From positions 2,604,001 through 2,668,000 of the forward strand of contig NZ_AP014936.1 in NCBI RefSeq assembly GCF_002355415.1: a stretch of 64,000 nt of DNA, written 5' to 3'. The translations under genes were made by a program, and so were the position numbers. The notes beneath the pieces are model-generated. The model was not told the DNA's origin. It ran no database searches and was given only the letters and a program-made list of their open reading frames with translations. Below are positions 1-64,000 of the stretch, one piece after another; positions within the stretch are counted from its first letter, which is position 1, and each line of letters starts with the position of its first letter. This DNA comes from Sulfurifustis variabilis. GTDB lineage: Bacteria; Pseudomonadota; Gammaproteobacteria; Acidiferrobacterales; Sulfurifustaceae.

Positions 1-2624
<2,624 letters not shown>

Positions 2625-2902
2625 TCCAGACCCCGCGTCTAATGGCCCGATGTGACCCGGCTGGCATGGGAGATTATCACCCTCCGGGGGGTCGTGCGGA
2701 TCGGCGGCGAACGGGGTTCGCATGTTGCCGGGAACCTCCCTCCCGGGCCGCGCCGGCCAGTGCCCCGTTTCCCTCTCACATTGTGAAGCCACTCCCGCCG
2801 CGCGGCGCGGGACGCATTCGACGGGAACCGCCCTCGGCGTATATTGGATCGCGCCGCTTCGACGAGCGGGGCGTCACGTCGCACGACGACAAGGAGGGAA
2901 AC

Positions 2903-3356
2903 ATGGCAACGTCCATCGACGAGTACATCCGGAACAACCGGAAATACGCCGGCAAGACCGCGCTGCACAACGCCGCTTTTCCGGGACCGAAGCCGATACG
3001 ACCCGCGCGGCGCCTGGCGGTGGTGGCCTGCATGGACGCCCGGCTCGACGTCGAGGATCTGCTCGGCCTGCAGACCGGCGACGCCCACATTATCCGGAAC
3101 GCCGGCGGCGTCGTGAGCGAGGACGTGATCCGCTGCCTCGTCATTTCGCATCACCTGCTCGACACGAACGAAATCGTCCTCATCCACCACACGCGCTGCG
3201 GCATGCTCGCCTTCACGGATGTCGGCCATTCTCAGCCACCCCTGGGTCCCGACCGAGGGGCCGGACGCGATGAGCGTGCGCGGATTCGTCTACGACGTGG
3301 ACACCGGTCTGCTCGAAGAGGTGTCGTACCCGGGTCCGATGGGATCGATCGCCTGA
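2903..3356 (+). pseudogene. Beta-class carbonic anhydrase, internally deleted and frameshifted
   Basis: Zinc enzyme for CO2/bicarbonate interconversion, in the short Rv1284-like beta class (about 165 residues). ATG at 2903 follows AAGGAGG. The first 110 residues read normally: [12 protein letters not shown], the zinc and catalytic motif ACMDARLD, and [12 protein letters not shown] with the second zinc His/Cys pair. After FTDV (near 3225) the frame departs from the family. The expected C-terminus ([11 protein letters not shown], then [18 protein letters not shown]) reappears in the +1 frame from about 3234 to a TGA at 3354. Comparison with the family suggests about 30 residues are lost together with a frame change. 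If left unrepaired, the first frame runs on to 3469 and gives an Arg-rich nonsense tail. Assembly error is possible, but a lost internal block is unlike a simple homopolymer miscall. Confidence 0.8.
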
Positions 3357-3416
3357 CGGAGGAGCGCCGCCGCGCGCGCGGACAGGCGCCCTGCCGGGCA
3401 CGGCGGACGGCCGTCG

Positions 3417-5111
3417 TCAGGCGCTGCGGCTCCGGTCCTCGGGCCGCAGGAGCTGCTCGATCGCCATGACGAGCGCCTCCGCATCGATCGGCTTGTGCAG
3501 CAACCGCATCGCGCGCGCCCCGGCCGGAAGCTGGGTGAGGCCGATGTCGCCCGTCAGCAGCACCGCGGGGATCTCCCGGCCGGATTCCCGCCGCAGCGCC
3601 TGCGCGAGCTCGATGCCGTTGGTGTCGCGCGCGATGCGGTAGTCCGAGACGATCGCGTCCGGCGGGGCGCTCCGGACCCGCTCCACCGCTTCCGCCGGCG
3701 CGGCGACGGCGCCGACGTCGTACCCGTACTCGCCGAGCAGCATCGCCAGCGAGCCGCGGATCGCCTCGTTGTCCTCGACGAGCAGGAGGCGCCCTTTGAG
3801 CGCCGCCGCGGGACGAATCGCGCGCACGCGCTCCGGCTCGGCTTGGGCCCGCGTCGCCGGGCGCGGGACCGTGACCGCGAACACCGATCCCCTGCCCGGC
3901 ACCGACCGCACCCGCAGCTCGTGCTCCAGCAGCCGCGCGATGCGTTCGGTGATCGACAGGCCCAGACCCATGCCCTTCACCGACTCGCCGTGCTCGATCT
4001 GGTAGTACTCCTCGAAGATCGCCCTGCGCTTGTCCTCGGGAATGCCCGTGCCGGTGTCCCAGACCTCGATCCGCAGGTTCCCGCCGGCGCGACGGCAGCC
4101 GACGAGCACGTGCCCCTCGGCCGTGTACCGGATGGCGTTGGTGAGGAAGTTCTGCACGATGCGCTCGAGGAGCGCGGGGTCGCTCCGCACGACCGCGGTC
4201 GACGGCGCGACGCGCAGATCGAGCCCCTTCTCGCTCGCCTCGCGTTCGCACGCCCCCGCGACGCGCTCGAGCAGGCGGCCGATCCGGAACTCCTTCACGT
4301 CCGGCTTGATCGCGCCGCCGTCGAGCCGGCTGATGTCGAGCAACGCGTCGAGGATGTTGCGGAACACGCCGACCGACTGCTGGATGCGCTCCGCGATCCC
4401 CTGCTGGGACGCCGGCAGCGATCGCGCCAGCAGCGCGTTCCAGGTCCCGATCGCCTGCAGCGGCTGGCGCAGGTCGTGGCTCGCCGCCGCGAGAAACCGC
4501 GTCTTCGCCCGGTTCGCCCGCTCCGCCTCCGCCCTGGCCGCCACCGCCTCCGCCGTCCGGTCGCGCACGCGCTGCTCGAGCTCGCGCTGCATCGCCACGT
4601 TCTCCATCGCGACCGCGACCGTGTCCGCGAGCGCCTGGATCAGCCGGAGCTCTTCCTCGGTGGTCCGGTGGACCCTTGCCCAGTACACGCCGATCGCGCC
4701 GATGGGATCGAGCGTCCGGATCGGCACCATCGCGAGGCTCTTCACGAAGGTCGGGCGGTAGGCGTCGTGAGGGATGCGCGGATCGGCGTAGATGTCCTCG
4801 ATCATGGCCGCCCGGCGATGGATCATCGCCCAGCCGCTGATGCAGGCTTCCATCGGAAAGCGCTGCCCTTTCCACAAGGGCTCGATCGCCTCCTCGTCGG
4901 CGTAGTAGCACAGCCCGTTCTCGCGCAGCACGAAGGTCGCGCCGTCGGCGCCGGTCAGCTCGCGGGCCGCATGGCGCACGATGGCCTGCACGGCCTCGAG
5001 GCTGCGCGCGAGGGACAGCGCCTGCACGACGTGCAGCAGGTGCTCCATTCCCCGGGTGTACCGGTCCCGCGCGGGCCCTTCCCGATCCGTTTTCGAAGCG
5101 GCTTGCATCAT
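3417..5111 (-). CDS. GAF-domain hybrid histidine kinase with C-terminal receiver
   Basis: Soluble two-component sensor, 564 residues from the ATG at 5111, which follows GAGGG; the frame is open to 5186 but the extra 25 residues look non-coding. Order: GAF domain (about 25-170), short coiled coil, HisKA with phospho-acceptor His near 212 in [12 protein letters not shown], HATPase_c with N box (FLTNAIRYT), G1 (DTGTGIP) and G2 (GMGLGLSI), then a receiver from about 440 with acceptor Asp in AIVSDYR and conserved Lys in LHKPID. There is no membrane segment, so it should sense a cytoplasmic signal. No separate response regulator or output gene lies beside it, so its target is unknown. It converges on the carbonic anhydrase remnant. 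Confidence 0.9.
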
Positions 5112-5404
5112 GATCCCTCGCCGTTGCGTCGTGATCGGCGGCATTGCGTTCGAGTCCCGCATTCCGCAGTAGTTCGACCGGCGCACCTCTATTATGGAGT
5201 CCCGCCTCCCGTTTCACCCGCCTGCGCGGCAATTTGCCGCACGGCGCGCAAGCAGCGATAAGCGCGCCTGATCGCCGGCGAAAGACCGAGCGACGAGCTG
5301 CCCGCTTCCCGTCGACGATCTGGAACCTTTCCAGCCGGTCGCGCGTCCTTGGGTGACCCGCCTGCGCGGGATCGACCCACCACCCACCCACCGGGAGAAC
5401 GCTC

Positions 5405-5776
5405 ATGTCCACCACGAACGGAAACCGATACCTTTTCGTCATCACCTCGTTCGACCGGGAGCCCGATCGCACGGCGGCTCCGCTGGTTCTCGCCAACAAC
5501 GCGCTGGCCGCGGGCGCCGACGTGCTCGTCTGGCTCACGCACGACGGCGTCGAGCTCGTCAGGAACGAAGCGGTTGCAGCGGTGAAACCGCCCAGCTTCC
5601 CGTCCTTCGGCGAGCTGCTCGAAAACTACCGCTCGAATGGGGGGCGCATCGGTGTCTGTCCGCCGTGCGGCAAGAGCCACGGTCTGACCGACGCCGACCT
5701 GTCGGCGAACGCGACCTGGATGGGGGCGCAAGCCCTCCTCGCCGAGATGGAGGGCCGGCAGAGCCTGTCGTTCTGA
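5405..5776 (+). CDS. DsrE family protein
   Basis: 123-residue DsrE/DsrF-like protein. The start MSTTNGNRYLFVITSFDREPDR leads into the alternating beta/alpha fold of this family. A Cys-x-x-Cys pair (VCPPCGKSHGL, about residues 84-94) could carry sulfane sulfur, as in DsrE/TusD-type sulfur carriers. ATG at 5405 follows a GGGAGAA stretch. It lies 47 bp before the exported cupin gene and probably shares its transcript. A sulfur-transfer role fits the sulfur-oxidiser setting but is inference; many DsrE paralogues have no known function. Confidence 0.8.
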   Translation: MSTTNGNRYLFVITSFDREPDRTAAPLVLANNALAAGADVLVWLTHDGVELVRNEAVAAVKPPSFPSFGELLENYRSNGGRIGVCPPCGKSHGLTDADLSANATWMGAQALLAEMEGRQSLSF

Positions 5777-5823
5777 GCGGCCTCGCGACCTGGTGCTCCG
5801 CTTCGTTGATTCAAGGAGGAACC

Positions 5824-6294
5824 ATGAAACACGCACTCCTGCCGATCGTCCCGCTCATCGCCGCCGCGCTCGGTAACGGGCTGGCGGTCGCGTCCGAAAC
5901 CGGCCCGGTGCTCGTCGCCCCGGCCGAGGTGAAATGGACCGCCGGGCCGCCGTCGATGTCCCCCGGCGCGCAGATGGCCGTGATCTCGGGCGACCTCAAG
6001 AGTCCGGCACCCTTCACCTTCCGGCTCAAGCTTCCGGCGAGCTACCGTATCGCACCGCACACGCACCCGGCGATCGAGCACGTCACGGTGATCTCCGGGA
6101 CGCTCTACATGGGGCCGGGCGACAAGCCGGACCGGACGAAGGCGAAGGCGCTTACCCCCGGAAGCCTCGCCGTCTTTCCCGCCGGACATTCCATGTACGC
6201 CTGGACCGAGGGCGAGACGGTGATCCAGGTGCACGGCGTCGGTCCGTGGGGGATCGAGTACCTCGACGCGGCCGACGATCCGCGCAAGCCGTGA
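5824..6294 (+). CDS. Exported cupin-domain protein
   Basis: 156 residues starting at ATG 5824, directly after AAGGAGGAACC. Residues 1-24 are a Sec signal peptide (MKHALLPIVPLIAAALGNGL, then cleavage near AVASE). The mature part is a single beta-barrel cupin with metal-ligand pattern HTHPAIEH (motif 1) and PAGHSMYAW (motif 2), so a periplasmic metal-binding cupin is expected. The ligand or substrate cannot be read from the sequence. It sits between dsrE-like and an ECF sigma gene, all on the + strand. Cupins beside ECF/zinc anti-sigma pairs recall ChrR, but here the cupin is exported and separate from the anti-sigma gene. Confidence 0.85.
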   Translation: MKHALLPIVPLIAAALGNGLAVASETGPVLVAPAEVKWTAGPPSMSPGAQMAVISGDLKSPAPFTFRLKLPASYRIAPHTHPAIEHVTVISGTLYMGPGDKPDRTKAKALTPGSLAVFPAGHSMYAWTEGETVIQVHGVGPWGIEYLDAADDPRKP

Positions 6295-6398
6295 ATGGGC
6301 GTAGACTGGGCCGGAAACGGATCGGGCGGGCGCCTCGTGCGCCCGACCCGGTTCGCGTCCGAGCACGCTAGGGCTTCCCGGGGGGCGAAGGAGCAGGC

Positions 6399-7076
6399 GT
6401 GTCGTCGTTTGCAGCCGAAGACCGCGAATACTTCGAGCGCGAGCTCTCCGCGCTGCTCGAGGGACTCTACGGCTCCGCGCTTCGCCTCACGCGCAATCCC
6501 GCCGACGCCGAGGACCTGGTCGCCGACACCGTCGCGAAAGCCTGGAGTCATTTCGGGACGCTGCAGGACCGGCAGTGCTTTCGCGCGTGGATCTTCCGCA
6601 TCCTGACCAACACCTTTTTCTCCGATTGTCGTCGGGCGACGCCGGTCGCGCTCGACGAGCAGCCGGAGCCGGCCGACGACGGCGAGGGGGCCAGGCCCTT
6701 TTCGCTGTTCGAGCGGCTGCATCAGCCGTTTCTCCTGTGGTGGAGCGCTCCCGAGCAGGATTTTCTGAACAACGTGCTCGGCTCGCAGATCGAGCAGGCG
6801 ATCGACGCGCTCCCGGAGGCCTACCGGGCGGTCGTGGTGTTGCACGATCTCGAGGAGTTCACGTACGGCGAGATCGCGAACATGCTCTCGGTGCCCGTCG
6901 GCACCGTGCGCTCGCGGCTCGCGCGCGGCCGGGCGCTCCTGCAAAAGGCGCTTTGGGAGCAGGCGGTCGCCGCCGGGATCGTCGCGCCGCATCCCGATGA
7001 CGACGCGGCCCCGCCGGAACCCGGCTCCGCCACATCGTCTTCAACACTAACCGCTCCGCGGGGGTCCCATGGCTAA
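6399..7076 (+). CDS. ECF-family RNA polymerase sigma factor
   Basis: 225-residue sigma-70 family protein. Region 2 (about 20-75) reads LTRNPADAEDLVADTV and FRAWIFRILTNTF. Region 4 (about 130-185) reads ALPEAYRAVVVLHDLEEFTY and GTVRSRLARGRALLQKAL, the helix-turn-helix contacting -35 promoter elements. The start is GTG at 6399 with GGGGGCGAAGGAG upstream. The coding end overlaps the anti-sigma start by 8 bp, showing translational coupling. About 50 residues between regions 2 and 4 and a Ser/Pro-rich tail are longer than in minimal ECF factors. Its targets plausibly include the methyltransferase genes just downstream, but no promoter was identified. Confidence 0.93.
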   Translation: MSSFAAEDREYFERELSALLEGLYGSALRLTRNPADAEDLVADTVAKAWSHFGTLQDRQCFRAWIFRILTNTFFSDCRRATPVALDEQPEPADDGEGARPFSLFERLHQPFLLWWSAPEQDFLNNVLGSQIEQAIDALPEAYRAVVVLHDLEEFTYGEIANMLSVPVGTVRSRLARGRALLQKALWEQAVAAGIVAPHPDDDAAPPEPGSATSSSTLTAPRGSHG

Positions 7077-7308
7077 ACCGACGCCGATCACTTGCGAGGA
7101 GGCGTTGCGGCAGATCTACGCCTACCTCGATCGCGAGCTCGAGGGTCACGCGCATCGGGCGATCGAGCAGCATCTGCGCGTCTGCCGGGCCTGCTTCTCG
7201 CGCGCGGAGTTCGAGCGGCGGCTGAAGGAACGCCTGCGCGAGACGCGGCGGGCAACGGTTTCGGCCGATCTGCGGGCGCGCATCCGCAAGGTAATCGGCA
7301 ACTATTGA
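7069..7308 (+). CDS. Zinc-finger anti-sigma factor (zf-HC2/RsrA-like)
   Basis: 79-residue protein overlapping the sigma gene by 8 bp (ATG at 7069). It has the zinc-binding anti-sigma pattern: an N-terminal Cys in ITCEEALRQIYAYLD and then HLRVCRACFS (His-x3-Cys-x2-Cys). The family includes RsrA and ChrR N-termini, where oxidation or metal binding releases the sigma factor. It has no membrane segment, so the signal is probably sensed in the cytoplasm. Together with the preceding gene it forms a standard autoregulated sigma/anti-sigma module. A thiol or metal stress input is inferred from the family and from the ArsM-like genes that follow. Confidence 0.9.
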   Translation: MAKPTPITCEEALRQIYAYLDRELEGHAHRAIEQHLRVCRACFSRAEFERRLKERLRETRRATVSADLRARIRKVIGNY

Positions 7309-7397
7309 AGAAATGCCGAATCGAGGTGCGCCTGCGCGCGCCATCGATGCAACGTCAGGCATGAAAAGAAAAATCGTCATCACTCGGGGAATGAGCC

Positions 7398-8813
7398 ATG
7401 GTCGCGATCGCGAGCTTCAAGAAGGAGGCCATCGAGCGCGCGGTGCAGCAGATGTACACCGCGGTCGCGCGGCATCCCGAACGCCGGTTCCACTTTCCGA
7501 CCGGGCGCGCCGCCGCGCGCCTGCTCGGGTACCCGGACGCGGAGCTCGATGCCCTGCCAGGCGACGCGATCGCCTCGTTCGCGGGCGTGGGCTATCCGTT
7601 CCAGGCGGACGCGATCCGCGAAGGCGACATCGTGCTCGACGTCGGCAGCGGCTCGGGCACGGATGCGCTGATTGCGAGCCGCCGGGCGGGTCCGCGCGGG
7701 AAGGTATACGCGCTCGATATAACGGAGCCGATGCGCGCGAAGCTCGCCGACATCGCCCGGCGCGCGGGCGCGAACATCGAGGTGGTCGCCGGCAACGCCG
7801 AGGCGATTCCGCTGCCGGACGCCTCGGTCGACGTGGCCACGACCAACGGCGTGCTCAATCTGGTGCCCGACAAGGCGCGCGCCATCGAGGAGATCCACCG
7901 CGTGCTGAAACCCGGCGGACGACTTGCCATCGCCGACATCGCGCTCGGCAAACCGGTGTCGTTCAAGTACCGGCAGGACCCGGACCTCTGGGCCGAGTGC
8001 GTGGTCGGTGCCGTGGAGAAGGGTCGCTACCTCGAGATGCTGCGGGCGGCGCGCTTCGGCGACGTGGAGATCCTGGACGAGCTCGATTACTTCGCCGCCA
8101 GCAACAGCCCGGAAACCCGCAAGGTCGCCGCCCTGTTCGGCGCGCAGTCGATCGTGCTGCGCGCGCGCCGGAGGTCGGCCCGGTCTCGCCTGCCCGCCCT
8201 CGGCACGGGCTGGAGACGCCGGGGCCTGCGCCTCGCGCAGGAAGGGGCCGGGATCGCGGGGGCCTGGCTCGCCGCCGGGATCTGCGCGGGCATGCCCGCG
8301 CTGCTCTCGATGCTGTCCGCCGCCGGCGCGGGCGCCTTGGCGCGTCACGCCTACATGTTCCCGCTCTTCGTGGTCTTCGTGGCGCTGAGCACCTGGCTGC
8401 TGCACGGCAGCGGTCGCACCGGCGGACACGTGGGGCCGTTCCGCCTGGCTCTCGCGAGCGGTGTCCTCGCGATCGCCTCGTTCTGGCTGTCGGTCACCGA
8501 GCTGGTGCCCGCCGTATGGTACGGCGCCTACGTCGGGCTCGCCGGGCTCGGGGCAGCCAGCGTCTGGGCTTTCGTGAAGGCCCGCGACCCGGTCAGCTGC
8601 CTGGACGAGATGGTGCGGGAGGCCGAGCGGGAGCGGCATGGGTTTGCCGCGTCGCACCCGCTCGCCCGCGGGGCGGTCATCGCGCTGGCGGCGGCCGCGG
8701 TGCTTTACGCGATGTACAAATCCGTCGACGTGTTCGTCGGAAAGGCCGAAGCGATGGAGATCGCCTGTGCCGATCCGCAAACGTGCAAAGAAGAAGATCA
8801 CCGGAGAACCTGA
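7398..8813 (+). CDS. ArsM-like methyltransferase fused to a MerC-like membrane domain
   Basis: 471 residues with two parts. Residues 1-255 are a class I SAM-dependent methyltransferase with motif I VLDVGSGSG (79-87), the ArsM-like entry AIASFAGVGYPF (58-69) and Cys201 in DLWAECVVGA, at the place of a conserved arsenite-binding Cys in ArsM. Residues 283-441 hold about five membrane helices (near 283-312, 318-336, 347-366, 372-394, 423-441), with a lone Cys in AAGICAGMPALL resembling the helix-1 Cys/Pro element of MerC/MerT mercury carriers. The short tail has Cys457 and Cys463. Start ATG 7398. It is paralogous to the methyltransferase at 9134. Substrate (As, Hg, Se or other) is unproven; the fusion is unusual. 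Confidence 0.8.
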   Translation: MVAIASFKKEAIERAVQQMYTAVARHPERRFHFPTGRAAARLLGYPDAELDALPGDAIASFAGVGYPFQADAIREGDIVLDVGSGSGTDALIASRRAGPRGKVYALDITEPMRAKLADIARRAGANIEVVAGNAEAIPLPDASVDVATTNGVLNLVPDKARAIEEIHRVLKPGGRLAIADIALGKPVSFKYRQDPDLWAECVVGAVEKGRYLEMLRAARFGDVEILDELDYFAASNSPETRKVAALFGAQSIVLRARRRSARSRLPALGTGWRRRGLRLAQEGAGIAGAWLAAGICAGMPALLSMLSAAGAGALARHAYMFPLFVVFVALSTWLLHGSGRTGGHVGPFRLALASGVLAIASFWLSVTELVPAVWYGAYVGLAGLGAASVWAFVKARDPVSCLDEMVREAERERHGFAASHPLARGAVIALAAAAVLYAMYKSVDVFVGKAEAMEIACADPQTCKEEDHRRT

Positions 8814-8815
8814 GC

Positions 8816-9079
8816 ATGGCCCAAACCCCCATCACCCCCGACATGACCATGTGGTCGGCGTATCGGTACGAACCGAAGGTATACGAGGTGTTTCAGCGCT
8901 ACGGCTGCCCGGACATCCGCAGGGGCATCTTCCCGCTGCTCTCCCGCGTCATGAGAATCAGATGGGCCGCCCGCATCCACAACACCCCGCTCGACGCCCT
9001 GATGCGCGACCTGAACGCGGTGGCGTCGGGTGCACCCCGCGCCGCCGAACCCGCGCGGGCCCGTCCGGGAACCCTTTAG
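8816..9079 (+). CDS. DUF1858-like small protein
   Basis: 87 residues, ATG at 8816, two bases after the stop of the methyltransferase fusion and so probably co-translated. The region ITPDMTMWSAYRYEPKVYEVFQRYGCPDIRRG resembles DUF1858 domains (found alone or near redox and hybrid-cluster proteins): a short helical fold with Gly-Cys-Pro near residue 30. A basic stretch (SRVMRIRWAARIHN) and an Ala/Pro-rich tail follow. Function unknown; the position between two ArsM-like methyltransferases suggests a redox or metal-related accessory. Confidence 0.65.
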   Translation: MAQTPITPDMTMWSAYRYEPKVYEVFQRYGCPDIRRGIFPLLSRVMRIRWAARIHNTPLDALMRDLNAVASGAPRAAEPARARPGTL

Positions 9080-9133
9080 CCCGCTCGCGCGTCCTCTCCT
9101 CGCAGCCTTCAAACCACCGCGAGGAGAGACACC

Positions 9134-9919
9134 ATGAGCACCGTATTGGCCGGCCGTGCCGTCGACCGCCGCGAGCTCGAAAGCAAGGTCAAGGAGATGT
9201 ACCAGAAGGTCGCCGAGGAGCCGACCGGCGAATTCCACTTCGAGATGGGACGCGGGCTCGCCGAGCGGCTGGGCTACGAGCCGCGCGACCTCGATCGCAT
9301 TCCGCGGGAGGCGATCGACTCGTTCGCCGGCGTCGGGTATCACATCGACCTCGCCGGCCTCGAGCGCGGGGCGCGCGTCCTCGACCTCGGCAGCGGCAGC
9401 GGCATGGACACCTTCGTCGCGGCGCTCGAGGTCGGCGCCGAAGGCCGCGTGCACGGCGTCGACATGACCGACGCGCAGCGCGCCAAGGCCGAACGCCTGC
9501 GCGACCGCGCGGGCTTCACGCAGGTGCGCTACCACAAGAGCTACATCGAGAACCTGCCGTTCGACGACGGTACCTTCGATGCGGTGATCAGCAACGGCGT
9601 GATCAACCTGTCGGCCGACAAGGCGCAGGTCTTCCGCGACGCGGCGCGCGTGCTGCGCAACGGCGGGAGGCTCGCGATCTCCGACATCATCACCGATAAA
9701 AACCTGCCCGAGGGCGTCACGTGCAACGCGACGCTCTGGGCGGCCTGCATCGGCGGTGCGATGCAGCAGGACGACTACTTCGACGCGATCCGGGCGGCGG
9801 GCTTGCGCCTCGTGCGCACGCGCGAGAACCCGCAGTACCGCTTTCTCACCGCTTCGGCGCAGAAGGCCTGCGCCGCCTACGGGGTGCGCAGCGTGTCGCT
9901 GGTCGCGGTCCGGGCGTAG
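9134..9919 (+). CDS. ArsM-like SAM-dependent methyltransferase
   Basis: 261 residues, ATG at 9134 after GAGGAGAGA. Class I methyltransferase with motif I VLDLGSGSG (82-90), acidic motif GVDMTD (108-113), motif AISDIITDKN (181-190) and the ArsM-like block AIDSFAGVGYH (60-70). Cysteines lie at 197 and 205 (VTCNATLWAACIGGAM) and 246, the arrangement expected for trivalent-metalloid binding in ArsM relatives. Paralogous to the N-terminal half of the protein at 7398. No ArsR repressor or ArsB is nearby, so arsenite as substrate is only the best guess. Last gene of the cluster headed by the ECF sigma pair. Confidence 0.8.
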   Translation: MSTVLAGRAVDRRELESKVKEMYQKVAEEPTGEFHFEMGRGLAERLGYEPRDLDRIPREAIDSFAGVGYHIDLAGLERGARVLDLGSGSGMDTFVAALEVGAEGRVHGVDMTDAQRAKAERLRDRAGFTQVRYHKSYIENLPFDDGTFDAVISNGVINLSADKAQVFRDAARVLRNGGRLAISDIITDKNLPEGVTCNATLWAACIGGAMQQDDYFDAIRAAGLRLVRTRENPQYRFLTASAQKACAAYGVRSVSLVAVRA

Positions 9920-10105
9920 CGGGCGGAATTCCGGGGCGGGGCGCGTATCGCAGGATCGGCCCGGACGATCGCACCGGCTCGGGCAGTGTGCGTCCGTCGG
10001 ACCATGGCGCGCGCCGGTCCTCCTTCTGATCCGGATCAAAGCCGGGCGCCGCGCAGCGGCTAGAGTCGCCTGCTGGTCACGACCGCGCCCGGAGGTGCAT
10101 TCGCC

Positions 10106-10330
10106 ATGGGGAGCCTGCTCCTGACGCACGACGGCCTGACCCGTCGCCTCGTCGGGAACCCGACCGACCCCGCCTCGGTACAGAACGCCCGAGCCGTTTT
10201 CGAACATCTGCTCAGCCGGAACTACGCCGCGTTCGAAAAGATGGCCGGCCGTAAGCGCGGGCGCTTCGTCTGTGCCTTCAACCCGGCGGCCGAATACCTG
10301 GTGATGCAGGCGCCACCGGCCTTCCCGTAG
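10106..10330 (+). CDS. Small hypothetical protein
   Basis: 74 residues from ATG 10106 (preceded by GGAGGTG about 12 bases earlier). The sequence starts MGSLLLTHDGLTRRL and ends NPAAEYLVMQAPPAFP. It has no signal peptide or membrane helix and a basic middle (KMAGRKRGR). I do not recognise a family. It stands alone between the methyltransferase cluster and the pseudouridine synthase, on the same strand. Coding is supported by the ribosome-binding site and a protein-like composition only. Confidence 0.5.
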   Translation: MGSLLLTHDGLTRRLVGNPTDPASVQNARAVFEHLLSRNYAAFEKMAGRKRGRFVCAFNPAAEYLVMQAPPAFP

Positions 10331-10419
10331 CGACCAGGCGGCGCGGGCGTTTGCGGCCCGACGCCGATGCGACACAATGGCGCGGTGCGACGACTCCCTT
10401 TCACGGGCGCGTGCCCGCC

Positions 10420-11304
10420 ATGAGCGCACGGCGAACCGGGCGGGACGGCGTCGGGCCGAGCTCGGTCTGGCTTCCCGAAGGTCCGTGGACGACGGTGCTC
10501 GAATTCCTGGTCGAGCGCTTTCCGGGGATCGGGGCGGGGACGTGGACCGCGCGCATGGCGAAGGGCGACGTCGTCGACGATCAGGGCACCCGCCTGCCTC
10601 CCGACGCGCCGTACCGCGGCGGTATCCGGCTCTATTACTACCGCGAGGTCGAGGCGGAGCCGGCCATTCCGTTCGAGGAGGCGGTCCTCTACCGCGACGA
10701 GCATCTCCTCGTCGTCGACAAACCGCATTTCCTGCCCGTCGTCCCGGCCGGGCGCTTCCTGCGCGAGACGCTCCTCGCCCGCCTGAAACGCAAGCTCGGG
10801 CTCGATTTCCTCGCGCCGGTCCACCGCATCGATCGGGAGACCGCGGGGCTCGTTCTGTTTTCCACCCGGCCGGAGACCCGCGCCGCCTACCACGCGCTCT
10901 TCGAGCGGCGCGAGGTGCGCAAGACGTACCACGCGCTCGCCGCCTGGCGGCCGGAGCTCGCGTTCCCGATCGTCCGTCGCAGCCGGCTGGTCGAAGGCGA
11001 GCCGTTCTTCCGCATGCGCGAGACGGACGGAGAACCGAACACGGAGACGCGCATGGAGGTGCTGGAGGTGCGCGGGAGCCTCGCGCTCTACCGGCTCGCG
11101 CCGGTCACCGGACGCAAGCACCAGCTCCGCGTGCACATGGCCGCGCTCGGCATTCCCGTTCTGAACGATCGACTTTACCCGCGGCTGCTGCCCGATCGGG
11201 GCGACGACCACTCGAAGCCGCTGAAACTGCTCGCGATATCGATCGCGTTTATCGATCCCTTAACACAAGCAGCGAGACAGTTCGAAAGCCGCCGGCTACT
11301 TTAA
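10420..11304 (+). CDS. RluA-family pseudouridine synthase
   Basis: 294 residues from ATG 10420 (open frame back to 10351; GTG at 10411 is an alternative). Converts specific uridines in rRNA or tRNA to pseudouridine. The catalytic motif HRIDRETAGL, with the nucleophilic Asp, is near residue 147, and the later family block GRKHQLRVHMAALGIPVLND is intact. The N-terminal part (TVLEFLVERFPGI onward) resembles the S4-like/RluA N-terminus. Which base it modifies cannot be told. The stop lies 6 bp before the DUF4166 gene, so it may head that operon. Confidence 0.92.
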   Translation: MSARRTGRDGVGPSSVWLPEGPWTTVLEFLVERFPGIGAGTWTARMAKGDVVDDQGTRLPPDAPYRGGIRLYYYREVEAEPAIPFEEAVLYRDEHLLVVDKPHFLPVVPAGRFLRETLLARLKRKLGLDFLAPVHRIDRETAGLVLFSTRPETRAAYHALFERREVRKTYHALAAWRPELAFPIVRRSRLVEGEPFFRMRETDGEPNTETRMEVLEVRGSLALYRLAPVTGRKHQLRVHMAALGIPVLNDRLYPRLLPDRGDDHSKPLKLLAISIAFIDPLTQAARQFESRRLL

Positions 11305-11310
11305 GGAGCG

Positions 11311-11814
11311 ATGTACGCGCTCCTGCTCGGCCCTGCGTTCGAAACGCTGCCCGACTCGATACGGGCCCTGCATCGCTCGCCCGGCTCCTTCCGCCATCGC
11401 GGGGAGTGTCGCGTCCGGCGCGGTGACCGGCTCGTCTCGCGGCTGCTCGGCTTCGCCGCGGCGCTGCCTCCCGCCGGGATCACGGTTCTCGACGTCGCCA
11501 TCGAATCGGACGGAAAGAACGAAGTGTGGCGCCGCGGTTTCGGCTCCCACCGGATGCAATCCCGCCTGGCGGCGCGCGACGGTCTCCTGCGCGAGTCGCT
11601 CGGCCTCGCACGCCTGGCGTTCCGCCTGCACATCGAGGAAGGCGGGGTGCGCTGGAAGCTGGTCGAGGTCCGTGCGCTCGGCGTCACGCTGCCCCGCCGA
11701 TGGTTCGATCTCGACGTGTCCGAGCGCGACGTGAACGGACGCTATCATTTCGACGTGAGAGTGGAGATTCGCGGCGTCGGGCTTCTGGTCCACTACGCCG
11801 GATGGCTCGCATGA
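11311..11814 (+). CDS. DUF4166 protein
   Basis: 167 residues from ATG 11311. Begins MYALLLGPAFETLPDSIRALH and contains the DUF4166 pattern of a short alpha segment followed by beta strands (GITVLDVAIESDGKNEVWRR, GVRWKLVEVRALGV, YHFDVRVEIRGVGLLVHYAG). Soluble, with no signal peptide. The final ATGA overlaps the next start, so translation is coupled. In other proteobacteria DUF4166 domains occur with saccharopine-dehydrogenase-like and DCC proteins, as here, but the pathway is not known to me. Confidence 0.8.
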   Translation: MYALLLGPAFETLPDSIRALHRSPGSFRHRGECRVRRGDRLVSRLLGFAAALPPAGITVLDVAIESDGKNEVWRRGFGSHRMQSRLAARDGLLRESLGLARLAFRLHIEEGGVRWKLVEVRALGVTLPRRWFDLDVSERDVNGRYHFDVRVEIRGVGLLVHYAGWLA

Positions 11815-12215
11815 ACCCGCGCTCGATCATCGTATTCGACGGCGTCTGCATCCTGTGCAACGGATGGGTGCGCTTCGTGCTCGAGCGCGACGCCGACGGG
11901 CGATTCGTGTTCGCCGCCATGCAGACCGCCGCGGGGAGACGGCTGCTGCAGGAGCACGGGCTCGACCCCGACGCCCCGGCCTCGCTGCTGCTGCTCGACG
12001 AGGGCGTCCCGTACACGGACAGCACGGCCATCCTGCGGGTGCTCGCGCGCCTGGGCGCAGGGTGGAAGGCGGTCGCCGGAACGCTCTCGGCCGTTCCGCT
12101 CGCGCTGCGCGACCGGGCATACCGTTGGATCGCGCGCCACCGCTACCGGTGGTTCGGTCGACGCGCGACCTGCGTGGCGCCTGCCCCGGCGAACGCGCGG
12201 CGCTTCATCCGCTGA
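11811..12215 (+). CDS. DCC-family thiol-disulfide oxidoreductase-like protein
   Basis: 134 residues from ATG 11811, overlapping the previous stop by 4 bp. The family signature DGVCILCNGWVRFVLERD carries the DxxCxxC motif (DCC domain) at residues 10-16, followed by the conserved FVFAAMQTAAGRRLL. The DCC fold is thioredoxin-like with a redox-active Cys pair. A third Cys lies near the C-terminus (RRATCVAP). Second gene of the overlapping four-gene operon. The substrate is unknown; the family call is firm. Confidence 0.9.
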   Translation: MNPRSIIVFDGVCILCNGWVRFVLERDADGRFVFAAMQTAAGRRLLQEHGLDPDAPASLLLLDEGVPYTDSTAILRVLARLGAGWKAVAGTLSAVPLALRDRAYRWIARHRYRWFGRRATCVAPAPANARRFIR

Positions 12216-12251
12216 AGGTCGCCTGGAATCGAGACCGACAAAGGAGAGCCC

Positions 12252-13358
12252 ATGCGCTGCGTCGTCCTAGGCGGGTTCGGCAACTTCGGCGCACGCGTTT
12301 GCCGCGGGCTCGCGCGGGACGGCATCGAGGTGATCGCCGCGAGCCGGGACCCGGAGAAAGGGCGGCACGACGCGCGCTTCGGCGCCGACATCGGCGCGGC
12401 GCGCCTCGACCTGGCCGACCCGGAGTGGGCCGCGCGCCTGCGCGCGCTCTCGCCCGACCTCGTCGTTCACTGCGCCGGTCCGTTCCAGGCGCAGGACTAT
12501 CGCGTCGCGACCGCGGCGCTCGCCGCGGGAGCGCACTACATCGACCTCGCCGACGCCCGTTCCTTCGTCGCCGGCTTTTCCGAAGCGCTGGGCCCGGCCG
12601 CCGACGCGGCCGGACGACTGGCCGTCAGCGGGGCGAGCACGGTTCCCGGGCTCTCCTCCGCCGTCCTCGACGCGCTGCGGGGTCGGTTCGCCTCGATCGA
12701 GGAGATACAGATCGCCATCGCCCCGGGGCAGCGCGCGCCGCGAGGCGTGGCCACGGTCCGCGCCGTCCTGAGCTACGCGGGCCGGCCGTTCAAATGGTGG
12801 AAAGACGGCTCCTGGCAGACGGCCCACGGCTGGCAGGCGCTGCGCCGCCTGCGATTCTGCGGCCTGGGACATCGCTGGGCGGCGGCGTGCGACGTGCCGG
12901 ACCTCGAGCTGCTGCCCGCGCGCTATCCCGGCGTGCGAACCGTGGAATTCCGCGCCGCGCTCGAGCTGAGCGCGCAGCACTTCTTCCTGGCCGGCGCGGC
13001 ACAACTGCGCCGCTTCGGCGTCCCGCTCCCGCTGGAGGCCCGCGCCGCCTCGCTGGAGCGCTTTGCCCGGTTGCTCGACCGATTCGGCGGCGAACGCGGC
13101 GGCATGCTCGTCGGCGTTCGCGGCGTGCGCGCGGGCGACGGCGGATGCGTCCGCGTCGAATGGCACCTCACCGCGGGAAGCAACCACGGGCCGGAGATCC
13201 CCGCCATGGCGGCCATTCTCCTTTCGCGCAAGCTCGCGCGCGGGGAGCTGCAGGCGCGCGGCGCGACGCCGTGCATGGGCCTGCTCACGCTCGACGATTT
13301 CGCCGCCGAGTTCTCGCGCTGGGACATCGCAGCGACGATCGAGGAGCGCGCGTGCTAG
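12252..13358 (+). CDS. Saccharopine dehydrogenase-like NAD(P)-binding protein
   Basis: 368 residues from ATG 12252 (AAAGGAGAGCCC upstream). The Rossmann start is MRCVVLGGFGNFGARVCRGL, a GxGxxG dinucleotide fold. It continues with DLVVHCAGPFQAQDYRVATA and GAHYIDLADARSFVAGF, as in the saccharopine dehydrogenase / trans-acting enoyl reductase superfamily. A C-terminal all-beta/alpha half follows. The stop overlaps the GTG start of the DUF2269 gene by 7 bp. Probably a reductase of an unidentified metabolite, working with the neighbouring DUF4166 and DCC proteins. Confidence 0.85.
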   Translation: MRCVVLGGFGNFGARVCRGLARDGIEVIAASRDPEKGRHDARFGADIGAARLDLADPEWAARLRALSPDLVVHCAGPFQAQDYRVATAALAAGAHYIDLADARSFVAGFSEALGPAADAAGRLAVSGASTVPGLSSAVLDALRGRFASIEEIQIAIAPGQRAPRGVATVRAVLSYAGRPFKWWKDGSWQTAHGWQALRRLRFCGLGHRWAAACDVPDLELLPARYPGVRTVEFRAALELSAQHFFLAGAAQLRRFGVPLPLEARAASLERFARLLDRFGGERGGMLVGVRGVRAGDGGCVRVEWHLTAGSNHGPEIPAMAAILLSRKLARGELQARGATPCMGLLTLDDFAAEFSRWDIAATIEERAC

Positions 13359-13849
13359 CCGATTCGTACTACCTCTGGAAGACGGCGCACGTCGTCAGCG
13401 CCTCGGTGCTTTTCGGAACCGGCCTCGGCATCGCCTTCTTCGCGTGGTTCGGTTACCGGCGCACGATGCGAACCGGCCGGATCGAGGGCCTGAGGCTGGT
13501 GCTGTCGTTGACCGTGATCGCCGATCTCCTGTTCACGCTTCCGGCGGTCGTGTTTCAGGCGCTGAGCGGTTTCGTCCTGCTGGAGCTGCGCGCCTGGGCC
13601 TGGCACAGCCCGTGGTCGCTGGCTTCGCTCGGCATGTTCGCCGCGGTCGGCCTGCTGTGGCTGCCGGTCGTCGCCATCCAGATCCTCATGAGTCGGGAGG
13701 CCGATCGCGCGGCCACCATCAAGGAGCTGGGCCAGCACTTTCACCGTCGTTTCCTCTGGTGGTTCCTCCTCGGCGTGCCCGCGTTCGCCGGCGTCGTGGT
13801 CCTGTTCTTCCTCATGGTCACCAAGGCGCTCCCCGTCACCGCCGCCTGA
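13352..13849 (+). CDS. DUF2269-like integral membrane protein
   Basis: 165 residues, GTG start at 13352 overlapping the previous gene. Four membrane helices: about 12-30 (VVSASVLFGTGLGIAFFAWF), 47-70 (LVLSLTVIADLLFTLPAVVF), 85-110 (SLASLGMFAAVGLLWLPVVA) and 135-160 (FLLGVPAFAGVVVLFFLMVT). The helices and the conserved His in WKTAHVVSA match the DUF2269 family of small inner-membrane proteins, possibly haem- or quinone-associated. Its last 109 bp lie antisense to the open end of the converging LysR gene. Confidence 0.8.
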   Translation: MLADSYYLWKTAHVVSASVLFGTGLGIAFFAWFGYRRTMRTGRIEGLRLVLSLTVIADLLFTLPAVVFQALSGFVLLELRAWAWHSPWSLASLGMFAAVGLLWLPVVAIQILMSREADRAATIKELGQHFHRRFLWWFLLGVPAFAGVVVLFFLMVTKALPVTAA

Positions 13850-14721
13850 TCGTGCGCCGTCGCCTTTTTCGCGCGCGCGGCCGCCCGATAGAGCCGCTCG
13901 ACCAGCGCGCGGTCGAGGCCCGCCCGCCAATGGAGGCCGATCGTGCGCGAGAGCGAGAAGCCGCTGACGTTCACCGCCACCAGCCGCGCGGGGACGATGG
14001 AACGCGGCGCGAACGTGAGGCCGTAGCCCCGCTCGACCGCGTCGAAGGCGACCTCCTCCCGGGCCGCCCTCACCACCGTCCGGAGCGTGGTTCCGGCCGC
14101 CCGCAGCTGCGCCTCGCCGACCGGGCTCAGCTCGCAGCGCGAACGAAACACGAAGGGTTCGGCCGCCAGCTCCCGGATCGTGAGCGTCCGCCGCGCGCGC
14201 GCGGCGAGCGCGTGGCCCGGAGGCACGACGGCCACGAACGGCTCTCGCCAGAGCACGCGCGCATCGACGCCCTTTTCGCCGACGACGGTGACGGCGGCGT
14301 CGATGCGCTCCTGCTCGAGCCAGCCGGTCAGCCGTTCCGCCGAGCCCTCCCATATCTCGACCGCGACGTCGCCCGCGCGCACGCCGGCCAGCAGCGACCG
14401 CGTCCATGCGCGCGGCAGCGTCTCGAGCACGCCCAGACGCAGCCGCGGCTTCGGAGGCGCCTCGCCGCGCAGCTCGCTGCGCGCGACCTCGCATTCCCGG
14501 AGGATGGTGAGCGCGCGCGCGTAGAAGCGCTGGCCGTTCGCCGTGAGCCGGACGCGCCGGTTTCCGCGCGAGCGGTCGAACAGGGTGCAGCCGAGATCGC
14601 GCTCGAGCGCCTTGAGACTGGCCGAGAGCGCCGGCTGGGTCAGGTGCAGCTGCCCGGCCGCCTTGATCACGCCCCCGTACTTCACGATGGCGACGAAGGC
14701 CTTGAGGTGCTGGGTTTTCAT
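13741..14721 (-). CDS. LysR-family transcriptional regulator
   Basis: 326 residues from ATG 14721 (MKTQHLKAFVAIVKYGG); an in-frame ATG at 14742 is an alternative. The N-terminal winged helix (residues 1-60) includes VIKAAGQLHLTQPALSASLK and the conserved RLTANGQRFYARA. The co-inducer domain covers about 90-295. The last ~30 residues (from ATAHDQAAV) are low-complexity and basic, read antisense to the DUF2269 gene, and exceed the usual LysR end. Divergent from the thioesterase gene across an A+T-rich 94 bp gap, the usual LysR geometry, so the thioesterase is the likely target. Inducer unknown. Confidence 0.9.
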   Translation of the reverse strand: MKTQHLKAFVAIVKYGGVIKAAGQLHLTQPALSASLKALERDLGCTLFDRSRGNRRVRLTANGQRFYARALTILRECEVARSELRGEAPPKPRLRLGVLETLPRAWTRSLLAGVRAGDVAVEIWEGSAERLTGWLEQERIDAAVTVVGEKGVDARVLWREPFVAVVPPGHALAARARRTLTIRELAAEPFVFRSRCELSPVGEAQLRAAGTTLRTVVRAAREEVAFDAVERGYGLTFAPRSIVPARLVAVNVSGFSLSRTIGLHWRAGLDRALVERLYRAAARAKKATAHDQAAVTGSALVTMRKNRTTTPANAGTPRRNHQRKRR

Positions 14722-14815
14722 AATGGTTTGTTTATCAAACATCCCGACAACTATCCATTATTTTTATCACTCCCGCCGCGCTATCTTCCCTCGCGGAAAA
14801 CGACGAGGAGACCGC

Positions 14816-15289
14816 ATGACCACCCTGTCCGTACTGGACTACCTGAAAAAGCAGCTGGACGGCTCCCTGCCGTCCGGTGCGCGCACGCACCTGCGCTACC
14901 CGACCGCCATCTCGCGCACGCTCGGCATCCGGATCGTCGACGTCGGGGAGGGCACCGCCACGGTCGAGATCGACGCCGACGTCGCGCTGCACGGAAACCA
15001 GCAGGGCACGGTGCACGGCGGGCTGCTTTGCGAGCTGGCCGACGCGGCCATCGGCACGGCGCACTCCACGACGGTCGCGGAGGGCGAGTCGTTCGCGAGC
15101 ATCGACCTCAAGATCAACTTCTTCCGGCCCGTCTGGAGGTCCCGCCTGCGCGCGAGCGCGAGACCCGTCCAGCGCGGACGGACCGTCAGCCACTATCTCT
15201 GCGAGATCACCCGCGAGGACGGCAAGGTGGCGGCGGTGGTGTTGAGCAGCATGATGTCGCTGACGGGAGAAAAGGCGAACGGGCGATAG
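14816..15289 (+). CDS. PaaI-type hotdog-fold thioesterase
   Basis: 157 residues from ATG 14816 with GACGAGGAG upstream. The PaaI/YbgC-like hotdog domain has the HGG motif in GTVHGGLLCELADAAIGTAH (about 64-83); His-Gly-Gly contacts the thioester and the following Asp is the usual general base. The central strand SIDLKINFFRPV is also typical. It hydrolyses an acyl-CoA or acyl-carrier thioester; the chain is unknown. Divergently transcribed from the LysR gene, which may control it. Confidence 0.9.
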   Translation: MTTLSVLDYLKKQLDGSLPSGARTHLRYPTAISRTLGIRIVDVGEGTATVEIDADVALHGNQQGTVHGGLLCELADAAIGTAHSTTVAEGESFASIDLKINFFRPVWRSRLRASARPVQRGRTVSHYLCEITREDGKVAAVVLSSMMSLTGEKANGR

Positions 15290-15394
15290 ACGCCCGGCAC
15301 GTCGCCGCCCGCCCGGGACCGGCCGGCGCCGCCCCCGCACGGCCGGGCGGGGGACGGCGACGCTCGCGCCCGCGGCCGTCGGACGCGCGGACGC

Positions 15395-16843
15395 CTAGGG
15401 CTTGACCGGCGGCTGCTGCGCCATCGGCGCGTGCTCGGCGCCCTTGGGCGCCCGGTCGCGCGGCACCAGGCGCCAGAGCGCCCCTTTCGGGTTCGCCATC
15501 GGTCCCTTGTCGGCGAGGTAGTAGCAGTAACAGTTCACGGCCAGGATGTCGCCGTTCTCGTCGACGTTGCCCGCCGTGAACTGGAGCGTCGTCTGCATGA
15601 CCTCCTGCATCTGCCACCGGGCGCCGTCCCAGCCGATCGCCCAGACGCGCCCGGAGCACCAGTCGCCCACCATATATACCTTGTTCATGCCCGCGTAGTT
15701 GGCGACGCCCAGGCCCTGCGCCGAGCAGCCCCAGCCCTCGGTCAGCTTCTTCGCGCCGGGATAGGGCTCGGCGTGCGGGTACTCCGCGATCGGCAGCACC
15801 CCGATGATCGGGCACTTGTCGTCGGGACCGGTGATCGGGTGGCAGTGCGACCCCATGTTGAACCGCCAGCCGTAGTTCTCGCCGCCCTTTCCGCCCGCCG
15901 GCTGGTAGTTGATCTCCTCCCAGTGGTTCTGGCCGACGTCGGCGATGAAGAGGTCGCCGCTCTTGCGATCGAAGTGGAACAGATAGGGATTGCGCAGCCC
16001 GTACGACCAGATCTCCGGGCGCGCCTCGGGACGGATCTTGGCGAAATCCGCCTCGGTCACGCCGAAGAGCTGCATCATGCGCGGCTGCGACGCGGCGTAG
16101 AACGGGTTGTTCTGCGGCACGCCGTACGGCTCGTGGTCGGGGACGTCCACGTCGATCCGCAACAGCTTGCCCCACAGCACGTCGAGCCGCTGCCCCGCGT
16201 CGAGCGGATCGCCCTCCCAGCCGCCGTCGCCCCTGCCTATATATAGGAATCCGTCCGGCCCGAAGGCGATGGTCCCGCCGTAGTGGTTGTAGTACGGCTG
16301 GGGCGTGTTCATGATCACCTTCACCGTCTTGTTCGCCTGCTCGGTCGTCACGCGGTCGGGGCTCTTCGGGTCGACGGTGTAGCGCGCGACGATGGCGGCG
16401 CCGTTGAAGGGCAGCGACGAGTAGTGCACGAAGAAGTGGCCGTTCTCCCTGAACTTCGGGTGGAACGCGATCGACCACAGCCCCTGCTCCGTGAACGCCG
16501 CCAGCACCTCGCTGTTGAGCTGGTTCGTGGTGGTGAGATCGAGGAAGGGCTCGGGGAGGATCTTGCCCTCCTTGACGATCCGCACGCGGCCCACGCGCTC
16601 GGTCACGAAGATGCGCCCCGTGCCGTCGTTCGGGACCGCGACGTTCGTGGGATCGTTGAACCCGTCCGCGACCTTCACGAGCGCGAGCGGCGGTACGCCG
16701 GGCACCTTGCCGCCGGGCCGCGCGACCTCCTCCGGCGACTTGGGTATCGCCGGCGCCGACGCGGCGGAGGCGTTGCCGGCCGCGAGCAGCGCGACCGCGG
16801 CGTAGAGGGTTGCGATCAGCTTTCCTGGCCTTCCGTGGTTCAT
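15395..16843 (-). CDS. Periplasmic PQQ-dependent sugar dehydrogenase-like protein
   Basis: 482 residues; start ATG 16843 chosen because AAGGAGG lies 8 bases upstream and a Sec signal peptide (LIATLYAAVALLAAGNASAA) follows, although the frame is open further. A six-bladed propeller of the soluble glucose/aldose dehydrogenase (YliI/Gdh-B) type: GRIFVTERVGRVRIVKEGKI, GLWSIAFHPKFRENG, HYGGTIAFGPDGFLYIGRGD, PEIWSYGLRNPYLFHFD and GDLFIADVGQNHWEEINYQP. The His in YYNHYGG and Arg in LRNPY match PQQ-site residues of the family. Substrate and electron acceptor unknown. It stands alone between converging and diverging neighbours. Confidence 0.88.
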   Translation of the reverse strand: MNHGRPGKLIATLYAAVALLAAGNASAASAPAIPKSPEEVARPGGKVPGVPPLALVKVADGFNDPTNVAVPNDGTGRIFVTERVGRVRIVKEGKILPEPFLDLTTTNQLNSEVLAAFTEQGLWSIAFHPKFRENGHFFVHYSSLPFNGAAIVARYTVDPKSPDRVTTEQANKTVKVIMNTPQPYYNHYGGTIAFGPDGFLYIGRGDGGWEGDPLDAGQRLDVLWGKLLRIDVDVPDHEPYGVPQNNPFYAASQPRMMQLFGVTEADFAKIRPEARPEIWSYGLRNPYLFHFDRKSGDLFIADVGQNHWEEINYQPAGGKGGENYGWRFNMGSHCHPITGPDDKCPIIGVLPIAEYPHAEPYPGAKKLTEGWGCSAQGLGVANYAGMNKVYMVGDWCSGRVWAIGWDGARWQMQEVMQTTLQFTAGNVDENGDILAVNCYCYYLADKGPMANPKGALWRLVPRDRAPKGAEHAPMAQQPPVKP

Positions 16844-17096
16844 GCGCGATCCTCCTTGATCCCGAACGGGCATGGCGGGAATGCGGTGTCGGAGCCCGGA
16901 ACTCCTTTCCGGGACGCGCTCCGGTCGAGGTCGCAGCAATCTTGCACCGGGGTATGCGAGTGTCAAGAAAGGAAAGCCCGAAGAGGCGCGCTTCCCCCCA
17001 TCGGCAACGAGGTCGCGCGGTCGCTGGACGCGCCTTCCCGCTCCCGCCAGACTCGCCCTTGATCCGTCAGCGCCAAATCCCGGCGAGGAGCTTCGA

Positions 17097-18020
17097 ATGA
17101 GCACGAGCGACGCCTGGCCGGCGCTCCCTTACGAGGAGTGGAAGGACACCTGCGCGACACTGCATCTGTGGACGCAGATCGCCGGCAAAATCCGCCTCGC
17201 GCTGACCCCGTGGGTGAACCACTCCTGGCACGTCGCGATGTACCTCACGGCGCGCGGCCTCACGACCTCGACCGTCCCCTACCGCAGCGGCAGCTTCGAG
17301 ATCGAGTTCGACTTCATCGATCACGCGCTCCTCGTTCGTACGAGCGACGGCGCGCGCGCAAGCACGCCGCTCGCTCCGCGCCCGGTCGCCCGGTTCTACC
17401 GCGAGCTCTTCGATCTGCTCGCGGGCCTCGGCATCGCCGTCCGGATCCGGACGATGCCGAACGAGATTCCGGACGCCATCCCGTTCGAACGGGACGAGGT
17501 GCACGCGGCCTACGACGCCGACGCGGCGCACCGGTTCTGGCGCATCCTGATGCAGTCCGACCGCGTGCTCGAGCGCTTCCGGGCCGGGTTCATCGGCAAG
17601 TGCAGTCCGGTGCATTTCTTCTGGGGCAGCTTCGATCTCGCCGTCACGCGTTTCTCCGGACGCCCGGCCCCGCCGCATCCCGGCGGCGTGCCGAACCTCC
17701 CGGACTGGGTCGTGCGCGATGCGTACTCACACGAGGTCGCGAGCTGCGGCTTCTGGCCCGGCGGCGGCCCCGTTCGCTATCCCGCGTACTACGCCTACGC
17801 CTATCCCGAACCCGCCGGCTTCAGCGCCGCGCGCGTGCGCCCGGACGCCGCCCGCTACAGCCCCGAGCTGCGCGAGTTCGTGCTGCCGTACGACGCGGTC
17901 CGGGAGGCGGCCGAGCCGGAGTCGACGCTCCTCGAATTTTTCGAGAGCACCTACGCCGCGGCCGCCGATCTCGGCGGCTGGGACCGACCGGCGCTGGAGC
18001 GAGAATCGCCCGACCGGTGA
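17097..18020 (+). CDS. DUF5996 family protein
   Basis: 307 residues from ATG 17097 (CGAGGAG upstream). Begins with WPALPYEEWKDTCATLHLWT and continues QIAGKIRLALTPWVNHSWHV, the hallmark of DUF5996: a soluble protein with many conserved Trp and His residues. Later family blocks are VHFFWGSFDLAVTRFSGR and HEVASCGFWPGG. No signal peptide. A catalytic role is not established for the family. Single gene; the next feature converges on it. Confidence 0.85.
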   Translation: MSTSDAWPALPYEEWKDTCATLHLWTQIAGKIRLALTPWVNHSWHVAMYLTARGLTTSTVPYRSGSFEIEFDFIDHALLVRTSDGARASTPLAPRPVARFYRELFDLLAGLGIAVRIRTMPNEIPDAIPFERDEVHAAYDADAAHRFWRILMQSDRVLERFRAGFIGKCSPVHFFWGSFDLAVTRFSGRPAPPHPGGVPNLPDWVVRDAYSHEVASCGFWPGGGPVRYPAYYAYAYPEPAGFSAARVRPDAARYSPELREFVLPYDAVREAAEPESTLLEFFESTYAAAADLGGWDRPALERESPDR

Positions 18021-18033
18021 GGATTGCAGGCGG

Positions 18034-18210
18034 TCAGAGCTCCGCCGTCGCGAACGTGTCGCAAGCCTCGAGGTCGCCAGTCTCGATCCCGCGCTTCATC
18101 TCGATCCGCCCTCCGGCCGTCGTTCCATAGCCGGTGCTCTCGGTCGCATGCGCGTTGACAAAGCACACGATCAGCCAGCCCGCCGTCAGTCCTCGCAGCC
18201 GCAGCCTCAT
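18034..18210 (-). CDS. Small exported hypothetical protein
   Basis: 58 residues. The ATG at 18210 overlaps the stop of the upstream hydrolase gene (ATGA), suggesting coupled translation. Residues 1-22 (MRLRLRGLTAGWLIVCFVNA) form a signal peptide with a plausible AHA cleavage site. The mature part, about 35 residues (TESTGYGTTAGGRIEMKRGI then ETGDLEACDT), is not recognised. Supported by the coupling and the signal peptide rather than by a family match. Confidence 0.5.
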   Translation of the reverse strand: MRLRLRGLTAGWLIVCFVNAHATESTGYGTTAGGRIEMKRGIETGDLEACDTFATAEL

Positions 18211-18908
18211 GCCGTCCTCACGATCTCCGTTACCCGGCGCGCGCACTCCTCCGGTCTGGTCTGGAGCAGGAAGTGAGGGCCCTCGATCCGCTGGACGTTG
18301 CACGACGCGAAATGCGCGTCGAACCACCGCGCGGCGCCCGCGGGCACCAGCCGGTCGTTCCCGGCCTGGAGGTAATGGCACGGGACGGTGCACCGCTCCC
18401 GAAAGAACCGGCGCCTTTGCCCGATAAGCGCCAGCCGCTGCTCGAGCACGACCGGGGAAACCCGTGCCAATGCGCTCCTCAGCCACGCGAGAAGCGCCGG
18501 ATCGCGGCTTCCGCCCAGGCACGAGTAGCGCAGCAGCACATCGGGCGCATGGCGGATCAGCGTGCCCGTTCCGGGAATCATCCTGGCCAGTCCAAGCAGA
18601 AGCGGCCGCGGCGGTTCGGCGAAGCCGGCGCAGAAGACGATCGCCCGGGGGGAAACGGCGCCGCCGGCCAGAAGGGCCAGGGCCACCAGGCTCGAAAACG
18701 ATTCGGCGAGGAGCACCGTGCGACCGGAAGGCAGGTCGCGGGCCGCGAGCTCGGCGTACTGCGGCAGGGACAGCGGAACGTCGCGCGGATAGGCGAGGGT
18801 CCTGACCGGGATGTCGTTCGGCAGCGCGCCGACGAACCTCTCGAACAGAAGCCCCGTCCCGTCGAGCCCGGGCATCAAAACGAGCGTCGCTACTCCGTCT
18901 TCGATCAC
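18207..18908 (-). CDS. Alpha/beta hydrolase
   Basis: 233 residues from a GTG at 18908 (VIEDGVATLVLMPGLDG); the frame is open far upstream but loses protein character there, and no ATG lies closer than MPGLDG. Alpha/beta-hydrolase features: the oxyanion strand LVLMPGLDGTGLLFERF, the nucleophile elbow LLAESFSSLVAL (Ser in a G/A-x-S-x-S variant), DRLVPAGAARWF near the acid residue, and the catalytic His in IEGPHFLLQTRPEE. Likely an esterase or lipase-like enzyme of unknown substrate. Operon with the small exported protein at 18034. Confidence 0.82.
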   Translation of the reverse strand: MIEDGVATLVLMPGLDGTGLLFERFVGALPNDIPVRTLAYPRDVPLSLPQYAELAARDLPSGRTVLLAESFSSLVALALLAGGAVSPRAIVFCAGFAEPPRPLLLGLARMIPGTGTLIRHAPDVLLRYSCLGGSRDPALLAWLRSALARVSPVVLEQRLALIGQRRRFFRERCTVPCHYLQAGNDRLVPAGAARWFDAHFASCNVQRIEGPHFLLQTRPEECARRVTEIVRTA

Positions 18909-19031
18909 GCGGCTGTCGTCCGGCTCATCGCTTTCTTGTGAATATGGCTCGCCGCTCGGCCTTGCGCCACAGACCTTGCCTCGGCGCGACGCGCAAGAAT
19001 AACCTACACGGGCACCCCGACTCCGAAAGCC

Positions 19032-19301
19032 ATGCCACGGATCCTTTTCACGCCCAACCTGCAGCGTCACCTCTCCTGCCCGCCGCGTGCGGTCGCCGGG
19101 GAGACGGTCGCCGCCGCCCTGCAGGCGGTGTTCGCCGAGCATCCGGCGCTGCGCGGTTACGTCGTCGACGACCAGGGACGGCTGCGCAAGCACGTGGCCG
19201 TCTTCGTCGACGGTTGCCAGATCAGGGACCGCGTCCGCCTCAGCGATCCGGTCGGCGAAGACGGCGAGATCTACATCGCCCAGGCATTGTCCGGCGGGTG
19301 A
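19032..19301 (+). CDS. MoaD/ThiS-like ubiquitin-fold protein
   Basis: 89 residues from ATG 19032. The beta-grasp pattern runs RILFTPNLQRHLSCPP, ETVAAALQAVFAEHPALRGY, HVAVFVDGCQIRDRVRLSDP and DGEIYIAQALSGG. It ends exactly in Gly-Gly, the C-terminus needed for adenylation and thiocarboxylate or conjugate formation in MoaD/ThiS/ubiquitin-like proteins. No E1-like (MoeB/ThiF) gene is beside it. It is 60 bp upstream of, and probably cotranscribed with, the BNR-repeat protein. The function may be sulfur carrier or protein modifier; this is unresolved. Confidence 0.82.
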   Translation: MPRILFTPNLQRHLSCPPRAVAGETVAAALQAVFAEHPALRGYVVDDQGRLRKHVAVFVDGCQIRDRVRLSDPVGEDGEIYIAQALSGG

Positions 19302-19361
19302 GCCCCGCGCACCCGCCTGCAGGAGGCGAGCGCCCCGCCGCCACAACACCAGGAGACCGCC

Positions 19362-20447
19362 ATGAGCAACCGGTTTCTCGTTGGCACCCGCAAGGGCCTG
19401 TTCACGTTCGAGCGCGCGAGCGATTCCCGCTGGCGCATCGTGCGCACCGACTTCCTCGGCGACCCGGTCACGATGGTGCTGCCGATGCCCGACGGGAGGC
19501 CGTACGCCGCGCTCAACCTCGGTCACTTCGGCTCGAAACTGCGTCGCCTCGGCGGCGCCGGCAAGTGGGAAGAATGCGCGGTTCCGGCATTCCCCGCCGT
19601 GAAGGACGGCGGCGAGAACGCGCCCGCCGTGATGCAGATCTGGTCGCTCGAACGCGGCGACCCGGACGGCCGCACCCTCTGGGCCGGGACGATTCCCGGC
19701 GGGCTCTTCCGTTCGCGCGACGGCGGCGGGTCGTGGCAGCTCATGGAGTCCCTGTGGAACCGTCCGGAACGCGAGGAATGGATGGGCGGCGGCTACGACC
19801 AGCCGGGGATCCATTCGATCTGCGTCGATCCGCGCGATCCGGGGCGGCTGGCGCTCGCCGTTTCGACCGGCGGCGTCTGGACCACGAGCGACCAGGGCGC
19901 GACCTGGGAGTGCCGCGGGAAGGGATTGCGCGCCGCCTACATGCCGGCCGGCCGCGCCTTCGATCCCCTCGTCCAGGACGTGCACCGGCTCGTGCAGTGC
20001 CCCGCGCGACCGGACGTCTACTGGGCGCAGCACCACAACGGAATCTTCCGCTCGACCGACGACGCCGCCAACTGGGAGGAGATCGCGGACGCGCCGCTCT
20101 CCACCTTCGGCTTCGCCGTCGCCGTCCACCCGCGCGATCCCGACACCGCGTGGTTCGTCCCGGCCGTCAAGGACGAGACGCGCATCCCGGTCGACGCGAA
20201 GCTCGCGGTGATGCGCACGCGCGACGGCGGCAGGCGCTTCGAGGTGCTGCGCCGGGGTCTGCCGCAGGAGCACGCCTACGATCTCGTCTACCGGCACGGC
20301 CTGGACATCGACGACTCGGGCGATCGGCTCGCGATGGGCTCGACGACCGGCGGCCTCTGGCTCTCGGAGGACCAGGGCGACACGTGGCAGAACCTGTCCA
20401 GCCACATGCCGCCGATCTACTGCGTCCGCTTTACGAACGGCGGGTGA
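19362..20447 (+). CDS. BNR/sialidase-like beta-propeller protein
   Basis: 361 residues from ATG 19362 (ACCAGGAGACCGCC upstream). Repeated Asp-box elements mark a propeller fold: SRDGGGSWQLM, TSDQGATWECRG, STDDAANWEEI, TRDGGRRFEVL and SEDQGDTWQNL. No signal peptide, so probably cytoplasmic; sialidase activity is unlikely for this bacterial group (WD40/YVTN-like 'exo-alpha-sialidase' annotations). MoaD-like plus BNR-propeller is the gene order seen here; a functional link is inference. Its last bases converge on the remnant at 20448-20832. Confidence 0.82.
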   Translation: MSNRFLVGTRKGLFTFERASDSRWRIVRTDFLGDPVTMVLPMPDGRPYAALNLGHFGSKLRRLGGAGKWEECAVPAFPAVKDGGENAPAVMQIWSLERGDPDGRTLWAGTIPGGLFRSRDGGGSWQLMESLWNRPEREEWMGGGYDQPGIHSICVDPRDPGRLALAVSTGGVWTTSDQGATWECRGKGLRAAYMPAGRAFDPLVQDVHRLVQCPARPDVYWAQHHNGIFRSTDDAANWEEIADAPLSTFGFAVAVHPRDPDTAWFVPAVKDETRIPVDAKLAVMRTRDGGRRFEVLRRGLPQEHAYDLVYRHGLDIDDSGDRLAMGSTTGGLWLSEDQGDTWQNLSSHMPPIYCVRFTNGG

Positions 20448-20780
20448 AATTCCGCCCGGACGAGCGACTCTGACGATCCGGGCCGTCTTTTTCGCCTTCG
20501 GAGAAGATGAAGATCCGCGCGGCGGAGATGAGATAGCGCCTGCCGTGGATACGGTCGAGAAAAGTCCTGGTGGTGATCTGGGCCGTCTCCATTAGGTCCA
20601 CCGAGGTCTCCCCGCCATCCGCGGTCCCGACCAGCACCGTGCTGCTGCTGAACGACCCACCACCGTCCTGATCGCGTAACCGGTCTCGTCGTTCCTGAAC
20701 GCGGGAAGGTCGACGAGCCGGCTTCGGCCTTGCTGAGCGTGCAGGTCTTCCCGAGGTCCAACGCTCGGGCGTTGCCGTGC
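20431..20780 (-). pseudogene. Unidentified gene remnant (385-bp gap between genes)
   Basis: The stretch 20448-20832 has no intact gene. On the minus strand one frame gives SSSTVLVGTADGGETSVDLM, then TFLDRIHGRRYLISAARIFI (about 20637-20500). A second frame directly upstream gives VDLPAFRNDETGYAIRT (about 20735-20685), as if a single frameshift near 20680 split one reading frame. I do not recognise the parent family. It could also be a chance open stretch; the hydrophilic, protein-like composition on both sides of the shift is the only support. Confidence 0.3.
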
Positions 20781-20832
20781 CGATCGTCCGGAGAGAAACG
20801 CGTGCGGCTGCGGCCGGACGGATGTCCCTGTC

Positions 20833-21780
20833 CTACGGCTTCTTGCGCCTGCTTCGGACCAGCGCGGCGATCTCCGGCCACCATCCCTGTGTCGGGTACC
20901 ATTCCGCGACGAAGTCCGCGAACGCGCGCACTTTTGCGGTCAGGTAACGGTTGCTCGGGTAGACGACCACGAGCGACGGCGTCGGCGCGACGACATCGAG
21001 CAGCAGCGGGCGGAGTTGCCCCGCCATCAGCGCGCGAAACACGAGGATGTCGGGCACCTGCGCCACACCCAGGCCGGCGACGGCGGCGGACGCCGCGGCC
21101 TCCAGCGACGTGACGCCGAGGCGGCCGCGCGGCGTGAAACGGCGGACCTCGCCCGCCTGCTCGAAGGTCCAGTCCAGCGTGCGGCCCGTGGACGGCGAGA
21201 TGAAAGCGACGCAATCGTGCTCCGCGAGCGCGTCGATCGTGTTCGGCTCCCCGCGCTTCGCCAGATAGTCCGGCGCCGCGCAGGTGATCCGCTTGCCGGA
21301 GGCGATGTGCCGCGCAACGAGCGTCGAGTCGTCGGGAATGGCGACCGCGCGCACCGCGCAGTCGATGCCCTCCTCCACGAGATTGACGGCACGGTCGCTG
21401 AACACCACGTCGAGCGACAGGTCCGGATGCCGCGCGAGGAACCCCGGCAGCGCCGGAAAGAAGAGGAGATGCGCGAAGGACTGCGGCACCGAGACCTTGA
21501 GGCGCCCCTTCGCCGCGGTCCGCGCGCCGTAGAGCGACTCCTCCGCCTCGCTCAGGTCCTCGAGGATGCGCACGCAGCGCTCGTAGTAGCCGCGTCCCTC
21601 GTCGGTGAGGCTGAGCCGGCGCGTGGTGCGGTGCAGCAGCCGCACGCCGAGCCGCCGCTCGAGCTGACCGAGGGCGGTCGTCACGCTCGAGCGCGACTGG
21701 TCGAGGTCCTCCGCCGCGCGGGCGAACGAGCCCTGCTCGACGACCCGCACGAACACCCGCATGCAGTGCAGCTGGTCCAT
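20833..21780 (-). CDS. LysR-family transcriptional regulator
   Basis: 315 residues from ATG 21780. Winged helix at 1-60 (MDQLHCMRVFVRVVEQGSFA, then RAAEDLDQSRSSVTTALGQL), substrate-binding domain from about 90 (GRLKVSVPQSFAHLLFFPAL). It belongs to the large CrgA/DmlR-like clade with long effector domains, ending at a basic LVRSRRKKP. Divergent from the sulfotransferase gene (141 bp gap, A+T-rich near the LysR start), so it may regulate that gene and itself. The inducer is unknown. Confidence 0.92.
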   Translation of the reverse strand: MDQLHCMRVFVRVVEQGSFARAAEDLDQSRSSVTTALGQLERRLGVRLLHRTTRRLSLTDEGRGYYERCVRILEDLSEAEESLYGARTAAKGRLKVSVPQSFAHLLFFPALPGFLARHPDLSLDVVFSDRAVNLVEEGIDCAVRAVAIPDDSTLVARHIASGKRITCAAPDYLAKRGEPNTIDALAEHDCVAFISPSTGRTLDWTFEQAGEVRRFTPRGRLGVTSLEAAASAAVAGLGVAQVPDILVFRALMAGQLRPLLLDVVAPTPSLVVVYPSNRYLTAKVRAFADFVAEWYPTQGWWPEIAALVRSRRKKP

Positions 21781-21921
21781 GGATTGTTCTCGTTATTGGA
21801 ACAATCAATTCTCCTCTTTCGTATTTGTTTCGCAAGATTCCGGTAATAGATTGCTCCGCGCCGCCGGGCTGCGGGCAACGAGAACAACCGGCGGCCCAAC
21901 GACCACACCAGGAGAGACGCG

Positions 21922-22923
21922 ATGAACGCGAGGAGCCGACCGGTACGCTGGCCGCGCAAGACGCGCGAGCTGCACAACCACCATTTCGACTCGACGATCT
22001 GGAACGATTTCCGCTTCCGCGACGACGACATCGTCATCGCGACCTACGCCAAGTCCGGGACGACCTGGACGCAGCAGATCGTCGCCCAGATGCTCTTCAA
22101 CGGCGATCCCGATCTCCCGGTCGCGGAGCTTTCCCCGTGGCTGGACCTGCGCGTGCCGCCCAAGGCCGTGAAGCTGCCGCTCGTGGAGGCGCAGACGCAC
22201 CGGCGCGTCATCAAGACCCATCTGCCGGTCGATGCGCTGGTCTACTCGCCGAAGGCGAAGTACATCTACGTGGCGCGCGACGGCCGCGACGTGGTGTGGA
22301 GCATGTACAACCACCACGTGAACGCGAACGCCGACTGGTACGCCGCGCTCAACGACACGCCCGGCCGGGTCGGGCCGCCCATCGAGCCGCCGCCGGCCGA
22401 CATCCGCCGGTACTGGCGCGACTGGATGGACAGGGACGGCCACCCGTTCTGGCCGTTCTGGGACAACGTCCGCAGCTGGTGGCAGATCCGCCATCTACCC
22501 AACGTGCTGTTCGTCCATTTCAACAACCTCAAGCGCGACATGCCGCGGGAGATGCGCCGCATCGCGCGCTTCCTCGACATCACGATCGACGAATCGCGCT
22601 GGGAGCGGATCGTCGAATACTGCTCGTTCGACTGGATGAAGCAGCACGCAACGAAGAGCGTGCCGCTCGGCGGCGCCCTTTGGGACGGCGGCGCGGAGGT
22701 CTTCATCAACAAGGGCACGAACGGCCGCTGGGCCGAGGTGCTGACGCCCGACGAGTCGGCGGAATACGAGGCCCGCGCGGTCCGTGAGCTCGGATCGGCG
22801 GCCGCGCGCTGGCTCGCGACCGGCGAGGGTCTCCAGCCGAAAGCGTCCGCGAGACACCTGAGCGAAATTCGCGCTTTTTCCGCGCGGGCCGACGCCGCGA
22901 GCGTCGGAGCACATGCCGGCTGA
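21922..22923 (+). CDS. Sulfotransferase family protein
   Basis: 333 residues from ATG 21922 (CACCAGGAGAGACGCG upstream). Cytosolic-type sulfotransferase transferring sulfonate from PAPS. The 5'-phosphosulfate loop is YAKSGTTWTQQI (about 41-52) and the 3'-phosphate site is YVARDGRDVVWSMYNHH (about 114-130). The catalytic His candidate is in VIKTHLPVDAL, and a C-terminal GTNGRW resembles the PAPS-binding RKGxxGDWK motif (here NKGTNGRWAE). The acceptor is unknown. It diverges from the LysR gene and is followed at 42 bp by an NmrA-like oxidoreductase, likely one operon. Confidence 0.92.
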   Translation: MNARSRPVRWPRKTRELHNHHFDSTIWNDFRFRDDDIVIATYAKSGTTWTQQIVAQMLFNGDPDLPVAELSPWLDLRVPPKAVKLPLVEAQTHRRVIKTHLPVDALVYSPKAKYIYVARDGRDVVWSMYNHHVNANADWYAALNDTPGRVGPPIEPPPADIRRYWRDWMDRDGHPFWPFWDNVRSWWQIRHLPNVLFVHFNNLKRDMPREMRRIARFLDITIDESRWERIVEYCSFDWMKQHATKSVPLGGALWDGGAEVFINKGTNGRWAEVLTPDESAEYEARAVRELGSAAARWLATGEGLQPKASARHLSEIRAFSARADAASVGAHAG

Positions 22924-22965
22924 GCCCGGTCCAATCCCTTTGGCACTTCAACGAGGAGCATTGCC

Positions 22966-23919
22966 ATGAACCAGCAGAAACGGATTATCGCGGTGGTCGG
23001 CGCCACCGGCGCGCAGGGCGGCGGTCTCGTGCGCGCCATCCTGAACGACCCCGACGGTCCCTTCGCCGTCCGGGCGCTCACGCGCGACGTCAATTCGGAA
23101 AAGGCGAAAGCGCTCGCCCGTCTCGGCGCCGAGGTGCTGAGCGCGAACGTCGACGACGAGGCGAGCCTCGAGGCGGCTTTCACCGGCGCCTATGGCGCAT
23201 ACTGCGTGACCTTCTTCTGGGATCACTTTTCGCCCGAGAAGGAGCTGGCCGAGGCCGGCGCGATGGCACGCGCGGCGAAGGCGGCCGGAATCGAGCACGT
23301 CATCTGGTCCACGCTCGAAGACACCCGCAAATGGGTGCCGCTGGGCGACGACCGCATGCCCACGCTGATGGGCAAGTACAAGGTGCCGCACTTCGATGCC
23401 AAGGGCGAAGCCGAGCAGGTGTTCCGCGACCTGGGGGTGCCGACGACCTTCCTCCTCACTTCGTTTTACTGGGACAACCTGATCCACTTCGGCATGAATC
23501 CGAAGCGCGGCCCGGACGGCAAGCTCGCCTTCACCCTCCCGATGGGCGACAAGAAGCTCCCGGGCATCGCCGCCGAAGACATCGGCAGGTGCGCCTACGG
23601 CGTCTTCAAGAAGGGCAAGGAATATATCGGCAAGACCGTCGGGATCGCCGGTGAGCACCTGAACGGCGCCGAGATGGCTGCCGCCCTCTCCAGGGCGCTC
23701 GGCCAGGAGGTGGTGCACAACGACGTGTCGCCCGAGACCTACCGCGGCTTCGGGTTCCCGGGCGCGGACGACCTCGGGAACATGTTCCAGTTCAAGCGCG
23801 ACTTCAACGCGGATTTCCGCGCCCCCCGCAACCGCGAGAACGGACGGGCGCTCGCTCCGTCGCTCCTGACCTTCGAGCAGTGGCTGGCCAGGAACAAGGG
23901 CCGGATTCCGCTGGAGTAA
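22966..23919 (+). CDS. NmrA/HSCARG-like NAD(P)-binding protein
   Basis: 317 residues from ATG 22966 (CGAGGAGCATTGCC upstream). The atypical short-chain dehydrogenase fold has the dinucleotide motif AVVGATGAQGGGLVRAIL (residues 9-26) and RALTRD for the adenosine ribose. The NmrA family lacks the full SDR catalytic triad and often senses the NADP/NADPH ratio. Central blocks IEHVIWSTLEDTRKWVP and PTTFLLTSFYWDNLIHFGM are typical. Probably cotranscribed with the sulfotransferase. Enzyme versus redox-sensor role cannot be decided. Confidence 0.9.
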   Translation: MNQQKRIIAVVGATGAQGGGLVRAILNDPDGPFAVRALTRDVNSEKAKALARLGAEVLSANVDDEASLEAAFTGAYGAYCVTFFWDHFSPEKELAEAGAMARAAKAAGIEHVIWSTLEDTRKWVPLGDDRMPTLMGKYKVPHFDAKGEAEQVFRDLGVPTTFLLTSFYWDNLIHFGMNPKRGPDGKLAFTLPMGDKKLPGIAAEDIGRCAYGVFKKGKEYIGKTVGIAGEHLNGAEMAAALSRALGQEVVHNDVSPETYRGFGFPGADDLGNMFQFKRDFNADFRAPRNRENGRALAPSLLTFEQWLARNKGRIPLE

Positions 23920-24051
23920 GTAACAATCCGCTTGCCGGGACGTGGCCTTCTCGATGCGGCGGGCGCGGTTGTCCGGGCGCCGCGCTTTCCGGAGAATGGC
24001 GACGCTTGCGCCGTGAGCGCGGGACGAGCGTAAACCCGAGGAGCGCGCGGA

Positions 24052-24444
24052 GTGACGCGAACCGATTCGTTGCAGGAATACGTCGCGGACCAGCTCGCCG
24101 CGCTCGACGGCGTGCGATTTCGCCGCATGTTCGGCGGCTACGGTATCTATCGCGGAGAGCGATTCTTCGGGATCCTGCACCGCGGTCGGCTCTATTTTCG
24201 AGCGGGCGAGGACGACCGGGGGAAGTACGTTGCGCAGGGCATGAAGCCGTTCCGTCCGAGCGCCAGGCAGACCCTGACGAGCTATTTCGAGGTCCCGGCC
24301 GACGTGATCGAGGACAGCGAAACGCTGGTTGCGTGGGCGGAGCGTGCGCTTGCGGCGACGTCGGCGCCCGGAAAGAAGACCCGGCGACGCGCGGCCGGCC
24401 GTATTGCCGCCGCGTCGCCGGCCGGCCGACGTCGAAGAACCTGA
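24052..24444 (+). CDS. TfoX N-terminal domain protein
   Basis: 130 residues with GTG start at 24052 (CCGAGGAGCGCGCGGA upstream). The TfoX-N domain spans about 1-100, with RFRRMFGGYGIYRGERFFGI and GRLYFRAGEDDRGKYVAQGM characteristic. The C-terminal TfoX helical domain is missing, so this is a single-domain relative rather than a full competence regulator. The tail is Arg/Lys-rich (KKTRRRAAGR, PAGRRRRT), suggesting nucleic-acid contact. Single gene converging on the 38-residue protein. Confidence 0.85.
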   Translation: MTRTDSLQEYVADQLAALDGVRFRRMFGGYGIYRGERFFGILHRGRLYFRAGEDDRGKYVAQGMKPFRPSARQTLTSYFEVPADVIEDSETLVAWAERALAATSAPGKKTRRRAAGRIAAASPAGRRRRT

Positions 24445-24477
24445 GCGGGGCCTACTCTATCCGCACTGCAGTCGAGG

Positions 24478-24594
24478 TTACTTCTTCCAGGCGTCCCGGG
24501 CGTCCTTCTTGGCCTTCTTCTCGGCCTTTCTTTCCTTCGGGGTCCGGGTCGGCGGTTTCCTGGTCTGCTTCTTACTGTCCATGCCCTTGCTCAT
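24478..24594 (-). CDS. Conserved small Lys-rich protein (38 aa)
   Basis: ATG 24594 to TAA 24478: starts MSKGMDSKKQTRKPPTRTPK and ends KKDARDAWKK. Of 38 residues about half are Lys or Arg, with no hydrophobic segment. Very small proteins of this style (MSKGMDxKK..., Lys-rich with many Ala) recur in proteobacterial genomes, so I judge it a real gene although short. A nucleic-acid or ribosome partner is plausible from charge alone. It lies just before the ABC-F gene on the same strand. Confidence 0.6.
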   Translation of the reverse strand: MSKGMDSKKQTRKPPTRTPKERKAEKKAKKDARDAWKK

Positions 24595-24626
24595 GTGTGC
24601 GCTCCTGGGTGCATCGTTGAGTAGTG

Positions 24627-26267
24627 TTATCGGCCGCTCTCGGCGCGCCTGGCACCGTAAGCCGGGGCGGGCATGGATTCAATACCCTGGCTGCGCAGGT
24701 AGTCGTCGTAGCTGCCGTTGAAGTTGACGATCCCTTTGGGCGTCAGCTCGAGGATGCGCGTGGCGAGCGACGAGACGAACTCCCGGTCGTGGCTGACGAA
24801 GATGAGGGTGCCGGGGTAGTTCTCGAGCGCGAGATTGAGCGACTCGATCGATTCCATGTCGAGGTGGTTGGTCGGCTCGTCGAGGACCATCACGTTCGGG
24901 CGCTGCAGGATCAGCTTGCCGAAGAGCATGCGCCCCTGCTCGCCGCCGGAGAGCACCCGCACGGGTTTGGCGCACTCGTCGCGCGAGAACAGCATCCGCC
25001 CGAGCACCGCGCGGATCGCCTGCTCGTCGTCGCCCGGCCTCCCCCACTGGCTCATCCAGTCGTAGAGGCTGAGATCGCTGTCGAAGTCCGCGGCGTGGTC
25101 CTGGGCGAAGTAGCCGATGCTGGCGCTCTCCGACATCTTCACCCGGCCGCTGTCCGGCGGAAGCTCGCCGACCAGGGTGCGCAGGAGCGTCGACTTGCCG
25201 ATGCCGTTAGGGCCGATCACGGCGACGCGCTCGCCGACCTCGACCCGCAGGTCGAGGCCGCGGAACAGCACCGTCTCCCCGTAGCCCTTGCTCAGGCCCT
25301 CGGCCTCGAGGGCCTGGCGATAGAGCTTCTTGTCCTGGTCGAAGCGGATGAACGGGCTCACGCGGCTCGACGGCTTCACGTCCTCGAGCTTGATCTTCTC
25401 GATCTGCCGCGCGCGCGAGGTGGCCTGCCGGGCCTTCGAGGCGTTGGCCGAGAAGCGGCTGACGAAGGTCTGGAGCTCCGCGATCTGCGCCTTCTTCCGG
25501 GCGTTGTCGGCGAGCAGCCGCTCGCGCGCCTGGGTCGCGGCGGTCATGTACTCGTCGTAGTTGCCCGGGTACACGCGCAGCTCGCCGTAATCGAGATCCG
25601 CCATGTGCGTGCACACGCTGTTCAGAAAATGCCGGTCGTGCGAGATGATGATCATCGTGCTCGCGCGCGCGTTCAGCACGCCCTCTAGCCAGCGGATGGT
25701 GTGGATATCGAGGTTGTTGGTCGGCTCGTCGAGCAGCAGGATGTCCGGGTCGGCGAAGAGCGCCTGCGCCAGCAGCACCCGCAGCTTCCAGCCCGGCGCT
25801 ACGGCGCTCATCGGGCCCGCATGCTGCTCGAGCGGGATGCCGACCCCGAGCAACAGCTCGCCGGCGCGCGCCTCGGCGGTGTAGCCGTCGAGCTCGGCGA
25901 ACTCGACCTCGAGCTCGCCCACCTTCATCCCGTCCGCCTCGCTCATCTCCGGCAGCCCGTAGATGCGGTCGCGCTCGTTCTTCACCCGCCAGAGCTCCGC
26001 ATGGCCCATGATCACGGTGTCGAGCACCGTGTAGTCCTCGAACGCGAACTGGTCCTGTCTGAGCTTGCCGAGGCGCTCGTGGGCGTCGACCGAGACGTTG
26101 CCCGAGGTCGGCTCGAGGTCGCCGCCCAGGATCTTCATCAGGGTCGACTTGCCGCAGCCGTTGGCCCCGATCAGGCCGTAGCGGTTGCCGTTGCCGAACT
26201 TGACCGAAATGTTCTCGAACAGCGGCTTGGCGCCGAACTGCATGGTGAGGTTGGCGGTGGAGATCAA
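24627..26267 (-). CDS. ybiT: ABC-F ATPase, YbiT-type
   Basis: 546 residues. The start is TTG at 26267, set by AAAGGA seven bases upstream and by alignment of [17 protein letters not shown] with the family N-terminus. Two ABC ATPase domains: Walker [10 protein letters not shown] and GPNGIGKST, Walker [13 protein letters not shown] and [12 protein letters not shown], signature [10 protein letters not shown] in the second; the first signature is degenerate (VAPGWKLRV), as in YbiT relatives. The linker between domains is charged ([14 protein letters not shown] to [13 protein letters not shown]). No membrane helices: ABC-F proteins act on the ribosome. Unusual start codon; otherwise intact. Confidence 0.93.
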
Positions 26268-26708
26268 TGGGCAGTCCTTTAATAAGAGTACGAAGGCCCC
26301 CTCCAGCTCGGGGCGGAGAGACGGTCGACATGCCGGCCAGGGCCGGGACGACCCGGTCAGGCCGAAAACCGACCTGCGGGCCTCGGGGCCTGTCGGGCAA
26401 AGGGCGCGCATTGTCTCACAGGGCGGGAATTCGAGCGACCGCCGGGCGGACGGTATCCCCGCAGGGGTGGCAGGCCTCGTTCGAAGCACGGCCGCGACGA
26501 CTGCGATCCGGCATGGAAGCGAGCGACGTCAACGGGCCGCCCCCGGGCGAAGAAGTCCGCGGCGAGTTCGATGCGATTGATCCGGCGGTCCGCCCCGTTG
26601 GGACGCCCGTCGCGTCGTGCAATCCCGCCGCAAAAGCACGCTCCAACGAATTGACGTGAAGCGACTTTCGCTTATCATCGGCGCATCGGTTCTTCCTGGG
26701 CTCAACGC
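26268..26708. other. 441-bp non-coding gap
   Basis: Lies between the divergent ybiT and M23-peptidase genes and should hold both promoters. No protein-like frame with a ribosome-binding site, no RNA gene and no repeat was seen. The segment just before 26709 (about 26650-26700) is locally A/T-richer and is the likely promoter area of the peptidase. Confidence 0.5.
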
Positions 26709-28037
26709 GTGCGACGAGATACGCGGTTACGCATCGACTACAAACCCGAACCAGCGACCGCCGCGCCCCGTTCTGCCCGCCGGCTCCTTCCCCTCATGAT
26801 GTTTCCGCTGCTGGGCGGCGCGCTGGCTTACGTGCTGAGCCACCCGCCGGCGGCCACCGATCCCGAACCGGCCGAAACCGTCGCGGAAGCGCCCGAAACG
26901 CCGCCGCCGCCCGCGGTCGAGCCGGTCGGCGAGAAGGTGGACTTCATCGTCCGGCGCAACGACACGCTGGAGCGGATCTTCCGGCGGCTCAAGCTCAGCC
27001 CCGATGACCTGAACGCCATCCTCGGCCTGCCCGGCGTGCGCCAGGCGCTCAACCGGATCCGGCCCGGCGACAAGGTCACGGTCGTCCACGAGGACGGCGC
27101 CGTCCACGCCCTCAACCGCCGCATCAGCGACACCGAGGTCCTGGCGGTGACGCGCGGGGACGACGGCTTCGCCGCCGAGATCCTCGCGACCCCCATCGAG
27201 ATCAAGGTCGCGCACGCGTACGGAACCATCGAATCGTCCCTGTTCGTCGCAGCGCGCGCCGCCGGGGTGAGCCCCGAGACCATCCTTCAGCTGGCGAACG
27301 ACATCTTCGGCTGGCAGATCGACTTCGCGCTCGACATCCGGCCCGGCGACCGCTTCCACCTGATCTACGAGCAGAAGCACCGCGACGGGCAGTACATCGG
27401 CGACGCGCGCATACTCGCCGCCGAGTTCGTGAACGACGGCGAGACCCACCGCGCGGTGTACTACGCCTCGGAAGACGGCAAGATCGACGGCTACTTCGCG
27501 CCCGACGGCCGCAGCATGCGCCTGCAGTTCCTGCGCGCGCCGCTCGACTTCCGGCGGGTGAGCTCGAACTTCAATCCGCGGCGCCGCCACCCGATTCTCA
27601 ACCGCATCCGCGCCCACCAGGGCGTCGATTACTCGGCTTCGCACGGGACCGTCATCAAGGCCGCCGGCGACGGCCGCGTCGGCTTCGTCGGCCGGAAGGG
27701 CGGGTACGGAAAGGTCATGATCCTGGAACACGGCGGCGGGATCTCGACCCTGTACGCCCACATGTCGGGCTTCGCCCGGGGCATGCGGCCCGGCCAGCGG
27801 GTCAAACAGGGCCAGACCATCGGCTACGTCGGCAGCACCGGCGCCGCGACCGGGCCGCACCTGCACTACGAGTACCGCGTCAACGGCATCCACAAGAACC
27901 CGCGCACCGTCCGCCTTCCGGACGCCGCGCCGATCCCGGCCGCGTACCGGGCGGACTTCCAGGCCAAGGCCGGCCTGATACTCGCCGACCTGGAGCAGGT
28001 GCAGGAAACCACCCTCGCGGCGGCTCCGGCGGACTGA
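26709..28037 (+). CDS. OapA/LysM-type M23 family peptidase
   Basis: 442 residues with GTG start at 26709. A membrane anchor at about 24-45 (RRLLPLMMFPLLGGALAYVL) precedes a Pro-rich linker, a LysM-like/OapA segment (DFIVRRNDTLERIFRRLKLS), a second beta domain, and the C-terminal lysostaphin-type M23 domain with zinc ligands His/Asp in AHQGVDYSASHG and His-x-His in GPHLHYEYR. It is expected to cut peptidoglycan cross-links from the periplasmic face of the inner membrane. Family members take part in cell growth and septation. Not in an obvious operon; PilU begins 290 bp on. Confidence 0.92.
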   Translation: MRRDTRLRIDYKPEPATAAPRSARRLLPLMMFPLLGGALAYVLSHPPAATDPEPAETVAEAPETPPPPAVEPVGEKVDFIVRRNDTLERIFRRLKLSPDDLNAILGLPGVRQALNRIRPGDKVTVVHEDGAVHALNRRISDTEVLAVTRGDDGFAAEILATPIEIKVAHAYGTIESSLFVAARAAGVSPETILQLANDIFGWQIDFALDIRPGDRFHLIYEQKHRDGQYIGDARILAAEFVNDGETHRAVYYASEDGKIDGYFAPDGRSMRLQFLRAPLDFRRVSSNFNPRRRHPILNRIRAHQGVDYSASHGTVIKAAGDGRVGFVGRKGGYGKVMILEHGGGISTLYAHMSGFARGMRPGQRVKQGQTIGYVGSTGAATGPHLHYEYRVNGIHKNPRTVRLPDAAPIPAAYRADFQAKAGLILADLEQVQETTLAAAPAD

Positions 28038-28327
28038 GTCCGCCGCGGGCGTCGCCGCATTCGAGGCCGCGAGCCGCGGCACCCGCTGGCCTCCGGCCGG
28101 GCGGCGTAAACACCGCATCCCGGCACCCCGCGGCCTCCCCGGCCGCTGGTCCGCAATCACCCGCGTCCTCGCGCCCTCCGCCGCGTCCCGGCATGGAGGT
28201 TGCATCAAAAACCCGTTCGATGGCCCGTTGGGATCGGGCGGGGTGCGACGGCCGTCGCGGGCCGGGACAGCGGTCCGCGGTCGGACGAACCTGCGCAATC
28301 AAGAAGAATTCGACAGGAAAACGAGAC

Positions 28328-29581
28328 ATGACCCCGGAACAGGCGACCAGTTACCTCAACAGTCTGCTCAAGGCCATGCTGGCCAAGAAGGCGTCCGACC
28401 TCTTCATCTCCAACGACTTTCCGCCGTCCATGAAGATCGACGGCAAGATGACGCCGGTGACGCAGCAGCGGCTGAATCCGGTCCAGACCCGCGCCCTCGC
28501 CATGGCCGCGATGAACGAGAAGCAGCGCGCCGAGTTCGAGGTGGAGAAGGAGTGCAACTTCGCCATCAACCCGCAGGGGATCGGCCGCTTCCGCGTCAAC
28601 ATCTTCATCCAGCAGGGCTGCATCGGCATGGTGCTGCGCACCATCACCACCGAGATCCCGAAATTCGACGACCTGCACCTGCCGCCGGTCCTGAAGGACG
28701 TGTCGCTGACCAAGCGGGGGCTCGTGATCCTCGTCGGCGGCACGGGCTCGGGAAAATCCACGACGCTCGCGGCGATGATCGACTACCGCAACGAGAACAG
28801 CTTCGGCCACATCATCACGATCGAGGACCCGGTCGAGTACGTGCACAAGAACAAGAACTGCCTCGTCACCCACCGCGAGGTCGGCACCGACACGAACAAC
28901 TGGTTCGCCGCGCTCAAGAACACGCTGCGCCAGGCCCCGGACGTGATCCTGATCGGCGAGATCCGCGACCGCGACACCATGGAGTACGCCGTCGCCTTCG
29001 CCGAGACCGGCCACCTGTGCATGGCGACGCTGCATGCCAACAGCGCCAACCAGGCGCTCGACCGCATCATCAACTTCTTTCCCGAGGAGCGCCGGGCGCA
29101 GCTGCTCATGGACCTGTCGCTCAACCTCAAGGCCGTGGTGTCGCAGCGCCTCGTGCCGCGCGCCAACGGCAAGGGCCGGCGCGCGGCGATCGAGATCCTG
29201 CTCAACACGCCGATGGTCCAGGACCTGATCTTCAAGGGCGAGGTCCACGCGCTCAAGGAAACGATGTCGAAATCCAAGGAGGCGGGCATGCAGACCTTCG
29301 ACCAGGCGCTGTTCGATCTCTACGAGGCCGGCGAGGTCAGCTACGAGGACGCCATGCGCAACGCGGACTCGGTGAGCGAGTTCAAGCTGGCCGTCAAGCT
29401 GAACAGCAAGCGCCGGGGAGCGGAAGAGGGCCGGCCCAGGATGGAGCTGAGCCTGCAGGGCGACGCCGAGGAGGAGAACGCCGAGGCCTCGTCCGATCAG
29501 CCGGCTGCGTCCGCCGCCGCGAGCCAGCCGGCGTCCGCGCTGCGCGCCATGCCGCCCAAGCCGACGACCGCCGACCGCTAG
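28328..29581 (+). CDS. pilU: Type IV pilus retraction ATPase PilU
   Basis: 417 residues from ATG 28328. PilT/PilU family: N-terminal PAS-like domain (ASDLFISNDFPPSMKIDGKM), Walker A GGTGSGKST (137-145), Asp box ITIEDPVEYVHKN, Walker B APDVILIGEIRDRDTM and the His box ATLHANSANQALDRIINFFP. The C-terminal extension beyond about 360 and the EFEVEKECNFAI block favour PilU over PilT. The tail is Ala/Ser-rich and disordered. No pilT lies in the window. The neighbour at 29599 starts 17 bp later and probably shares the transcript, linking pili and a nucleotide-type regulatory protein. Confidence 0.92.
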   Translation: MTPEQATSYLNSLLKAMLAKKASDLFISNDFPPSMKIDGKMTPVTQQRLNPVQTRALAMAAMNEKQRAEFEVEKECNFAINPQGIGRFRVNIFIQQGCIGMVLRTITTEIPKFDDLHLPPVLKDVSLTKRGLVILVGGTGSGKSTTLAAMIDYRNENSFGHIITIEDPVEYVHKNKNCLVTHREVGTDTNNWFAALKNTLRQAPDVILIGEIRDRDTMEYAVAFAETGHLCMATLHANSANQALDRIINFFPEERRAQLLMDLSLNLKAVVSQRLVPRANGKGRRAAIEILLNTPMVQDLIFKGEVHALKETMSKSKEAGMQTFDQALFDLYEAGEVSYEDAMRNADSVSEFKLAVKLNSKRRGAEEGRPRMELSLQGDAEEENAEASSDQPAASAAASQPASALRAMPPKPTTADR

Positions 29582-29598
29582 AGCCGAGGTGACCGACC

Positions 29599-30783
29599 AT
29601 GCGCAGAACCGGCCTTAGGATCAGACTCCCGTCCCCGGGCGCGAAGGGACGAGGGAAAGGGGCGAAACCGGGAGCAATCGCCGCGGCCCTGATCACCGAC
29701 GCGGATGAATTCCCGGCGATCGAGCTCGCGACCGAGCCCGAGACCGTCGATCTCGCCGAGATCGACCTCGATTTCGCCGGCGACGAGACGCGGCACACCG
29801 ATTCGACGACCGTCCGGGCGGCCGGCGGAATGGCGGCGGCGCCCGCCGGCGCGGCCGACCTCGCCGCGGTCGATCTGTTTCGCGACGTCCGCGCGGCCAG
29901 TCTCGCCGAATTCGCCGCCCAGACCCGCGTCATCGAGGCGGCGCCGGGCAGCGTGCTGCAGGCCGCCGACCAGCTGAGCGACCGGATCTTCTTCGTCATC
30001 GCGGGCGAGCTGCGCATGTACGGCGACTTCAGGGAGAAGCGGCCGCGCGGCATCGTCGACGCCGGGCAGTCGGTCGGATTGCACTGGGCGCTGCTCCAGC
30101 AGCCGACCGAAGTCGCGATCGTCGCCACCGAGTTCGCGCGCGTGCTCGAGGTCCGGCTGCCGCAGCTCGACGAGTTCGCCCGCCGCTCGCACGCCTTCGC
30201 CTGCAACGTCAACGCGCTCTACGCCGCCTACCTGCGCGGCGACAACTGCCTGAACGTCGGCGCCCGCGCGCTCGCGGCGCTGCATCATCGCCGCGGCTAC
30301 ACCGACGAGCTGACGCAACTGCACAACGAGCGCTGGCTGACGGCGATGCTGCCGCGCCTGCTGGGACGCACCCGGTTCGACCGCGCGCCGCTCACGGTCG
30401 CGATGCTGGCGGTCGACCGGCTCGACAAGATCCACCACGAGTTCGGCACCATCGCCGGGGAGCAGATCCTCGCGGCCGTCGGCCAGCTGCTGCTGGACGC
30501 GACGCGCACCACCGACCTGCTCGCCTGCGACGACAACCGGCGCTTCGTCGCCATCCTGCCGAACACGCCCGCCGACGGCGGCCGGATTCTCTGCGAGCGG
30601 CTCCTGGAGGAGGCGCGCGTGCTCCGGATCGGCGCGCCCGACGATCGCCCGCTTCCCGCCCTCACCCTCTCCTGCGGCCTCGTGCAGTTCGACGGCACGA
30701 CGTCCGCCCCCCAGCTGATCGAGCGGTTGAACGCGCTGGTGCAGAGGGCGGCCGAGGACGGCGGCGACCTGCTGCGCGCGTAA
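29599..30783 (+). CDS. cNMP-binding-like protein with degenerate GGDEF domain
   Basis: 394 residues from ATG 29599, 17 bp after pilU. Residues ~90-210 resemble a cyclic-nucleotide-binding beta-roll (VIEAAPGSVLQAADQLSDRI, FFVIAGELRMYGDF). Residues ~235-394 resemble a GGDEF domain: entry YTDELTQLHNERWLTAML, then in place of the GGDEF signature CDDNRRFVAILPNTPADGG. Without the Gly-Gly and acidic residues it should not make c-di-GMP; binding or scaffolding is the likely role. The acidic N-terminal 80 residues look disordered. Pilus control is inferred from position. Confidence 0.72.
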   Translation: MRRTGLRIRLPSPGAKGRGKGAKPGAIAAALITDADEFPAIELATEPETVDLAEIDLDFAGDETRHTDSTTVRAAGGMAAAPAGAADLAAVDLFRDVRAASLAEFAAQTRVIEAAPGSVLQAADQLSDRIFFVIAGELRMYGDFREKRPRGIVDAGQSVGLHWALLQQPTEVAIVATEFARVLEVRLPQLDEFARRSHAFACNVNALYAAYLRGDNCLNVGARALAALHHRRGYTDELTQLHNERWLTAMLPRLLGRTRFDRAPLTVAMLAVDRLDKIHHEFGTIAGEQILAAVGQLLLDATRTTDLLACDDNRRFVAILPNTPADGGRILCERLLEEARVLRIGAPDDRPLPALTLSCGLVQFDGTTSAPQLIERLNALVQRAAEDGGDLLRA

Positions 30784-31009
30784 TTCGCGCGTCCCGACCC
30801 TCCGGGAGCGACGGAACCGCCGTTCCGACCGACCTCGCGCCGCTCCGCCGTTCCGGCGCCGGGGTACTATGCTTGCGGGAGTGAGGATGCGGGTGGCCGT
30901 GGCCGAAGGGGCCGCTTCCCCGTCGCGTCCGGACGCCTCCGGGCGCCGAACGCCCGCCCTCTTCGATTCCGCGCTTCTCCGTGAGAAGCCAGCTACCGGT
31001 GACCACTGC

Positions 31010-32098
31010 ATGACGACGCCATCCGGCAATTCCGCGACCGAATTCGAATTCATGTCCGGCCTGGTCCAGAACGTCTGGGACTTCACCGACATGACCCTCA
31101 AGACACGCTTCGCGCAGGCGCTCGAAAGAGGCGTCGCGCGCTACCCGATCTTCCGCTCGGTACGGATCGCCGCGCGCCGGGACCTGGAAGCGCTGTTCGA
31201 CGATCTCGCGGTGAACCTCGGCTGGCGCGCGACGCGACTGGACACGGGCAACGTCATCCTCGACGCGGAAGGGCTCTTCGTTTCCGCGCGCGGATTCCGC
31301 AAGGCCGACTACGCCTCGTGCCAGTTCGCCATCTGGGCGAAGGACGTGGAATCGGCCGCGCGGGCGCGCGACGCGCTGCTGGCGCGCATCGGCGACGCGA
31401 TCATCACCGAGCCGATGTTCTCCATCGACTGGCACTTCCTCACCGCCAAGAACGAGCTGGAAAACGCCGACATCGAGGAGATGGCCGACGACGTCCTGCA
31501 CGACGCCGCGTACCCGGAGCTCGAAACCAGCCTCCCGGATTTCATCCACCGGTACCTCGCTTCTCCGGAGACGGTCCTGGTGCTCCAGGGTCCGCCCGGC
31601 ACCGGGAAAACCCGCCTGATCCGCGCCATCCTCGCCGAGATCTCGCGCCGCAAGGCGGGCAACGCGCACGTGCTCTACACCGCCGACAAGCGCACGACGG
31701 AGAACGACGAGATCTTCGTGAAGTTCATCACCGGCTGGCACGACGTGTTCGTCGTCGAGGACGCCGACCACCTCCTGCGGCCGCGCGCCGAGGGCAACGA
31801 GAACCTGCACCGCTTCCTGACGATCGCCGACGGCGTCGTCCGGGCGCAGGGCCGCAAGATCATCTTCTCCACCAACCTGCCCAACATCGGCGACCTGGAC
31901 GACGCCCTGATCCGCCCCGGGCGCTGCTTCGCCCGGGTGCACACGCGCGGGCTGGTGGCGGAAGAGGCGCAGCGCCTCCTGGAAAGCCTGAGCGGCGGAA
32001 GCCGCGACCGCGCGGCCGCGGCCTGGAGCCGGTTGCGCGCCTCGGCGGACAGGACGTACTCGCTCGCGGAGATCTACAAGACGCTCGAGGCCCGATGA
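31010..32098 (+). CDS. AAA-family ATPase
   Basis: 362 residues from ATG 31010 (MTTPSGNSATEFEFMSGLVQ). A ~180-residue N-terminal region of unknown type is followed by a AAA module: Walker A QGPPGTGKTRLI (193-204), Walker B DVFVVEDADHLL, sensor 1 KIIFSTNLPN, and an arginine-finger/sensor 2 region in ALIRPGRCFARVHTR. The layout recalls BCS1/RuvB-like single AAA proteins. Probably a remodelling ATPase whose partner is unknown. On the same strand as pilU and the degenerate-GGDEF gene, but 227 bp downstream. Confidence 0.85.
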   Translation: MTTPSGNSATEFEFMSGLVQNVWDFTDMTLKTRFAQALERGVARYPIFRSVRIAARRDLEALFDDLAVNLGWRATRLDTGNVILDAEGLFVSARGFRKADYASCQFAIWAKDVESAARARDALLARIGDAIITEPMFSIDWHFLTAKNELENADIEEMADDVLHDAAYPELETSLPDFIHRYLASPETVLVLQGPPGTGKTRLIRAILAEISRRKAGNAHVLYTADKRTTENDEIFVKFITGWHDVFVVEDADHLLRPRAEGNENLHRFLTIADGVVRAQGRKIIFSTNLPNIGDLDDALIRPGRCFARVHTRGLVAEEAQRLLESLSGGSRDRAAAAWSRLRASADRTYSLAEIYKTLEAR

Positions 32099-32173
32099 CG
32101 CTCCGCGATCACGGGGCGATCGGACGCCGGCGTCGGCCCCGCTGACCGGACCACCCGGGCCCGACGAGCCCCG

Positions 32174-32926
32174 ATGCCGCCCGATCACTACGCGCAGTGC
32201 CCGAAGTGCGGCCACGCGCCGCCGAAGCCCCTCCCGGCGTCCGCCCGCTGCCCGGCGTGCGGAATCTACTTCTTCAAGTGGGAACGCGCGCAGGCCCCGC
32301 GGGCGAACGAGACCGGGCGCACCGGATCGGGGCCCCGCCTGCGCGACTGGGCCCGTTCGCTGCTCGACCCGCTGGATCGCCTGCATCCCGCGTACTTCTA
32401 CGGGCGCTGTCTCGCGTTGCTGCTGCTGGCCGTCTGGAGCTGGCGCCTCTACGGTTACGACTACCGCTACGCCGAGATCAACGGCTCGTTCATGCACAAC
32501 ATCCTGTTGCCGATCCACGAGGCCGGCCACGTCTTCTTCCGCGTCTTCGGGGAGTTCATGAGCGTGCTGGGCGGCAGCCTGTTTCAGCTGCTGTTGCCGT
32601 TCGGTATCGGCGTCGCCTTCGTCGTCCGGAACCGCGACAACGTCGGCGCCGCCATCGCCCTATGGTGGACCGGCGCCAGCCTGCTCGACCTCTCGCCCTA
32701 CATCTACGACGCACTGGTCCCGCGGATGATCCTGCTCGGCGGCCGGACCGGCGAGGACGGCGGGCACGACTGGATCTACCTGCTCGGCGCCTTCGGCGAC
32801 TTGCGCAACGCGCAGCAGTGGGGGTCCGCCGCCCACCTCGCCGGGGGCCTGCTGATCCTGGTCTCGCTCGGCTGGGCGGCGGTCGTGCTGTGGAAACAAC
32901 GGGAGCGGCTGGGCGACGGGGATTGA
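32174..32926 (+). CDS. Zinc-ribbon integral membrane protein with HEAGH motif
   Basis: 250 residues from ATG 32174. The N-terminus has a two-knuckle zinc ribbon (CPKCGHAPP, then CPACGIYFFKWE). After a linker come about four membrane helices (near 76-92, 133-152, 156-176, 218-238). At about residue 115 the sequence LLPIHEAGHVFFRVFGEF carries HExxH, the zinc-protease signature, at the start of a helix as in M50-type intramembrane proteases. A second conserved acidic ligand could be the Asp in SPYIYDALV. Protease activity is therefore possible but unproven. Followed by a strong shared terminator. Confidence 0.75.
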   Translation: MPPDHYAQCPKCGHAPPKPLPASARCPACGIYFFKWERAQAPRANETGRTGSGPRLRDWARSLLDPLDRLHPAYFYGRCLALLLLAVWSWRLYGYDYRYAEINGSFMHNILLPIHEAGHVFFRVFGEFMSVLGGSLFQLLLPFGIGVAFVVRNRDNVGAAIALWWTGASLLDLSPYIYDALVPRMILLGGRTGEDGGHDWIYLLGAFGDLRNAQQWGSAAHLAGGLLILVSLGWAAVVLWKQRERLGDGD

Positions 32927-32960
32927 CCGGCATCGACGACGGCACGGGGGCCCGAACGAA

Positions 32961-32990
32961 AAAGGCCGGCTTCGAGCCGGCCTTTTTCTT
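32961..32990. terminator. Bidirectional rho-independent terminator
   Basis: A perfect 11-bp stem (AAAGGCCGGCT / AGCCGGCCTTT, 32961-32971 and 32975-32985) with a TCG loop. The T-run after it on the + strand and the A-run before it make it work in both directions. It separates the converging zinc-ribbon gene and the lipoprotein gene. Confidence 0.9.
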
Positions 32991-33652
32991 CAGGTGAAGA
33001 GCTTCGCCCAGGCGGGCATCTGCGGCGGCGGGTCGAAGGCCCCCTTCAGCTGACGGAACGACCGCACGAGCCTGGCGTAGTCCGCGTAGTCGCGATCGTA
33101 GTAGTAGAGGACCGGCGCCCGGTAGTTGATGGTGTAGAAGCCGGTCTTGTCGACGAAGCCGTGGGAGACGATGCGGATCCGGAGGCCGTCGTCGTTCTTG
33201 AATTCCATGACCAGCTGAAACGCCTGCTTGCCGTTGATGTGGGCCGGCTTGTTGCTCAGCACCTTGAGGCGCTCGAGCCCCGAGCGCTTGCGCAGCTCCG
33301 AGACATAGAGATCGGCGGCCTCGAGCGGCAGCATCTTGGGGGTGCTCTTCTTCTTGATGGTCGGGAACGCGGTGTCGGGATAGCGCCGCGTCACGGTGAT
33401 GGAATGGATGCCCAGACCGTCCCGCGTCGCCGTCACCGCCTCGAGCAGGATGGTCTGCGGCTTGTCGTCGATCGTCACCCGCTCCCAGGTGTCGGCGGCG
33501 GTGGTGCGGCTCCAGCCCTCCGGCACGTTCATCTCGAAGCTGGTCGACTTCATGACCCGGTTGAGGTCGTCGGTCAGCGTCCAGTAGGGCGTCGGCGCGC
33601 AACCGCCCAGGACGACGACCGCGACCGACAGCAGCAACAGCTTTCTGATCAT
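32990..33652 (-). CDS. Lipoprotein of unknown function
   Basis: 220 residues from ATG 33652 (MIRKLLLLSVAVVVLGGCAP), chosen because it gives a compact lipoprotein signal with lipobox LGGC. A GTG at 33676 overlapping the previous stop is an alternative start. The mature part (TLTDDLNRVMKSTSFEMNVP, later GFYTINYRAPVLYYYDRDYA) is a soluble domain resembling small periplasmic lipoproteins of uncertain role. It follows the M48 protease lipoprotein by about 20 bp in one operon, suggesting a shared envelope role. Confidence 0.78.
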   Translation of the reverse strand: MIRKLLLLSVAVVVLGGCAPTPYWTLTDDLNRVMKSTSFEMNVPEGWSRTTAADTWERVTIDDKPQTILLEAVTATRDGLGIHSITVTRRYPDTAFPTIKKKSTPKMLPLEAADLYVSELRKRSGLERLKVLSNKPAHINGKQAFQLVMEFKNDDGLRIRIVSHGFVDKTGFYTINYRAPVLYYYDRDYADYARLVRSFRQLKGAFDPPPQMPAWAKLFT

Positions 33653-33672
33653 CTTGCCCCGACTCCCTGTTG

Positions 33673-34785
33673 TCACAATGAGCTCATGTACTGCTGCACG
33701 TAGGCCCGGTCACGCGCGTCTTTCGAGGCCAGGCTGAGATACTTGCCGAAATAGCGCCGGGCCTGGCCCTTGTTGCCCGTCTTCATGTAGTGCATGCCCA
33801 GGCTCTTGTAGGTGGGCGCGAAACGGGGCGACAGCTTTTCCGCCTTCTGCCAGGCCTGGAGCGCCCGGGCGGTGTCGCCCTTCTCGTCCCGGCGGCTGTA
33901 GGCCTCGCCGAGATAGTAATAGCCGGAGGCCGGGTAGTAACGGCGCAGCCCGGGATCTTCCATGACCAGGATGACGCTCTTGTAGCGGTCCTGACCGACG
34001 TCCTTGCGCAGGGCGTCGAGACGGATCGCCTGCATGACGCGGTTGTAGTCCTCCGCCCCGACGCGGCCGCCCTTCTTCCGCCGGGCGGACAGCTCCTTGA
34101 ACGTCTCGATGCGCTCGACGAGCTGCGGATGGGACGAGAAGAAATACGGCTCCTCGATTCCCAGCGCCTTCACCTCGCTCGCGAGGTGCTCGAACACCTT
34201 GTGCGCTTCGTGCGGGTCGTAGCCGGCCTTGGTCAGCCGCTCGTAGCCCTTCATGTCGGCCTCCCGCTCCAGGTCGCGCGAGAACCCGCTGATGGACGAC
34301 ACGGCCGCGAGGCTCGCGAAGGGAATCCCCGAGACCGCGAAAGCGGAGAGGTTCTTGGCCGACACGCGCTGCCGGAAGCTGTGCTTCTCGATGAAATGGG
34401 CGGCCTCGTGAGCCAGCACGGCCGCCAGCTGCGCCTCGTTCTCCATCCGCGCGAGCAGGCCGATGTTGAAGTAGATGCTGCCGTTGGGCAGCGCGAAGGC
34501 GTTGAGCTGCGTGGAGTCGTAGAGGTGGACCTGGATCTTGCCCTTGAACTCCGGATAAAGACGGTCCATCACGCCCTGCAGGTAGGCGGTCGCGCGCCGG
34601 TCCTCGTAGATCTGGCCGCTGCGCTCGATGGTCGAGTCGACTCCGCTCGCCTCGTGCCACAGCCGGCGCTCCTTCTCGTGCAGGTTGGCCGTGTCGCCGG
34701 CGTTGGTGAACGACGTCACGCCGCCCGTCGTTGCGCAGCCGCTGGCAAGAAGCGACACGAGCACGAGTGCAATGGTCCTGTTCAT
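33673..34785 (-). CDS. M48-family metalloprotease lipoprotein
   Basis: 370 residues from ATG 34785. The lipobox LLASGC puts the acylated Cys at 17. The M48 domain has HEAAH at 126-130 (VLAHEAAHFIEKHSFR) and the third zinc ligand Glu in LEREADMKGY (~177). The C-terminal ~100 residues contain TPR-like repeats (ASGYYYLGEAYSRRDEKGDT, PTYKSLGMHYMKTGNKGQA). Resembles BepA/YfgC-type periplasmic proteases that assist outer-membrane assembly, though shorter. Operon with the lipoprotein downstream and perhaps with the exported protein at 34865 upstream. Confidence 0.9.
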   Translation of the reverse strand: MNRTIALVLVSLLASGCATTGGVTSFTNAGDTANLHEKERRLWHEASGVDSTIERSGQIYEDRRATAYLQGVMDRLYPEFKGKIQVHLYDSTQLNAFALPNGSIYFNIGLLARMENEAQLAAVLAHEAAHFIEKHSFRQRVSAKNLSAFAVSGIPFASLAAVSSISGFSRDLEREADMKGYERLTKAGYDPHEAHKVFEHLASEVKALGIEEPYFFSSHPQLVERIETFKELSARRKKGGRVGAEDYNRVMQAIRLDALRKDVGQDRYKSVILVMEDPGLRRYYPASGYYYLGEAYSRRDEKGDTARALQAWQKAEKLSPRFAPTYKSLGMHYMKTGNKGQARRYFGKYLSLASKDARDRAYVQQYMSSL

Positions 34786-34864
34786 CGCCGTATCCTCGAC
34801 AGATTCCGCTTGGAGGTTCTTTTTCTCTCTCCCCTCGCCGGAGCGGAAGGGGAGCCGGTCCGCC

Positions 34865-35647
34865 CTACCGGACGTACGCCGCCCGGTACTTCTCGATTCC
34901 CGGGTACCACTCGAAGATTTCATTGACCATCTTGGCGGCGTCGCCCGGGTCGCGCAGGTTGGTGCTGCCCTCGCGGTATTCGCTGTTCATCCACAGCAGA
35001 TCGCCCGTCCGGAGGTCGACCATGCCGATATGGATGAACGAATGGCCCAGCTGCGGCGCCGGGCCGGTGAACATATTGAGGATCGGGATGTGGCCGGCGA
35101 CGGCCCGCGCCTTGCGCCCGGCCGTGGACGTGTGATCGCGACCGTAGACCATGATCGCGGCGTCCGCGCCGGTCTGGGCGGCGATCGCCCGCAGGCCCGG
35201 GCCGATGCCGTAGTCGAAGCGCCTGATCTTGTGTTCCCAGCCGATCTTCGATGCGGTGTTGACCACCAGTTTGTACAGCGCCATATGCTCGTCGAGATTG
35301 TCGGCGCTGGCGCCCGAGAACCGCGGCGCCGCGATCTCCGTCAGGCCGGGCTGCTTGCGTATCGCCGCCGAAAGCGCCCTGAAGACGCTCTGGCTCGCCT
35401 CCTTGCTCCAGTCCGGCACCTCTTCCTCGACGCCGCCGGCGCTGACCTCCACCACCTCGACGGCCACGGGCAGGACCACCACTTTCCGGGGCAGCGCGGG
35501 CTTGCCCGACAGCCACTTGTAGTGGACCCAATGAGGCGTCTCGGCCGCCTGCCCCGCGATCGGCGGGACGGCAAGGAGCAGCATGGTGGCGAGCAAAAAC
35601 AGCGGTTTGCGAGCGAGCACGTCCTGTCTCTCCCTTGATGGTCGCAT
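34865..35647 (-). CDS. Exported hypothetical protein
   Basis: Up to 260 residues from ATG 35647; a basic N-terminus followed by the signal peptide LFLLATMLLLAVPPIAGQA with cleavage after AGQA. The mature domain (KVVVLPVAVEVVEVSAGGVE; DAAIMVYGRDHTSTAGRKAR; SFIHIGMVDLRTGDLLWMNS) reads like the LpoB/CsgG-style lipoprotein-associated fold that binds partners in the periplasm, without a lipobox here. The assignment to that fold is tentative. It lies 79 bp upstream of the M48 lipoprotein gene. Confidence 0.7.
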   Translation of the reverse strand: MRPSRERQDVLARKPLFLLATMLLLAVPPIAGQAAETPHWVHYKWLSGKPALPRKVVVLPVAVEVVEVSAGGVEEEVPDWSKEASQSVFRALSAAIRKQPGLTEIAAPRFSGASADNLDEHMALYKLVVNTASKIGWEHKIRRFDYGIGPGLRAIAAQTGADAAIMVYGRDHTSTAGRKARAVAGHIPILNMFTGPAPQLGHSFIHIGMVDLRTGDLLWMNSEYREGSTNLRDPGDAAKMVNEIFEWYPGIEKYRAAYVR

Positions 35648-35889
35648 TCTGGTTAGCCCTTAAAAAATAGTACGCGTCGGGTCCCGGTCAAGGACGAACG
35701 GCCCCGGTCGCGCCTGGGCGCGGAGAATTCGACGGGAAGCGTCGCGTGCGGCGATCGGCGCCCGACATGCCGCGATCGATGTCGATGCGCTGCGCGATCG
35801 CGCGATTGACGACGGTCAACACACCGCGGTTTTGCTCCCCCGGGTCGCGGGAACTATGCTCCGTTGAGCGGGAAATACACGGAGGTCCT

Positions 35890-37257
35890 TTGAGCAACAG
35901 AACGTTTCTTGCCCGGCTGCGCAAGGAACTGCCGGCCTGGGTGGAACAGGGCTGGATCGCGCCCGGCGGTGACCGCGCGATCCTCGACGACGTCGGCGCG
36001 CGGGGCGGCGGAGCGCCCTACCTCACCTACGCCTTCTCGCTCCTCGGGGTCCTGCTGCTCGGCTCCGGCATCGTCACGTACTTCGCCGCCAACTGGGGCG
36101 GCATCCCGAAGCTCGTCAAGCTGATCGTCCTCTTCGGCTCCATGTGGCTCGCCTACGGCGCGGCCTGGCAGGCGCTGCGCAGCGAGCACGCGCCGCTCCT
36201 CGGGCAGGCGCTGCTGCTCCTCGGCGTGCTCCTCTACGGCGCGAACATCATGCTGATCGCGCAGATCTATCACATCGATTCGCACTTCCCGAACGGGGTG
36301 CTGATGTGGTCGGTCGGCGCACTGGTCGCCGCGTACCTCGCGCGCTCGCAACCGGCGCTCGTCGCCGCCATCGTGCTCGCGTGGCTCTGGACCACGCTCG
36401 AGCACAACCACTTCTGGACGCGCCGCGACGTGCACTGGCCGTTCCTGTTTCTCTGGGCCGCCTTCCTGCCGCTCATCTACCGGCACACGTTCCGCGCCGC
36501 GCTGCACGTGGCCCTGATCGCCCTGCTCGTCTGGAGCGTGTACGTCTTCGCCTTCGGCGATCTACACGCGGGCAGCCGGCTCTACCTCGTGCAGTTCTAT
36601 TTCCTCGCCTGGCTCGCGCTGTTCCTGCTCGGCATGGTGTTCGCCACCTCCGATCGGCTCGCCGCGTTCGCCCGCCCGGTCCAGCGCTACGGCATCTTCG
36701 CCGCGCTCGTCAGCGCCTACATGCTCACCTGGCCGCATCTGCACACCGGCCGCTGGTCGCAGTGGAGCGAGCCCGCGACGCGCAGCGTCGGCGACGGCCG
36801 CTGGATCGCGCTGGTCCTCGCCGGTCTCGGCGCCGTGGTCGCGCTCGGTCTGTGGCACCGCGCCCGCACGTCCGGCAGCGAGCGCCCGGCGTTTCTCGAG
36901 TGGGGCCAGGTGCTGATCGGCGCCCTCGTGCTGTTGCTGCTCGCGAATCTCTTCCTGCGCCCGGCGACCGGCGGCACCGTGGCGATCGGCTTCAACCTGC
37001 TCTTCTTCGCCGGCATGGTCTGGCTCATCTACGCCGGCATGCACGGCGACGACCGCTTCCTCGTGAACCTCGCCTTCGTGTTCTTCGGCGCCGCCCTGAT
37101 CACGCGCTACTTCGACACCTTCTGGACGCTGCTCGACCGCTCGTTCTTCTTCATGGCCGGCGGCCTCGCGCTCATCGCCGGCGGGTATTTCCTGGAACGC
37201 AAGCGCCGGCAGATCACGGGCGAGATCCTGTCCCGCCGCGCAGGAGGCGTGTCGTGA
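35890..37257 (+). CDS. DUF2157 multi-pass membrane protein
   Basis: 455 residues. TTG start at 35890 with GGAGG five bases upstream; no ATG/GTG fits. An N-terminal DUF2157 domain (RTFLARLRKELPAWVEQGWI, then FSLLGVLLLGSGIVTYFAAN) is followed by about 12 membrane helices and a basic C-terminus. Its stop overlaps the GTG start of the next gene (GTGA). The DUF2157 + GDYXXLXY gene pair is a recurring arrangement; the function is not known to me. Most likely an inner-membrane protein complex. Confidence 0.85.
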   Translation: MSNRTFLARLRKELPAWVEQGWIAPGGDRAILDDVGARGGGAPYLTYAFSLLGVLLLGSGIVTYFAANWGGIPKLVKLIVLFGSMWLAYGAAWQALRSEHAPLLGQALLLLGVLLYGANIMLIAQIYHIDSHFPNGVLMWSVGALVAAYLARSQPALVAAIVLAWLWTTLEHNHFWTRRDVHWPFLFLWAAFLPLIYRHTFRAALHVALIALLVWSVYVFAFGDLHAGSRLYLVQFYFLAWLALFLLGMVFATSDRLAAFARPVQRYGIFAALVSAYMLTWPHLHTGRWSQWSEPATRSVGDGRWIALVLAGLGAVVALGLWHRARTSGSERPAFLEWGQVLIGALVLLLLANLFLRPATGGTVAIGFNLLFFAGMVWLIYAGMHGDDRFLVNLAFVFFGAALITRYFDTFWTLLDRSFFFMAGGLALIAGGYFLERKRRQITGEILSRRAGGVS

Positions 37258-37832
37258 GCATCGGACGCCGCGTCGCCCTCGTCGTCGTGCTGCAGACGCT
37301 CGCGCTGCTCGCCATGGTCGGCCTGAAGCAGTACACCCTCTCCACCGGCGTGCCGGTCGTCCTGAAAACCGAGCCCATCGACCCGCGCTCGCTCTTCCGC
37401 GGCGACTACGTGCGCCTGAACTACGCGATCAGCCAGCTCGCCCTCGAGCGGCTCGCGGGCGACGACGCCTTCGAACGCGGCGATACCGCGTACGTGCTGG
37501 TCAGGCAGGGGAACGAGTACTGGGAGCCGGTGTCCGTGCACGGCCGTATGCCCGATGCCCCCGCCGGCCAGGTCGCGATCAAGGGCCGGGTGGAATACGT
37601 GAACGGGTTCATGTGGCAGGGCGCCGGCAGACCGGCCGTTCCCGGAAAGACGATCGCCGTGAAGTACGGCATCGAGAACTACTTCGTCCCCGAAGGCGAG
37701 GGCCGGGCACTCGAACGGCCGAAGCCCGGCGAAACGGTTTCCATCCGCGTGGTCGTGGACAAGTACGGGAACCCGGGGATCAAGGCGGTGCTGGTCAACG
37801 GAAAGGAACGATACGTCGAGAAGGTCCTCTAG
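37254..37832 (+). CDS. GDYXXLXY-domain membrane-anchored protein
   Basis: 192 residues, GTG start at 37254 overlapping the DUF2157 stop by 4 bp, so coupled. One N-terminal membrane segment (RVALVVVLQTLALLAMVGLK) then a periplasmic domain containing the name-giving motif LFRGDYVRLNYAISQL (about 43-58). The C-terminal part includes KYGIENYFVPEGEGRALER, also conserved. Works with the overlapping DUF2157 protein by context. No enzymatic role is established for the family. Confidence 0.87.
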   Translation: MSIGRRVALVVVLQTLALLAMVGLKQYTLSTGVPVVLKTEPIDPRSLFRGDYVRLNYAISQLALERLAGDDAFERGDTAYVLVRQGNEYWEPVSVHGRMPDAPAGQVAIKGRVEYVNGFMWQGAGRPAVPGKTIAVKYGIENYFVPEGEGRALERPKPGETVSIRVVVDKYGNPGIKAVLVNGKERYVEKVL

Positions 37833-37871
37833 CGGTCGCCGCGATCGCTAATCCTGTCGCTCCGATCTCCT

Positions 37872-38768
37872 TCAGAAGTCGCAACCCGAAGGCTTCGGTC
37901 CTTCCGTTTCGACGCCGGCGCCAAAGCCGGCGGGCGGAACGACCGCGGCGAAGCCCCGAGCGGGCGATCCGCGGAGCGCCCGGCCGTAGCCGCCGGTGTT
38001 CAGGTGCGCGCGCACCCAGACGACCGTGTCGGCGCCGATCGGGACCGGTCCCCCGGATCGCGTGAACGGCTGCTCGTCGACGTGACTGTGCGCGAGCACG
38101 TGCCGGTAGAGGAGACGCCCGTCCTCGCTCACGACCTCCCACCAATCCGCATAGCGATCGCAGCCGGTGTCGGGGCTTCGGACCGTCACCTGGAATTCAT
38201 ACGCACCCGGCCCGCCCGTGACCCGCACCGCCAGCACGGCGGGCAGCGCCTCCGCCTGCGTCGCCGCCGGGGCGACGAGCGCGCGCGCGGCCTCGCCCTT
38301 TTGCGCGCTCTCCTCCATGCGGGCGGCGGCATACCGGTCCTGTCTTTCCTTCGCCGCCACCTTCGTCTCGTTTTCCCCGACCGCGGTCCTCGCGCGGGCG
38401 GCATCCGCAACCGCCGGCGGCTCGGCGGCCGGCGCGGCCACCCGCTCCTCGGCCGCCTTCGGCGCGGTCTGCGCGCTCGACTCGCGCGGCGCCTCGGCCT
38501 CGCGCGCCAGCATGAGCTCGGCGGGATCGCTCCCCCGCTCGTCCATGATCCGTAGACCGACGCCGACGGCGATCACGACCGTGGCCGCGAGCGAGAGCGG
38601 CACCGCCCAGCGCCTCGCCCGGCGCCGACTCGTCACCGGCGCCTCGGCGCGCGCGAGGATCTCGGCGTCGAGCGCGGATGGCGGCGTTTCGCGCGACGCC
38701 GACCGATAGAGATCCGAGAGCGGGCCGCCGCTTGGCGCGCCGCTCCGGTCTTCCGGGTTCCTATTCAT
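37872..38768 (-). CDS. Putative membrane anti-sigma factor
   Basis: 298 residues from ATG 38768, with GGAGG six bases upstream and the sigma stop five bases away. The N-terminal ~55 residues (SDLYRSASRETPPSALDAEI) are helical as in anti-sigma domains. There is one membrane segment (about 58-78, WAVPLSLAATVVIAVGVGL), an Ala/Glu-rich periplasmic linker, and then a beta-rich domain (AYEFQVTVRSPDTGCDRYAD onward) with Cys near the end (PSGCDF). Classification rests on topology and on coupling to the ECF sigma gene. It should hold that sigma at the membrane. Confidence 0.72.
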   Translation of the reverse strand: MNRNPEDRSGAPSGGPLSDLYRSASRETPPSALDAEILARAEAPVTSRRRARRWAVPLSLAATVVIAVGVGLRIMDERGSDPAELMLAREAEAPRESSAQTAPKAAEERVAAPAAEPPAVADAARARTAVGENETKVAAKERQDRYAAARMEESAQKGEAARALVAPAATQAEALPAVLAVRVTGGPGAYEFQVTVRSPDTGCDRYADWWEVVSEDGRLLYRHVLAHSHVDEQPFTRSGGPVPIGADTVVWVRAHLNTGGYGRALRGSPARGFAAVVPPAGFGAGVETEGPKPSGCDF

Positions 38769-39372
38769 GGGTGCCTCCACGGCGGACGCCGCCGTCCCGG
38801 CCGCGCCCGAGGACCGGCGCGAGCGCGCGCCGGAGCTTGGCGATCGCGTAGCGGTACCGGCTCTTGGCCGCCTCGACGCCGGCCCCCGTCACGTCCGCGA
38901 TCTCCTCGAGCGAGAACCCCGCCTCCTCGCGCAGCAGGAAGGCCTCACGCTGCTCGACGGGCAGCCGCTCGAGCGTCTCGAGGAACCGCTGGCCCATGCG
39001 CTTGCGCTCCAGCTCGTTGTCCGGCTGTTGCAGCGCGTCCTCGGGGAACGCCTCGAGGAGCGGATCGTCCGGGTCCGCGTTGTTGAACGCGCGCCCGGTC
39101 CCGGTCCGCCGGTAATGGTCGATCAGCCGATTGTGCGCCAGGCGGTACAGCCAGGTCGTGAACTTCGCCTGGACCTCGTAGCGCTCGCGGGCGCGGATCA
39201 CATTCGTCCAGACGTCCTGGTAGAGATCCTCGGCCACCGACGCGGGACGGACCTGGCGCAGGAAGTAGCGGTAAAGCGGTCCCTTGTGGCGCGCATACAG
39301 CACGGCAAAGGCGGCCGACTCGCCCGTCGCATAGCGTTTCATCAGGTCTTCGTCGGAAGCCGGGTTGTCCAT
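38761..39372 (-). CDS. ECF-family RNA polymerase sigma factor
   Basis: 203 residues from ATG 39372. Region 2: AAFAVLYARHKGPLYRYFLR and EDLYQDVWTNVIRARERYEV, KFTTWLYRLAHNRLIDHYRR. Region 4: LERLPVEQREAFLLREEAGF, SLEEIADVTGAGVEAAKSRY. The spacing is standard for an ECF sigma-70 factor. Operon with the putative membrane anti-sigma at 37872. Signal and regulon unknown; envelope stress is a guess from the membrane partner and envelope neighbours. Confidence 0.93.
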   Translation of the reverse strand: MDNPASDEDLMKRYATGESAAFAVLYARHKGPLYRYFLRQVRPASVAEDLYQDVWTNVIRARERYEVQAKFTTWLYRLAHNRLIDHYRRTGTGRAFNNADPDDPLLEAFPEDALQQPDNELERKRMGQRFLETLERLPVEQREAFLLREEAGFSLEEIADVTGAGVEAAKSRYRYAIAKLRRALAPVLGRGRDGGVRRGGTHE

Positions 39373-39466
39373 GTCTTCTTAACGCGCGACACCGCCCACG
39401 GGGTTAAGCGCGGCCTATCCTAAACCGTTCCCGCCCCCGGGCGCACCCGCCCGACCGCCTGTGTCC

Positions 39467-39552
39467 TGTCATTGCGAGGAGCCGCAAGGCGACGAAGCAA
39501 TCTGCGTTTCATGGATCGAAACGGGGACGGCTTCGCTTTGCTCGCCATGACA
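39467..39552. repeat. Imperfect inverted repeat (dispersed intergenic element)
   Basis: TGTCATTGCGAG at 39467-39478 pairs with CTCGCCATGACA at 39541-39552 (11 of 12). Between them lie GAGCCGCAAGGCGACGAAGC and GGCTTCGCTTTGCTCG, which also partly pair. This TCATTGCGAGGAGC... / ...GCTCGCxATGACA layout is a widespread short palindromic repeat in proteobacterial intergenic spaces. It sits 100 bp upstream of the DUF4139 gene, in an otherwise empty 290-bp gap. Confidence 0.75.
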
Positions 39553-39662
39553 GCGAAGCCGCGTTTCCCTGGTTAACCCGGCCGGCGCGCGGGCGCGTTC
39601 ATAGTCACCGACACGGGACGGCAACCACGCTCCCAACACCAACGACTAACCAGGAGACGACC

Positions 39663-41090
39663 ATGAAGCCACTCGTTCGCGCCCTGCCGGCCGCCCTTGC
39701 CGCCGCCCTGCTGCCGCTCGCCGCCCTCTCGGGCGCCGAGACGCGCTCCACCCTCGCCGACCAGAAGAGCGTCGCGGTCACGATCTACAACCAGGATCTC
39801 GCGCTCGTGCGCGACGTGCGCCACGTCCCGCTCCCGAACGGCGACGCCATCCTCGCCCTGCGCGACGTCTCCGCCCGGATGCGGCCGGAGACGGCCCTGC
39901 TGAGGAGCTTGAGCAGCCCGACCGGCCTCAAGACGCTCGAGCAGAACTTCGACTTCGACCTGCTCACGCCGCAATCGCTCCTGCAGAAATACGTCGGCCG
40001 CACCGTCCGGGTGGTGAAGACGCATCCGACCACGGGCGCGGAGACCGTGCAGGAGGCCGAGGTGCTGGCCGCGAGCCAGGGCGTGGTGCTCCGGATCGGC
40101 GATCGCATCGAAACCGGCGTCCCCGGCCGCCTCGTCTTCGACGACGTGCCGGCCAACCTGCGCGACCGCCCCACGCTCTCCGTGCAGCTCCGGAACGGCG
40201 GGGCGAAGGCCCAGGACGTCGAGCTGAGCTACCTGACCGGCGGCCTCTCCTGGAAGGCCGACTATGTCGCGACGCTCAACGGGCCGGACGACGCCGTCGC
40301 GCTCAACGGCTGGGTGACGCTCACGAACGAAAGCGGCGCCACCTACCGCGACGCGAAGCTGCAGCTGGTCGCGGGCGACGTGAACCGCGTGCGCGACGTG
40401 CGCATGGAGGAGAAGTTCCAGCGCCTCGCGGCGTCGGTCGCGCGCGAGGCGACGAGCGACATGGCGCAGCAGGAGCTCTTCGAGTACCGGATGTACACCC
40501 TGCCCCGGACCACGACCATCGCGGAGAAACAGACGAAGCAGGTCGCGCTGCTGTCGGCGCCTTCCGTGGCCGTCAGGAAGGAGCTCGTGCTCCAGGGCAA
40601 CGACTACTATTACAGCTCGCACATCGGCGAGCTCGGCCAGAAGATGAAGGTCGGGATCTTCCTCGAGCTCGCGAACCGCAAGGCGGACGGTTTGGGCATG
40701 CCGCTGCCGGCCGGTGTCGTCCGGGTCTACAAGGCGGACGGCAGCGGACGGGCGACCTTCGTCGGCGAGGACCGCATCGATCACACGCCCGAGAACGAAA
40801 AGGCGCGCCTGCGCCTCGGCGACGCCTTCGACGTGACGGGCCACAAGGTGCAGACGGACTTCGAGGTGGTGTCGAAGCGCGTGTTCGAGAGCGCGTACCG
40901 CGTGACGATCAAGAACGCGAAGAAGGAGCCGGTCACCGTGCTGGTGCAGGAGCCGATTCCGGCCGACTGGAAGATCCTGAACGAGTCCCACCCGCACGCC
41001 AAGAAGGCGGCGAACACCGCCGTGTGGTCCCTCGCCGTTCCGCCGCTCGGCGAAACGACGCTCACCTATCGCGCCCGCGTGCGGTACTGA
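39663..41090 (+). CDS. DUF4139 exported protein
   Basis: 475 residues from ATG 39663 (CCAGGAGACGACC upstream). Signal peptide 1-25 (LPAALAAALLPLAALSGAET). The mature protein fits DUF4139, with the N-terminal beta block SVAVTIYNQDLALVRDVRHV, the central SYLTGGLSWKADYVATLNGP and the C-terminal VFESAYRVTIKNAKKEPVTV near GETTLTYRARVRY. Predicted all-beta periplasmic or secreted protein. Family function is not established. Single gene. Confidence 0.88.
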   Translation: MKPLVRALPAALAAALLPLAALSGAETRSTLADQKSVAVTIYNQDLALVRDVRHVPLPNGDAILALRDVSARMRPETALLRSLSSPTGLKTLEQNFDFDLLTPQSLLQKYVGRTVRVVKTHPTTGAETVQEAEVLAASQGVVLRIGDRIETGVPGRLVFDDVPANLRDRPTLSVQLRNGGAKAQDVELSYLTGGLSWKADYVATLNGPDDAVALNGWVTLTNESGATYRDAKLQLVAGDVNRVRDVRMEEKFQRLAASVAREATSDMAQQELFEYRMYTLPRTTTIAEKQTKQVALLSAPSVAVRKELVLQGNDYYYSSHIGELGQKMKVGIFLELANRKADGLGMPLPAGVVRVYKADGSGRATFVGEDRIDHTPENEKARLRLGDAFDVTGHKVQTDFEVVSKRVFESAYRVTIKNAKKEPVTVLVQEPIPADWKILNESHPHAKKAANTAVWSLAVPPLGETTLTYRARVRY

Positions 41091-41174
41091 GGAGCAGCCG
41101 TTTGCGGAGCGGCCGGACCGACACACCCACCCACCGGGCGGCGGCCACGGCCGCCGCCCGCAGGGACGGCCCGA

Positions 41175-41606
41175 CTAGTACGCCGCGCTGGACAGCTTCG
41201 GGTCGATCTGCCAGATCTCGTTGACGAGCCGGCCGTCGCGGTAGGTCAGGGCGTAGCGGACCTTGATGGTGTTCTTGCCGCTGAACTCGACGTTCGCCGT
41301 CACGGTGCTGCCCTGCGGGTTCGCGCTCTCCTCGAGCTTCGCCACGCTGACCTTGAGCGGCGCATTGGCCTTCGCGAACTTGCTCCAGACGCCGCGTATC
41401 TCGTCCGTCCCGGCGTACGTCCCGTTGAGCGGACCGCCGATCCATTCGAAGCGGGCCTTGTCGCCGTAGGCGGCCATGATGTCGTCGACCTGGCCGGCGG
41501 CGATCGCGTCGAAGTGCCGTCGTGCGTCGTCCGAAGCCCCGGCGAGGGCATGGGTGACGGAAAGCGCCATCACGACGGCGCCGGCGGCGAGCGAAAGAGT
41601 ACGCAT
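41175..41606 (-). CDS. Exported SnoaL/NTF2-like protein
   Basis: 143 residues from ATG 41606 with GAGGAGCTC upstream. The signal peptide MRTLSLAAGAVVMALSVTHA ends at AHALA-G. The mature part has the cone-shaped NTF2-like pattern: DDARRHFDAIAAGQVDDIMA, DEIRGVWSKFAK and RYALTYRDGRLVNEIWQID. Such domains bind small hydrophobic ligands or act as isomerases. No catalytic assignment can be made. First of three adjacent minus-strand exported or redox genes. Confidence 0.82.
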   Translation of the reverse strand: MRTLSLAAGAVVMALSVTHALAGASDDARRHFDAIAAGQVDDIMAAYGDKARFEWIGGPLNGTYAGTDEIRGVWSKFAKANAPLKVSVAKLEESANPQGSTVTANVEFSGKNTIKVRYALTYRDGRLVNEIWQIDPKLSSAAY

Positions 41607-41821
41607 GGATGAGCTCCTCAACGGTGGTTGATGTCGGTTGGCGCGCGGATGCGCGCCTCTCGCATCGCTAACAGTCGGGAGCGGACTTTATTCCCGGCGA
41701 GCGACTGCCCGCGGCATCCGCGGGCGCACCGGTTGCAGAAAATGAGTCGGTCGAGGGCGCAGATTCGTTTTTCCGCGCCGCCGACCGGGTCGTGCGTCAT
41801 TTTTTTACCTGCTCCGGCCGC

Positions 41822-42145
41822 TCAGCGCCCTCCCCCGCTCACCGTGGGCGCGCCGCCGCCGTCGCCGCCCGTGACCGGCGTGCCGCGGCGTGCGGCCTCG
41901 TACTCCTGCCGGTCCAGCAGGGCGTCGCCATTGGTGTCGGAGCTGACGAAACCCAGGCCGCGAACCGACTCGGCCTCGCCCTGCTCGATCAGACCGCTGT
42001 TGTTGGTATCGATTTCGCTGAAGGACGGCCAGTCGCTCGAGCCGCCCGGGATGTCCCGGGCCCCACTCCCCACATCGGCCGCGAACGCGGCCATCGGCAC
42101 GGCACAGAAAGCGAGGGTGAGAAAAACCTTTCGCGTCGCGTTCAT
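41822..42145 (-). CDS. Exported EF-hand protein
   Basis: 107 residues from ATG 42145 (CAAGGAGGTGTCC upstream). Signal peptide to about residue 23 (FLTLAFCAVPMAAFAAD). Two calcium-binding loops: DTNNSGLIEQGE and DTNGDALLDRQE, each with Asp/Asn at positions 1, 3, 5 and Glu at 12. The Gly-rich tail (GDGGGAPTVSGGGR) looks disordered. Probable periplasmic calcium sensor or binder of the calmodulin-like family. No membrane partner is adjacent. Confidence 0.88.
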   Translation of the reverse strand: MNATRKVFLTLAFCAVPMAAFAADVGSGARDIPGGSSDWPSFSEIDTNNSGLIEQGEAESVRGLGFVSSDTNGDALLDRQEYEAARRGTPVTGGDGGGAPTVSGGGR

Positions 42146-42518
42146 GGACACCTCCTTGATGAGCACATGATCGAAGGACGCCGCGTCCCCTGGCGCCGTC
42201 GTCTTCGTCGAGTGCACGGCCTCGACGTCGACGCAGGCAATGGGATCCGGAGACAGAGGCGTTCCTGCTAGTGACTGATGCGCTTCATCGAGGTTCGGCG
42301 ACGTTCGCCACTTGCGGCGGCTACAGGCCGCATGCCCGCGTGCGTTCCGCGTCGAACCCGGCGGCTCCCGATGGATTCGGGTAATCGCCAATACGCTGCT
42401 GCTTGTGTTCGCGCGAGGCGCGGCATAGGCTCGCTCGCTCGCGTTTCCTCGCGCCAAGTTCTCGGGCGCGAATAACGTCGCGGGCGTCCGCATCCGGCGG
42501 GATGCGCCGCCCGGCGGC
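42146..42518. other. 373-bp gap without a recognisable gene
   Basis: Between the EF-hand and flavin-reductase genes (both minus strand). Frames open here are short and Arg-rich, typical of G+C-rich shadow translation. No repeat, terminator with T-run, or RNA gene was seen. It should contain the EF-hand gene promoter at its left end. Confidence 0.4.
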
Positions 42519-43079
42519 TCACAGCATGTCCGGGAGGAACTGCTTGCGCCGGCTGATAATCTTGCCGGACACCATGAACACCCCGTCGCCCGTGTAGTGC
42601 AGGGTCTGCGGATACTTCGGCGATACCGCGGCCTGCGCCTGCACCACTTCCCAGATGAAGAAGTTGTACTTGCGGACCAGGCTGTCGTCGACGAGCTGGC
42701 ATTCGAAGTGCGCGTAGCACTCGCGGATCAGCGGCGCCCCCACCTCTCTCGCCTTCTCGGCCGTCAGTCCGAAACGGTCGAACTTGTCGATCTCGGCGCC
42801 GCTCGTGTTGCCGATGCCGACCACCTCGTCGGTGAGCGCCGTCGTGGGCACATTGATGACGCATTCGCCGCTGCGGCGGACCATGTCGAAGCTGTGATTG
42901 CTGCCCGCGATCACGCAGCCGATCAGGGAGGGCGAGAACTCCATCACCGTGTGCCAGCCCATGGTCATGATATTGTGGCGGCCGTTCAGGGCCGACGAGA
43001 CGAGGACAATGGGCCCCGGTTCGAGGTAGCGGCGCACCTTGTCGAGCGGGAGGCTCTTCTTCTGGAAATGTCTTTTCAT
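42519..43079 (-). CDS. Flavin reductase-like FMN-binding protein
   Basis: 186 residues from ATG 43079 (MKRHFQKKSLPLDKVRRYLE). The split-barrel flavin reductase domain is complete: PIVLVSSALNGRHNIMTMGW near the start, FSPSLIGCVIAGSNHSFDMV, GECVINVPTTALTDEVVGIG, and the end DGVFMVSGKIISRRKQFLP. It binds FMN and is likely an NAD(P)H:flavin or ferric-type reductase. An isolated gene; copy 1 of a repeated 20-base motif lies 55 bp upstream of its start, on the opposite strand. Confidence 0.9.
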   Translation of the reverse strand: MKRHFQKKSLPLDKVRRYLEPGPIVLVSSALNGRHNIMTMGWHTVMEFSPSLIGCVIAGSNHSFDMVRRSGECVINVPTTALTDEVVGIGNTSGAEIDKFDRFGLTAEKAREVGAPLIRECYAHFECQLVDDSLVRKYNFFIWEVVQAQAAVSPKYPQTLHYTGDGVFMVSGKIISRRKQFLPDML

Positions 43080-43134
43080 CCGTTTGACCCTTGCCGATCC
43101 GGCGACCGTGACGATCGTATCGCGGAGAGCGCAG

Positions 43135-43178
43135 GTAACTCCATCGGAGTCCGGACGGGCCAAGCCCCCGAGCCGAGT
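43135..43178 (+). repeat. Repeated motif, copy 1 (possible structured RNA element)
   Basis: AGGTAACTCCATCGGAGTCC followed by GGACGGGCCAAGCCCC. ACTCC-ATC-GGAGT forms a small hairpin. Nearly the same string occurs at 45037-45071, also on the + strand. Here the downstream hairpin (AGCCC...GGGCT) is weak. No + strand gene follows; both copies lie between minus-strand genes. Confidence 0.5.
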
Positions 43179-43291
43179 GCTTTTCGGGCTCCAGGCGTGT
43201 TCAGCGCCGCATTTCATCCTCGGCGCTCGCCGTGGAATGCGACCCCCGGGACCACGCTGCGGCCGCCGGGGGTCTTTCCAAGCGGAAACGA

Positions 43292-43660
43292 TCAGCCGCT
43301 CGAGTACAGCGGATCCGGCGAGACGTAGACCTTGATATCCCGGCCATCGAGGGTGCCGGCCGGCGCGATCTCCTTGAGGTCGAACACGCGGCCGGTGCCG
43401 TAGGTGTCGAAGAGCCACTCGAAGGCGTTGCCGCCGACGGTGAACCGGACGATCTCGCCGCCCTCCACGTTGACGTGCTTCGTGTCGGCGCCGATCGCAA
43501 TGGTGCGATCGGCGCCGCGCGCCTGCGGACGGGCGTCCGGTATACCGTCGTGCACCGGCGTGCCGAGGTCCGATATCGCCCGGGACGGCATGGCGAACGA
43601 GGGCGCCGAGACAACACCGGCGACGAGAAGGGAAACGATGGGGAAACGCAGCCTGCTCAT
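43292..43660 (-). CDS. CzcE-like exported copper/heavy-metal protein
   Basis: 122 residues from ATG 43660. Signal peptide to about residue 23 (LLVAGVVSAPSFA). The mature domain matches the CzcE family: SDLGTPVHDG, then ADRTIAIGADTKHVNVEGGE and IVRFTVGGNAFEWLFDTYG. CzcE binds copper in the periplasm and occurs with czc resistance genes; none of those are here. Single gene with a 226-bp upstream gap before the HAD gene. Confidence 0.82.
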   Translation of the reverse strand: MSRLRFPIVSLLVAGVVSAPSFAMPSRAISDLGTPVHDGIPDARPQARGADRTIAIGADTKHVNVEGGEIVRFTVGGNAFEWLFDTYGTGRVFDLKEIAPAGTLDGRDIKVYVSPDPLYSSG

Positions 43661-43886
43661 GACTATCTCCTGAGTGAATGAAAGTCTGACCCGTCGGGTC
43701 TCTCCGATGGCATCGGCCCGGCGCCGTCCCGCACGATCCGATCCGTCCGGGCGCGGTCGCACTCGCCGCGAGGACCCCGGCCGCGGATTTCCTTCCCCCG
43801 CGCCGGCATCGCGTCGCCGAGCCATCGTTACAGGAGTAGATCGTTGCGGGCGACGATCTATTACCGACTGCCGTCGATCGGCATCG

Positions 43887-44651
43887 CTACGCCGCGGCGA
43901 CGCGCACGAGATCGGCGAGGGTGGTACCGGTCGCATCGGGCGCGAACCCCAGCTCCTCGCGCGGCAGGCCGAGACGGTTGACCCAGAACGTCGGATACCC
44001 GAACGCCTTCGCTCCGGCGGCATCCCAGCCGGCGAACGCGACGAACAGGATTTCGCGTTTATCCAGGCCGAAGGTCTCCGTCGCCAGCCGATAGGCGCGG
44101 GGGTCGGGCTTGTAGGTCCGGATCCGGTCGGTGCTGAGCACGTGATCGAACAAGCCCTCGAGGCCGGCGGTCCTGATACCGCTCTCCAGCATCGCCGCCG
44201 TCATGTTAGAGAGAAACGCCAGCTTGAACCCGCTTCGCTTGAGCGCCGCGAGCGCTCCTGGTGCGTCCGGCCAGGCCTTGAGCTCCAGGTAGGCCTGCAT
44301 CAGCGACCCACGCTTGTCCGCCGTCAGGTCGAGCTTCAACAGCTTCGTCGCGTACACGAGCGCGTCTTCGGTCGCCTCCCGGAAATCGGCGTACTGCCCC
44401 GACAGCGCCCGCAGCCACTGGTACTCGAACTGCCGCGTGCGCCAGGCGTTGCCGAGCTCGGCGCCGCGACCGGGAAACAGTCGCTCCGCCAGGGCGAAGA
44501 CCGGCCGCGGATCGAACACCGGAAACGCGTCGAACGCGATCGCTCTGATGCCCGACCGCGGGGCGGCGGTGGCCCGAGAGATCGGCCCCAGGACGCCGGC
44601 GGCGGCGCCCGCCGCAAGCAGGCCCAGGAACGTACGACGATCGTGTGGCAT
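43887..44651 (-). CDS. Tat-exported HAD (haloacid dehalogenase type II-like) protein
   Basis: 254 residues from ATG 44651. The N-terminus HDRRTFLGLLAAGAAAG has the twin-arginine motif, so export in folded form is expected. The HAD type II core has nucleophile motif IAFDAFPVFDP, motif II LAFLSNMTAAML (Ser/Asn), Lys in IRTYKPDPRAYRLA and motif IV FVAFAGWDAAGAKA. 2-haloacid dehalogenases are normally cytoplasmic; the Tat signal is the odd point. Substrate unproven. Confidence 0.85.
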   Translation of the reverse strand: MPHDRRTFLGLLAAGAAAGVLGPISRATAAPRSGIRAIAFDAFPVFDPRPVFALAERLFPGRGAELGNAWRTRQFEYQWLRALSGQYADFREATEDALVYATKLLKLDLTADKRGSLMQAYLELKAWPDAPGALAALKRSGFKLAFLSNMTAAMLESGIRTAGLEGLFDHVLSTDRIRTYKPDPRAYRLATETFGLDKREILFVAFAGWDAAGAKAFGYPTFWVNRLGLPREELGFAPDATGTTLADLVRVAAA

Positions 44652-45036
44652 GGCGCGCTCTCCTGTCCGGTGATGTTCGGGAAGGCACGCGCCGAAAAAC
44701 GCTCGCGGACCTTCAACCGATACTACCGGGCGGCGCCCGCCGCTATTTCCAGGACAGGAGCAAAAAATTCGGTAATAAATCGCCGCGCACCCGGGTCTAC
44801 GGAGCACGCACGGCGGATTGCTTACTGGTGAACACGGTCGACGAGAATCGACAAGTCCGGCGCGGGATTTGGCCATCCGGACGGCGGCGGCCCTTGCGCT
44901 GTGGAATTTTTTTTCGCCCCGCGAACTCCCGAAACTCGGGTCAGTCACAGTAAGTAGCCGGACCTCGATCCGAACCACAGTCCTAACCGACAGTGGCCTC
45001 ATCGAGATACCCCGCGAAGGGGAAAGGCTGTTTTGG

Positions 45037-45060
45037 AGGTAACTCCATCAGAGTCCGGTC
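45037..45060 (+). repeat. Repeated motif, copy 2
   Basis: AGGTAACTCCATCAGAGTCC, then GGTC, directly before the terminator stem. Differs from copy 1 (43135) at one of the first 20 bases; the change (G to A) weakens one base pair of the small ACTCC/GGAGT hairpin. Preceded by a second small hairpin (CCCCGCGAAGGGG near 45010-45022). Confidence 0.5.
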
Positions 45061-45094
45061 GGCTCAGCCCCGAAAGGGGCTGAGTCCTTTTTTT
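45061..45094 (+). terminator. Strong rho-independent terminator with no upstream gene
   Basis: Stem CTCAGCCCC / GGGGCTGAG (9 bp, GAAA tetraloop), extended outward by GG/CC, then seven T at 45088-45094. The orientation is +, yet no + strand coding sequence precedes it within several kilobases. It therefore suggests a non-coding transcript ending here. Confidence 0.8.
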
Positions 45095-45164
45095 GCCCGG
45101 AAAACCTCGAGAGTAGACTGCCGGACCCTCCGTACTCGGAGAACCTCGCGGGCCGTTCAAAAAG

Positions 45165-45555
45165 CTAGCGAACCAGATCGCGCCGATTTTTCTTCAGCCA
45201 TCCCGAGACTTCCCGCAGCAACTGCTCCGCCTCACGGATGCAGCTTTCGGCGGAGATGTCGTCGACGTCCTCCCCGGTTGTAGTCCGACAGGTTTCGCTT
45301 GCGTCTCAACGTGTCCGGCACTGCCAGGCGGTCACCGGACAACCCGATCGTCGTTGGCAATGCCTGCACTAAGGTCATGTGACGCCCCGGCCGGTTGGTG
45401 TCGGGCCGAAAGCCATTGGCCATCAGGGCCACGACGGCGGTTTGCATGATCGCCTTGTAAGCGACATCGAAACGGGATTCGGCGCTGACCTGCTTTACGC
45501 GAGAGTCGGCCAGGTTCCGTCGGGCCGCGTCCAGCAGCGTCCCTACTTCGTCGCG
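45165..45555 (-). pseudogene. HEPN-domain gene, frameshifted
   Basis: Partner of the nucleotidyltransferase in a minimal-nucleotidyltransferase/HEPN (MNT) toxin-antitoxin arrangement. The frame from 45555 reads DEVGTLLDAARRNLADSRVK, then AYKAIMQTAVVALMANGFRP, the HEPN helical core. At YN near 45278 an extra base shifts it. The adjacent frame then continues TGEDVDDISAESCIREAEQL to LKKNRRDLVR and a TAG at 45165. No ATG precedes the domain in frame (first ATG 45447), and a TGA closes it upstream. So at least one insertion and the start are defective. Confidence 0.75.
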
Positions 45556-45559
45556 TCAG

Positions 45560-46135
45560 TGATTTATCTGCCCGATCTTTAACAAGTTCTCCAAGGTCAT
45601 CCGCTGTCCCTATCAAGAATAGTTTCGGTTCCCTGATAACCCGTGCGACGAATCGATCGCCTTCTTTCTGCTTCCTCAGAAAATCACTTCTTGGCATCAC
45701 CACCGGATTGATCTCCCGGCCCAGACGCTCGTGCGTCGGTGCAACCGCCTTGACGACGTAGGTGAACGATACGGACCCGACGACAAACACATCCACGTCG
45801 CTCGTTACCCGCTCCTTGCCTTGGGCGACCGAGCCAAAAACGAACGCAAGATCGATCTCGGAGGCCAAGGGTGTCAACGCCTCGCGCAAGACGTCGGCGA
45901 GACCGACGGTTTTTCGCGCAATGCCGCAAAGCTCCCGGAAGAGCGGCGACTTGGGATTTGCCTGATAGTGTTTTTCTGGGCTCCAACGCGGGTGACGGTC
46001 CAGTCCGCTGTCGACGAGCCGTGCCAGCTCGCGCTGGACGGCACCCGATCCGCCGCCGGCGAGCCTGATCACCTCCGTAGCGAAAAAACTCCGTTCCGGC
46101 TGACCGAACAAATACCCCAGCACTCGCTGTTGCAC
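45560..46135 (-). pseudogene. wHTH-nucleotidyltransferase (MNT) gene, decayed
   Basis: The frame from GTG 46135 gives QQRVLGYLFGQPERSFFATE (winged helix) and then DLAFVFGSVAQGKERVTSDV with the NTase GS-x10-D-x-D motif, ending about GTADDLGELVKDRADKS. Signs of decay: (i) at 45970-46001 the expected VTRVGAQKHYQ reads in another frame, so two indels that cancel replaced it by DRHPRWSPEKHYQ; (ii) the family start falls on a CTG upstream; (iii) its own stop is lost, so the frame runs into the HEPN gene to 45332. The core catalytic motif is intact, so residual activity is not excluded. Confidence 0.7.
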
Positions 46136-46190
46136 GGTCGAGAAAAGGGCATCGGCCAGCCCCTCGGAAGTCGCCTCTCGTCAGGGCGCG

Positions 46191-47384
46191 CTACCCCGGT
46201 GGCCGGCTTCGAAGGACCGCATACAGCGCGTTCCGGAGCGCGACGTCCCGCGGATCGCCGGTGAGCGATGTGCCCATGCGGTTGGTGACGTAGGCGTAGC
46301 CGATGCCGGCCTTCGGGTCGGCGAAGCCGAGCGAGCCGCCCGCACCGGGGAATCCGAACGATCCCTCGTTTCCCATCGGCCACGAGGGGCTCGACTTCAT
46401 GAAGCCGAGCGAGAACTGCACTTCGGCCAGCATGCACTCGTCGTAGAAGCCGCGGGTCGGCGGAACGGCCGGGGCCGTCAGCGCGGACAGCGTTTCCGTA
46501 CGGAGCTTCAGTTCGCGTCCTCCGGTCGCGAATTCACTGTACGCGCGCGCAATGGCACGCGCCGTGCCCACGCCCCCGCCGGAGGGCACCTCGAAGTTGC
46601 GGGCGTAGATGCGCTGCCGATCGTGGCAAAGCTGCGAACCGGCGAGCGCGCGCACGATGTTTGCGCGCGGGCGCAACGTGGCAAGTGCCAGTCGGAACGG
46701 GAACCCGGTCAGCCGCGCGACGAGGCTCGGGCTCACGATCCTCGCCAGCCGGGAATCCGGGATCGACTCGGGCAGGCGGATGTAAAAGTCGATTCCCAGA
46801 GGCGTCGCGACCTCGTCCTGAAAGAATTGCCCGAGGGTACGGTGCCGCGGATCCACCCGGCGGAGGATCTCGCTCTGGTAGTAACCGAGCGTGATCGCGT
46901 GGTAGCCCTGCCGCGTGCCCGGCTCCCAGGCGGGCTTCTGGCGCGCCAGCACGACCGCCAGACGATCGGGGTCGGCGATCAGGCTCCGGTCCGTCTGCTC
47001 GTCGAAAGCAAACAGGCCGGCCTGGTGCGCAAGCAGCTGGCGAACGGTAATTCCTGCCTTCCCCTCCTGGGCGAACTCCGGCCAGTAAGTCGAGACGCGC
47101 TCCTCGTAATCGAGCCAGCCGCGCGAATGGGCGATCGCCATCGTCATTGCCGCAAGCCCCTTGGTCGTCGAGTAGACGACGACCATGGTGTCCTCCTCCC
47201 ACGGCCCGCCGGTCACCCTGTCGCGCACGCCGCCCCAGAGGTCGACCACCTTCTCGCCCCGGTGGTACACGCAACAGGCGCCGCCGAGCTCGTACCGCCG
47301 CGCGAAGTTTTCGGCGAACGCGTTCCGCACGGCCTCGAAGCCCGCGCTCACCTGTCCCTCGATACGCACGTCGGAATGTTTCAC
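46191..47384 (-). CDS. Class C beta-lactamase-like serine hydrolase (EstB type)
   Basis: 397 residues from ATG 47384. The nucleophile motif S-x-x-K is VVYSTTKGLAAMTMA (about residue 71), the Tyr motif is in QGYHAITLGYYQSEI, and the late EGSFGFPGAGGSLGFADPKA replaces the KTG/HTG strand, as in EstB/LovD-like esterases. No signal peptide, so a cytoplasmic esterase or transesterase rather than a lactamase. Its stop is 56 bp from the decayed nucleotidyltransferase frame. Confidence 0.9.
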   Translation of the reverse strand: MKHSDVRIEGQVSAGFEAVRNAFAENFARRYELGGACCVYHRGEKVVDLWGGVRDRVTGGPWEEDTMVVVYSTTKGLAAMTMAIAHSRGWLDYEERVSTYWPEFAQEGKAGITVRQLLAHQAGLFAFDEQTDRSLIADPDRLAVVLARQKPAWEPGTRQGYHAITLGYYQSEILRRVDPRHRTLGQFFQDEVATPLGIDFYIRLPESIPDSRLARIVSPSLVARLTGFPFRLALATLRPRANIVRALAGSQLCHDRQRIYARNFEVPSGGGVGTARAIARAYSEFATGGRELKLRTETLSALTAPAVPPTRGFYDECMLAEVQFSLGFMKSSPSWPMGNEGSFGFPGAGGSLGFADPKAGIGYAYVTNRMGTSLTGDPRDVALRNALYAVLRSRPPG

Positions 47385-47558
47385 GCTCGCCCTACTCTTG
47401 CGCCGGAGCGGAACCCGGTGGTTTCACGGATGACGCGGCGATGGGTGCTACGACACGTTCTCAGAATATTCGAAAACTCTGACTGTCATCGCGATGACCG
47501 CGGCCGGACGAAAGCAATGATATGGTTGCCGTTTTGTCCCACGGAAGCGATCGATCGC

Positions 47559-47855
47559 ATGGACCCCGTCAAGGCATGGCGCCACTCGTTCAGCGCCGTC
47601 AAGGCGCTCGCACTCGGGAGGGAGTCGGTCGGCGACCGGCTGCGCGAGGCGTACTTCGAGCACCTGAAATTCATCTCCTCGAATCCCGACGTCCCACCGG
47701 CGCTTCAAGACGAGCACCGCGAGCTGCTCGGCGAGCTCGGCCGGCTCTACCCGACCCGTCGCGTGCGCAAGGTGGACAAGGACAAGGCCGCCCAGCTCGC
47801 GAAGCGGGTCGTGTCCTTCTACGACAGACTGCTGAAGGCGTTGGCGTCGCCATGA
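47559..47855 (+). CDS. Small helical protein A of a paralogous pair
   Basis: 98 residues from ATG 47559 (MDPVKAWRHSFSAVKALALG). Helical and charged: EAYFEHLKFISSNPDVPPAL, LGELGRLYPTRRVRKV, QLAKRVVSFYDRLLKALASP. The same spaced landmarks (AY-x-x-HL, L-x-RLYP, LA-R-x-V-x-x-YD-x-L) occur in the next gene, which starts inside its stop codon (ATGA). The two look like tandem duplicates that probably form a heteromeric unit. I do not recognise a family. An ATG at 47518 is a less likely start. Confidence 0.75.
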   Translation: MDPVKAWRHSFSAVKALALGRESVGDRLREAYFEHLKFISSNPDVPPALQDEHRELLGELGRLYPTRRVRKVDKDKAAQLAKRVVSFYDRLLKALASP

Positions 47856-48163
47856 CGACCGAACGCGCGCTCTCCGACGTGCTCCAGGTGATCGCGGTCA
47901 TCAGCGCGGCCGACGGTCCGCTCCCGGACCGGATCGGCATGGCGTACTGGTCGCACCTCACCGAAACGCGCTTCGACGGCTTTCCCGAGGATCGCAAACT
48001 GGAGTTCGAGCGCATCCAGCGGGACCTGAAGCGGCTTTATCCCGAGCCGGGCAGGTACGAGCACGTCACCTACATGCAGGCCTTCGAGCTCGCGCGTCGC
48101 ATCGTCTGCGCCTACGACAAGCTGCACACCGAAAAGAACATCTACATGGCGAGCGGGGAGTAA
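47852..48163 (+). CDS. Small helical protein B of a paralogous pair
   Basis: 103 residues from ATG 47852, overlapping the preceding stop by 4 bp. Sequence MTTERALSDVLQVIAVISAA, then GMAYWSHLTETRFDGFPEDR, RIQRDLKRLYPEPGRYEHV and FELARRIVCAYDKLHTEKNI. Shares AY-x-x-HL, L-x-RLYP and LARRIV-x-x-YDKL with protein A. Cytoplasmic, no signal. Function unknown; coupling and paralogy point to a two-subunit complex. Confidence 0.75.
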   Translation: MTTERALSDVLQVIAVISAADGPLPDRIGMAYWSHLTETRFDGFPEDRKLEFERIQRDLKRLYPEPGRYEHVTYMQAFELARRIVCAYDKLHTEKNIYMASGE

Positions 48164-48249
48164 TCCGGCTTCACGATACTCCGCCGGAATACCGAGAACC
48201 GGGAAGAAAAGGAAATCCATTTCTCGGTTCCCTCTTCCGCCGCTCCGCT

Positions 48250-49134
48250 TCAGAGCAGCTCCCCCTGAGCGATCGGGATTACGCGGCCGCCCACGCTCAC
48301 CTCGAAAGCCCCGTCGACGATTCGCGCCCGCAGCAGCACCAGCGACGGCCGCCGTATTTCATAACCCTGCTCGATCCGTAGCGAAAAAGCGGGCTCGGGG
48401 AAGAACCGATGCTCCAGCAGATAAGCGCCGAGGAACGCCGCCCCGTTGCCCGTCGCCGGGTCTTCGCGCACCCCATGCGCTTCGAAGAAGAACCGCGCGC
48501 ACAGGTCGTTCCCGGCATGATGGGTCTCGCGGCAGAAAAGGTAGACGAGGGGCGGAAAGCCTTCGGCCATCAGCCCGGCGTAGGCGCCCAGATCGAGCCG
48601 GCTGCGCCGAAGCGCATCGAGGCTGCGCAGCGGGACGATCATGACCGACGTGCCGGCGGAGAGCTGCTGCACCGGGAGCGCGGCCTCGATGTCTTCCGGC
48701 GATATGCCGAGCGCGGGCGCCATCCGTTCCCGGCTGCAGGTCGCCCCCAACGCCATGGGCGGCGCGAGAAACCAGGCGGCCTCCGCCCCGTCGGCGGACG
48801 ACTCGAACATGACGGGCACCTGCCCCACCGCCAGGTTGAGCGGCACCGTCGGGCGGACGTCGCGCGCGAGGTGAAGGCGGACGACCCACGCGGTGCCCAG
48901 TATCGGGTGGCCGGCAAACGCGATCTCGCGCGCCGGCGTGAAGATCCGGACACGGTACCCGCCGTCGCTTTCCATCGTCGGCGCCACGAAGGTCGTTTCC
49001 GAAAAGTTCATCTCGGCCGCGATCTGCTGCATGGCATCGTCGGCCAGTCCATCGGAGGCGATCACGACCGCGAGCGGATTCCCCGTACAGGGCCGCTCGG
49101 CGAAGACATCGACGAGGTACAGGCGATGGGACAC
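48250..49134 (-). CDS. PhzF-family isomerase/epimerase-like protein
   Basis: 294 residues from ATG 49134. PhzF fold (two diaminopimelate-epimerase-like halves): LVDVFAERPCTGNPLAVVIA near the start, MNFSETTFVAPTMESDGGY with the conserved Glu, IFTPAREIAFAGHPILGTAW, and the late REDPATGNGAAFLGAYLLEH. Enzymes of this family isomerise or epimerise small molecules; phenazine synthesis is not implied because no other phz gene is present. Single gene. Confidence 0.92.
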   Translation of the reverse strand: MSHRLYLVDVFAERPCTGNPLAVVIASDGLADDAMQQIAAEMNFSETTFVAPTMESDGGYRVRIFTPAREIAFAGHPILGTAWVVRLHLARDVRPTVPLNLAVGQVPVMFESSADGAEAAWFLAPPMALGATCSRERMAPALGISPEDIEAALPVQQLSAGTSVMIVPLRSLDALRRSRLDLGAYAGLMAEGFPPLVYLFCRETHHAGNDLCARFFFEAHGVREDPATGNGAAFLGAYLLEHRFFPEPAFSLRIEQGYEIRRPSLVLLRARIVDGAFEVSVGGRVIPIAQGELL

Positions 49135-49249
49135 GGTCTACGCGGGAAACGGGGCCCGGGCTCTCTTCAGATGGAAAAAGCGCATTGGAGAGCAATATTA
49201 ACGTCTATTCCGTTCCGGCCCTCATTTTTTTCACGAGACCGGAGTACGC

Positions 49250-50044
49250 CTAATTGAGCTCGAGCGCCTTGCCGTTCATCTTGCCGTGCAGCTCCCGGCC
49301 GCTGGCCGTGAGAAAAATCCGTTCACCCAGGACCTTGCCTTCCACCGGGACGATCTGGCCTTCGGACCGCAGCGTTCCCGAAAGCTTCTGGTAGGGCTGC
49401 CTGAGCGACAACTCGCCCTGCGGGACCCGGTGCGTGCCGGCGACCCGCGCGGGCACGATCCACAGGAGCGCCGTGCAGTACGTGCCGGTGCAGCCGTCGC
49501 TGCTGTCCAGCCTCGCGGTCGCATCGGGCTCCCAGTCGCCCATCGGGAACGTGTTGGACACGATGCGCGTGCCGGGCTTGAGGCTCAGTATCTTGTCCAT
49601 CAGCCTCGCGTTGATGTCCGGCAGGAGAAACATGGTGATGACGGTGGCCCGGGAAAAGTCCGATTCGAAGAGATCCGCTTTCACGAACTCCGCCTCTCCC
49701 GCGACGCCCTCCCGTTCGGCATTCTTCCGCGCAAGCGCCACCATGTCCGGGTTGTACTCGATCCCGAGCGCCCGCGCGCCGCGCTTCGCCGCCGTGATGA
49801 CCGTGCGCCCGTCGCCGGAACCGAGATCGATCACGTAGTCGTTCGGCGTCACCTCCGCCATGTCGAGCATCTTGTCGACCAGCGGCTGCGGCGTGGGAAC
49901 CCATACGACATCCTTGCCTTCCTGCCCCACGGCCGGCTCGTACGCCGGCGCGGATGTCTGCGCCTGTTCCGCCTGTGCGCCGACGCCGACCGCGCCCAGA
50001 GCAAGCGCCAATACCAGTAAACGTACCCAGCGTGCTGCGGTCAT
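49250..50044 (-). CDS. Exported class I SAM methyltransferase-like protein
   Basis: 264 residues from ATG 50044. Residues 1-26 form a Sec signal (RLLVLALALGAVGVGAQAEQ). The mature part has a classical SAM-binding domain: VPTPQPLVDKMLDMAEVTPN, motif I YVIDLGSGDGRTVITAAKRG, acidic motif ALGIEYNPDMVALARKNAER, and a motif IV region ATVITMFLLPDINARLMDKI. The C-terminal ~80 residues are beta-rich with two Cys (DGCTGTYCTALLW). SAM is not known to be available in the periplasm, so either the signal acts as an anchor or the fold has another use. Several proteobacteria carry such exported relatives. Confidence 0.82.
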   Translation of the reverse strand: MTAARWVRLLVLALALGAVGVGAQAEQAQTSAPAYEPAVGQEGKDVVWVPTPQPLVDKMLDMAEVTPNDYVIDLGSGDGRTVITAAKRGARALGIEYNPDMVALARKNAEREGVAGEAEFVKADLFESDFSRATVITMFLLPDINARLMDKILSLKPGTRIVSNTFPMGDWEPDATARLDSSDGCTGTYCTALLWIVPARVAGTHRVPQGELSLRQPYQKLSGTLRSEGQIVPVEGKVLGERIFLTASGRELHGKMNGKALELN

Positions 50045-50520
50045 TGCCTGGCCTCCAGTCCATGGACGGAATCGAATGCCGCGCGATGCGTTTGCAGGGC
50101 CGCGACAGATGGTTGGTTGGACCGGCCGTTCGATTGCAGGTGCGCCGCGCACGAATAAGCAGCGGCACTCGCAAGGACATTCGAAATGGACCGGTGCAGC
50201 AGTTCGTTAATTCTCCCTCTCCCTCGATGGGAGAAGGTTCGGGAGAGGGTGATCACTCGCCGGCACACGCATGTAAATGATTGGCTGCAACTCTCTTTCG
50301 ACCCCCTCTCCCCGTCCCTCTCCCGCAGGGGGAGAGGGGACCATGTAGTGAACTTCCCTCTCCCTTGATGGGAGGTTGGGGCGAGGGCGGATTCTCAGGC
50401 TGCGCTCAATGTCATGATTGGCCGCAACGCTTGTTCAGCCCCGCTCTCTCCGGCAAGTGAAGACGCAGCCATGTCTCCCTCTCCCTTGATGGGAGAGGAC
50501 TGGGGAGAGGGTGGATGGCG
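50045..50520. repeat. Cluster of four palindromic repeats in a 476-bp gap
   Basis: Four copies of CCCTCTCCC ... GGGAGAGGG: 50215-50249, 50302-50339, 50356-50387 and 50477-50511, each with a loop of about 14-17 bases, mostly containing TTGATGGGAG or TCGATGGGAG. Two spacers share ATGATTGGC-GCAAC (near 50277-50291 and 50413-50426), so the repeat unit is longer than the palindrome. Each could fold into a hairpin at the RNA or DNA level. It lies between the exported methyltransferase and the lytic transglycosylase genes. REP-like element rather than CRISPR, because spacers are irregular and units are palindromic. Confidence 0.82.
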
Positions 50521-51117
50521 CTATTGCGCCGCCATGCTCTCGGGCCGCAGGCGCTGATAGTGTTCGAGCACCTTCGGGACGTAGAGGAGCGTCTCGGGAT
50601 AAGGCGGGATGGTGTTGCCGCGACTGATGACCGCGGGTTCCCCGGCGTTGTACGCGGCGAGCGCCAGCGAAAGGTCCCGCTTGAAACGTCTCAACAGAAC
50701 GCCGAGGTGCCGCGCGCCCGCGCGGATGTTCTGCTCAGGATCGTAGGGATCGGTGCAGCCGTAGTGGCGGGCGATCGCGGGCATCAGCTGCATCAGCCCG
50801 CGCGCGCCTTTAGGGGAAACCGCCCGCGGGTTGTATGCCGACTCCACCGCGATGACGGCGTGAAGGAGCGCCGCGTCGACCTTGTAGCGCTCGGCCGCTT
50901 CCTGGATGACGCGATGAAAACGACGCGCCGGCGCGGACAGAAACCGGGTTCGCACGCCGGAGGCGCCGTGGTGCTTCACGCGCACCATGTGGGTCGGGCG
51001 ATCGGAAGCGATCCGGTTCGCCGTGTCTTTCGCGTCCGCCGATGCGCCCCCATGTGCCCATACGCCGAGCGGAAGCCCGCTGAGTAGAGCGATGCCTATC
51101 GATGACAGCCCTTTCAT
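50521..51117 (-). CDS. Lytic transglycosylase (SLT domain)
   Basis: 198 residues from ATG 51117. Signal peptide to about residue 22 (LSSIGIALLSGLPLGVWAHG). The soluble lytic transglycosylase domain has catalytic Glu in LLHAVIAVESAYNPRAVSPK, then GARGLMQLMPAIARHYG, ENQNI-type (EQNIRAGARHLGVLLRRF) and LALAAYNAGEPAV. It cleaves peptidoglycan glycan strands in the periplasm. Close to the family's smaller members (MltE/Slt fragment-like). Single gene. Confidence 0.92.
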   Translation of the reverse strand: MKGLSSIGIALLSGLPLGVWAHGGASADAKDTANRIASDRPTHMVRVKHHGASGVRTRFLSAPARRFHRVIQEAAERYKVDAALLHAVIAVESAYNPRAVSPKGARGLMQLMPAIARHYGCTDPYDPEQNIRAGARHLGVLLRRFKRDLSLALAAYNAGEPAVISRGNTIPPYPETLLYVPKVLEHYQRLRPESMAAQ

Positions 51118-51456
51118 CGGCCGCTCCGGACCATCCTTGATCCTGCACCGGTTCTATTACAGCAGCCGCGGTGCTGGCCAGTAGGAAAAGCCGGTAGCGG
51201 GCGGAGTTTCGCCCGGCAAACGGCAGGGGCGATGTCCGGGGAGACGCCAGCCGGCCCGACGGGGCCGTCCCGGCCGAGCGACCCGGCGGACCTCCCGCCC
51301 GCGCGCCCCGCGGGCCGTCATACGATCCCGGACGGAATCACAGCATGGCGAGGCTCGAGCGATCCGGGTTGCCGAGAAACGGTGAAGAGACGAGCGGGTC
51401 GGGCGGATTACAAGCGAAGCTGCGGTCTGGCCCGGGCTATGCGCCCAGGCAACGAA
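51118..51456. other. 339-bp non-coding gap
   Basis: Between the lytic transglycosylase and ABC permease genes. It has a GC-rich hairpin (CGGGCG ... CGCCCG near 51198-51213) without a T-run. No coding signal or repeat was recognised. Confidence 0.4.
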
Positions 51457-52266
51457 TCACCGCTCCCGGTAGTACATCCGCATGGCGATCGGCGCGAACA
51501 CGGCGGTCACGACCGCCGAGGCGGCCAGCACCCAGAGGACGTCGGCCACCGCGACGCCGCCGTGCATCAGGCCGCGCGAGGCGGACGCGAGGTGGCTCAC
51601 CGGGTTGAGCGCGACGATCGTCTGCAGCCAGCCGGGCATCGTCGCCGGGTCGACGAAGATGTTGCTGACGAACGTCAGCGGGAAGAGGAACAGGAAGCTC
51701 GTGGTCATGACCGACTCGGGCGTGCGCACGAGAAACCCGAGGATGATCCAGATCCACGAAATGCTCGACGCGAACACGAGCATCAGCGCGATCGCGAGGA
51801 TCACGCCGGGCACGCCGGCCTCGGGCCGGAAGCCGAGGATCAGCCCGACGATCATCACCACCACGCCCGCGAGCGAGTAGCGCGACAGGTCCCCGAGCAG
51901 CGCGCCCATGATGGGCGCCGGCTGCCAGATCGGCAGCGACCGGAAGCGGTCGAACAGGCCCTTCTGGATGTCGGTGTTGAGGCCGACGCCGGTGTACACC
52001 GTCAGGAACACGATGGTCTGCACGACGATCCCGGGGAGCAGGTACTGAAGGTACGCCTGCGTCGAGCCCGCGAGCGCGCCCCCGAAGAGATACGTAAAGA
52101 GCACCGTCATCATGATCGGGAACACCATGACGTCGAAGAGCTGAAACGGCACGTGCTTGATCTTGAGCATCGCGCGCCAGCCGAGCGTCAGCACGGCCGA
52201 CAGCGCGCTCGGCGGCCGCGGGCGCTCCCCGTGCGTGAAGGCGCGGTGCAGCGAGGTGTCGTTCAT
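51457..52266 (-). CDS. ABC-2 type exporter permease (DrrB-like)
   Basis: 269 residues from ATG 52266, overlapping the ATPase stop (ATGA). Six predicted membrane helices; the ABC-2 motifs are [20 protein letters not shown] and [20 protein letters not shown], then [19 protein letters not shown]. DrrAB-type drug or lipid exporter subunit with the ATPase at 52263. The substrate cannot be predicted. The tail helix ends at MRMYYRER. Confidence 0.92.
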
Positions 52267-53225
52267 GCGGCCTCCTCGCTCCTCCGTTCCTCGGCGGCGT
52301 GCCCGGTCAGCGCGAAGAACACATCGTCCAGGCTCGGCTGCGCCAGCGCGAACTCGGCGACGGTGACGCCCTGCGCGGCGAGCGCCGCGAGCGCCTGCGG
52401 GACCTGCTCGTCGCGGATCACCTTCGCGGCGAGCGCGAGGAAATCGCCGTCGTCGTGGATCTCACCCCCGAGCACCTGCCGGAGCACGGCCTCCGCGGCG
52501 GCGCGCTGCGCGCGGTCCGCGACCCGCACGTGCAGCGTGCGCTGGCCGCAGGATTCCTTGAGCTCGCGGCTCGTGCCCTCGGCGATCAGGCGGCCGTGGT
52601 CGATCACGGCCAGGCGGTCGGCGAGCCGGTCCGCCTCCTCCAGGTACTGCGTGGTAAGCAGCACCGTCGTGCCCTCCCCCGCGATCGCCCGCACGACGTC
52701 CCACACCTGGTTGCGGCTGCGGGGATCGAGGCCGGTCGTCGGCTCGTCCAGAAACAGCAGCTCGGCCCGGAGCACCAGGCTCGCGGCGATATCGAGCCGC
52801 CGGCGCATGCCGCCCGAGTACGTCCGCACCTGGCGCCCGGCGGCCTCGGCGAGCCCGAAGGCCTCGAGCAGCTCTCTCGCCCGCGCCCGCGCACCGGCCC
52901 AGGTGAAGCCGAGCAGGCGCGCGACGAGCACGAGGTTCTCGTGGCCCGTCAGGTCCTCGTCCACGGAAGCGAACTGGCCCGTGAGGCTCACCTTGGCGCG
53001 GACGGCGGCGGCGTCCCTGACCACGTCGTGGCCGAGGACCGATGCGGAACCCCCGTCCGGCTTGAGCAACGTCGCGAGCACCCGGATCGTCGTGGTCTTG
53101 CCGGCCCCGTTCGGGCCGAGCAGGCCGTATACGGCGCCGCGACCGACCTCGAGATCGATCCCGTTCACCGCGCGCGTGCTGCCAAAGGTCTTCTGCAGAT
53201 TCCTGGTTTCGATGGCGGGTGTCAT
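52263..53225 (-). CDS. ABC exporter ATPase (DrrA-like)
   Basis: 320 residues from ATG 53225. Walker [14 protein letters not shown] (about 34-46), signature [20 protein letters not shown], Walker [13 protein letters not shown], and the DrrA-type C-terminal domain ([31 protein letters not shown]). Forms an operon with the permease at 51457. Its first 151 codons plus leader are repeated as a truncated copy at 59757-60294, same strand. Confidence 0.95.
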
Positions 53226-53310
53226 CCTGGCATCTCTGTGGCTGTCGTGACGGGCGGGAAGTATAAACGCCCGGCGTGGCGGAGCCGGCCTTGGAGACGT
53301 TAGTCGCAGC
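52773..53310. repeat. Direct repeat, copy 1 (5' part of DrrA-like gene)
   Basis: About 538 bp including the leader (about 85 bp) and first 151 codons of the ATPase gene. The corresponding copy at 59757-60294 has a constant offset of 6,984 bp, with no indel between the start codon and the truncation point, and mostly silent or conservative differences. The leader part is more diverged. Everything between the copies is 6.4 kb containing DUF4279, TPR, FKBP, an unknown gene and the apr operon. Confidence 0.88.
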
Positions 53311-53520
53311 GCGACTTCATCCGTGAGGGGTCTCCCCGGTGTCTGTGGAAGTGGGGCTGCCTCAATCTGTGACCTTTTTTCCGTTAATACACAACTGAAC
53401 CGGATTGGACAAGCGAACGGCGTGATCACACAATTATTCGGTACTTAAGGCCCGGGAAGCATGTAGCAACCGGCGCTACTGTCGACCACCAGGTTCACAA
53501 ACATCGAAGAGGGTAAGATC

Positions 53521-53937
53521 TTGGCAAGTAATGAAGCGCGGGCCCACTTCACCTTGGCGGGCTATCATTTCGATCCCGACCACGTCACACAACATCTCGG
53601 TATACAACCTACTTCGGTCGACGCCTCCGGCGCCAGAAGTGAATTGAGCAAGCCGGTGCTGAGCTCCTGGGAGTTGTCGACCGCGGCGGTCACCGACGCC
53701 ATCGACGTTTACAAGCTGACGGACGAGCTGATCAAGAAACTGGAGCCGGTGAAGGACAAGATCGTGGGGATCTGCAAGAGCCACAACCTGTCGCCGCGGC
53801 TCGGCGTGGTGCTGGTGCTGTCGGTGGACAAGGGTGAAACCGTGCCCGATGTCGGTTTCGGCGCCAGGACGATCCGCTTTCTATCCGAGATCGGCGCCTT
53901 CATCAATATCGACTACCGGCTTTCCAAGCGCGTTTGA
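53521..53937 (+). CDS. DUF4279 protein
   Basis: 138 residues. TTG start at 53521 after AGAGGGTAAGATC; the family start (SNEARAHFTLAGYHFDPDHV) supports it. DUF4279 domain: beta/alpha with LGIQPTSVDASGARSELSKP, SSWELSTAAV, LSPRLGVVLVLSVDKGETVP and ISPDYRLSKR-like end (FINIDYRLSKRV). These are often annotated as immunity-like or regulatory; the function is uncertain. It diverges from the ABC genes and converges on the TPR gene. Confidence 0.82.
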   Translation: MASNEARAHFTLAGYHFDPDHVTQHLGIQPTSVDASGARSELSKPVLSSWELSTAAVTDAIDVYKLTDELIKKLEPVKDKIVGICKSHNLSPRLGVVLVLSVDKGETVPDVGFGARTIRFLSEIGAFINIDYRLSKRV

Positions 53938-53973
53938 GCCGCGACCTGGGCGGTAAACCGCAGTGGCGCGGAT

Positions 53974-55011
53974 TTAATTTTTTCTACCGAGCGTTTCCGC
54001 CAGCGAGCGCGCATGATCGCGCTGCGCCTCGCAGTGCTTGATGCACAACGGCTGGAAGGAGCCCCGAAACGCCTCGAGTATCACGTCGAACTCATCCGCC
54101 GTCTCATCGGCCATGCGCGCGTCTTTTTTCAGCTCGGCGAGCTCCGCTCGCGCGGTGGCGATGTTGACCCGGCCCAGAACCGCGAGGTGGATGGGCAGTT
54201 GCTGCTCCATGCAGACCAGCAGCCCGGTTTCGTAGGACTTTATCGCTTCTTGCAGGCGATCCGGGTTCTCTTCGGACTCCGCCAGGTGATGCAGCACCGC
54301 GCCGCAATTCATGTGCGTCGCCGCCAGCTCCAGCGCGTGGTCGTCGGCATTGAATACCCGCAACGCGTTCTTGTAGGCGACCACCGATTTCTGCAGGGTC
54401 GTATTGCCTTTCAGCATCAGGCCGTGGGCATGGAAGGTGTTCCCCAGCTGATGCATCGTGCGGGCCCAGTTCTCCGGCGTTTGCTCCCGGTTCCAGACCT
54501 GCAGGGCATGGGTATAGGCGTCGACGGCCCGCTTGAATGACTTCGCGTCGTTCTCCTGGCGGCCGAGGGCCTGGGCGGCCGTGCCCAGGTTGTATTGGGT
54601 CGCGGCCCAATCGGCGGGCGCCGATTCCTGGCTCAGCACTTCCAGCGCGAGCTCGAAGGCCCCTATCGCCTTGCGGTACAGGGCCTCGTCCCTGAATTGC
54701 TGCGCCTGGGCGGCCAGAATATTGCCGAGGGCATTCTGCGTCTGCGCCCATTCCAGCGGCGCCTGCTGCCGAAAATCATCTTCGGCGAGCTCTCTTTCGA
54801 ATACCTCGCGCGCCGGATCGAGCAGGGAGCCGCGATACCGGTGCTGCTCGAAATTGCCCCGGGTGTGAATGAAGTTGTCGGGCTCGGTGACCTGGGTGTC
54901 GGGCCAGATGTGGACGGGATCGGGGTCGATCAGCTTGCCGACGAAGTGTTGCAGTGCCTTTTCCAGCGCCTTGTTGTCTGGAAAGAACACATAATTATTT
55001 GAGTATTTCAT
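53974..55011 (-). CDS. Tetratricopeptide-repeat protein linked to apr genes
   Basis: 345 residues from ATG 55011 (MKYSNNYVFFPDNKALEKAL). The central 230 residues are TPR-like pairs of helices: EWAQTQNALGNILAAQAQQF, DWAATQYNLGTAAQALGRQE, NWARTMHQLGNTFHAHGLML and LAATHMNCGAVLHHLAESEE. No signal peptide. Its start overlaps the end of the FKBP gene by 17 bp, so the two are coupled. A scaffold or adaptor in the apr/FKBP operon is likely from context. The partner is unknown. Confidence 0.85.
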   Translation of the reverse strand: MKYSNNYVFFPDNKALEKALQHFVGKLIDPDPVHIWPDTQVTEPDNFIHTRGNFEQHRYRGSLLDPAREVFERELAEDDFRQQAPLEWAQTQNALGNILAAQAQQFRDEALYRKAIGAFELALEVLSQESAPADWAATQYNLGTAAQALGRQENDAKSFKRAVDAYTHALQVWNREQTPENWARTMHQLGNTFHAHGLMLKGNTTLQKSVVAYKNALRVFNADDHALELAATHMNCGAVLHHLAESEENPDRLQEAIKSYETGLLVCMEQQLPIHLAVLGRVNIATARAELAELKKDARMADETADEFDVILEAFRGSFQPLCIKHCEAQRDHARSLAETLGRKN

Positions 55012-55501
55012 TGATGTCCGGATCGGCACCGACCGCGCCGCCACACTCGATCTCTTCTTCGGTGGCGTCGCGTACCGACAGCACTTCGATGGTGAACATC
55101 ACGTCGCGACCGCTGAGCGGGTTGTTGCCGTCCACGGTCACGGTCTTGTCGTCCACGCGCGTGACGATGAAGTTCCGGGTCTGACCTTTCGCATTTTCCA
55201 TGGTAATGGTCAGGCCCACTTCCCGGTATTCCTCCGGAACGTTGTCGATGTGATCGGTGAATACCAGAGATTCGTCTCTCGGTCCGTATACCCTGTCCAC
55301 GTCGATGGGGACATCGATGGTATCGCCGACCTTCTTTCCCTTGAGCTGCGCCTGGACCTGCTCGGACAGGACGTCATTGGCCCCGTGCACGTAGGCCAGG
55401 GGATATTCCACCGTTCTCAGTATCGTGCCGGTCTTCACGTCGACGACGCGGTAGTTCAGCTCGACGAACTTCAGATTTTCGATAGTATCGGTCATGAGCA
55501 T
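54995..55501 (-). CDS. SlyD-like FKBP-type peptidyl-prolyl isomerase
   Basis: 168 residues from ATG 55501, whose codon overlaps the previous stop (TGATG); ATG 55495 is an alternative. FKBP with an insert-in-flap as in SlyD: LNYRVVDVKTGTILRTVEYP, the flap region AYVHGANDVLSEQVQAQLKG, VDRVYGPRDESLVFTDHIDN, then VDDKTVTVDGNNPLSGRDVM. It lacks the His-rich metal-binding tail of SlyD but ends with Cys (IECGGAVGAD). Could chaperone AprAB maturation (inference from position). Coupled to both neighbours. Confidence 0.85.
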   Translation of the reverse strand: MLMTDTIENLKFVELNYRVVDVKTGTILRTVEYPLAYVHGANDVLSEQVQAQLKGKKVGDTIDVPIDVDRVYGPRDESLVFTDHIDNVPEEYREVGLTITMENAKGQTRNFIVTRVDDKTVTVDGNNPLSGRDVMFTIEVLSVRDATEEEIECGGAVGADPDINEILK

Positions 55502-55854
55502 CAGAAAAGTGTTGCGCCGAAGATCTTCAGCTTGCCGTTCTCGTACCCCAGCACCAGCCGGCCCAGCCATTCGCCTTCCAGCTTCGTGTTCTTCTGCTTG
55601 TACAGCACCGTGATGTATTCGCCGCGACGGATGGTTCCGAGATTGATGATTTCCTCGGACAGGTTCTTGGTGAGCTTGGCCCGGGCGAACTGCTTGCCCA
55701 GCTCCATTTCGTTCGCGCCCTGGATGAACGAGGACGAGAAATTCCGAGTGAAGGCGCCGTAATTCTCCTCGTTGGAGTACTTCACGAGATCCCGCCACAT
55801 GGGATTGGCGACCTCGAACAGCTCCTCATCGGTCATTTCGAAGATTTTCTTCAT
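55501..55854 (-). CDS. Unknown protein downstream of aprA
   Basis: 117 residues from ATG 55854 (MKKIFEMTDEELFEVANPMW). Contains LVKYSNEENYGAFTRNFSSS, EMELGKQFARAKLTKNLSEE and a beta-rich end (GTIRRGEYITVLYKQKNTKL, GYENGKLKIFGATLF). The layout (short helices, then an anti-parallel sheet) resembles a small NTF2-like or DUF domain, but I do not recognise it. It lies 108 bp after aprA on the same strand, behind a hairpin, and is translationally coupled to the SlyD-like gene. Candidate apr-associated factor. Confidence 0.75.
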   Translation of the reverse strand: MKKIFEMTDEELFEVANPMWRDLVKYSNEENYGAFTRNFSSSFIQGANEMELGKQFARAKLTKNLSEEIINLGTIRRGEYITVLYKQKNTKLEGEWLGRLVLGYENGKLKIFGATLF

Positions 55855-55924
55855 ACTCGATACCGAAACGAAACGAATAAAAAAAGCCAGCAAATAGAAT
55901 TTGGTGGCTTTAAAAGAGGCGGTT

Positions 55925-55948
55925 CGGCCTGAACTCGCGTTCAGGCCG
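55925..55948 (-). terminator. Hairpin between aprA and the downstream gene
   Basis: A perfect 10-bp stem (CGGCCTGAAC / GTTCAGGCCG) with a TCGC loop, 15 bp after the aprA stop. The T-rich stretch after it (CTCTTTT) is weak and offset by about ten bases. It may act as a partial terminator or an RNA-processing barrier that lowers expression of the three downstream genes relative to aprBA. Confidence 0.6.
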
Positions 55949-55962
55949 TACGCCGTATGGCT

Positions 55963-57852
55963 TTAACCCGCTTTCGCTGTCTTCTCTTTGTCGTCCACCA
56001 GGTGATAAAGCGGCGCCTTCTCCATCGTGTACTGGCCGGTCTTGCGGTCGCGGCGAGAAACAGTCAGGCAGTGCCAGTTCTTATCATCCAGCTTCATGAA
56101 GTCGCCGCGGTAGTAGTAACCCGGCCAGCGAGTCTCTTCACGGAACAGCGTATGCTGGAACACGCACTCGGACGTGCGAATGCGGTGGTACAGCTCCCAT
56201 GCACGCAACAGCTCGTGAATGTCGGCTGCGCCCATGCCGTTATGCCAGTCTTCCTCGAGCCATTTCAGCTTCTTCAGGCCGATCTTGAGGAGATTGCCGT
56301 TGGTCATGTAGTTCACGCCGAAACCACCGCAGTACTCGTCCATCAGCTTCTGCAGGCGATCCAGGCCCTGCCGCGGGTTGATGAAGTTCGGGTTCACGGT
56401 CCCGGCGACCACTTCGTTGCTGTACACCCGGTAGGTCTCGAGCGGCTTGTAGATCTTCTCCCGCAGCTCCTCGATCTGCCTGTCCGAGACGCGAATGCCC
56501 TCGGCCTTGCCGTCGTCGATGTACTTGCAGGCGGCCTTGGCGGCCAGACGACCCTCGGTGAAGGACCCGGACGAGAACGCGTGCGGCGTGCCGCCGATCG
56601 CGTCACCCGCGCCGAACAGGCCTTCGACGGTCATCATGCGGTTGTAGCCCCAGAAGTACTCCGGCGGCGACACGTCTTCCGGACCGGAGGCCCAGCCGCC
56701 GCAACCGGTGGCGTGCGAGCCCATGACGTACGGCTCGGAGGTCGTCAGCTCGGGGTTTTCGTACTTCGGATCCACGTTGGTCGCCGCCCACAGCACCGCC
56801 TGGCCCACGGTCATGCCCAGGAAGTTGTGCCAGCCGATCTCCTCCAGATGCGGATCCTGGAAGGCTTCCATGGTCACCATGTGGATCGGACCGCGGCCGG
56901 CGTTGACCTCGCTGATCAGCGCGTGGTTGCGCAGGCAGGTCGGGATCGGCCGATGCGTCAGGTGCGACGCCTCCGGATCGAGGTATTCCTTGCCGACCAT
57001 TTCCTGGAGCTGCGGCCACCACTTCTCTTCGTACTTCTCGCCCAGGCCGTTCTGGGTATAGGTCTTCAGGTGCAGGAAGTAGGCGCCCACCGGACCGTAG
57101 CCGTCCTTGAAGCGGGCCAGCACGATGCGGTTCTCCATCTGGGTCATCTTCGCGCCGGCATCGATCATGAGGCCGTACGCCGAGCCCGAGGACCACGGCG
57201 CGTACCACACGCGACCGGCGCCTTCACCCACGGAGCGCGGCTTGAAGATGTTGGAGGCGCCACCGGCACCGACGATCACGGTCTTGGACTTGAACACGTG
57301 ATAGTTGCCGGTACGCACGTTGAAGCCCACGGCGCCGGCGATGCGGTTTTCCTTGGCCTCGTCCAGCAGCAGGTGCGTCACGCAGATGCGGTTGTACACC
57401 TTGTCGGCGGACCGCTTCGCGGCCTCGGCGACGATCGGCTTGTAGGACTCGCCGTGGATCATGATCTGCCAGCGGCCTTCGCGCTGATAGCTGCCTTTCT
57501 TCTTGTTGCGCATGATCGGCAGACCCCATTCCTCGAACTGATGAACGGCGGAGTCCACGTGGCGCGCCATGTCGAACGCCAGATCCTCGCGCACCATCCC
57601 CATCAGGTCGATGCGCGCGTAACGGACGTGATCCTCGGGGTTGTTCTCGCCGAAGCGGGCGCCCATGTAGCAGTTGATCGCGTACAGGCCCTGGGCCACC
57701 GCACCGGAACGGTCGATATTGGCCTTCTCGGCGATGACGATCTTCTTGTCCCGGCCCCAGTAGCGCGCTTCGAACGCGGCACCGGTGCCGCCGAGGCCCG
57801 CGCCGACGACGAGGACGTCGATGTTGTCTTCAACGATTGTCTTGTAGCCCAT
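55963..57852 (-). CDS. aprA: Adenylylsulfate reductase alpha subunit
   Basis: 629 residues from ATG 57852, the codon overlapping the aprB stop (TAATG). FAD-binding flavoprotein of the APS reductase: VLVVGAGLGGTGAAFEARYW (residues 13-32), QGLYAINCYMGARFGENNPE, GAGGASNIFKPRSVGEGAGR, and FGAGDAIGGTPHAFSSGSFT. The active-site residues expected from the structural family lie in VNAGRGPIHMVTMEAF and WWPQLQEMVGKEYLDPE. In sulfur oxidisers it works in reverse, making APS from sulfite and AMP. Length (629) fits the family. Operon aprM-aprB-aprA. Confidence 0.97.
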   Translation of the reverse strand: MGYKTIVEDNIDVLVVGAGLGGTGAAFEARYWGRDKKIVIAEKANIDRSGAVAQGLYAINCYMGARFGENNPEDHVRYARIDLMGMVREDLAFDMARHVDSAVHQFEEWGLPIMRNKKKGSYQREGRWQIMIHGESYKPIVAEAAKRSADKVYNRICVTHLLLDEAKENRIAGAVGFNVRTGNYHVFKSKTVIVGAGGASNIFKPRSVGEGAGRVWYAPWSSGSAYGLMIDAGAKMTQMENRIVLARFKDGYGPVGAYFLHLKTYTQNGLGEKYEEKWWPQLQEMVGKEYLDPEASHLTHRPIPTCLRNHALISEVNAGRGPIHMVTMEAFQDPHLEEIGWHNFLGMTVGQAVLWAATNVDPKYENPELTTSEPYVMGSHATGCGGWASGPEDVSPPEYFWGYNRMMTVEGLFGAGDAIGGTPHAFSSGSFTEGRLAAKAACKYIDDGKAEGIRVSDRQIEELREKIYKPLETYRVYSNEVVAGTVNPNFINPRQGLDRLQKLMDEYCGGFGVNYMTNGNLLKIGLKKLKWLEEDWHNGMGAADIHELLRAWELYHRIRTSECVFQHTLFREETRWPGYYYRGDFMKLDDKNWHCLTVSRRDRKTGQYTMEKAPLYHLVDDKEKTAKAG

Positions 57853-58334
57853 TAGTAGTACACCCCTGCTTTGAGTGAGAGCCCGGCGGACTTCAGCGTC
57901 CGGATGTCCCCGTCGTCCATGCGGATGTACTTGGGCTCCTTATATAAGAGTTGGCTCGCGCGCATTTCCTTGCTGGGCGCGGGCTCCGCCTTCAGATCCG
58001 GGAACCCGGTGCCCCACGGCTTGGTCGTGATCGGCGCCACGAGGTCCATGTCCTTCTTGCCGTTGCGGAACTTGATGCGCCACGAAATGATGCCTTTCTC
58101 TTCGTCGCGGTGCACGCGCACCGAGTGACCCAGCGGCGCGAAGTCCGCGTAGCCGCGAACGTCGATCGCGTGGTGCGGGCAGGCCTTCACGCAGGAATAG
58201 CACTCCCAGCACATGTTGGGCTCGATGTTGTAGGCACGCCGAAGCGACTTGTCGATGTGCATGATGTCCGACGGGCAGATGTCGACGCACTGTCCGCACC
58301 CGTCACAACGCGTCATGTATACGAATGTTGGCAT
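57852..58334 (-). CDS. aprB: Adenylylsulfate reductase beta subunit
   Basis: 160 residues from ATG 58334. Ferredoxin-like domain with two [4Fe-4S] clusters: CDGCGQCVDICPSDIM (residues 10-25) and CWECYSCVKACPHHAI (42-57). The C-terminal half (GYADFAPLGHSVRVHRDEEK, RGNG-like FRNGKKDMDLVAPITTKPWG) wraps the alpha subunit. It shuttles electrons between AprA FAD and the membrane (AprM or QmoABC). Stop overlaps the aprA start; 36 bp after aprM. Confidence 0.97.
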   Translation of the reverse strand: MPTFVYMTRCDGCGQCVDICPSDIMHIDKSLRRAYNIEPNMCWECYSCVKACPHHAIDVRGYADFAPLGHSVRVHRDEEKGIISWRIKFRNGKKDMDLVAPITTKPWGTGFPDLKAEPAPSKEMRASQLLYKEPKYIRMDDGDIRTLKSAGLSLKAGVYY

Positions 58335-58370
58335 GATCTTCTCTCTCGTATAGCGATAGTTGAAGAATCG

Positions 58371-59222
58371 TTAGTAGTGGCTCGGCCGCTCGCGGCGGAT
58401 ACCCGGCCCCATGTTGGGCGGGTTCTTGCCCATGTACTCGGCAAGATCCGGAAACTTTCTCTGCACCTCGGGATCGCGCGGATCGTAGTCGAAGGGCAGG
58501 TCTTCTCTCGAGCCGTCGGCGCGGGTGACGCGCTTTTGAAAGGCGGCCGCGGGCTTGAAGAACATGTGCGCGAACTTGGACCAATACACGCCGCCGAACA
58601 ACACGACGCCGGAGAGGGCGAACAGAACCAGGAACAGCGTCGACCAGCCGCTGATGCCGCGGTACTGCGTGAACGACCAGAGCAACGCGAAGGTCGCCGT
58701 CGCGAGCAGCGAGAGGATGAAGAGATCCGCGCGCTCCAGACGCCACCAGGTGAGGCCTTCCGCCGAGACGTCGACCCGGATGAAGAACCAGAACCAGTAT
58801 CCGCCGACGGCGAGCATCAGCGCGCCGATGTGCCAGAGCTGCGGCAGGATGGCCGGCGCCGGCGTCTCCGGGGTGGGATAACCGAAGATCAGGATCGCGG
58901 TGGTCGCGACGAAAATGATGGTGCCCCACATGGTCAGCAGATGGGAAAGTCTGCGCCGGGGATTGCAGAATTCACCGGAAGTCGCCACTTCGTTCAACAG
59001 AACGGACGCGGCGATGACCGCTTTCTCTCCGACTCCGACTTGACGCTTTGCGTTCTTCTTTTCTTTCTCCGCATTCAGGAAAAAGTACTTCGCGCTCTTC
59101 TTGTGCATCATGTCGAGTATGGTCCCCACGATCACCAGCAGGACCATTAGAATGATGTACCCTTGCATGACGGCAACGGGTATGTTGGCCGAAAGCTCGG
59201 CGAAGGGATTGCTCGTGAACAT
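58371..59222 (-). CDS. aprM: AprM membrane anchor of APS reductase
   Basis: 283 residues from ATG 59222. About six membrane helices (near 15-35, 95-115, 125-150, 165-185, 195-220); sequence PVAVMQGYIILMVLLVIVGT and LWHIGALMLAVGGYWFWFFI. Ends in a soluble Pro-rich tail (GPGIRRERPSHY). Membrane protein AprM replaces Qmo as the quinone-side partner in sulfur-oxidising bacteria; no qmo genes are seen. First gene of the operon, 363 bp of leader upstream. Confidence 0.9.
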   Translation of the reverse strand: MFTSNPFAELSANIPVAVMQGYIILMVLLVIVGTILDMMHKKSAKYFFLNAEKEKKNAKRQVGVGEKAVIAASVLLNEVATSGEFCNPRRRLSHLLTMWGTIIFVATTAILIFGYPTPETPAPAILPQLWHIGALMLAVGGYWFWFFIRVDVSAEGLTWWRLERADLFILSLLATATFALLWSFTQYRGISGWSTLFLVLFALSGVVLFGGVYWSKFAHMFFKPAAAFQKRVTRADGSREDLPFDYDPRDPEVQRKFPDLAEYMGKNPPNMGPGIRRERPSHY

Positions 59223-59585
59223 TAAGTTATCCTCTGTAACGCGATTGAATTTTTGTGCTGCCGTGATGCCTGTCGAAAAGAATTCCCGCGAGGACCGCGA
59301 TGATCGTCAGAACGATGTGGACCTGTCTGGGGATTGCCGGCGATGTTTCGAAAGACCCCCAATGTCTGCCCGTCTTGATCTGGTACTACGACGGCCGCCT
59401 CAAGCGCCTGCTACCGATCGACCCTTGCGTACGGCCGGCTATCGATTTCGGCGGCAAAACATATAGTGAAAACGTAGTCGTATCAAGCCTTTTACCGGGC
59501 GCGCGGGGGCAAATCTGGGGGATGGGTAATCGAATAATATGATCTGCCCGTAATGATCTTTTATATCGATCGCGGCTAATGCTCT
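59223..59585. promoter_or_regulatory. Upstream region of the apr operon
   Basis: 363 bp before aprM (minus strand). Locally A+T-rich: TATATATATGAATCTATAG near 59586-59604 and TATAGTGAAAACGTAGTC near 59462. It contains the likely apr promoter(s), but I cannot fix a -10/-35. No gene or tRNA was seen. It ends at the truncated ABC ATPase copy. Confidence 0.5.
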
Positions 59586-60209
59586 TTATATATATGAATC
59601 TATAGATTGGGGCACGCTTCGGCCAGCGATGCCCCCACGTCCCGCCCGCCCGCTGGGCCGCAAACTACGCGGCCTTGGTCGTCTCGAAGCCGGCGTTTTT
59701 CCACCCGGGCCCATACCGCCGAGAACGCTGTACGACCGCCGATAGCCGAGGCGCCTCACCAGGCTCGCGGCGATATCGAGCCGCCGGCGCATGCCGCCCG
59801 ACCAGGTCCGCACCTGGCGCCCGGCGGCCTCGGCGAGCCCGAAGGCCTCGAGCAGCTCTCTTGCTCGCGCCCGCGCGCCGGCCCAGGTGAAGCCGAGGAG
59901 GCGCGCGACGAGCACGAGGTTCTCGTGTCCCGTCAGGTCCTCGTCCACGGAGGCGAACTGGCCCGTGAGGCTCACCTTGGCACGGACGGCGGCGGCGTCC
60001 TTGACCACGTCGAGGCCGAGCACGGACGCCGAACCGCCGTCCGGCTTGAGCAATGTCGCGAGCACGCGGATCGTCGTGGTCTTGCCGGCCCCGTTCGGGC
60101 CGAGCAGGCCATACACGGCGCCGCGACCGATCTCGAGGTCGATCCCGGCGACCGCGCGCGTGCTGCCGAAGGTCTTCTGCAGAATCCTGGTCTCGATGGC
60201 GGGTGTCAT
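59586..60209 (-). pseudogene. Truncated second copy of the DrrA-like ATPase gene
   Basis: From ATG 60209 the first 151 codons match the gene at 52263: Walker [14 protein letters not shown] and the signature [16 protein letters not shown] are kept. After codon 151 (about 59757) homology stops abruptly; the following 56 codons ([20 protein letters not shown] onward) are unrelated and Walker B is lost. It cannot form a working ATPase. Same strand as the intact copy. Confidence 0.88.
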
Positions 60210-60294
60210 TCGGGAATCCCTGTGGCGGTCCTGACGGGGGCGGAAGGTGTAAACGCCCGGTGCGACAGAGACTGCCTTGGAGGCGGAAAGTGAC
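59757..60294. repeat. Direct repeat, copy 2
   Basis: Matches 52773-53310 at an offset of 6,984 bp. Coding part nearly identical (a few percent differences, mostly third positions); leader (60210-60294) more diverged but still recognisable (GTGTAAACGCCCGG vs AGTATAAACGCCCGG). The repeats are in the same orientation and flank the apr region. Confidence 0.88.
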
Positions 60295-60412
60295 CGCGCT
60301 TGTGGACAAGCTTGGACTTCCCATCTTGCTGACCGCCGTCGTTCCGGGCACGGTTCCTCCCTCCGCTACTGTAGAATCCCGCGATCGCATTTCATAAAGC
60401 GACGTCACCCAG

Positions 60413-60730
60413 GTGACTTTAACGCTCGATCCCGTCGAAGTCCGCGTCCTCGGCTGTCTGGTGGAGAAAGAACTCACGACGCCCGACGGCTATCCGCTCT
60501 CGCTGGCGGCGTTGACAGCGGCCTGCAATCAGAGGTCGAGCCGCGAGCCGGTGATGAACCTCGACGAAGCGACCGTGCTCGACAAAGTGAATGCGCTCAT
60601 CGAGAAGCATCTGGTCAGCGAACGTAGCGGTGCCGGCAGCCGCGTTGCGAAGTTCGTGCACCGCCTCACCGGCCACCTGCGAGAGGCCGAAGATTTTTCG
60701 CAGCCGCAGCGGGCGGCTCTGGGACCGTAA
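60413..60730 (+). pseudogene. YceH/DUF480-like protein, truncated by an IS element
   Basis: GTG start at 60413. LDPVEVRVLGCLVEKELTTP, LAALTAACNQRSSREPVMNL and NALIEKHLVSERSGAGSRVA are the N-terminal winged-helix half of DUF480/YceH (full length about 215 residues). Only 105 residues remain. The frame breaks off after EDFSQPQRAALGP, where the IS terminal repeat begins (60725), and the C-terminal half is not found on the other side. So the gene is broken and its 3' end is lost from this locus. Confidence 0.82.
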
Positions 60731-60739
60731 GCTTCCCCG

Positions 60740-61561
60740 TCAAGCAGACACTCCAGAAGTAGAACTTCGCCGTTCCAACACCTGTTGCCGGTACATCATC
60801 GGCGGTATGCGGTTCAACGACCGGTGCGGTCGCTCCGCGTTGTAACTGCACAGCCACCACCACACCATCTCCCGCACCTGGTCGAGATCCTCGAACAGGT
60901 AGGCATCGAGCAGCTCGTGACGCAGGCTGCGGTTGAAGCGTTCGACGAAGGCGTTCTGGTTCGGCTTGCCCGGCGCGATGTAGGCGAGCTCGATGCCGTG
61001 GCCGGCGCACCACTTAACGAGGCGCTGCGCGGTGAACTCTGGCCCGTTGTCGAGCCGCAGGCGCTTGGGCAGGCCGCGCCAGGCCTTGAGCTGCTCGAGC
61101 ACGCGGATAACCCGCTCGGCCGGGAGGTTGGTGTCCACCTCGATCGCCAGAGCCTCGCGGGCGCCTTCGTCCAGGATGTTGAGCAGGCGGAAGGTCCGCC
61201 CGCGGTAAAGGGCATCGCTCATGAAGTCGAGCGCCCAGACGGTGTTGATGGCCGATGGCGCCTGAAGCGGCAAGGAATCGCGTTTGGGAAGCCGCTTCTT
61301 GGTACGCCGGGGCAGGTTGAGCTTGAGCGCGCGGTAGACCCGCCACACCCGTTTGTGGTTCCAGGGGTGGTTCTGCACCCGCTTCAGATGGTCAAAACAC
61401 ATCCAGAACCCCCAGCGGTGATGCCGTTCGACCACACCGCTCAGTGCCGCGATGACCTCGCGGTCGCGCTCGGCGGCGGGCACGGGCACCCGGTAATAGG
61501 CCGCCCGGGAGAGCCCGACCGCCGTACAGGCCCGTCGCACCGCTAACCCGTGTTGTCCCAC
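60740..61561 (-). CDS. IS3-family transposase OrfB (DDE integrase domain)
   Basis: 273 residues if read from the GTG at 61561; in life probably made as an OrfAB fusion by -1 frameshifting. DDE core: first Asp in TVWALDFMSDALYRGRTFRL, second in RLRLDNGPEFTAQRLVKWCA, Glu in NQNAFVERFNRSLRHELLDA. The HTH_21 region (HRWGFWMCFDHLKRV) precedes it. The C-terminal NAERPHRSLNRIPPMMYRQQ block is characteristic of IS3/IS407 relatives. It looks intact, so the element may be active. Confidence 0.93.
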   Translation of the reverse strand: MGQHGLAVRRACTAVGLSRAAYYRVPVPAAERDREVIAALSGVVERHHRWGFWMCFDHLKRVQNHPWNHKRVWRVYRALKLNLPRRTKKRLPKRDSLPLQAPSAINTVWALDFMSDALYRGRTFRLLNILDEGAREALAIEVDTNLPAERVIRVLEQLKAWRGLPKRLRLDNGPEFTAQRLVKWCAGHGIELAYIAPGKPNQNAFVERFNRSLRHELLDAYLFEDLDQVREMVWWWLCSYNAERPHRSLNRIPPMMYRQQVLERRSSTSGVSA

Positions 61562-61596
61562 CAGGTAGGCCGCCGATTCGCGGCGCTCGGCGGGGC

Positions 61597-61863
61597 TCAG
61601 TGCTTTTTTTGGATGAGATCCTTAAGCGCGTGGTTCTCGAGCGAGAGCTCGGCGAACATGCGCTTCAACCGGGCGTTCTCCGTCTCGAGCTCCTTCATGC
61701 GCTTGAGCTCCGCGACGTCGAGGCCCCCGTACTTGGCCTTCCACTTGTAGTACGTCGCCGAGCTGATGCCGTGTCTTCGCCAGATCTCGTTCACCGGCAC
61801 GCCCGACTCCGCCTCCCTGAGGATCGCCACGATCTGGCTCTCCGTGAACCGCGATTTCTTCAT
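61597..61863 (-). CDS. IS3-family transposase OrfA
   Basis: 88 residues from ATG 61863: MKKSRFTESQIVAILREAES, then RRHGISSATYYKWKAKYGGL, a helix-turn-helix, followed by the leucine-zipper-like ELKRMKELETENARLKRMFA. Ends LIQKKH just after the slippery sequence A AAA AAG. Binds the terminal repeats as part of the OrfAB transposase. Confidence 0.93.
   Translation of the reverse strand: MKKSRFTESQIVAILREAESGVPVNEIWRRHGISSATYYKWKAKYGGLDVAELKRMKELETENARLKRMFAELSLENHALKDLIQKKH
61603..61609 (-). promoter_or_regulatory. Programmed -1 frameshift site A AAA AAG
   Basis: Read on the minus strand within ATC CAA AAA AAG CAC TGA. The -1 frame continues GCA CTG AGC CCC GCC GAG without a stop into orfB (ALSPAERRESAAYLVGQHG), so the fused OrfAB protein can be produced. 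Heptamer matches the canonical IS3-family signal. Confidence 0.88.
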
Positions 61864-61939
61864 TGTTCGAACCCCCTGACACGTTAAGATTGCCAGAAAG
61901 TTCTACTTGCCGCTTGTCTACGAGGCGGGGAAGCTTACG

Positions 61940-62298
61940 GATGGAGTTACGGGCTGGGCGCATGGACGAGGCGGAAAATCAGTGAAATTGACGTTGCGGC
62001 ATGAACACCGGTCAAGCCCAAGCGCCGGGCGGGAATATTAGGGAAAGCTGTGATCTGACCCGAATTGCTGGGGCGCGGGGGGATTCGAAGTGCAACACAT
62101 CCGGCCTCTATTTACTACGGGTAGCTCGCTTCACCATTGTCGTGAACCCTCGCAAACCATTCAGTACACCTTCGCTTTAAGCACGACTCACAGGCCCCGA
62201 GCAATAACGTCGATGCAACCGAAAAAGTAGGGAATGAATAATGCCGGAGTCTTCATTAGCTACTTCGTGCATGATGAGCCGCTCGAGAACAATCGGTG
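61940..62298. other. 359-bp gap at the IS/accessory junction
   Basis: Base composition drops visibly in G+C here. Just after the IS a minus/plus-strand remnant reads DGVTGWAHGRGGKSVKLTLR on the + strand (to a TAG near 62040) without a start codon; it may be the 3' end of a gene cut by the IS-linked deletion. Otherwise no feature is recognised. No tRNA structure was found. Confidence 0.4.
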
Positions 62299-62925
62299 CT
62301 AGAGACCAGTTGTTGCTGATATTAGAATCAATTCCTCTCTGGTACCGATTTTCTCTTGTTCGATAAGACTTCTTTCGTCCCTAATGCGTTCTTCTCGATA
62401 TCCTTCGCGATCTTTTTGGCGCACCTCCGCAATCACCGCTTCGACATAGAGAGCACGAGAGCGAAGCCCAATGTTGTGGCTGTGGTACCCAACAACAACT
62501 GAGAGAATGAAGGACACGGTGACCGCCATGCCTGCTGCTAACTCATTAAAGTCCGCTCCAAAGGTAACGTATGCGGCTATGATGAATACGATGAAAGCAA
62601 GGAAGCTAGCAAGGTTGGAGACCATTTCTTGTTGTTTATTAAGAAAGGAACGAAGCTCCGCTGTGAAAGAGGTATTTGTCATGCAGATGGTTATCGACAA
62701 AATAGCCAGTCCTATCACAAGCTGCTTGGTCTCAATCATCGGCTGCGATTTCGCTAGCAGGTAAGAAACCAGCGACATAATGGCAGTGATCAGACCAAAA
62801 AAAACATTCCGGTATAACCAGTTCAACAAAGCAAATACGTGTTCCTTCGGAGAGGACGGGAACTCAGGGATAGAAGTAGTTGCGGGTGGCTCTATGCCCG
62901 AAGCCTTTGAAGTATCAATCTCCAT
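62299..62925 (-). CDS. Four-helix membrane protein with charged cytoplasmic tail
   Basis: 208 residues from ATG 62925 (MEIDTSKASGIEPPATTSIP). Four hydrophobic helices at about 27-55 (FFGLITAIMSLVSYLLA), 65-85 (LVIGLAILSITICM), 100-120 (LASFLAFIVFIIAAYVTFG) and 130-150 (MAVTVSFILSVVVGYHSH). The C-terminal ~55 residues (EAVIAEVRQKDREGYREERI) are highly charged and helical. No family recognised. Low G+C, so probably acquired with the neighbouring ATPase gene. Confidence 0.72.
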   Translation of the reverse strand: MEIDTSKASGIEPPATTSIPEFPSSPKEHVFALLNWLYRNVFFGLITAIMSLVSYLLAKSQPMIETKQLVIGLAILSITICMTNTSFTAELRSFLNKQQEMVSNLASFLAFIVFIIAAYVTFGADFNELAAGMAVTVSFILSVVVGYHSHNIGLRSRALYVEAVIAEVRQKDREGYREERIRDERSLIEQEKIGTREELILISATTGL

Positions 62926-63081
62926 ATAGCGTTCCCATTTGCAGATACATTGCAGCACGCCCCCTATGCGAGCGCCATTTGTCAGCCTTTATGCGCTTGG
63001 CGTTGACCTTCTGAGATCAAGCAAAGCTATCGGGCAATCAGCCGTTGGTATCACGATTCCTCCTGAACATCCGGCGCCCCT

Positions 63082-64000
63082 TCATTTCCAGGACAATATT
63101 TTGCGTGCGTTCTGACCCGGAAACTTGACCAGGGCAATCCCTGGGGGAAGAGCGCGATCTGAGAAGTCCTCTATGCGCATGCGTCGGCCGAAGGCACCGT
63201 CCAATGTTTTTACGCTCGATGAGCTTAGCGAAAAGACCCCAACCGTTCCCATCTGCTCCAAGAAATCATCCTCTTCCTGGTCGAAATCATCCGCGCTTTG
63301 AGACAAGAGCATGACGATCCCGCCTTTAGACGCTGACTTTCTTACAAGCGAGCTAAGTGCTCCGTGCCGATAGCGCAAGATTTCGACTGCCTCATCGACA
63401 ATTAAGAGATGTCTCAACAAACGGTTGCCGGCTTTGTCTACGCCACTATCGGGCAGCGACATAAAGAATGAGTTGAGTGCGTCAAGAATCAAGAAGATAG
63501 CGAGCCGCTTCGGCTCGTCAGATGCGCTCCCGAAGCTGATAACCCACCTCTTTGAGAAAAATTCGGCCGGTGACATCGTCGGCCGCATCATATTCAGCGA
63601 CGTGATGGCGTTGAGTTTCGCACCAATACTGCCGATTGATTGGCGTGATTGCTCCGCTACGTCTGTAAGCGCCTGCAAAACATCGTCCAGGGTAATGGGT
63701 CGACGCTGTCCCCCGCGGCTTTCTAGCGCTCGTCTTCCTTCAAGTAGGGCCAAGACCGCCTGACGCAGTAGATCTAGTTTGATGTCACCTTTGGCCCGTA
63801 TGCATTTTTGAAAGGAGTCTTGGAACCCAATTGCAAGCTGCGCGAGTTGCTGTTCTTCAGCCGTCGGCGAAGACCAAAGAAAGTCAAGAGGAACCGGGAC
63901 TTTGGGTACATCCAGCGCGCGTATCCCGGGAAAAAACGCCTCTAGCGTTCGATCGCCCCATTCCGACTTGCGAACCAGTGCCCCGTCTTTTACGAACTCA
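63082..64000 (-). CDS. HerA/VirB4-like ATPase, C-terminal part (5' end beyond window)
   Basis: 306 codons visible, open to the window edge. Walker B-like LLRHLLIVDEAVEILRYRHG followed by SLVRKSASKGGIVMLLSQSA (the sensor Gln in LLSQSADDF is typical of FtsK-HerA-VirB4 NTPases) and ALPPGIALVKFPGQ. The region upstream (LDFLWSSPTAEEQQLAQLAI, ITLDDVLQALTDVAEQSRQS) lacks recognisable motifs; the Walker A would be outside the window. Similar C-terminal architecture occurs in DptH-like and other defence or conjugation ATPases, so a defence or mobile role is plausible but unproven. Confidence 0.6.
   Translation of the reverse strand, partial: EFVKDGALVRKSEWGDRTLEAFFPGIRALDVPKVPVPLDFLWSSPTAEEQQLAQLAIGFQDSFQKCIRAKGDIKLDLLRQAVLALLEGRRALESRGGQRRPITLDDVLQALTDVAEQSRQSIGSIGAKLNAITSLNMMRPTMSPAEFFSKRWVISFGSASDEPKRLAIFLILDALNSFFMSLPDSGVDKAGNRLLRHLLIVDEAVEILRYRHGALSSLVRKSASKGGIVMLLSQSADDFDQEEDDFLEQMGTVGVFSLSSSSVKTLDGAFGRRMRIEDFSDRALPPGIALVKFPGQNARKILSWK

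Follow-up and report, generated by a model that had tools for sequence, protein, structure and literature searches.

A single open reading frame of Sulfurifustis variabilis encodes a methyltransferase resembling the arsenite-methylating ArsM enzymes and, in the same chain, a set of membrane helices resembling mercury carriers. This raises the question of whether the union is genuine and of what an enzyme joined to a carrier might do. The locus was analyzed within a window, the whole stretch of 64,000 nucleotides, to which the coordinates of the following features refer.

5322..5347, plus strand: candidate ECF promoter GGAACY-N15-GCGTC, located 58 bp upstream of the DsrE gene; recurs in related loci
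5405..5776, plus strand: DsrE-like protein, whose gene probably opens the operon (PF02635, 49.7 bits; 19 of the 80 related loci have a homologue)
5824..6294, plus strand: cupin, probably exported (Cupin_1, 25.1 bits; 18 of the 80 related loci have a homologue)
6399..7076, plus strand: ECF sigma factor (Sigma70_r2, r4_2; nearest NCBIfam models of the SigH/SigR type, below cut-off)
7069..7308, plus strand: zinc-type anti-sigma factor with HxxxCxxC (zf-HC2, 35 bits; antisig_RsrA, E value 7.5e-13)
7398..8813, plus strand: methyltransferase-MerC fusion protein, 471 amino acids (single uninterrupted open reading frame; homologous fusions in other genomes)
7398..8165, plus strand: class I SAM methyltransferase domain with the ArsM fold, residues 1 to 256, sole cysteine Cys201 (Pfam and NCBIfam; model against 6cx6)
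8247..8570, plus strand: MerC-like four-helix carrier, residues 284 to 391, lone Cys296 in TM1 (PF03203; AlphaFold helices)
8598..8600, plus strand: Cys401, in the loop after TM4, predicted to be cytosolic (alignments)
8658..8810, plus strand: fifth helix and predicted periplasmic tail with CX5C (Cys457, Cys463), residues 421 to 471, an apparent BufA2 remnant by aligned relatives
8816..9079, plus strand: DUF1858-like protein (26.2 bits, below the cut-off of 32.2; present in 2 of 80 related loci)
9068..9093, plus strand: candidate ECF promoter GGAACY-N15-GCGTC, located 41 bp upstream of the second methyltransferase; recurs in related loci
9134..9919, plus strand: second, free-standing methyltransferase, 261 amino acids (Pfam and NCBIfam; 38% identical to the fused domain)

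Architecture of the fusion protein

From its N terminus, the protein is composed of the methyltransferase, a basic linker, four helices, an amphipathic loop containing Cys401, and one more helix, which is followed by a short tail bearing two cysteines. The fusion of a methyltransferase to a MerC-like membrane domain, proposed in the earlier note, is real. It is encoded by one frame and occurs in other genomes of the same family (G001, G003, G019, and G013) and in cultured isolates of Halomonas, Billgrantia, Marinobacter, and Chelativorans. Chance and assembly error are ruled out as its source, since the fusion is shared by a closed genome, independent assemblies, and isolates. Public records name such proteins methyltransferase domain-containing protein, nothing more specific. 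The fusion of G013 (L043:5134-6669, the same as L056) ends inside the carrier half, from where the reading frame leads on into an unrelated exported protein, through either a deletion or an assembly fault.

The AlphaFold model, with a mean pLDDT of 84.9 and values of 90 to 98 over most of the methyltransferase, presents five membrane-length helices C-terminal to that domain. The linker ahead of TM1 contains nine lysines or arginines and no aspartate or glutamate, which places the methyltransferase in the cytosol; the predicted topology has the enzyme on the cytosolic side and the tail in the periplasm.

The methyltransferase domain matches the Pfam profile Methyltransf_31 (86 bits) and ArsM-type NCBIfam models (E values of 1e-54 to 1e-58) over residues 74 to 218, with the SAM-binding motif VLDVGSGSG at residues 79 to 87. 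ArsM enzymes are its nearest solved relatives, both by sequence and by predicted structure (Foldseek, VIA). Comparison of the model with ArsM 6cx6 (VIA) gave a Z score of 25.8 and an RMSD of 2.2 over 223 residues, the next families scoring about 20. The match to PRK11873, the curated ArsM model, reaches 185 bits, below the cut-off of 263. An ArsM-like cysteine had been noticed earlier, which is correct for Cys201, the equivalent of CmArsM Cys224 and a cysteine in all 82 aligned subfamily sequences, but not for the other two positions: the equivalent of Cys72 is valine in 81 of the 82 sequences, and that of Cys174 is glycine in every one. Because these two cysteines are absent, arsenite methylation is not transferable from ArsM to this subfamily.

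Unfused relatives of the methyltransferase, 40 to 43% identical, occur on haloarchaeal megaplasmids (NZ_CP101459.1, CP050015.1, and others). The genome of the window contains a further ArsM-like paralogue (L031, G000:C1:3688026-3691769) beside membrane protein genes and a gene for a small protein of HMA-like appearance. Some methyltransferase matches include an in-frame TGA, a possible sign of selenocysteine; for the paralogue inspected, L032, this was ruled out, since the match apparently overruns an ordinary stop codon.

The carrier half of the window protein matches the Pfam MerC profile (PF03203) weakly, at 16.9 bits against a cut-off of 27.6, which is exceeded in the orthologous fusions L042 (29.1 bits) and L052 (28.2 bits). 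This bears out the MerC/MerT identity assigned to the C-terminal half, as opposed to a transporter-unrelated family. A profile search for a solved fold of the carrier half gave MerF alone (E value of 0.013). The modeled carrier helices span residues 271 to 314 (TM1, of low confidence, with a pLDDT of 55 to 58), 320 to 342, 346 to 366, and 374 to 394. The count of about five membrane helices in the earlier note agrees with the model, but four of them are MerC-like, and the fifth appears to be part of a truncated BufA2 bufferin. The lone TM1 cysteine that it described is Cys296, which is not lost in close homologues and is kept in all fused relatives. The TM1 motif reads xCxG in the fusions (LCTIG in L114) versus CCLG in all six free MerC-BufA2 proteins, so that every fusion examined has one cysteine in place of the vicinal pair. 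Cys401 is kept in the fusions of a MerC(+BufA2) carrier to the methyltransferase (type A) and aligns with the first cysteine of a CX4C motif in the free carrier of G020. With one cysteine lost from each metal-binding pair of the carrier, two-thiol metal transport may be impaired or altered.

BufA2 bufferins are periplasmic metal-binding peptides, and bufferins are modified by MNIO enzymes. The BufA2 profile (cut-off, 60 bits) matches the fusions of G003 (67.0 bits) and G019 (69.8 bits) as well as the free MerC-like protein of G020 (79.1 bits). In the window protein, the tail segment IACADPQTC aligns with the first CX5C of the BufA2 domain, and there the chain ends; the full cysteine set is absent, and the families listed for this protein include no BufA2 match. 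Since only the first CX5C is left, the window protein appears to descend from, or to shorten, a methyltransferase-MerC-bufferin protein and, judged by these alignments, is a shortened form of that fusion.

The MNIO family (PF05114) is found in 11 of the 12 genomes examined, that of the window (G000) included, and is missing from G001, whose fusion has no tail. A separate BufA2 gene followed by an MNIO gene lies elsewhere in the window's own genome (G000:C1:2937001-2938105). Free MerC-BufA2 genes are located within about 3 kb of MerA in six of six genomes, one of these MerA genes being broken by a stop and below cut-off. Among the fusion genomes, several of which are incomplete, MerA exceeds its cut-off only in G000, distant from the locus. 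In G252 (L134:1125-2190), a second bufferin-like gene follows immediately 3' of MerC-BufA2.

Operon and promoter motif

The fusion gene belongs to an operon with an ECF sigma factor and an anti-sigma factor, a setting that the earlier note did not include. A scan of species-level genomes retrieved 80 loci with this methyltransferase subfamily, and 73 of them also encode an ECF sigma factor together with a short anti-sigma factor. HxxxCxxC is present in all 73 anti-sigma relatives, whose gene usually lies within 100 bp upstream of the methyltransferase. The anti-sigma factor of the window scores 48.4 bits against the RsrA model, under the cut-off of 62.5. Zinc anti-sigma factors of the RsrA kind sense thiol-reactive stress, as is established for RsrA, and by analogy the window-type anti-sigma factor may do the same. 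In Cyclobacterium and Balneolales (L110, L117, L124, and L127), a large protein precedes the methyltransferase and replaces the sigma/anti-sigma pair; it has about 1100 amino acids in L117 and looks like a transcriptional activator.

Common neighbors (DsrE, cupin, OsmC, and truncated haemoglobin) would suit a response to metals and equally one to thiol or oxidative stress in general, and the window operon contains no ars or mer genes. Both genes said earlier to follow the fusion are in place; the free-standing methyltransferase is indeed a paralogue, but the DUF1858 assignment of the other is a sub-threshold match.

The motif GGAAC-N-[CT]GTC was found in 46 of the 72 upstream regions tested, against a mean of 1.1 and a maximum of 4 in shuffled sequence. 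Its refined form, GGAACY-N14/15-GCGTC, gave 99 matches in 65 of 81 loci versus 3 to 6 in shuffled sequence; these counts overstate the significance, since the motif was taken from the same data and from related loci. The gene called within 200 bp past the motif is mostly a sigma, methyltransferase, DsrE, or cupin gene. The window contains two sites where 0.48 are expected, and at least two occurred in 8 of 100 shuffles. Genome-wide there is no excess (21 sites versus 25 in the control), so that the regulon looks local. The SigR promoter GGAAT-N-GTT showed no excess in the upstream regions.

Recurrence of methyltransferase-carrier fusions

Three kinds of fusion were found among 81 close relatives of the methyltransferase, with MerC(+BufA2), with another short MerC, and with MerT-MerP. 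Type B, with the shorter MerC, comprises 22 loci, and PF03203 scores 30 to 45 bits, above cut-off, in all four tested. The third kind is an acidobacterial protein (L114:5956-7374) that has MerT-like and MerP/HMA-like parts in the same chain as the methyltransferase; the carrier part matches the MerTP model with an E value of 1.6e-23 and HMA with 35.8 bits, the cysteine spacing of the HMA motif being altered. In L057, a separate MerC-like gene directly follows the methyltransferase gene, unfused. In about 50 of the 80 relatives the methyltransferase is not fused, and no carrier was detected in the vicinity. The coupling of carrier and methyltransferase suggested from the window alone is strengthened by these three kinds and the one adjacent unfused pair.

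In a tree of the methyltransferase part, each of types A and B makes up a single group amid unfused sequences, and a minimum of three changes is required. The AU test rules out a single clade of all three types (P value of 0.006) but not one of types A and B (P value of 0.083). Type A carriers are 35 to 52% identical to free MerC-BufA2 proteins and match type B carriers at E values of 0.015 or worse, which argues for separate fusion events.

Possible function and relation to known systems

The best model, which we consider about as likely to be right as wrong, is a module induced by thiol stress that imports and methylates a thiophilic metal(loid). Because the enzyme family has apparently been joined repeatedly to different mercury-type carriers, cells probably import a toxic thiol-seeking metal(loid) and methylate it at once. 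A thiol-reactive agent would cause the zinc anti-sigma factor to release the ECF sigma factor, which would then transcribe the operon from GGAACY-N-GCGTC promoters. The fusion would be located in the inner membrane with the methyltransferase on the cytosolic side. The bufferin-type tail, which relatives have in full and the window protein in shortened form, would capture the metal(loid) in the periplasm. Cys296 of the MerC-like carrier would then accept it for inward transport, and it would pass via Cys401 to the methyltransferase near Cys201 for SAM-dependent methylation, so that the free toxic ion would never be released.

The model builds on the domain make-up, the recurrent fusion, the conserved single cysteines, the sigma/anti-sigma linkage, and the promoter motif, and from these we infer the inducer, the direction of transport, the hand-over, the methylation, and the identity of the substrate. 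It is supported by the ArsM-type fold with its SAM motif, MerC scores above cut-off in relatives, the three mercury-type carriers fused, the adjacent pair of L057, MerA near free MerC-BufA2, and the basic linker.

More tentatively, and more likely wrong than right, the protein could be a detoxification machine in one polypeptide, with a periplasmic metallophore, a carrier, and a cytosolic methyltransferase end to end, in which methylation replaces reduction by MerA and the cargo runs along the tail, Cys296, Cys401, and Cys201. If so, the methyltransferase would methylate metal(loid)s and bind its cargo at a site unlike that of ArsM.

The main rival to import and methylation is a substrate of thiol stress that is not a metal (hydrogen sulfide, persulfide, a low-molecular-weight thiol, a quinone, or another electrophile-damaged molecule), with the MerC-like part serving as an anchor or redox-sensing bundle without transport. 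Several observations that weigh against the preferred model speak for this reading: the two missing arsenic-binding cysteines, the carrier pairs one cysteine short, and the relatives, about 50 of 80, that operate without a carrier. DsrE, cupin, OsmC, and the second methyltransferase point to sulfur and redox stress; neighbors that suit thiol stress as readily as metals, and the lack of ars and mer genes in the operon, also count against the preferred model. However, three fusion types that each have a mercury-type carrier, one with a MerP-like HMA domain and one with a metal-binding bufferin, would be surprising for a plain anchor, and the remaining TM1 cysteine is invariant in all fused forms; the reading is unlikely, if a serious one. 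An ordinary arsenite methyltransferase coupled to an arsenite or methylarsenite carrier would accord with the best structural matches (ArsM, Z score of 25; next family, about 20), the invariant Cys224 equivalent, and the nearest NCBIfam models, named arsenite methyltransferases, but is improbable given the lack of the Cys72 and Cys174 equivalents throughout the subfamily, the score under the ArsM cut-off, and MerC-type carriers known for mercury and not arsenite. Decay of the carrier half into non-functional debris in the window organism is very improbable: the sub-threshold MerC score and the bufferin tail, shortened here and lost in L055 and L052, together with the truncated carrier of L056, would fit it, but Cys296, Cys401, the helices, and the charged linker have persisted through a long divergence, at about 40% identity, with intact frames in six lineages.

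The individual parts and MerC-bufferin chimaeras are already known. The open-access literature searched yielded no report of the three forms of methyltransferase-carrier fusion, of the triple architecture, or of the conserved sigma/anti-sigma/methyltransferase module and its promoter. The recurrent fusions and their sigma-factor setting give a concrete, testable metal(loid)- or thiol-stress function across at least eight bacterial phyla, and suggest that methylation can be tied directly to uptake. The nearest models name these proteins arsenite methyltransferase, and genome surveys may overcount arsenic methylation if sequences without the two arsenic-binding cysteines are counted as ArsM.

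Among known systems, ArsM/AS3MT enzymes (CmArsM 6cx6 and 4fr0; CrArsM 5evj) share with the window protein the class I fold over residues 32 to 263, the SAM motif, and the Cys224 equivalent, whereas the window protein has valine and glycine for Cys72 and Cys174 and a membrane carrier instead of the C-terminal ArsM domain. The nearest named methyltransferase models, ArsM/AhpD, ArsM/DUF2284 selenoproteins, and UXPK-star (NF041537, NF041536, and NF047649), are likewise multidomain fusions, in which, judged by model name, the partner is an AhpD, DUF2284, or UXPK part and not a carrier. SigR/RsrA and related pairs of ECF and zinc anti-sigma factors have in common with the window module the adjoining zf-HC2 HxxxCxxC anti-sigma factor and a GGAA-type -35 element; the module differs in its -10 element, GCGTC, an apparently local regulon, and scores of both proteins below the SigH/RsrA model cut-offs. 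In comparison with the MerTP fusion (NF033556) and MerT/MerP, L114 has MerT-like and HMA domains behind the same methyltransferase, with a single TM1 cysteine and a changed HMA motif. Closest to the membrane half are the published MerC|Buf2 chimaeras, which have five membrane segments and a periplasmic bufferin and occur in mercury-related clusters (PMC12452194, whose main text nowhere uses the word "methyltransferase"). Type A fusions share with them the four MerC helices, the fifth helix, and the periplasmic BufA2 tail, at 35 to 52% identity, but add an N-terminal methyltransferase, lose one cysteine of the CC pair, and have no adjoining merA; in the window protein, the bufferin appears reduced to its first cysteine pair.

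Follow-up and report, generated by a model that had tools for sequence, protein, structure and literature searches.

A short direct repeat and an intrinsic terminator in Sulfurifustis variabilis suggest a candidate small RNA gene

Results

The window, the whole 64-kb stretch of Sulfurifustis variabilis DNA analysed here, carries on its plus strand two copies of a 20-mer with one variable base, AGGTAACTCCATC[G/A]GAGTCC, which a pattern search places at 43133-43152 (copy 1, AGGTAACTCCATCGGAGTCC) and 45037-45056 (copy 2, AGGTAACTCCATCAGAGTCC), about 1.9 kb apart and in direct orientation. A preliminary description had already located the second copy correctly and had placed the first at 43135, two bases to the right of its actual start. 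Both copies are intergenic and, as also recognized then, flanked by minus-strand genes. Copy 1 is located upstream of a gene for a flavin reductase-like protein (42519-43079, minus strand; PF01613), at 53 bp from its start, and the next gene to the right of this copy encodes a CzcE-like protein (43292-43660, minus strand; PF16986); no plus-strand feature precedes the copy on the map. At copy 2, a gene for a haloacid dehalogenase (HAD)-like hydrolase (43887-44651, minus strand; PF00702), which has a possible TAT signal below the cut-off, begins 385 bp away, the copy being upstream of this gene and between it and an ORF with a nucleotidyltransferase domain (45332-46135, minus strand; PF18765/PF01909), all four assignments resting on Pfam matches. 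Broken reading frames occupy the minus strand between this ORF and copy 2 (45093-46135 region); read by eye, we take them to be a decayed HEPN partner, a piece of which had no match in Pfam. Further along the minus strand, three ORFs at 55963-59222 resemble an AprM-AprBA sulfur-oxidation cluster, and two adjacent ORFs at 60740-61863 suggest, on visual inspection, a transposase pair of the IS3 type. No tRNA or tmRNA was found in the window.

Neither of the two plus-strand ORFs through copy 2, including the one that runs through and past it (44993-45283), has a Pfam match above a curated cut-off, and the next clear genes are on the minus strand. The earlier statement that no plus-strand gene explains either copy holds for copy 2 in this sense, no plus-strand ORF there having a Pfam match above the cut-off. 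A scan for promoters of the sigma-70-like type gave 0 sites before either copy, and the best log-odds site of this type upstream was reached by 73 of 300 shuffles.

The motif is confined to these two places. Allowing up to three mismatches, AGGTAACTCCATCNGAGTCC has two sites in the 64-kb window against 0.00 from shuffles, and GGTAACTCCATCNGAGTCC has two matches in the whole genome (3,958,814 bp, one contig), which are copies 1 and 2; the reversed control pattern has none in the same 3,958,814 bp at the same stringency. The additional genomic copies that the preliminary description had proposed to align are therefore not found at up to three mismatches. With two genome copies only, an origin of the motif as the end of a transposon or repeat family is ruled out. 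A coding origin on either strand, for which the codons were read by hand, is not supported, the minus-strand differences falling at all three codon positions. The match to a coding sequence or transposon end that had been named as an argument against a small RNA has thus not appeared: the motif is accounted for neither by a protein family above the cut-off nor by a third copy in the genome.

The copies are alike over about 36 nt and, weakly, onward into the terminator described below, an extent that had escaped the preliminary description. BLAST aligns them at 86% identity over about 36 nt (E ~7e-4 for the genome), and a gapless alignment gives 83% over 35 nt. Aligned locally, the two gaps match best from AGG to CTTTT, with a score of 27, the maximum in 1000 shuffled pairs being 22. 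The copies differ at one base in the first 22 nt and at far more in the remainder, a small sample. Their 5' sides are not alike, the observed score being reached by 1565 of 2000 shuffles. For the tails beyond the 36-nt block, GCCGAGTGCTTTT and GCTGAGTCCTTTT, 43 of 3000 shuffles attain the score of a free local alignment and 310 of 3000 that of an anchored extension toward the 3' arm of the terminator; by sequence comparison, the similarity may weakly run past about 36 nt into the terminator arm.

Copy 2 runs straight into an intrinsic terminator with seven T (45061-45094, plus strand), just as the preliminary description had stated. Sequence, pattern scan and fold agree on a perfect, GC-rich hairpin with an 11-bp stem, a GNRA loop (GAAA) and the tail TTTTTTT, oriented along the plus strand while the neighbouring genes are on the minus strand. 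The terminator match as such is not special, because shuffles lead one to expect 2.6 terminator-like sites in the 3.1-kb region and the pattern scan found two; the 18-nt core of the copy 2 terminator occurs once in the window, with 0.07 expected. On the strand of the candidate small RNA (sRNA), a Rho-independent terminator is present at copy 2 and absent at copy 1, where alignment and folding identify a counterpart (43153-43184, plus strand) whose hairpin is not preserved.

Upstream of the terminator, folding of the single sequence predicts for copy 2 a branched RNA (44957-45059, plus strand), the candidate body of an sRNA. In this prediction, the closing helix GCCGGAC/GUCCGGU, to which the motif contributes GUCCGG, encloses a long arm, a CCCC/GGGG hairpin and a GUAA-capped UGGAG/CUCCA hairpin (45034-45047, plus strand); the CUCC stretch is paired, not exposed, in the favoured fold. 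With the terminator left out, 44950-45061 folds at -43.7 kcal/mol (z -3.48) and 44955-45060 reaches a z-score of -3.98, and in either case none of 200 shuffles is as stable. The z-score hinges on boundaries that were picked after seeing the fold, because the slightly longer 44930-45061 gives only -1.82. Among 639 control segments of 112 nt tiled over the plus strand, 4 reach a z-score of -3.5; the segment at 44950 has -3.57 and is favoured in this comparison by the same choice of boundaries. The lowest values of the tiled segments lie around 51901 (-5.02) and 39001 (-4.88). The minus strand of the same copy 2 bases folds too, with a z-score of -2.35 when the terminator is left out and of -4.73 when it is included.

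Copy 1 keeps the motif and has neither terminator nor closing helix, and over four stretches its z-scores range from -0.41 to 0.26, no better than shuffles. The preliminary description had assigned an ACTCC/GGAGT-like hairpin to each copy. Such a hairpin is indeed intact in copy 1, with 5 bp and a 3-nt loop, and only there: a G-to-A change in copy 2 breaks it, leaving ACTC/GAGT, and the hairpin favoured instead, UGGAG-GUAA-CUCCA, has a 5' arm lying partly outside the motif. No one hairpin is common to both copies, and this speaks against conservation of an RNA structure in copy 1.

Rfam covariance models, the check suggested at the outset, returned no family: there were 0 matches in the 64 kb at the gathering score, and none of relevance in 42900-45300 when E values up to 5 were admitted, with one irrelevant match elsewhere. 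Across 57 genomes of the order, which include no other genome of the genus Sulfurifustis, the distance at which such an sRNA is ordinarily conserved, BLAST, a 143-position model (R1) and a 72-position model (R2) gave no convincing homologue. Covariance-model matches in six relatives (E 0.11-0.32) are about what chance would give and on inspection do not have core and terminator in common with the locus. In its own genome, R2 at E up to 10 finds both copies and one match at E 7.4, and over 369 genomes of the class it finds no convincing homologue; three other matches, at E 0.009-0.013, are near chance for so many searches and likewise do not share core and terminator on inspection. One class match (L080), judged by eye, we take to resemble a reversed sufB stretch. 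Pattern matches with two mismatches in three genomes (G001, G025 and G042) and an exact match in one Zixiibacteriota contig from a search of genome contigs share only the 19-mer, with no terminator or flank, and look by eye like coding sequence; the G001 match falls in the same place as one of the six weak matches. Viral contigs gave 0 hits to the exact pattern, and phages and plasmids gave no match. Relatives of the HAD-like protein are distant, the best being 34% identical over part of the protein. In the literature on Acidiferrobacterales and Sulfurifustis, searched for sRNA, RNA-seq and riboswitch, no sRNA study of the group was found.

Discussion

What kind of element could these two copies represent? 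The best explanation, which we hold tentatively and at a little short of even confidence, is that copy 2 is a lineage-specific, free-standing sRNA gene with its own terminator and copy 1 a decayed partial duplicate, with Hfq-type action in trans as the likeliest mode. The gene would lie somewhere within about 44950-45094 on the plus strand and measure some 60-145 nt; we infer transcription from a start site in this stretch, through the gene's own Rho-independent terminator, to an end near 45092. The 3' module, consisting of the GGAG-GUAA-CUCC hairpin, a linker and the terminator with its U-tail, would be the part common to both copies, and copy 1 would have arisen by partial duplication of this module, its terminator having since decayed. 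As Hfq is encoded in the genome (PF17209, 104.9 bits), trans pairing is possible: an Hfq-bound transcript would probably act by base pairing, its AACUCCAUC/GAGUCC stretch recognizing GGAG sequences of the Shine-Dalgarno type in putative targets. The original suggestion of two copies of a small RNA thus fits copy 2, with its orphan terminator, branched fold and lack of a Pfam-matched plus-strand ORF, and is weaker for copy 1, because this copy has no terminator and folds no better than shuffles.

Among known systems, copy 2 resembles intergenic Hfq-type sRNAs with Rho-independent terminators in its intergenic position, its own terminator and U-tail, its hairpin modules and the presence of hfq in the genome; unlike these, the locus has no Rfam match, and a sigma-70-like promoter was not found. 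A branched RNA directly before a terminator is also reminiscent of terminator-type riboswitch or attenuator leaders, but no gene can be recognized downstream on that strand, and Rfam gives no match. The presence of two related copies in direct orientation, with a spacing of 1.9 kb, recalls tandem duplicated sRNA paralogues, although here only the 3' module is common and copy 1 lacks a terminator.

The main rival is an orphan terminator with a relic duplicate, a reading that is possible but less probable than an sRNA gene. In it, a terminator and its flanks were copied once, both copies have been drifting since, and copy 2 is left over from a lost plus-strand gene, with no RNA function. The degraded, unstructured state of copy 1, the likely decayed gene adjoining copy 2 and the lack of homologues in the 57 order and 369 class genomes all agree with this. 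However, neutral drift poorly predicts the uneven similarity of the copies, with a single difference in the first 22 nt and more after in this small sample, and the terminator is preceded by roughly 107 nt with an unusual degree of structure. An unlikely variant on the RNA side would make 44957-45094 an undescribed structured RNA family restricted to Sulfurifustis. By the predicted fold, its branched body would use the motif kept in both copies for the closing helix and the GUAA-capped hairpin, and copy 1 would be a diverged paralogue that has evolved its own hairpin (ACTCC/GGAGT), perhaps along with a separate function.

Three further explanations are less likely. That the 20-mer is a DNA operator, bound by a regulator of the minus-strand genes, is suggested by its short, sharply conserved core, by the dyad ACTC-N5-GAGT and by the position of copy 1 upstream of the flavin reductase gene. 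Such an operator would nevertheless have two sites only in the genome, one of them 385 bp from the next minus-strand gene, and the similarity extends past the dyad. Moreover, of the 19 other genomes of the family, the three that have the flavin reductase (48-50% identical) carry no motif beside it, the nearest 14-of-20 matches being about 0.4 and 1 kb away, so that we regard this reading as quite unlikely. A MerR-type operator was considered too and set aside, the dyad being too short for it. More improbable still is a leader or riboswitch-like attenuator of a lost plus-strand gene, in which a branched sensing domain would precede the terminator. The helix-closed fold directly before the terminator would suit it, as would the fact that no downstream plus-strand gene passes the Pfam cut-off, but Rfam offers no relevant match up to E 5 in 42900-45300, no relative retains a downstream gene, and copy 1 has no closing helix. 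Least probable of all is that a 1.9-kb mobile segment (43133-45092) inserted into the 3' end of an RNA gene and left the copies behind as direct repeats. Their direct orientation and the position of the common block at a gene-end-like terminator are in line with such an event; against it, the two proteins encoded between the copies are CzcE- and HAD-like by their matches, the next protein matches flavin reductase, and neither an integrase nor a transposase occurs among them; the copies are 83-86% identical; and the simplest such event would place the longer structured 5' part at the other copy.

The repeat and the terminator sequence are real, and the sRNA candidate is a modest one, of a known kind. 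If copy 2 is transcribed, this chemolithoautotrophic, gammaproteobacterial sulfur oxidizer would have a candidate sRNA; if it is not transcribed as an sRNA, the locus would amount to a common orphan terminator accompanied by a relic copy.
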